From: a virus
Reading direction: 5' to 3' (one strand)
DNA length: 20,323 bases
Virus record (IMG/VR): IMGVR_UViG_3300030101_001456
Span: 1 to 20,323 of that record
Positions within the stretch are counted from its first letter, which is position 1; every line of letters starts with the position of its first letter. The translations under genes were made by a program, and so were the position numbers. The notes below the pieces were generated by a model, which did not search any database, was not told the origin of the DNA, and saw only the letters and a list, made by a program, of their open reading frames with translations. Below are positions 1-20,323 of this stretch, piece by piece.

Positions 1-624
1 GACAGCTATGATATATCAGGTACTGTTGATAATAAAGGATCTAAAGGTGCTTTACACGGTTTAACTAAGTTTAGTATGGAAGATGCTCCGGCTAATACTT
101 TCTTTTTAGAATATCTAGCTAGACCACAGACTGCAGAGATATTCTTTGAAGACGTTCTAATGGCATTAGTTTTTTACGGGATGCCAATACTCGCAGAGAA
201 TAATAAACCTAGATTACTATACTACCTTAGAAGAAGAGGTTACAGAGGTTTTAGTATGAACAGGCCAGATAAAATATGGAACAAGTTATCTGTGGCAGAG
301 AGAGAAGTTGGTGGTATGCCAAACTCTAGTGAGGATATAAAGCAGGCGCACGCTGCAGCTATTGAAATGTACATTAACGATCATGTAGGTTTACTTGAAG
401 ATGGTACTTATGGCACTATGTATTTTAACGATACACTAAACGATTGGAGTAAGTTCGATATAAACAAAAGAACAAGACACGATGCTTCTATAAGTACTGG
501 TTTAGCTATCATGGCTTGTAATAGACATCTATATAGACCAAATCCTGAAACTAAAAAACAACCACTAGGTATAAGCATATCTAAATATAATAACAAAGGA
601 ATATCATCAAAAATAATAAAGTAG
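1..624 (+). CDS. terL: Terminase large subunit, C-terminal nuclease part (5' truncated by window edge)
   Basis: The frame is open from base 1, so this is the last 207 residues of a longer gene; the ATG at 76 is internal. Terminase cuts concatemeric phage DNA and drives it into the prohead through the portal. The visible part fits the RNase H-like nuclease domain. The window opens on DSYD, which matches the position of the first catalytic Asp in related Bacteroidota phage terminases. It continues with EYLARPQTAE, then an acidic AENNKPRL segment followed by YYLRRRGY, and RTRHDASISTGLA near residue 161, whose Asp would be the last metal ligand. The ATPase domain lies upstream of the window. The stop is one base before the portal start, as expected for a packaging pair. 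The assignment rests on motif layout and position; the family is clear, the exact catalytic residues are inferred. Confidence 0.85.
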   Translation, partial: DSYDISGTVDNKGSKGALHGLTKFSMEDAPANTFFLEYLARPQTAEIFFEDVLMALVFYGMPILAENNKPRLLYYLRRRGYRGFSMNRPDKIWNKLSVAEREVGGMPNSSEDIKQAHAAAIEMYINDHVGLLEDGTYGTMYFNDTLNDWSKFDINKRTRHDASISTGLAIMACNRHLYRPNPETKKQPLGISISKYNNKGISSKIIK

Positions 625-625
625 T

Positions 626-2971
626 ATGACAGAGTCTGTTGTAAACTTCCCGTCACAAGCGGTAAGTGATTTAGAAAAGATGACACAAGAGTATGGGCTG
701 AAAGTAGCCAGAGCTATTCAAACAGAGTGGTTCGGTACTAAAACTTCAGCCTATGGAAAAGGTTATGGTCAACGTAGTAGGTACGGTGATAGTATGAATA
801 ACTTTCACAACCTAAGGCTATATGCTAGAGGTGAGCAGTCTATAGAAAAGTATAAAAATGAGTTATCTATAAATGGTGACTTAAGCTACTTAAACCTAGA
901 CTGGAAACCTGTACCGGTTATATCTAAGTTTGTAGATATTGTTGTTAACGGTATGTCTCAAAGAAGTTATGATATAAGTGCTTTCTCTCAAGACCCAAGT
1001 GGTATGAGTAAAAGAACTGAGTATATGGAATCTATGCTTGAAGACATAAGAGCCAAAGAGTACAACGATATGGTTCAAGAAGGTTTCGGTATGGATATAT
1101 ATAGTAGCGATAAAGAAACATTACCAGATAGTGAAGAAGAGTTAGCTCTACATATGCAGCTTAGTTATAAGCAAGCTATTGAAATAGCTGAAGAGCAAGC
1201 TATAAACACTTTAATGGAGGGTTGTAATTATGATCTAATTAAACGTAGATGTTTATATGATTTAGTTACTATTGGTATAGGTGTAACTAAAACTAATTTT
1301 AATTATAGTGATGGCGCTAAAGTAGAGTATGTAGATCCTGCTAACTTAGTTTATTCACATAGTGACTCACCATATTTTGAGGATATATACTACGTAGGTG
1401 AAGTTAAAACTATACCTATAAACGAATTAGTAAAAGAGTTTCCAGATTTAACAGAGTCTGAAGTAGCTGATTTATTAAAAAATTCTAGTTCTTATGTAGA
1501 CTCTATAATTAAACAACGTTACAATGAGGTAACAGTTTTATATTTTAACTATAAAACTAATGCTAACAATGTTTATAAAGTAAAGAAAACTGGTAGTGGT
1601 GCTGATAAGGTTATAGAAAAAGACGATACATTTAATCCTCCTACTGATATGAATGGTGATTTTTCTAGACTAGATAGAGTAGTGGAGGTTATGTATGAAG
1701 GCGTTTTAGTTCTTGGAACAGATAAATTACTTAAATGGGAGATGGCTTCTAATATGATGAGATCTAAGTCTGATTTTGGTAAAGTAAAAATGAACTATAA
1801 TATCGTAGCACCTAGAATGTATGAAGGTAGAATAGAATCTTTAGTTAGTAGAATAACAGGTTTTGCAGATACTATACAACTAACGCATTTAAAAATACAG
1901 CAAGTTATGAACCGTATGGTTCCTGATGGTGTTTACTTAGACGCTGATGGTTTAGCTGAAATAGACTTAGGTAACGGTACAAACTATAACCCACAAGAAG
2001 CTTTAAATATGTTCTTCCAAACTGGTTCAGTTATTGGTAGATCATTTACTTCAGATGGTGATATTAACCCAGGTAAAGTACCTATTCAACAAATACAAAA
2101 CGGTAGTGGTGGTAATAAGCTTCAAACATTAATAGCTACATATAATTACTACCTTCAAATGATACGTGATGTCACCGGACTTAACGAAGCTAGAGATGGT
2201 AGCATGCCAGATAAGAATGCTTTAGTTGGAGTTCAAAAGTTAGCTGCTGCTAATAGTAATACAGCTACTAGACATATAATGCAGTCTATGCTTTATTTAA
2301 CAGCTGAAGCGGCTGAGTGTTTATCACTTAGAATATCTGATATTGTAGAGTACTCACCTACAAAAGAAGCTTTTATAAGAGCTATAGGATCTCATAATGT
2401 AGCTACATTAGAAGAGTTAAAAGAGTTACACTTATATGACTTTGGTATATTCATAGAGCTAATGCCAGATGACGAAGAAAAAGCTATGTTAGAGAATAAC
2501 ATACAAGTAGCTTTAAGTCAAGGGTTAATAGATTTAGACGATGCTATAGATGTTAGAGAAATAAGGAGTGTTAAGTTAGCTAACCAATTACTAAAGGTTA
2601 AGAAGAAGAAAAAGCAAGAGCGAGATCAAATGATACAACAGCAAAACATACAAGCTCAAGCTCAAGCAAATGCTCAAGCACAACAAGTGGCTGCTCAAGC
2701 TGAAGTTCAGAAGAATCAAGCTAAAGCTCAAACAGATGCACAACTAGAACAAGCTAAGGCTCAATTTAAAATACAATACTTACAACAAGAAGCTGAAGTT
2801 AAAAAAGAGTTGATGCAGTTAGAGTTTGATTTAAACTCTCAACTACAAAGTGGAGAAAGAGCTTCGCGCGAAAAGATAGCTGGTATGAAAAACAAGGGGC
2901 AAGAGATTAAAAAGTTTGAATCATCAGGTAATGATATAGTAACAGGTGGAGCGGGGTTAGATAACCTCTAA
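626..2971 (+). CDS. Portal protein
   Basis: Predicted 781-aa portal, the twelve-subunit ring at one capsid vertex through which DNA enters and leaves. It follows terminase directly (TAG, one base, ATG) and precedes scaffold and capsid genes, the classical position. The N-terminal half has the LDWKPVPVISKFVDIVVNG segment (about residues 91-109) typical of portals in crAss-like and related Bacteroidota phages. Residues about 400-560 hold the helical stem and clip region (TGFADTIQLTHLKIQQVMNR; YNYYLQMIRDVTGLNEARDG). From about residue 655 the chain becomes a lysine-rich, then Gln/Ala-rich coiled coil (QAQAQANAQAQQ), ending in a Gly-rich tip. This could form the barrel or crown inside the head. 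The low-complexity tail is also repetitive in DNA (CAAGCT units). Confidence 0.85.
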   Translation: MTESVVNFPSQAVSDLEKMTQEYGLKVARAIQTEWFGTKTSAYGKGYGQRSRYGDSMNNFHNLRLYARGEQSIEKYKNELSINGDLSYLNLDWKPVPVISKFVDIVVNGMSQRSYDISAFSQDPSGMSKRTEYMESMLEDIRAKEYNDMVQEGFGMDIYSSDKETLPDSEEELALHMQLSYKQAIEIAEEQAINTLMEGCNYDLIKRRCLYDLVTIGIGVTKTNFNYSDGAKVEYVDPANLVYSHSDSPYFEDIYYVGEVKTIPINELVKEFPDLTESEVADLLKNSSSYVDSIIKQRYNEVTVLYFNYKTNANNVYKVKKTGSGADKVIEKDDTFNPPTDMNGDFSRLDRVVEVMYEGVLVLGTDKLLKWEMASNMMRSKSDFGKVKMNYNIVAPRMYEGRIESLVSRITGFADTIQLTHLKIQQVMNRMVPDGVYLDADGLAEIDLGNGTNYNPQEALNMFFQTGSVIGRSFTSDGDINPGKVPIQQIQNGSGGNKLQTLIATYNYYLQMIRDVTGLNEARDGSMPDKNALVGVQKLAAANSNTATRHIMQSMLYLTAEAAECLSLRISDIVEYSPTKEAFIRAIGSHNVATLEELKELHLYDFGIFIELMPDDEEKAMLENNIQVALSQGLIDLDDAIDVREIRSVKLANQLLKVKKKKKQERDQMIQQQNIQAQAQANAQAQQVAAQAEVQKNQAKAQTDAQLEQAKAQFKIQYLQQEAEVKKELMQLEFDLNSQLQSGERASREKIAGMKNKGQEIKKFESSGNDIVTGGAGLDNL

Positions 2972-3005
2972 TCTACTATTTTTTAATATTTTATAAAATT
3001 TTATT

Positions 3006-4199
3006 ATGGCAGAAGAAACTAAAGATGCAGTTGAACAAACTGTAGATCAACCAGTCGAAAATACTATCGACGAATCAAAGTTTGAAAGCGCTGGAGATGA
3101 TAGCGTTATTAAAGTAGACTTAAGTAAACCACCAGTAACCGAAGAAACTAATGAAACTCAGGAAGCAGAAACTGACCCAGCAAGAGTGGTGGGAGGCGAT
3201 GAAAACGCCGGAGCCACAGAAGAACAAGAAGAAGTACAACCGAAAGCAGAAGTACAGGAAGCAGACGCACCAGTATTAGAAGAGATAACTGAAGAACAGG
3301 TTAAGCAAGAAGTTGAACAAGTTGAAGAAGTTATTGAGGAAGCTATAGCAGAAGCAGAAGCTACAGGTAAGCCATTACCAGAGAATATCCAGAAGTTAGT
3401 AGATTTCATGGATGAAACAGGTGGTAGTCTCGAGGATTATGTTAGATTAAACACTGACATTAGCAAGCTAGATACTTCAGATATTTTAGATGAGTACTAT
3501 AAACAAACTAAACCACACTTATCTGCTGAAGAGCGTAACTTTCTTTTAGAAGAAACATTTAGTTACGACGAGGAAGTAGATGATCCTAAAGATATAAAAA
3601 GAAAAAAGATAGCTTTAAAAGAAGAAGCTGCTAAAGCTCGTAAGTACTTAGAGAAACAAAAAGCCACTTACTATGAGGAAATAAAAGCTGGTAGTAAACT
3701 TACTACTGAGCAACAAAAAGCTGTTGATTTTTTCAATAGATATAATAAAGATACTGAAGCTCAAAATAAAGCTACAGAAAAAAGTACAAAAGCATTCAGA
3801 CAGAGAACAGATGCTGTTTTCAATAATGAGTTCAAAGGTTTTGATTTCAATGTTGGAGATAAAAAGTATAGGTACAATGTCAAGAATATCGATGAGGTTA
3901 AGGCAACTCAAAGCGACTTAAATAATTTTGTCAATAAGTTTATTGGTGAAGATAATACTATTAAAGACGCGGCAGGTTATCATAAATCTCTGTTCACAGC
4001 AATGAATCCTGATGCTATTGCTAAACACTTTTACGAACAAGGTAAAGCTGATGCTATAAAGCAAAGCGTTGCTCAAGCTAAAAACGTTAATACTGAGGCG
4101 AGGTCGTCTCATGGAGAGGTTAACGCTGGTGGTTTAAAGTTTAGAGTTTTAGGCGATGATTCAAATTCATTGAAATTTAAAATTAAAAATAAACGCTAA
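3006..4199 (+). CDS. Acidic scaffold-like head assembly protein
   Basis: 397-aa protein between portal and major capsid genes, where tailed phages encode the scaffold or a scaffold/protease. The first about 135 residues are strongly acidic and low in complexity (runs of Glu, with EEITEEQVKQEVEQVEEVIEE at the end), predicted disordered to coiled coil. Residues 135-330 look helical and charged (NIQKLVDFMDETGGSLEDYV; KARKYLEKQKATYYEEIKAG). The C-terminus is basic (GGLKFRVLGDD, then KFKIKNKR), a polarity seen in scaffolds whose basic tail binds the capsid protein. No protease catalytic motif is visible. The leader upstream of the ATG is A/T only, without a Shine-Dalgarno sequence. The role is inferred from position and composition; a minor head protein is the alternative. 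Confidence 0.6.
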   Translation: MAEETKDAVEQTVDQPVENTIDESKFESAGDDSVIKVDLSKPPVTEETNETQEAETDPARVVGGDENAGATEEQEEVQPKAEVQEADAPVLEEITEEQVKQEVEQVEEVIEEAIAEAEATGKPLPENIQKLVDFMDETGGSLEDYVRLNTDISKLDTSDILDEYYKQTKPHLSAEERNFLLEETFSYDEEVDDPKDIKRKKIALKEEAAKARKYLEKQKATYYEEIKAGSKLTTEQQKAVDFFNRYNKDTEAQNKATEKSTKAFRQRTDAVFNNEFKGFDFNVGDKKYRYNVKNIDEVKATQSDLNNFVNKFIGEDNTIKDAAGYHKSLFTAMNPDAIAKHFYEQGKADAIKQSVAQAKNVNTEARSSHGEVNAGGLKFRVLGDDSNSLKFKIKNKR

Positions 4200-4216
4200 T
4201 TTAAAAATTTAAAATT

Positions 4217-5773
4217 ATGGCAATTACCGCAGGAAGTGTTTTAAATAGTACGCCAGCTCCTATTCAGCAGGCTACAGCTTCCAATTATTTAGATCTAGCT
4301 ACTGAAGCTGGAAAAGGATGGGCACAACAATACGTGCCAGACTTAATGGAAAAAGAGGCTGAGGTTTTTGGTCCTCGAACAATTTCTGGTTTCTTAGCAC
4401 AAGTAGGTGCTGAAGAAGCTATGACTGCTGATCAAGTTGTTTGGTCAGAACAAGGTAGATTACACCTTTCTTACAAAGGTAATGTAAAATCAGGACAAGC
4501 TGCTGGCGGTACTATAGTATCTGGTGGTATCATTGAAATCACTCACGATATAGATGGTAACACTATTACAGCTGGTGATGATGGAATTAGAGTTAATGAT
4601 ACAGTTATAGTTGCCTCTGCAGGTGGAGTTTGTAAAGCTTTAGTAACTGAAGTAGATGCTGTAGCTGGTGAAATTGAAGTAGCACCATACGGTGTTGCGT
4701 CACTTAACGCTGCGAGTATTACAGAAACTACATCTCAAGCTTTAACTATATTAGTTTATGGTTCTGAGTTTCAAAAAGGTAGAAGCTACAATACTAGTGC
4801 TAATGTTGGTAACAATGGTACAGCTACTGATCGTAGAGGTGCTAACGAACCACAGTTTAAATCTTTCATGAACAAGCCTATTATACTAAAAGATTACTAC
4901 GAAGTTTCAGGATCTGATGCTTCTAGAGTTGGTTGGGTTGAAGTTTCTGGAGAGAGTGGTGCTTCTGGTTACTTATGGTACTTGAAAGCTGAGTCTGACA
5001 CTAGAGCTCGTTTTACTGATTACTTAGAAATGGCTATGCTTGAAGCTAAAATGGGTGGTGCTGCTAATGCTGGTGCTACTGGTCACCCAGTTGTATCTAA
5101 CGCTGATTTAACTGATGATGCTTTTGATTTAGCTTCTGGTACAGCTACAGGTACTCAAGGTTTATTTGATGCTATTGAAACTAGAGGTAATGTTTCTTCT
5201 GGTGTTACTGGTGTTAACGCTGCTACTGACTTAGCTGAGTTTGACGCTATCTTAGCTGAGTTTGATAAGCAAGGTGCTATTGAAGAGAATATGTTATTCT
5301 TAAATAGATCTACATCTTTAGCTATCGACGATATGTTAGCCTCAATGAACTCTTACGGTGCTGGCGGTACTTCTTATGGAGTATTTGATAATGACGAAGA
5401 TATGGCTTTAAATTTAGGTTTTTCTGGTTTCAGAAGAGGTTCTTATGACTTCTACAAGTCTGACTTTAGATACTTAAATGATTTAGCTACTCGTGGTGGT
5501 ATTAACGCTGCTAACTCTAGTAGCGCTATTAGAGGTGTTGTTATACCTGCTGGTACTTCTTCTGTTTATGATCAAACAGTTGGTGCTTCTATAAGAAGAC
5601 CTTTCTTACATGTTAGATATAGAGCTTCTCAAACTGATGACCGAAGAATGAAAACTTGGGTTACTGGTTCTGTTGGTGCTGCTACATCTGCATTAGATGC
5701 AATGCAAATGCACTTCTTATCAGAAAGATGCTTGGTTACTCAAGCTGCAAATAACTTTATGTTATTAAACTAA
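4217..5773 (+). CDS. Major capsid protein (HK97-fold, crAss-like type)
   Basis: 518-aa predicted major capsid protein forming the icosahedral shell. It lies after portal and scaffold and ends at a strong terminator, both usual for this gene. The N-terminus (YLDLATEAGKGWAQQYVPDL, residues 24-43) resembles the N-arm of Bacteroidota podovirus capsid proteins. Residues about 105-160 read as a small beta-barrel insertion (DDGIRVNDTVIVASAGG ... VTEVDAVAGEIEVAPYG). The middle contains a capsid-like segment (FMNKPIILKDYYEVSGSDASRVGWVEV). The C-terminal third (GVFDNDEDMALNLGFSGFRR; RMKTWVTGSVGAATSALDA) fits the A- and P-domain end of such proteins. A cleavable delta domain is not evident, consistent with a separate scaffold. 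Confidence is high for the role from context plus fold-like pattern. Confidence 0.82.
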   Translation: MAITAGSVLNSTPAPIQQATASNYLDLATEAGKGWAQQYVPDLMEKEAEVFGPRTISGFLAQVGAEEAMTADQVVWSEQGRLHLSYKGNVKSGQAAGGTIVSGGIIEITHDIDGNTITAGDDGIRVNDTVIVASAGGVCKALVTEVDAVAGEIEVAPYGVASLNAASITETTSQALTILVYGSEFQKGRSYNTSANVGNNGTATDRRGANEPQFKSFMNKPIILKDYYEVSGSDASRVGWVEVSGESGASGYLWYLKAESDTRARFTDYLEMAMLEAKMGGAANAGATGHPVVSNADLTDDAFDLASGTATGTQGLFDAIETRGNVSSGVTGVNAATDLAEFDAILAEFDKQGAIEENMLFLNRSTSLAIDDMLASMNSYGAGGTSYGVFDNDEDMALNLGFSGFRRGSYDFYKSDFRYLNDLATRGGINAANSSSAIRGVVIPAGTSSVYDQTVGASIRRPFLHVRYRASQTDDRRMKTWVTGSVGAATSALDAMQMHFLSERCLVTQAANNFMLLN

Positions 5774-5774
5774 A

Positions 5775-5808
5775 AAGGTTGAGGGCTTCGGCCCTCACCT
5801 TATTTTTT
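5775..5808 (+). terminator. Intrinsic terminator after the capsid gene
   Basis: GAGGGC (5781-5786), a TTCG tetraloop (5787-5790) and GCCCTC (5791-5796) form a perfect stem. It is extended by T5780-A5797 and, with T5779 bulged out, by AAGG (5775-5778) against CCTT (5798-5801). Six T residues follow (5803-5808). This is the strongest terminator in the window and should set capsid transcript levels apart from the genes downstream. Confidence 0.92.
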
Positions 5809-5828
5809 AATTTTTATTATATTATATC

Positions 5829-6683
5829 ATGGCAAAAAAGAAAACAACTGCTACAAAAGTAGCTGAACAAGTTATCGAGGAAACAACTGAACAAGTCGTA
5901 GAACAAACTGTCGAAACAGTAGTTGTACCTCAAAAAATAAAAACTCAAAAACAAAGTAAACCAAAATGGGAGATTAAAGATAGGGTTTATTATTTAAAAA
6001 ATAATGCAAAGCCTATATCTAAAATGATTAGATCTTCTAATATTTTTTGGTTTGACGAAGAGAAAGGTTACCAAAGAGAACTTAAGTATTGTAAGAATCA
6101 ACAGACTTGCTTTGTTGATGAAATGAAAGGTGACCAAAGACTTTCTCATATTATATTTAGAGCTGGTGCTTTATTTGTGCCTAAAGAAGAAACTGTTTTA
6201 CAGAAGATGCTATCTATATATCATCCTCATAAAGATAAAGTTTTTTATGAGCATAAACCTACTGAAGTAGCTGAGTCTCAAATAGATATTCTTGAGTTAG
6301 AAATAGAAGCATTAATGCTAGCTAAAGACTTAGATATTGATATGGCTGAGGCTGTAATGAGAGTTGAGCTAGGATCTAGAGTTTCTGAGATGAGTTCTAA
6401 AGAACTTAAAAGAGATTTATTGTTATACGCTAAAAGAAATCCTGAGTTGTTTATAGAGTTAGTTAATGACGATAATGTACAACTAAGGAACTTTGGAATA
6501 AAAGCAACTGAACTAAACATTATAAAGTTATCATCAGATCAAAGACACTTTATGTGGGGATCTAACGATAGAAAACTTATGACAGTTCCGTTTGACGAAC
6601 ACCCGTACTCTGCGCTTGCACAGTGGTTTAAAACTGATGAAGGTATGGAAGTATATACTAATATAGAGAAGCGGTTATCATAA
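5829..6683 (+). CDS. Unassigned probable virion protein, 284 aa
   Basis: Not assigned to a named function. Residues 1-45 are Lys/Glu/Val/Thr-rich (VAEQVIEETTEQVVEQTVET) and probably disordered or coiled, much like the start of the scaffold-like protein upstream. Residues 47-150 look mixed alpha/beta with WEIKDRVYYLKNN, FWFDEEKGYQRELKYCKNQQ and GDQRLSHIIFRAG. Residues 150-284 are helical (ILELEIEALMLAKDLDIDMA; LKRDLLLYAKRNPELFIELV) and end in a compact WGSNDRKLMTVPFDE segment. It lies just after the capsid terminator, among structural genes. I recall related proteins from uncultured marine phages, without known role. A head-completion, inner-head or cargo role is possible. An inverted repeat overlaps its stop codon. 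Confidence 0.6.
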   Translation: MAKKKTTATKVAEQVIEETTEQVVEQTVETVVVPQKIKTQKQSKPKWEIKDRVYYLKNNAKPISKMIRSSNIFWFDEEKGYQRELKYCKNQQTCFVDEMKGDQRLSHIIFRAGALFVPKEETVLQKMLSIYHPHKDKVFYEHKPTEVAESQIDILELEIEALMLAKDLDIDMAEAVMRVELGSRVSEMSSKELKRDLLLYAKRNPELFIELVNDDNVQLRNFGIKATELNIIKLSSDQRHFMWGSNDRKLMTVPFDEHPYSALAQWFKTDEGMEVYTNIEKRLS

Positions 6684-6691
6684 CTGCTTCT
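6667..6691 (+). terminator. Stem-loop overlapping the stop codon of the 284-aa gene (possible weak terminator)
   Basis: Bases 6667-6677 (A-GAAGCGGTTA) pair with 6681-6691 (TAACTGCTTC-T) through an 11-bp stem with one G-T pair and a three-base loop (TCA). The TAA stop (6681-6683) lies in the right arm. Only a broken T/A stretch follows (TATAATACT), so it may slow or partly end transcription, or protect the 3' end of an mRNA, rather than act as a full terminator. Confidence 0.45.
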
Positions 6692-6707
6692 TATAATACT
6701 AAATAAG

Positions 6708-6749
6708 CATAAACCACAAATCATAAACTTTAAACCTTAATTCATAAAC
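6708..6749 (+). repeat. Degenerate heptamer array upstream of the 106-aa gene
   Basis: CATAAAC occurs exactly at 6708, 6722 and 6743, spacings of 14 and 21, both multiples of seven. The intervening heptamers include partial matches (CACAAAT at 6715, TTTAAAC at 6729). Forty-two bases thus read as six heptamer units, three perfect. It sits in the 97-base gap between the 284-aa and 106-aa genes. It could be an operator or just AT-rich chance; no function is shown. Confidence 0.35.
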
Positions 6750-6767
6750 AATTATTTATTAATTATT

Positions 6768-6780
6768 AAACAAAAACAAA
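6768..6780 (+). promoter_or_regulatory. A-rich translation leader (non-Shine-Dalgarno) of the 106-aa gene
   Basis: AAACAAAAACAAA runs directly into the ATG at 6781. It differs by one base from the leader of the 262-aa gene (7221-7233). Bacteroidota initiate translation efficiently from A-rich leaders rather than Shine-Dalgarno pairing, so this supports the chosen start and suggests strong expression. Confidence 0.5.
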
Positions 6781-7101
6781 ATGGAAAAATTTTTATGTTT
6801 CGTAAGCGGTACCGATGATGCCGCAATGTACCCAGTAAGTTCACTTAGAGGTCTTGCTGTAACAGCTGAGTCTACTATTCTGATGACGTTTACTTCGTTT
6901 AGAAACGGAACTGCTGATTTAGATAGAGATACAGTAACATTGACTACTACTGCAGATAAGGAAAAAGAGGTATTTGAAGCTATAGCTCGAAAAATAAATC
7001 AAGGTCCTCACAGTGATGGGTTTATTTTATTAGCTGATGATGTAAACTCTGTGTATGTACATAAAGACCTTACATCAATTGCGATTGCTTACGCATCGTA
7101 A
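6781..7101 (+). CDS. Small unassigned probable virion protein, 106 aa
   Basis: Function not recognised. It reads as a compact alpha/beta protein: MEKFLCFVSG at the start, a beta-rich stretch (STILMTFTSF, residues 31-40), a DTVTLTTTADKEKEVFEAIA strand-helix junction (residues 50-69), and C-terminal strands (GFILLADD, SVYVHKDL, SIAIAYAS). It has no signal peptide or membrane segment. It has its own intergenic leader upstream and a strong terminator right after it, so it may be made at a level different from its neighbours, as capsid decoration or other high-copy virion proteins often are. I recall similar small proteins after the capsid gene in marine phages. The start is supported by an A-rich leader touching the ATG. 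Confidence 0.6.
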   Translation: MEKFLCFVSGTDDAAMYPVSSLRGLAVTAESTILMTFTSFRNGTADLDRDTVTLTTTADKEKEVFEAIARKINQGPHSDGFILLADDVNSVYVHKDLTSIAIAYAS

Positions 7102-7133
7102 TTTGAATCAGATTAACTAAGTAACTTAATATT

Positions 7134-7165
7134 AATAGCCATCCTTTCGGGTGGCTATTTTTTTT
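7134..7165 (+). terminator. Intrinsic terminator after the 106-aa gene
   Basis: Bases 7134-7144 (AATAGCCATCC) pair with 7149-7159 (GGGTGGCTATT) through 11 bp with one G-T pair and a TTTC loop. An eight-T run (7158-7165) follows, partly inside the stem. It closes the 6781-7101 unit. Confidence 0.92.
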
Positions 7166-7220
7166 AAGGTAATAAAATACTCTAATATGTAATATTCTAT
7201 TTATAGCAAAGTAAATAATA

Positions 7221-7233
7221 AAACAAAAATAAA
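7221..7233 (+). promoter_or_regulatory. A-rich translation leader of the 262-aa gene
   Basis: AAACAAAAATAAA abuts the ATG at 7234. The 15-base string AAACAAAAATAAAAT recurs exactly at 13964-13978, where no ATG follows, and with one change before the gene at 6781. It fits the A-rich, Shine-Dalgarno-independent initiation of Bacteroidota and fixes the start. Confidence 0.5.
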
Positions 7234-8022
7234 ATGGCTAAAAATTTCAAACACTTAGCAGTAGTAAAAGGTAATGTTGACGTTTCTAATAATCTTGCAT
7301 ATGCTGCTGATGATTTAATATTTGACTGGACTAGAATTGAAGTACCTAGAGGTGCTTTTTCTATACATAGTTGGAATATAATTCTACAAGGAGCAGACAC
7401 TACAGCTGGCGCAAACGCACATGACATGGGTTTTTATATAGCTAGAGAAGTAGATGGCGTTGCACCACCTAGTTTAGGTACCTCTAACACAGGCGCAACT
7501 AAAATAACGGCTAACGCTGCTAGACCACATATTATAGGTCACATATATGTAGACTTTAGTGCGTCTGAAGATCTTCACGATCCACTTAAAAGTTATAATG
7601 TTTTATCAAGCTCTGGAAATGGATCTTTAGTTACAAATAATAACAATCTACCATCATTTAATGGTAGTATGGTAATAGAAGGCGATTCTAAAACTACAGC
7701 TCCAGCTGGTAGCCAATATATATATGTAGCTTGTTTTGCTGGTAGTGGTACTCAAAATTTTGGTACAGGCGTTTTAGCTGCTGGAGCACATACATCTGGT
7801 TTATCAATAGATGTTGACGGTAACGATGCTGACGACACTTTCGCAGTAGGTGATGAAATCGTAGCTTTAGCGTCTGACGGTTCTGACGCTCAAGTTGTTG
7901 GAACTATAACAGCTTTAACTGATGCTACAATAACTGTTGATGCTTTAGGTGGAGCGTTAGCTGATGATGATGAGATATGTCACAGACATCCTATCGTTCT
8001 TTATCTAGGGCTTGATTATTAA
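7234..8022 (+). CDS. Probable capsid decoration or head-fibre protein, 262 aa, with inserted SH3-like barrel
   Basis: Beta-rich protein, role not proven. Residues 1-175 read as a jelly-roll-like chain (LIFDWTRIEVPRGAFSIHSW; HDMGFYIAREVDG; PHIIGHIYVDFS; QYIYVACFAGSG). Residues about 183-248 look like an inserted small barrel (DTFAVGDEIVALASDGSDAQ, then VVGTITALTDATITVD). The final strand (HRHPIVLYLGLDY) seems to resume the main fold. The barrel has the same pattern as the capsid insertion (VNDTVIVAS ... VTEVDA...IEV). There is no signal peptide. It starts a transcription unit after a terminator and is followed three bases later by the holin-like gene. A surface-exposed decoration or fibre-anchor role is inferred from beta content, position and expected high expression. 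Confidence 0.55.
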   Translation: MAKNFKHLAVVKGNVDVSNNLAYAADDLIFDWTRIEVPRGAFSIHSWNIILQGADTTAGANAHDMGFYIAREVDGVAPPSLGTSNTGATKITANAARPHIIGHIYVDFSASEDLHDPLKSYNVLSSSGNGSLVTNNNNLPSFNGSMVIEGDSKTTAPAGSQYIYVACFAGSGTQNFGTGVLAAGAHTSGLSIDVDGNDADDTFAVGDEIVALASDGSDAQVVGTITALTDATITVDALGGALADDDEICHRHPIVLYLGLDY

Positions 8023-8024
8023 TT

Positions 8025-8237
8025 ATGGAAATATTTAAAAACGACAATAACTGGAACGAAAAAGCCGTAGTAGGCTTTATAGCTTTTGCAGTTATGTGTA
8101 TGATAATGGTTGCTGACTTAGTAACTGGTTGGGTTGGTCAAGATTTAATAATAAACGAATACGTATACAACTCATTTGTTTGGGTTGTACTTGGTTGCTT
8201 CGGTATATCAGGCGTAGAGAAGTTTGCAAATAAATAG
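8025..8237 (+). CDS. Small two-helix membrane protein, holin-like
   Basis: 70-aa protein with two predicted membrane segments, about residues 14-33 (AVVGFIAFAVMCMIMVADLV) and 47-63 (NSFVWVVLGCFGISGVE). They are separated by a short polar turn (GQDLIINEY), with charged ends (FKNDNNWNEK; KFANK). This size and topology fit class II holins, which form inner-membrane holes to time lysis. Other small phage membrane proteins look alike, and no endolysin gene is adjacent. It is translationally close to its neighbours: the start is two bases after the preceding stop codon, and the next gene starts two bases after its own stop. Family resemblance to small membrane proteins of marine phages is from memory only. 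Confidence 0.5.
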   Translation: MEIFKNDNNWNEKAVVGFIAFAVMCMIMVADLVTGWVGQDLIINEYVYNSFVWVVLGCFGISGVEKFANK

Positions 8238-8239
8238 TT

Positions 8240-8407
8240 ATGGCTTTTAAAATGACATCACCTTTAAAGAAGAAAGGTAAGAAAGATGCTTGTTACCATA
8301 AGGTAAAATCAAGAGTTAAAGTTTGGCCTTCAGCTTATGCTTCAGGTCAACTAGTACAGTGTAGAAAACGCGGTGCCGCTAACTGGGGTGTCGGTAAAAA
8401 GAAATAA
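8240..8407 (+). CDS. 55-aa basic Cys-containing mini-protein
   Basis: Short gene, ATG 8240 to TAA 8405-8407, two bases after the preceding stop and one base before the next ATG. The N-terminus MAFKMTSPLKKKGKK is basic. A CYHKVKSR element follows, then VWPSAYASGQLVQCRKRGAANWG and a lysine tail. The two Cys flank the VWPSAYASG core. I recall this peptide (K-x-R-x-x-V-W-P-S-A-Y-A-S-G then C-R) from marine phages and giant algal viruses, without known function. Conservation of such a distinctive core argues that it is a real gene despite its size. Net charge is strongly positive. The start motif resembles those of the next basic proteins. DNA- or nucleoid-binding, or packaging in the virion, are guesses. 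Confidence 0.7.
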   Translation: MAFKMTSPLKKKGKKDACYHKVKSRVKVWPSAYASGQLVQCRKRGAANWGVGKKK

Positions 8408-8408
8408 T

Positions 8409-8768
8409 ATGCCTTTTAAACTTAGAAACAAAAGTATAAGTAAAATAATCAAAGAGCTTAAAGGCGCTAGTAAAATGCATGCGAGACAAGCTGAGGAGTT
8501 AGATAAGATAAATAAGTCACCTATAGCTAAAAGGATGGGTGAGTTTAAAGAGTCTGATGCTCCAGATGCCAAAGGTAAGTTTAGAGATTTGTCTGCACCT
8601 GAACTAGCTAGTTGGATGATTAAGTCTCGTAAGGGTGATCTATCTAAAATTATTAGTAGCTTAAACCAACAAGTAGTATTTAGAAGAAACAAAGATCCTA
8701 AGTACGCAGCTAAAATGCGTAGAACTATGGATATAGTTAGAAAAAGAATAGGTAAGAAAGATGAGTAG
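8409..8768 (+). CDS. Basic protein of unknown function, 119 aa
   Basis: I place the start at ATG 8409, one base after the 55-aa gene stop. An upstream in-frame GTG at 8373 would lie inside that gene and is less likely. The protein begins MPFKLRNKSISK, continues with a helical Lys/Glu/Asp-rich stretch containing INKSPIAKRMGEF, then DLSAPELASWMIKSRKGDLS (residues 63-82), and ends in a basic helix (YAAKMRRTMDIVRKRIGKK). Predicted all-alpha and soluble, with high positive charge. It overlaps the next gene by eight bases, so coupled translation is likely. Function is not recognised; a nucleic-acid-binding or virion cargo role is plausible from charge and neighbours, but unproven. Confidence 0.62.
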   Translation: MPFKLRNKSISKIIKELKGASKMHARQAEELDKINKSPIAKRMGEFKESDAPDAKGKFRDLSAPELASWMIKSRKGDLSKIISSLNQQVVFRRNKDPKYAAKMRRTMDIVRKRIGKKDE

Positions 8769-9057
8769 AAAAGATCCTTTAGTTGGTACAGGTAAAAAAC
8801 CTAAAGGTAGTGGTAGGAGATTATACACAGACGAAAATCCTAAAGATACTGTATCTATAAAGTTCGCTACAGTATCTGATGCTAGAAAAACAATAGCTAA
8901 AGTAAAGAACATAAATAAACCATACGCTAGAAAAATACAAATACTTACAGTGTTAGAGCAGAGAGCTAGGGTAATGGGGAAGATGGAACAAGCTAGATTA
9001 GCTAAGCAAGCTAAGAAACAATTAAAAAAACAACATGAGTTACGTTCAAAAAAATAA
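8761..9057 (+). CDS. Basic protein with GTGKKPKGSGRRLYTDENP signature, 98 aa
   Basis: Begins MSRKDPLVGTGKKPKGSGRR and continues LYTDENPKDTVSIKFATVSD (residues 21-40). It then becomes a basic helix (ARKIQILTVLEQRARVMGK) and a lysine-rich tail. The GTGKKPKGS...RRLYTDENPKDTV sequence is highly distinctive; I recall it from marine phages and giant viruses as a domain of unknown function, not tied to an enzyme. No Cys, no membrane segment. It overlaps the upstream gene by eight bases and the downstream gene by 23, unusually tight even for this compact genome. Role unknown; virion cargo or DNA binding is possible because of its charge. Confidence 0.68.
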   Translation: MSRKDPLVGTGKKPKGSGRRLYTDENPKDTVSIKFATVSDARKTIAKVKNINKPYARKIQILTVLEQRARVMGKMEQARLAKQAKKQLKKQHELRSKK

Positions 9058-9313
9058 TCCTATAAAAAAGATTAAAGGTGGCGGTACAAAGAAAGTTTGT
9101 TTACCTGCTGCTAAAGTTCGTAGTATGAGTAAAGGTGAGAGAGATAAAGTTGTTAGAGCTAAACGTAAAACTGCGTCTAGCGGTGGTTACAGAAGATCAA
9201 GTAAATCGAACGTTAAAGGTGCTAGAAGAAAAGGTGCTACACTTAGAGACTGGTTTAAAAAAGAAAATTGGGTTCAAGTAGGTAATCCAAGTAAAAAATG
9301 TGGTGAAGACTAA
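9035..9313 (+). CDS. Basic Cys-containing protein of unknown function, 92 aa
   Basis: Begins MSYVQKNNPIKKIKGGG, then KKVCLPAAKVRSMSKGERDK (residues 19-38), an Arg/Lys/Ser linker, KSNVKGARRKGATLRDWFKK (about residues 58-77), and NPSKKCGED at the end. There is one Cys near each end, as in the 55-aa protein. The N-terminal motif M-x-Y-x-Q-x-NNP-x-K is shared with the next gene. I recall similar sequences in marine phage genomes. It overlaps the upstream gene by 23 bases and the downstream ATG by one base (TAATG), so its translation is likely coupled to both. Function unknown. Confidence 0.65.
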   Translation: MSYVQKNNPIKKIKGGGTKKVCLPAAKVRSMSKGERDKVVRAKRKTASSGGYRRSSKSNVKGARRKGATLRDWFKKENWVQVGNPSKKCGED

Positions 9314-9672
9314 TGGCATATAAACAAGTAAACAATCCGTATAAAGTTACTAGCTGTGGTAGACGTAGAACGTTTATGCAAGGTAACGACTTACCTAAAG
9401 ATAGAACTGAAGGTCATCCGTTTAAAAAGCTAAGAAAAACTACTAGAGGTAAAGGTAGACATTTTCTTCATGCTGACGAAGGAGCTGGTATGACTGAGGC
9501 TGGTAGAAGAGCTTACAAAAAACAAAACCCTGGTAGTACTTTATCTGCACCAGTTACAGGTAAAGTTAAAGCAGGTAGTAAAGCAGCAAAACGTAGAAAA
9601 AGTTTTTGTGCTAGATCAAGAAGCTGGAAAAGTGAAAGAGGTTTAGCTGCAAGACGTAGATGGAAATGTTAA
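9313..9672 (+). CDS. Basic protein of unknown function, 119 aa, DUF6321-like
   Basis: Starts at the ATG overlapping the previous stop (TAATG). It begins MAYKQVNNPYKVTSCGRRRT, echoing the upstream protein. A middle basic region (KKLRKTTRGKGRHFLHADEG) is followed by GAGMTEAGRRAYKKQNPGST and RRKSFCARSRSWKSERG, ending RRRWKC. The T-E-A-G-R-x-x-Y-x-x-x-x-G then R-x-K-S-F-C-A-R arrangement resembles, from memory, a phage and giant-virus domain of unknown function (DUF6321). Arg/Lys content is extreme, comparable to protamine-like or nucleoid proteins. It overlaps the region just before the T9SS protein gene; the true start of that gene (9687) lies 15 bases after this stop. Confidence 0.65.
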   Translation: MAYKQVNNPYKVTSCGRRRTFMQGNDLPKDRTEGHPFKKLRKTTRGKGRHFLHADEGAGMTEAGRRAYKKQNPGSTLSAPVTGKVKAGSKAAKRRKSFCARSRSWKSERGLAARRRWKC

Positions 9673-9686
9673 ATATAAATAATAAA

Positions 9687-11948
9687 ATGAATAGAATAGT
9701 TTATCTTTTACTGCTTTTTACCAGTGTAACATCTAACGCTCAAGACTCTTTACTATATGACTGTTTAGGTAATGAAGTTACAGGTATAGAATCGTGGATA
9801 GGTGATGGGTTTTGTGATGACGGAGCTTACTCGTGGAATGGTTACGATGTTTACTTTAATTGCCCTGAGTTTAACTTTGATAACGGTGATTGCCCTTTAC
9901 CTATACTAGACACTATCTTCGGGTGTATGAACTTTTTAGCTTTAAACTACGTACCTGAAGCTAACTTTGAAGATGGATCTTGTATTATACCTATATTTGG
10001 ATGTATGGATCCGGACGCTGTAAACTACAACCCATTAGCTGAAGTTGATAATGGTAGCTGCGCTAGTGTTAGTTGTGATGATGGTGAAGTTAAAATGCTT
10101 TTAGAAGTTACATTAGATCAATATCCTGGAGAAACAGGTTGGATTCTTACTGATATATCAAATGGTCAACCAGTTGCAAATGTACAAGCTGGAGAATATT
10201 CTTACGACCAAGCTAATACAACAATACCTTACCAGTTATGTGTTCCTGAAACAGGAGTAGAACTTATATTAAGTGATACTTATGGGGACGGCATTGCTGG
10301 TTCTTTATTTGGTGGAGCTGCTGATGGTGATTTTGTTATATTAGGTGACTTAGAACCTTGTGGTAGTCCTGATACTATATGGGTTTTACCTGATCCTAAT
10401 TTTGGAGATGTAGTTTATTCAGGTGTTATATATTTAGATTACTGTGACATACCTTTAGTTGAAGGTTGTATAGATCCTAATTACGTTGAGTTTAATTCTC
10501 AAGCTGTAATAAGCGATAGCTCTTGTGTAACTGAACATATAGTAGGATGTACAAACTATGAGTCATTTAATTATGATTCCGTAGCTACACTTAATGATGT
10601 TGTAGATACGTGTAGCTACAAGTTAGTTATAGAAGACGACGGTGGAGATGGTTGGGGTGAATCACATATACTAGTTACTCAAGGTCAAACTATACTAGGT
10701 GTTTATACTATGGGACCTGGAGAATATAACCAAGTATTCTATATAGATTTAGCTACAGATAAACCTGTTAAGGTTAGATACTTTGAAGTTGGTGGACCAC
10801 AACAACCACCTCAAGAGGTTGAGTTTCAAACAATGCATAATTCTTTTTATTTGTTCAACTCTTATGAAGAGCTATTAATATCTGGTGGTACTGCACCCTT
10901 CGCAAATAACGGGGCAGGTGCACTACAATCTTTCGAACCACCTTTCTGGACTGTGTATGAGGCTTTACCTTACTGTGGAGATTATTGTATCGACATCGTT
11001 GAAGGTTGTATGGAGTATGGTTCTTTAAACTATGACTCGCTAGCTAACGTTGATAGCGGTAACTGTATTGAGCCTATATATGGATGCACTAATGGATTAG
11101 CTTTCAATTACGATTCACTAGCTAATGTAGATGATGGTGGTTGTGAATCAATAGTTTATGGATGCATGGAAGAGGATGCTTGGAACTATAACTATCTAGC
11201 TAACACACCTGATGAGTCTTGTTTATACTTTGGATGTATGGATCCTTTGGCAGATAACTATAATCCTATAGCTAACGTAGAACTTGATGGAGCTTGTTTT
11301 ACCACAGTATTAGGTTGCACAGATCCTAATGCATTTAATTACAATGCTGAGGCTAACACAGATGACTTCTCTTGCATTGAAATTATTTACGGATGTATAG
11401 ACTCATCTGCATTTAATTATGATCCTCTAGCTAATACTAGTAATGATGGTTGTTTAGAGATTGTTGAAGGATGTTTAGATTCTGAAGCTTATAATTACGA
11501 TGAATTTGCTAACACGGAAAATGGCGGATGTTTATATGACGCTGGTTGTATCGACGGTCCTGGTAATCCTTACTGGTTAAATGATACATGTTATGCTTGG
11601 GTTATTATGGTAGACTCATACTGTTGTAATACTGAGTGGGATGATAAGTGTCAAGAGTTATATTGGAAGTGTGGTGGTAATAGTGAGTTAGATGTTAGAG
11701 ATTTAATGAGAACAGCTGACATAGCTATTTACCCAGTACCTATGGATAATGAAGTTAACATACTAACTAAAAGTAAAGTTAGTATTAGAATCTACGATCT
11801 TCAAGGTAAACTTATTAAACATATAAGAGAAAAGCAAACTATAAAAGGTTTAAATACTTTAAATGTAAAATATATACCTTCAGGTTTATATAACATTAGC
11901 ATTACTTACGATAACAAAACAATAACAAAGCAGGTAGTTAAGAGATGA
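9687..11948 (+). CDS. T9SS-targeted cell-surface protein with eleven Cys repeats
   Basis: 753 aa from ATG 9687, chosen because it opens a clean signal peptide (MNRIVYLLLLFTSVTSNA|Q); ATGs at 9660 and 9666 would add a polar extension. Residues 25-70 are LNR (Lin-12/Notch)-like (WIGDGFCDDG ... CPEFNFDNGDC). Eleven repeats of GC-x-x-x-x-x-x-x-NY/F-x-x-x-A-...-C follow: two from about residue 79, two mid-protein, seven in tandem at about 440-615. Between them are two beta-rich segments (LSDTYGDGIAGS; EDDGGDGWGE). After the repeats comes a CCNTEWDDKC element. The last 75 residues (678-753) are a type A T9SS sorting domain: IYPVPMDNEVNI, IRIYDLQGKLI, IPSGLYNISI, ending KQVVKR. Such proteins cross the outer membrane and are anchored to the surface. 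No enzyme motif is seen; adhesin or surface masking is inferred. It overlaps the next gene by ATGA. Confidence 0.85.
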   Translation: MNRIVYLLLLFTSVTSNAQDSLLYDCLGNEVTGIESWIGDGFCDDGAYSWNGYDVYFNCPEFNFDNGDCPLPILDTIFGCMNFLALNYVPEANFEDGSCIIPIFGCMDPDAVNYNPLAEVDNGSCASVSCDDGEVKMLLEVTLDQYPGETGWILTDISNGQPVANVQAGEYSYDQANTTIPYQLCVPETGVELILSDTYGDGIAGSLFGGAADGDFVILGDLEPCGSPDTIWVLPDPNFGDVVYSGVIYLDYCDIPLVEGCIDPNYVEFNSQAVISDSSCVTEHIVGCTNYESFNYDSVATLNDVVDTCSYKLVIEDDGGDGWGESHILVTQGQTILGVYTMGPGEYNQVFYIDLATDKPVKVRYFEVGGPQQPPQEVEFQTMHNSFYLFNSYEELLISGGTAPFANNGAGALQSFEPPFWTVYEALPYCGDYCIDIVEGCMEYGSLNYDSLANVDSGNCIEPIYGCTNGLAFNYDSLANVDDGGCESIVYGCMEEDAWNYNYLANTPDESCLYFGCMDPLADNYNPIANVELDGACFTTVLGCTDPNAFNYNAEANTDDFSCIEIIYGCIDSSAFNYDPLANTSNDGCLEIVEGCLDSEAYNYDEFANTENGGCLYDAGCIDGPGNPYWLNDTCYAWVIMVDSYCCNTEWDDKCQELYWKCGGNSELDVRDLMRTADIAIYPVPMDNEVNILTKSKVSIRIYDLQGKLIKHIREKQTIKGLNTLNVKYIPSGLYNISITYDNKTITKQVVKR

Positions 11949-13033
11949 TGAATAATATTAAAAACTGGTTACTACAAACTTTAATAAGCATAGGTCTTGT
12001 TATATTATTTTCTTTTGTATTAATATCAATCACTAGGTCTTGTAACGCTCAAGGTTTAAACAAGATACTAAAGTACTCTACGTTTTATGCTGCTGTTAAC
12101 GGTGGTACATCTTTGTCAGATGATCAAGTATGGTCTATAACTTCAGGTGTTTTAGAAGAAGATATTATAGAAACTCCTTTTGATTATACCTTATCTATAG
12201 GTATTAGAAAGATTAAAAGGTTTGGTTACGAAAACAGAGCTAACACATTTTATAATGGTACTGAAAACTCTTATTCAGATGCAGCGACATTAGGTAGGTT
12301 AAATGGTTTTGAATACTTATTTGAATATGATTTAGTAAGAAGGTTAGGTGTCAAGTATACTAACCAAGATCACTTTGTAAGATACGTAGCTGATCATTGG
12401 GTTGCTAAAGTTGCATATGTTGAAGATGGGTTTGCAGATATAAAATACTTTGAAGCGTCTCAGAGATACAGAAAACAAATAGGTGAGGGTAAATTATCTT
12501 TCAACGTTGGAGCTGTACAGAGATTATCTGAGCCATACGGATTTGATCCACTTGCTGACTGGGTTTTAGATAACGGTACACTACATTATACATACTTAGC
12601 TTTACAAGAGGGTTATAATGTAGATATGCAAGGAAACTACTTCAGCCCAGACGGGACTTTAGTTGCAGACAATCAAGCGGTTTGGGAAGAGGTTGTTATA
12701 CCTGAAGTTATAAACGATTATGTCGATAAGCAAAGGAATGCTTTAGATAATATAGTTGAATATTCTGTAATCTTAGGATTTGACTACTATCATTTTACAA
12801 AGGACTTTTGGTTTCACAGCTGGGGTAACTTAATGCCTTACCATTTAGAATCAAAAGATCAATACTCTTATTATAACTACAAGGGTAAACAATGGGTTGA
12901 CTACTCAACTGGTTTAATCTTTGGCTACAGATTTAACAAAAGTCTAGGTTGTTTTGTTGAAGGTAAGTATAATAAGTATTGGAATAGAGAGTGGCATAAT
13001 TTTAGTGTAGGGATTAATTACGTAATATTTTAG
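11945..13033 (+). CDS. Predicted outer-membrane beta-barrel protein, 362 aa
   Basis: Starts in the ATGA overlap of the T9SS protein gene; a second ATG at 11948 is equally possible. A long hydrophobic leader (LLQTLISIGLVILFSFVLIS, residues 9-28) ends in TRSCNAQ, a likely Ala-Gln cleavage site. The Cys there lacks a good lipobox because Arg precedes it. The mature chain alternates polar and hydrophobic/aromatic strands (YTLSIGIRKIKRFG; KLSFNVGAVQRLS; VEYSVILGFDYYHF; STGLIFGYRFNKSLG). It ends FSVGINYVIF, with the terminal aromatic Phe typical of barrels recognised by the BAM machinery. The loops are Tyr/Trp-rich. I recall a related family in uncultured marine phages, role unknown. Surface receptor blocking, permeability or late envelope disruption are inferred options. 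Confidence 0.7.
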   Translation: MMNNIKNWLLQTLISIGLVILFSFVLISITRSCNAQGLNKILKYSTFYAAVNGGTSLSDDQVWSITSGVLEEDIIETPFDYTLSIGIRKIKRFGYENRANTFYNGTENSYSDAATLGRLNGFEYLFEYDLVRRLGVKYTNQDHFVRYVADHWVAKVAYVEDGFADIKYFEASQRYRKQIGEGKLSFNVGAVQRLSEPYGFDPLADWVLDNGTLHYTYLALQEGYNVDMQGNYFSPDGTLVADNQAVWEEVVIPEVINDYVDKQRNALDNIVEYSVILGFDYYHFTKDFWFHSWGNLMPYHLESKDQYSYYNYKGKQWVDYSTGLIFGYRFNKSLGCFVEGKYNKYWNREWHNFSVGINYVIF

Positions 13034-13035
13034 AC

Positions 13036-13320
13036 ATGGCAAAAGAATTAAATGAAGATACAACGCTTAAGCTAAGTATAAAAACTTTAGCTGGTATAGC
13101 GGTACTTATATTCACATTGGTAGGTATGTGGTTCACACTACAAGGAGATATAGCAGACGCTAAAGAATTACCTAAACCACCGGATCCAGAGATAACTCGT
13201 ATGGAGTATGATATGAAGGACCAGTTGATAAGGCAAACTATCATGTCTACACAAGACGATGTTAGAGAGATCAAAGATCAAATGATTAGAGTAGAAGAGA
13301 AAATTGACAAACTAAAGTAG
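13036..13320 (+). CDS. Membrane-anchored coiled-coil protein, 94 aa (inner-membrane spanin-like topology)
   Basis: One membrane helix near the N-terminus (about residues 17-35, LAGIAVLIFTLVGMWFTLQ) follows a charged start (MAKELNEDTTLKL). After it come a Pro-rich linker (ELPKPPDPEI) and a charged heptad-like helix to the end (DDVREIKDQMIRVEEKIDKL). An N-terminal anchor with a C-terminal coiled coil matches inner-membrane spanins, which link the inner and outer membranes during lysis of Gram-negative hosts. It also matches many other small phage membrane proteins. The ATG is two bases after the preceding stop codon, and the next gene begins five bases after its own stop. A lysis role is suggested by topology and neighbours only. 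Confidence 0.5.
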   Translation: MAKELNEDTTLKLSIKTLAGIAVLIFTLVGMWFTLQGDIADAKELPKPPDPEITRMEYDMKDQLIRQTIMSTQDDVREIKDQMIRVEEKIDKLK

Positions 13321-13325
13321 CAAAT

Positions 13326-13628
13326 ATGAAGCAAGCACTCATTATATTTTTTATGATAACAAATATAGTAAGTGCTCAAGCTTTGAGGCAAGACAAACTG
13401 TTACACGCTAGTGGTTCGTATTTTGTTAGCTCTACGGTTAGCTCTTTAGTTTACGATAAAACAGGAGACAGAAACAAGTCTCTTGCTATTGGGTTTGCAG
13501 TATCAATGTTAGTTGGTATTGGTAAAGAGGTTTACGACATTAAGCACGGTGATCCAGACGTTAAAGATATACTAGCTAATACTGTAGGCTCTAGTTTAGG
13601 TATTATAACTATTAGAATAACATTATGA
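13326..13628 (+). CDS. Secreted/envelope small protein, 100 aa, YfiM/VanZ-like pattern
   Basis: Signal peptide MKQALIIFFMITNIVSA with a likely cut before QALRQ. The mature part begins DKLLHASGSYFVSSTVSSLV, followed by a charged turn (YDKTGDRNKS), a hydrophobic helix (LAIGFAVSMLVGIGKEVYD, residues 57-75), KHGDPDVKDILANTVGSSLG and a final hydrophobic stretch. D-K-x-x-H near the start and G-x-x-K-E-x-x-D after the middle helix recall YfiM/DUF2279-type and VanZ-like proteins, known in Bacteroidota, though this is pattern memory. The conserved His and Lys-Glu-Asp set hints at a functional site. Its stop overlaps the next ATG (ATGA), so the pair is likely co-translated. Function unknown; periplasmic or membrane location inferred. 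Confidence 0.55.
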   Translation: MKQALIIFFMITNIVSAQALRQDKLLHASGSYFVSSTVSSLVYDKTGDRNKSLAIGFAVSMLVGIGKEVYDIKHGDPDVKDILANTVGSSLGIITIRITL

Positions 13629-13957
13629 AGAAACTATTACTATTATTAATATCAATCAATTGTTTTGCTCAAGATTTTCCTGAAGGATTAACAGTTGTTG
13701 AGTTTAACGCTAGCTTTAATAAAGCTAATGAAGTTGCTTGGCTATCTAAGTTAACAGATTGCGAGGTGGAAAGAGTGGATATAACATCAGACTCAAGATG
13801 GGCTAGTGAATATAAGATTGTTGTTGTACCTACACTACTAGTTTTAAATAACAACGAAGAGGTAAAAAGATTTCAAGCTAATATAATGATGTCAATGGAA
13901 GCTACGTTAAGAGAAGTACAAGAGTCAGTTGATGAAATAATAATGGAAGCATTTTAA
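13625..13957 (+). CDS. Secreted thioredoxin-fold protein lacking the CxxC pair, 110 aa
   Basis: Signal peptide MKKLLLLLISINCFA|Q. The mature chain follows a thioredoxin layout: strand VVEFNASFNK (residues about 24-33), helix, strand ERVDITSD, helix, then KIVVVPTLLVLNNNEEVKRF with the cis-Pro (VVPT) and last strands. The usual W-C-x-x-C redox motif is replaced by A-S-F-N-K-A-N, and the only mature Cys (TDCEV) is elsewhere, so normal disulfide exchange is unlikely. A C-terminal extension (NIMMSMEATLREVQESVDEI) is helical and unusual for thioredoxin. I recall related phage proteins with the same RFQANIM ending. It probably acts in the periplasm as a binding scaffold; the target is unknown. A terminator follows. 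Confidence 0.65.
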   Translation: MKKLLLLLISINCFAQDFPEGLTVVEFNASFNKANEVAWLSKLTDCEVERVDITSDSRWASEYKIVVVPTLLVLNNNEEVKRFQANIMMSMEATLREVQESVDEIIMEAF

Positions 13958-13963
13958 TATTAC

Positions 13964-13978
13964 AAACAAAAATAAAAT
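13964..13978 (+). repeat. Orphan copy of the A-rich leader motif
   Basis: AAACAAAAATAAAAT is identical to 7221-7235, where the T belongs to the ATG of the 262-aa gene. Here the next base is C, giving ATC, and no start codon follows before the terminator. It may be a relic of a deleted gene or a chance A-rich tract. Confidence 0.35.
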
Positions 13979-13979
13979 C

Positions 13980-14007
13980 AATACCACTCTACACGGGTGG
14001 TATTTTT
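13980..14007 (+). terminator. Intrinsic terminator after the envelope gene block
   Basis: Bases 13980-13989 (AATACCACTC) pair with 13995-14004 (GGGTGGTATT) through 10 bp with one G-T pair and a TACAC loop, followed by TTTTT (14003-14007). It closes the operon that ends with the thioredoxin-fold gene and separates it from the ring-protein genes. Confidence 0.88.
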
Positions 14008-14060
14008 ATATAGTAACATACCGCTTTATTATGTAACTATATTAAAGTAAAATAAAGATT

Positions 14061-14783
14061 ATGGCAGTAAATGTAAACAATGTATATCAAAAGGTTCTAG
14101 CTCTTGCTAATAAAGAGCAAAGAGGTTATATAACACCTCAAGAATTTAATTACTTTGCAGATATAGCTCAGTTAGAAATATTTGAAAACTACCTTCACGA
14201 TTTAAAAACAGCTCACTTAAAGCCTACTAAAAACGAAGATTTTATAGATGAGATAGATATGCTAAGAGATAGAGCATCTCTACATCATGTAGATGCTGCA
14301 ATAACTCATGTTAGTAGTAATGTATTTACTTTACCTACTGATGTTTATGCTTTAATATCTTTAAGTCTTAGTGGCCGTAAACTTGAAGAAATTAAAAATG
14401 AAGATGAATATACAAGATTAATACTTAATCCTAAAACATCACCACAAGCACTCGGTGATAACACTGGAGGTGTTTTCTATAGAAATGAAGGTCAAGTTGT
14501 GGTTTATGCCACTAACAATGATGGTACCCTAGCTGGTTCTTCAGCTGTGCCTTTTGCTAGTTATTACAAAAAACCAGACACACCTGATTGGGGTTACGTT
14601 GTTATAAATGGTAAAGCTTTATATAACTCTGCTACTAGTACTAATTTTGATTTACACGAGTCTGAAGAAAACAATTTAGTAATGAGAATACTAGAACTTT
14701 CTGGTATAACTTTAAAAGATCAAGTTTTAACTGAAACAGCTTTAAGAGATCAAGCAAAAACCAAAGCTGAAAAAAATAATTAA
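14061..14783 (+). CDS. Ring/head-tail connector protein, 240 aa
   Basis: Predicted neck component that stacks under the portal. The N-terminal 70 residues are helical (QKVLALANKEQRGYITPQEF; DIAQLEIFENYLHDLKTAH). A beta-rich middle follows (VFTLPTDVYALISLSLSGRK; FYRNEGQVVVYAT). The C-terminus returns to helix with FDLHESEENNLVMRILELSG (near residues 198-217). A helical start, the LPTDVY strand motif and the HESEENNLV helix match ring/adaptor-type proteins of crAss-like and marine Bacteroidota phages, as I remember them. It opens a new unit after the terminator at 13980-14007 and is two bases from the next ring-like gene, supporting assembly of both into one neck. It is not a tail-tube protein by length. 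Confidence 0.62.
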   Translation: MAVNVNNVYQKVLALANKEQRGYITPQEFNYFADIAQLEIFENYLHDLKTAHLKPTKNEDFIDEIDMLRDRASLHHVDAAITHVSSNVFTLPTDVYALISLSLSGRKLEEIKNEDEYTRLILNPKTSPQALGDNTGGVFYRNEGQVVVYATNNDGTLAGSSAVPFASYYKKPDTPDWGYVVINGKALYNSATSTNFDLHESEENNLVMRILELSGITLKDQVLTETALRDQAKTKAEKNN

Positions 14784-14785
14784 TT

Positions 14786-15721
14786 ATGGCACTAGGTCGG
14801 CAAGATTTATATTACAACAATAGTGACACTACGCAGAACGAAGGTAGAGGTGACTATCAGTTTACAACTTTAAAAGAAGTAATTGCAGCTTTTAAAACTA
14901 TATATGTTGGTGAAAGTAAGTTGATAAATAAAGTTAACGATACAGATGTTCAGTTCTTCGCAATGAGAGCTGTTCAAGAGTTTAGTTATGATATTTTTAG
15001 ATCTGTAAAAGCTCAAGAAATAGAAGTACCTAATACTTTAAAAATGATACTACCTCAAGATTACGTTAACTACGTTAAAGTAACTGTTAGTGGTAGCGAT
15101 GGTATTGAAAGAAATTTATATCCTACAAGTAAAACGTCTAATCCTTTTGCTATAGAGCAAGATGCTAATGGAGCTTACGTATTCACTGGAGGTGTAGACG
15201 ATACCGATTTAAGTGGGACAGCTGACCAGCAATTAAACGAGCAAGACTCTACAAATAATAACTCTGACACTTGGACTAATTTTAAAAGTCATACTTCAGA
15301 TTTTATTGACTCAGCTAGAGATGATTATGAAACCGACGACGAAATAATACATCAGTTTGGTAGAAGATATGGATTAGACCCTCAACATGCACATCAAAAT
15401 GGTAGTTTTTATATAGATCAAAGGACTGGCTTCATACATTTTGGTTCTAACTTATCAGGTAGAACAATTGTATTACACTATATAAGTGATGGTTTAGGTA
15501 CTAATGCTGAGATGGTTGTACATAAATTTGCTGAAGAGGCTATTTACAAATGGATAGCTTATGGTATTTTATCTTCAAGATCTAACATACCAGAATACAT
15601 CGTACAGAGATTTAAGAAAGAAAGATTTGCTGAAGCTAGAAAAGCTAAAATTAGATTATCTAATATTAAGATAGAAGAATTTACTCAAGTATTAAAAGGC
15701 TTAAGTAAACCTATAAAATAA
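14786..15721 (+). CDS. Ring/tail-tubular-type neck protein, 311 aa
   Basis: 311-aa neck protein following the 240-aa one. Visible landmarks are YQFTTLKEVIAAFKTIYVGE (residues 25-44), the helical FFAMRAVQEFSYDIFR, then VPNTLKMILPQDYVNYVKVT, with the LPQDYVNYVKV motif common in this family. In the middle an acidic insert (DTDLSGTADQQLNEQDSTNN) is likely disordered. The C-terminal half has FYIDQRTGFIHFGSNLSGRT and the helical HKFAEEAIYKWIAYGILSSR, closing with a basic helix. The pattern matches tail tubular/ring proteins of podovirus-like phages of Bacteroidota. It is followed five bases later by the giant tail gene, typical for neck-to-tail gene order. The ring assignment is by motif memory, so the exact ring number cannot be given. 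Confidence 0.68.
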   Translation: MALGRQDLYYNNSDTTQNEGRGDYQFTTLKEVIAAFKTIYVGESKLINKVNDTDVQFFAMRAVQEFSYDIFRSVKAQEIEVPNTLKMILPQDYVNYVKVTVSGSDGIERNLYPTSKTSNPFAIEQDANGAYVFTGGVDDTDLSGTADQQLNEQDSTNNNSDTWTNFKSHTSDFIDSARDDYETDDEIIHQFGRRYGLDPQHAHQNGSFYIDQRTGFIHFGSNLSGRTIVLHYISDGLGTNAEMVVHKFAEEAIYKWIAYGILSSRSNIPEYIVQRFKKERFAEARKAKIRLSNIKIEEFTQVLKGLSKPIK

Positions 15722-15726
15722 TAAGG

Positions 15727-18700
15727 ATGGCAGAGATTAAAAGAACTTTCACGGCCGCTAAGATGAACAAGGATCTAGACGAGAGACTTGTACCTAACGG
15801 TCAATATAGAGATGCTATGAACATCCAGATCAGAACTACAGATGGCGATGCCGCTGGTACTGTTCAGAACATACAAGGTAATACACCTTTTATGCATGCT
15901 AATAGCTCTACTTTTGGCACTAATAAATCTAAAGTAATAGGTAGTATAGCTGATGAAAAAAATAATAAAGCTTATTTTTTAGTTGCAGCTCCAGATTTTG
16001 ATGTCACCGCTACAAGTATAAGCACACTAACTATTTGGTTTGATGAAATAGTAGAGATAGATGATCTTGGTTTTAACAAAGTAGTTGTTAGAGATTTATT
16101 TGCTATTACTACAACTAGAAGTTTAGCATCATTAGAAGCTGCCGCAGGAGGTAATAGTATAACTATAAGTTCTGGTTATAATAAATTATTTCAAGTTGGG
16201 ATGAGAATACAACTGTATGCTTCAAATGGTGCAGCTCTCTTAACTTCTAATACTAAAATATTAACAGTTAGTGGTACAACAGTTACTGTAAATAAAAAAA
16301 TACCAACAGCTATAAATAGTGGCACTTGCTCTTTCGTTAAAGCTTGGAAGCCTAAGGCTTTAGGATTTAGTCAAGAGCATAGAATAACAGGTTTAAACGT
16401 TATTGATGATTTTTTATTTTTTACAGACGGTCAAACAGAACCTAAAAAAGTAAACATAAGAAGATCTATAGATGGTACTTCACAAACAAGTTCAGGTTTT
16501 GCTAGCACATCTTTAATTAACACTGAACTTCACTTAGATCACCAAGCAGGTGGTGGATCTAAACCTATAACAGATTTTGAAAGTGACCATGAAGGTAAAA
16601 TACTTGAAGAGCACATTACTGTAATACGTAAAGCTCCAAGATCTGCACCTAATATAGATATGAGTTCTAGCTCTAGAACTGGTACTACAACTTTTAATAT
16701 TCCTTCTCAAGATTTTTCAACTGCTGAGGTTGGTGATTATATTAATTTAAACAATACTACAGCTGGTGTTTCTATAGTGGTAGGTGATATATTAAATTTA
16801 GAGTGTATAAACGATACTGATGGTTTCCCTTCTATAGTAAGAGTTAGGGTTATTAATATTTTTAGCCCTGGTGTTAATTTTTCTGATCAAAGTGTCGTTT
16901 CTATACACTTAGTACAAGTACTTTCTATACCTTCTAGTATAGCTTCAACTCATACTCAGTGGGTTGCCACGTTAGATCAACCTAAACCTATATTTGAATT
17001 AAAGTTTCCTAGATTTGGATATAGATATAAATACAATGACGGTGAGTACTCTAGCTTCTCTCCATTTTCTGAAATAGCTTTCTTGCCTGGTGAGTTTGAT
17101 TATGAATCTAAAAAAGGTTTTAACTTAGGTATGGTTAATAACCTTAGAGAATTAAAAGTTACAAACTTCTTACCAGATAAAAGTATAAGACCTGACGACA
17201 TAGAGGCTGTTGACATACTATATAAATCTACAGACTCTCCTAACATATATGTAGTAAAAACTATAAACAGAGATTTTGATCCTGAGTGGCAAACAGTAAC
17301 AAGCGTAGGTAATGGTGAAGTTAAGATAACTTCAGATATGATATATAAGGCACTTCCTAGTGATCAAATATTAAGATCTTGGGATAATGTACCTAGATTT
17401 GCTAAAGCTCAAGAGATTGTAGGAAATAGATTAGTGTATGGTAATTACACTCAAGGTTATGATACTAACTTTAGTCCTGGTTTAGATCTATCTATGGAAA
17501 GTAGCGATGTAACTACTTTTTTAACTCCAGAGAAATCTATAAAATCATTAAGGTCTTATAAGTTTGGGGCTGTGTACGGAGATAAGTATGGTAGAGAAAC
17601 ACCTGTTATATCTACTGGTAATAGATCTTACGTGACTAGCGATAACTCTATTTTAGAGTTTAGTGATTCTATAGTAGTACCTAAGTCAGACGCTGTGAAA
17701 GTTAATAATTTTTCTATACAGCAAAGATGGGAGATAGGTAATGTTTCTAAAGCTACTTTCCCTAACTGGGTTGACTACGTTAAATACTATGTTAAAGAAA
17801 CATCTAGCGAATATTACAACTTGTTAATGGATAGATGGTACGATGCTTCAGATGGTAATGTTTGGATTTCATTCGCATCAGCTGATAGAAATAAAGTTGA
17901 TGAAGAGACTTATTTAATATTAAAAACAGAGAATGGTAGCAATAATTTTGTGTCTGAAGAAGCTAGATATAAAATTATAGCTATAAGTAATGAAGCTCCA
18001 GACTTTATAAAGATAGATCAAAGAAGAGTTGATGAAACAAAGATAACTGCTGGTGACTGTAGCTATGACAGTGCTACAGATACGTATGACATACTAACTA
18101 CTGCTAGAACTTTTGAATTTAGTGAACCAGGGTTCTTTGCAAACTTTCAATTTAAAGGTACACCTGTAGTTAGAATTAAAGCTATTTCTAGAACATCTAC
18201 CGGAGCTGAAAATACTGTAGCATATACTAGTTATAAAAAAGTTACTAAAATAATTAACAATGAATTTAATATTCAATTTAGTTTTGGTGATGAAGCTAGA
18301 TTTGTAGAGTATTTTATTAGCATTGACGATTATGAAAATGATGGTACTGGCTCTACTGGTGCATTAAACGAAGACACTGGAGTAGTATACTTTTTTGAAT
18401 TTAAAGATAATGTAGTAGAAAATAAACCAGAGTTTGATGGTAGGTTTTTTGTTAAAATAGAAAAAAATGGTGTGCTTCAAGATAACGTTCTTAATATAGC
18501 AAACTCTAGTATAGCTTACCTTCCACAAGAAACTTTTAACATTGCTTACATTGACACTCAAAATGTGGTAAATCCAGCGGAAGGCAGTGTAGATCAAGCT
18601 AATTATAGTTGGGATGGGTTTGGTACTAGTTCTACATTTTTAATAACCAACGATAATTTCGGTACTTCGGCTGGGGCATCCGCTACTAAAGTTTATTGGG

Positions 18701-20323
18701 AGCAATTTAGAGTTAAGGCTCCTTGCTCTATATTTATAGATGCTGCAGATATATTTCCAGGAATACCAGCTTATGCTAACTATCAAGTCGCTCTAACGCA
18801 GCAGGATCAAAACACGCCTTTTATGGCTTCTTCTGATGGTATACCTAAACAAGGTAGTGCTAGAGGTTTTCAACAAACAGGTTTTGCTATAAACGGTACG
18901 TACGATAGGATTTTCTTTGGTAAACATAGAAATAATCCTACAGGTGCTACAGGTAACTTTGGGCACCAGTTTGGCACTAATGATAATGACAATGGTGCTA
19001 ACTTTAAAGACTTAATGTCTACTCCTGGTAAGTATTTTAGATTTAAAGAAGATCCTAACTCTAACGTATATAGAATAGTTGAAGGGCAGGGATTTGTTCC
19101 TGTTGGTATAAATTACCCTAGCTCTCCTTCTCAACCTGTCCCAGACGCAGCGGCAAGAGCTATGTTTTTTACTACTTTTAGAAAGTTAAACCTTAATGGA
19201 CAAGAAACAGATGAAGGTATAGATTTTAGCGATTGGGATCCTAGGGGATCTATCAAGCATGATGGTATGGAGTCTATGATTATAGAAATAGTTGATAAAG
19301 TAGATATTTTTGAGGATGCAACGTCTATGTCAATAAACTCAGCTGTATGGGAGACTGAACCTAAAGAATCTATAGATCTAGATGTTTACTACGAAGCTTC
19401 AAATGCTATACCTGTAGTGCTTAGAAGTTTAGCTCACACGGTTGAATTTGCTCCAACTAACTCTACTGTTAAAGTATTTACAGATGGTGTTGAGCAGACT
19501 ATTACTAATTCGCCTCTTACTGTATCTAAGGTGTATAACGGAGCTTTACAAATTAAAGATTCAACTGGTGCTTTAGTAACTAGTGGTATAGATTTAGAAG
19601 ATGAACTAGAGTTTACGCATGCTAATGGAGTTAAAACTAGAGCTAAAGTAGAAAGCTTTTTAACTACAGATATAGAAAGTAACGGCATGATAGAAACTAG
19701 TGTTACAGCAACTGGTTATTACAAACTTAATGTTACTGTTCACAATAATAGAGTTACACTACCTTGGTCAAACTGCTTTACATTTGGTAATGGTGTTGAG
19801 TCTAACAGAATTAGAGATGACTTTAATGCTACATTTATAGATAATGGAGTTAATGCATCTAGTGTATTGACTGAGTATGGTAGAGAAAACATAACAAATG
19901 GTTTAATATATTCTGGTATATATAACTCAAACTCTAATATAAATAATCTTAACGAGTTTAATGTAGCTAATAGAATTACTAAAGAGATTAATCCTTCTCA
20001 TGGATCTATACAGGCTTTAAAAACTAGAGATACAGATTTAATAACGTTTACTGAAGATAAAGTACTTAGAATATTGGCTAATAAAGATGCTTTATTTAAT
20101 GCTGATGGTAACACTAATGTAACATCGTCAGATAATGTACTTGGTCAAGCTGTACCTTACGTAGGTGATTATGGTATATCTAAAAATCCAGAGTCACTAG
20201 CAACTGATCAGTTTAGAATGTACTTTACTGATAAACAAAGAGGTGCTGTACTTAGATTATCTAGAGATGGTTTAACACCTATATCAAATGTAGGTATGAA
20301 AACTTACTTTAGAAATAATTTAA
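15727..20323 (+). CDS. Giant tail muzzle/stabilization-type protein (3' truncated by window edge)
   Basis: One frame is open with no stop from ATG 15727 to the window end, at least 1532 residues, so the C-terminus is missing. The start MNKDLDERLVPNGQYRDAMN (residues 13-32) followed by GTVQNIQGN is typical of the large stabilization/muzzle proteins that close the tail tip in crAss-like and related phages. Further landmarks are RYKYNDGEYSSFSPFSE (about 433), RSYKFGAVYGDKYGRETPV (about 609), YVKETSSEYYNLLMDRWYDA (about 688) and TDKQRGAVLRLSRDGL near 1501. Beta-barrel-like stretches (about 139-197 and 319-360, with VGMRIQL and VGDILNL) occur in the N-terminal third. The C-terminal part visible looks beta-propeller- or beta-helix-like. 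Translation starts five bases after the ring-protein stop codon. Role inferred from size, order and motifs. Confidence 0.72.
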   Translation, partial: MAEIKRTFTAAKMNKDLDERLVPNGQYRDAMNIQIRTTDGDAAGTVQNIQGNTPFMHANSSTFGTNKSKVIGSIADEKNNKAYFLVAAPDFDVTATSISTLTIWFDEIVEIDDLGFNKVVVRDLFAITTTRSLASLEAAAGGNSITISSGYNKLFQVGMRIQLYASNGAALLTSNTKILTVSGTTVTVNKKIPTAINSGTCSFVKAWKPKALGFSQEHRITGLNVIDDFLFFTDGQTEPKKVNIRRSIDGTSQTSSGFASTSLINTELHLDHQAGGGSKPITDFESDHEGKILEEHITVIRKAPRSAPNIDMSSSSRTGTTTFNIPSQDFSTAEVGDYINLNNTTAGVSIVVGDILNLECINDTDGFPSIVRVRVINIFSPGVNFSDQSVVSIHLVQVLSIPSSIASTHTQWVATLDQPKPIFELKFPRFGYRYKYNDGEYSSFSPFSEIAFLPGEFDYESKKGFNLGMVNNLRELKVTNFLPDKSIRPDDIEAVDILYKSTDSPNIYVVKTINRDFDPEWQTVTSVGNGEVKITSDMIYKALPSDQILRSWDNVPRFAKAQEIVGNRLVYGNYTQGYDTNFSPGLDLSMESSDVTTFLTPEKSIKSLRSYKFGAVYGDKYGRETPVISTGNRSYVTSDNSILEFSDSIVVPKSDAVKVNNFSIQQRWEIGNVSKATFPNWVDYVKYYVKETSSEYYNLLMDRWYDASDGNVWISFASADRNKVDEETYLILKTENGSNNFVSEEARYKIIAISNEAPDFIKIDQRRVDETKITAGDCSYDSATDTYDILTTARTFEFSEPGFFANFQFKGTPVVRIKAISRTSTGAENTVAYTSYKKVTKIINNEFNIQFSFGDEARFVEYFISIDDYENDGTGSTGALNEDTGVVYFFEFKDNVVENKPEFDGRFFVKIEKNGVLQDNVLNIANSSIAYLPQETFNIAYIDTQNVVNPAEGSVDQANYSWDGFGTSSTFLITNDNFGTSAGASATKVYWEQFRVKAPCSIFIDAADIFPGIPAYANYQVALTQQDQNTPFMASSDGIPKQGSARGFQQTGFAINGTYDRIFFGKHRNNPTGATGNFGHQFGTNDNDNGANFKDLMSTPGKYFRFKEDPNSNVYRIVEGQGFVPVGINYPSSPSQPVPDAAARAMFFTTFRKLNLNGQETDEGIDFSDWDPRGSIKHDGMESMIIEIVDKVDIFEDATSMSINSAVWETEPKESIDLDVYYEASNAIPVVLRSLAHTVEFAPTNSTVKVFTDGVEQTITNSPLTVSKVYNGALQIKDSTGALVTSGIDLEDELEFTHANGVKTRAKVESFLTTDIESNGMIETSVTATGYYKLNVTVHNNRVTLPWSNCFTFGNGVESNRIRDDFNATFIDNGVNASSVLTEYGRENITNGLIYSGIYNSNSNINNLNEFNVANRITKEINPSHGSIQALKTRDTDLITFTEDKVLRILANKDALFNADGNTNVTSSDNVLGQAVPYVGDYGISKNPESLATDQFRMYFTDKQRGAVLRLSRDGLTPISNVGMKTYFRNNL

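What the first reader, a model, noticed from the sequence alone, without database searches (positions are those of the whole stretch)
9687..13957. Five-gene envelope-targeted block inside a phage structural region
Five consecutive, overlapping or near-abutting genes encode products with signal peptides or membrane anchors: T9SS Cys-repeat protein, outer-membrane barrel, anchored coiled coil, YfiM-like secreted protein and thioredoxin-fold secreted protein. Four of the signal peptides end in Ala-Gln. Terminators or different gene types bound the block on both sides. It may be a coordinated host-envelope programme: surface masking, superinfection exclusion, or outer-membrane breach for lysis. 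I do not know of a described system of this composition.
Basis: partly seen in the sequence, partly recalled or inferred. Interest (0 to 1): 0.75.

Follow-up and report, generated by a model that had tools for sequence, protein, structure and literature searches.

The report
Phage envelope genes linked to lysis
A set of phage genes whose proteins are sent to every layer of the host's outer envelope travels together through hundreds of uncultured marine viruses, usually beside the enzyme that dissolves the cell wall, so it is probably an undescribed tool by which viruses of Bacteroidota break out of their host.

Summary
All five genes lie where stated, overlap or nearly abut, and four carry Bacteroidota-type ('Q-rule') signal peptides. 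Gene 1 ends in a T9SS sorting domain; gene 2 models as an outer-membrane barrel; gene 3 is an inner-membrane anchor with a predicted coiled coil; gene 4 is DUF2279-like; gene 5 is a thioredoxin fold whose catalytic Cys pair is replaced by Asn. Linkage is strong: of 241 gene-2 loci, 223 have gene 3 and 223 gene 5 within 8 kb. The core is genes 2-3-5; gene 1 marks one clade and gene 4 is optional. Genes 2, 3 and 5 have no homologue among 50,697 phage records and recur on unrelated backbones. In 29 of 30 large contigs with an M15 endolysin, the enzyme lies within 9 kb downstream of gene 2 on the same strand; in a divergent clade M15 follows 2-3-5 in most loci. In the window the unit is an insertion bounded by two terminators, absent from close relatives. 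Best reading: a lysis-linked trans-envelope module, probably for outer-membrane breach. Function is inferred from position and anatomy, not shown; superinfection exclusion is the main rival.

The parts
7134..7159 (+). Terminator-like hairpin (11 pairs, then T run) that precedes the unit
7234..8022 (+). p7234, 262 aa, unknown; relatives often lie right after the holin in kin phages
8025..8237 (+). TM: 70-aa protein with two hydrophobic segments; 67 of 68 relatives lie within 8 genes of g2, holin or M15
8240..9672 (+). Five small basic genes (8240-8407 weakly DUF5872-like, 8409-8768, 8761-9057, 9035-9313, 9313-9672); part of the insert, not of the core
9687..11948 (+). g1: 753-aa secreted Cys-rich repeat protein with T9SS sorting domain; clade A accessory
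9687..9740 (+). g1 signal peptide (MNRIVYLLLLFTSVTSNA, next residue Gln)
   Evidence: sequence; for the family
11727..11936 (+). g1 T9SS C-terminal sorting domain (residues 681-750)
   Evidence: PF18962, E 8e-11; 8glk_D Z 9.3, 8gl6_D Z 9.7
11945..13033 (+). g2: 362-aa predicted outer-membrane beta-barrel with Q-rule signal; core gene
13036..13320 (+). g3: 94-aa membrane anchor with predicted coiled coil; core gene
13326..13628 (+). g4: 100-aa DUF2279/VanZ-like exported protein; optional
13625..13957 (+). g5: 110-aa exported thioredoxin fold with WCxxC changed to FNxxN; core gene
13980..14004 (+). Terminator-like hairpin (10 pairs, then T run) that closes the unit

Best explanation
Genes 2, 3 and 5 are the core of a lysis-linked trans-envelope module of phages of Bacteroidota. 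Inferred mechanism: late in infection g2 is exported and folded into the outer membrane, g3 sits in the inner membrane with its coiled coil in the periplasm, and the redox-dead thioredoxin g5 is a periplasmic adaptor that links or times the two. Once the endolysin removes peptidoglycan, the g3-g5-g2 assembly joins or destabilises the two membranes so that the outer membrane fails, doing the job that spanins do elsewhere. g1, sent to the cell surface by the host T9SS in one clade, would help from outside. Shown: export signals, domains, linkage, conservation, proximity to endolysins, occurrence on different backbones. Inferred: late expression, topology of g3, contacts among the proteins, role in outer-membrane breach, role of g1.
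For: g2-g3-g5 linked in 223 of 241 loci with junctions within -10 to +20 nt in 168/213 and 198/208 cases. M15 endolysin within 9 kb downstream of g2 on the same strand in 29 of 30 large contigs that have it. Clade B: M15 within 8 kb in 69 of 81 loci, and L252 reads M15-g2-g3-g5 with touching frames. Other backbones: amidase upstream and holin-family gene downstream of the block (L060, L061, L063). L301, L331 and L332 read g3-g5-g2-M15-holin, with one small gene before M15 in L301. TM sits by the holin when not by g2. At the place before c12/c13/terL where MW202828 has holin, anchored beta-rich protein and M15, phages such as L009 have the block, M15 and holin. No Rz-type spanin in 50 records. 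Purifying selection.
Against: In the window the unit lies among virion genes, with its own terminators and no endolysin or holin beside it; in the same-backbone contig G003 the holin is upstream of terL and no M15 was found, though the contig ends in the giant gene. Some clade B loci have a lipoprotein and a cationic peptide by M15 that could do the breach instead. L084, with an 88% identical capsid protein, has M15 but no g2, so the module is not needed by all. No interaction or activity was tested; the g2 model is of medium confidence; related loci are not independent.
Confidence: 0.5

Rival explanations
1. Superinfection exclusion or surface masking: g1 coats the cell through T9SS, and g2 with g3 and g5 alters or occludes the outer-membrane receptor so that other phages cannot enter.
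For: Surface destination of g1; in the window the unit is a terminator-bounded insertion between p5829 and v14061, like a moron, absent from close relatives; it moves between backbones.
Against: Steady association with endolysins of two families on several backbones; g2 and g3 are highly conserved with dN/dS of 0.07-0.09, whereas exclusion genes usually vary (general knowledge); clade B lacks g1.
Confidence: 0.2
2. Envelope remodelling without lysis or exclusion: g2 is a porin or T9SS-related barrel, with g1 as its substrate, that changes uptake, adhesion or secretion of the infected cell.
For: g2 resembles porins such as CymA and OmpG in fold; g1 is a T9SS substrate; g1 and g2 are neighbours in most clade A loci, recalling pairs such as SprB with SprF (recalled, not tested).
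Against: g2 has no match to any Pfam family of outer-membrane proteins; clade B has g2 without g1; the link to endolysins is unexplained.
Confidence: 0.15
3. Virion components: the proteins are parts of the particle or are ejected at entry.
For: Position among virion genes in the window; a giant gene precedes g2 in many loci; Cys repeats like those of g1 occur in a cyanophage protein annotated as virion structural.
Against: Four of the five proteins have Sec signals that obey the host's Q-rule, which fits export rather than packaging.
Confidence: 0.05

Closest known systems
Two-component spanins (lambda Rz/Rz1 type)
   Same: Inner-membrane protein with periplasmic coiled coil (g3) plus an outer-membrane partner, close to the endolysin gene
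   Different: Outer-membrane partner would be a barrel, not a lipoprotein; a third protein (redox-dead thioredoxin) is always present; no PF03245 match in 50 records
Unimolecular spanins of Bacteroidetes phages
   Same: The only spanin class reported for Bacteroidetes phages (PMC12596118); candidates lie by the endolysin (PMC8776804)
   Different: One protein with lipobox and membrane helix; here several proteins share the compartments
T9SS sorting domains in Cryophage genes (PMC7468147)
   Same: Phage-encoded proteins with T9SS type A sorting domain
   Different: Those are variable carbohydrate-active or PA14 proteins, not part of a conserved gene set by the endolysin
Q-rule proteins of Porphyromonas gingivalis phages (PMC10367356)
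   Same: Phage proteins with signal peptides that expose an N-terminal Gln
   Different: No shared gene set was shown here
Lambda Lom and other phage-encoded outer-membrane proteins (recalled, not tested)
   Same: Outer-membrane barrel encoded among late genes
   Different: No sequence match of g2 to any Pfam family; g2 always travels with g3 and g5

Membership tests
T9SS type A substrates (g1) | N-terminal Sec signal | tested here: met
   hydrophobic signal ending Ala|Gln; 121 of 148 relatives (crude rule)
T9SS type A substrates (g1) | C-terminal sorting domain of Ig-like fold | tested here: met
   PF18962 42.4 bits, cut-off 27; Z 9.3-9.7 to solved CTDs
T9SS type A substrates (g1) | T9SS-dependent appearance on the surface | not testable with these tools
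   needs a T9SS mutant
Outer-membrane beta-barrels (g2) | Closed barrel of amphipathic strands, Sec signal | tested here: inconclusive
   about 12 strands, pLDDT 68, Z 11.6 to CymA; signal met; closure of the barrel not measured
PorP/SprF and other Pfam outer-membrane protein families (g2) | Sequence match to the family profile | tested here: not met
   46 members, no such family at E 0.01
Active thioredoxins (g5) | Thioredoxin fold | tested here: met
   PF00085 in 22 of 25 members at E 0.01; PDB thioredoxins down to E 1e-8
Active thioredoxins (g5) | CxxC active site | tested here: not met
   replaced mostly by NxxN; CxxC in 1 of 228
YfiM/DUF2279 lipoproteins (g4) | Profile score over cut-off | tested here: inconclusive
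   28.4 bits against 28.6 in the window; 32.5 in L008
Two-component spanins | i-spanin: one N-terminal membrane helix and periplasmic coiled coil | tested here: inconclusive
   g3 has the layout by eye; topology not computed
Two-component spanins | o-spanin lipoprotein partner | tested here: not met
   none among g1-g5 in the window by sequence; a Pro-rich lipoprotein occurs by M15 in 21 clade B loci
Two-component spanins | PF03245 (Rz) sequence family | tested here: not met
   0 of 50 records, control E. coli positive
Phage lysis cassette | Adjacent endolysin and holin | tested here: inconclusive
   met in many relatives; not met inside the window; window-type contig G003 ends in the giant gene, before the region where kin keep M15
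Superinfection exclusion systems | Protection of the host against other phages | not testable with these tools
   needs plating assays

The most novel reading that the evidence does not exclude
A third kind of phage outer-membrane breach, distinct from spanins and disruptins: an outer-membrane barrel, an inner-membrane coiled-coil anchor and a redox-dead thioredoxin adaptor acting together with the endolysin, spread across many lineages of marine Bacteroidota phages and in one clade joined by a protein that the host's own type IX system places on the cell surface.
Probability: 0.33. Interest if true: 0.85.

Novelty: new variant of a known kind. Interest (0 to 1): 0.66.

Why it matters
How phages of Bacteroidota, major marine and gut bacteria, open the outer membrane is poorly known; a published survey gives only unimolecular spanins for them (PMC12596118). 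A conserved gene trio beside the endolysin in hundreds of marine viral contigs, with no counterpart found in sequenced isolates, names exact candidates to test. It also suggests that phages send a protein to the cell surface through the host's T9SS as part of a conserved module, and provides a marker for a large uncultured virus group.

Tried and rejected
Chance clustering of signal peptides: rejected by linkage in 223 of 241 loci and by controls. Ala-Gln endings as a special mark: rejected, it is the Bacteroidetes Q-rule. Recent copying as the sole cause of similarity: fourfold sites between backbones are near the random value of 0.50 while g2 keeps 74-79% identity. Host origin: g2 in only 2 of 396 Flavobacteriales genomes, one of them the MAG already found, the other a 56-kb contig whose order (giant gene, M15, g2, g3, g5, nucleotide-metabolism genes) looks viral; 3 MAG contigs in the GTDB scan. 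Isolate relatives: tblastn of g2, g3 and g5, and of divergent g2 and g3, against 50,697 phage records gave nothing convincing. Fold searches gave only generic barrels for g2, and BFVD A0A516LKJ4 (E 9e-24, 22% identity) could not be traced to a phage. Monophyly of the window-type backbone in the g2 tree was not rejected (p-AU 0.52); that of the other large backbone group was (p about 1e-4), but that group was drawn up by gene content. Mutual exclusion of g2 with the 207-aa protein of MW202828 could not be tested, as the latter has no relatives. A paper on Flavobacterium endolysin and SprA (PMC12628812) proved to be protein engineering, not biology of this kind.
Full report
WHAT IS THERE. The window is a 20,323-base virus record from a podovirus-like phage: end of terL, portal, scaffold, capsid protein, then the block, then virion genes (terL, scaffold and capsid are named by position and by comparison with annotated relatives). 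The portal is 54% identical to MW202828, a circular phage genome from Manatee Spring, and about 42% to Flavobacterium phages. The five genes are at the stated places with junctions of -4, +2, +5 and -4 nt. Terminator-like hairpins at 7134-7159 and 13980-14004 bound a larger unit holding p7234, the 70-residue protein TM with two hydrophobic segments, five small basic genes and g1-g5.

WHERE THE PROTEINS SHOULD GO. g1, g2, g4 and g5 carry signal peptides that would expose a Gln, the known Bacteroidetes Q-rule (PMC5837995). By a simple hydropathy and AQ rule this holds in relatives for g1 121/148, g2 155/162, g4 15/15 and g5 141/150, and for none of the portal, capsid or M15 proteins. g1 ends in a T9SS sorting domain in 32 of 41 relatives scanned, and its modelled end matches solved T9SS substrates (NucA 8glk_D Z 9.3, rmsd 2.0, 72 residues, 29% identity; RemA 8gl6_D Z 9.7, rmsd 1.9, 73 residues). 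g2 is modelled as a barrel-like sheet with medium confidence (pLDDT 68, pTM 0.63) that resembles CymA and OmpG (Z 11.6 and 11.5, rmsd 5.0 and 4.7, 208 and 186 residues) and has no relevant Pfam family or PDB sequence relative. g3 has one N-terminal hydrophobic segment and a strongly conserved charged tail. g5 is a thioredoxin fold by profile whose WCxxC has mostly become (F/W)NxxN; CxxC is left in 1 of 228. So the products are predicted for the inner membrane, periplasm, outer membrane and surface.

LINKAGE. Three searches of IMG/VR gave 489, 405 and 150 confirmed g2 relatives for three seeds (the sets may overlap, and 80 loci of each were kept). Of 241 loci examined, g3 is within 8 kb on the same strand in 223 and g5 in 223 (79+67+77 and 78+68+77 of 81, 79 and 81). 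The junction g2-g3 is within -10 to +20 nt in 168 of 213 cases, g3-g5 in 198 of 208. g4 is present in 15 of 81 loci of the window's set and 6 of 81 in clade B. g1 is near in 76 of 81 and 57 of 79 loci of clade A and in none of clade B. The core is therefore g2-g3-g5. dN/dS medians are 0.07, 0.09, 0.13 and 0.16 for g2, g3, g5 and g1. Loci were chosen by g2 similarity and many are related, so counts are not independent.

MOVEMENT. The window and L009 differ at portal (35% identity) and terL (46%) but share 79% of g2, 80% of g3 and 87% of TM, whereas within the window's own backbone (L007) portal is 84% and g2 75%. Since g2 and portal diverge at similar rates within a backbone, the block must have passed between backbones. 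It also sits in contigs of 127 and 138 kb (L053, L071) without detectable relatives of the window's terL, portal or capsid genes in the stretches held. In L084 (capsid 88% identical), L085, L082, L095 and MW202828, p5829 is followed directly by v14061, so the unit (p6781 included) is an insertion in the window or was lost in all of these. L084's 63-kb contig has no g2.

LYSIS NEIGHBOURS. In many relatives the next genes after g5 are a Peptidase_M15_3 endolysin (E 5e-16) and a GTA-type holin (E 2e-7). Of 48 contigs of 40 kb or more, 30 have M15 over cut-off, and in 29 it is within 9 kb downstream of g2 on the same strand (median 3.0 kb); the chance per record is about 0.07. In clade B, 55 of 56 loci with room downstream have a peptidoglycan-hydrolase candidate within 8 kb. 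The divergent L252 reads M15-g2-g3-g5 with touching frames. With another endolysin type, an amidase, the block is again adjacent and a gene of the holin cluster follows g5 (L060, L061, L063). L053 has a weakly SLT-like protein and L052 a DUF5675 protein nearby; their lytic role is a guess. M15 makes up 48 of 57, 23 of 29 and 69 of 72 of the hydrolase-positive loci in the three sets; in set A2 only 25 of 35 loci with room are positive. TM, when not beside g2, sits by the holin or M15 (67 of 68). Holins are often far from g2, upstream of terL. Rz-type spanins are absent from 50 records.

POSITIONAL STAND-IN. MW202828 carries a holin (Phage_holin_4_1), a 207-aa protein with an N-terminal hydrophobic segment and a beta-rich end (by eye), and M15, in front of terL. 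At that place phages such as L009 and L016 carry g1-g2-g3-g5-M15-holin. This suggests, without proving, that g2-g3-g5 stand where a spanin would.

MECHANISM. The parts span the envelope and travel with the endolysin, and none of the three core parts has a recognisable enzymatic site. The best-supported reading is outer-membrane breach after the endolysin acts, with g3 and g2 bridging the membranes and g5 as adaptor; g1 is a clade-specific surface accessory. I put this at 0.5. Against it stand the window's own arrangement, where the unit is a terminator-bound insertion away from known lysis genes and resembles a moron, and the additional lipoprotein and cationic peptide in part of clade B, which might do the breach. 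Superinfection exclusion stays at 0.2.

KNOWN OR NEW. Published work gives unimolecular spanins as the only spanin class in Bacteroidetes phages (PMC12596118), T9SS sorting domains on phage proteins (PMC7468147), Q-rule proteins in Porphyromonas phages (PMC10367356) and spanin candidates beside endolysins in flavophages (PMC8776804). I found no description of this module in eight searches of an open-access library, which leaves out most subscription papers. I file it as a new variant of phage lysis-associated envelope genes; 'categorically new' would need proof of function.

Noticed in passing
L267:12246-12389, L285:11958-12098 and other clade B loci: A 46-47 aa peptide rich in Trp at its start and Lys at its end lies between g5 and the M15 endolysin; it recalls a membrane-disrupting (disruptin-like) peptide and has no Pfam or PHROG match.
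   Followed up: partly
L267:12840-13262, L272:12834-13271 and 19 other clade B loci: A Pro/Asn-rich lipoprotein with a conserved 'THVLA(L/V)T..GD' stretch, usually right after M15, could be an outer-membrane spanin.
   Followed up: partly
L246:4874-5734 (-): PAP2 phosphatase domain (E 4e-10) behind a metallopeptidase-like segment, next to the holin upstream of terL in a window-type phage.
   Followed up: no
L246:6155-7997 (-): Phage-encoded GroEL- and GroES-like genes in the window-type genome, also annotated in MW202828.
   Followed up: no
L347 (record positions 51734-52159): A 141-aa protein that looks like a small outer-membrane barrel with a Q-rule signal, in a close relative (G468) that lacks g2.
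   Followed up: no
L084:20683-21560; window 10900-11550: Cys repeats like those of g1 also occur in a gene of the virion region of L084 and in a cyanophage S-CAM3 virion structural protein.
   Followed up: no
L278:12201-12506: A g4 relative with a lipobox-like signal and a C-terminal hydrophobic stretch, the layout of a unimolecular spanin.
   Followed up: no
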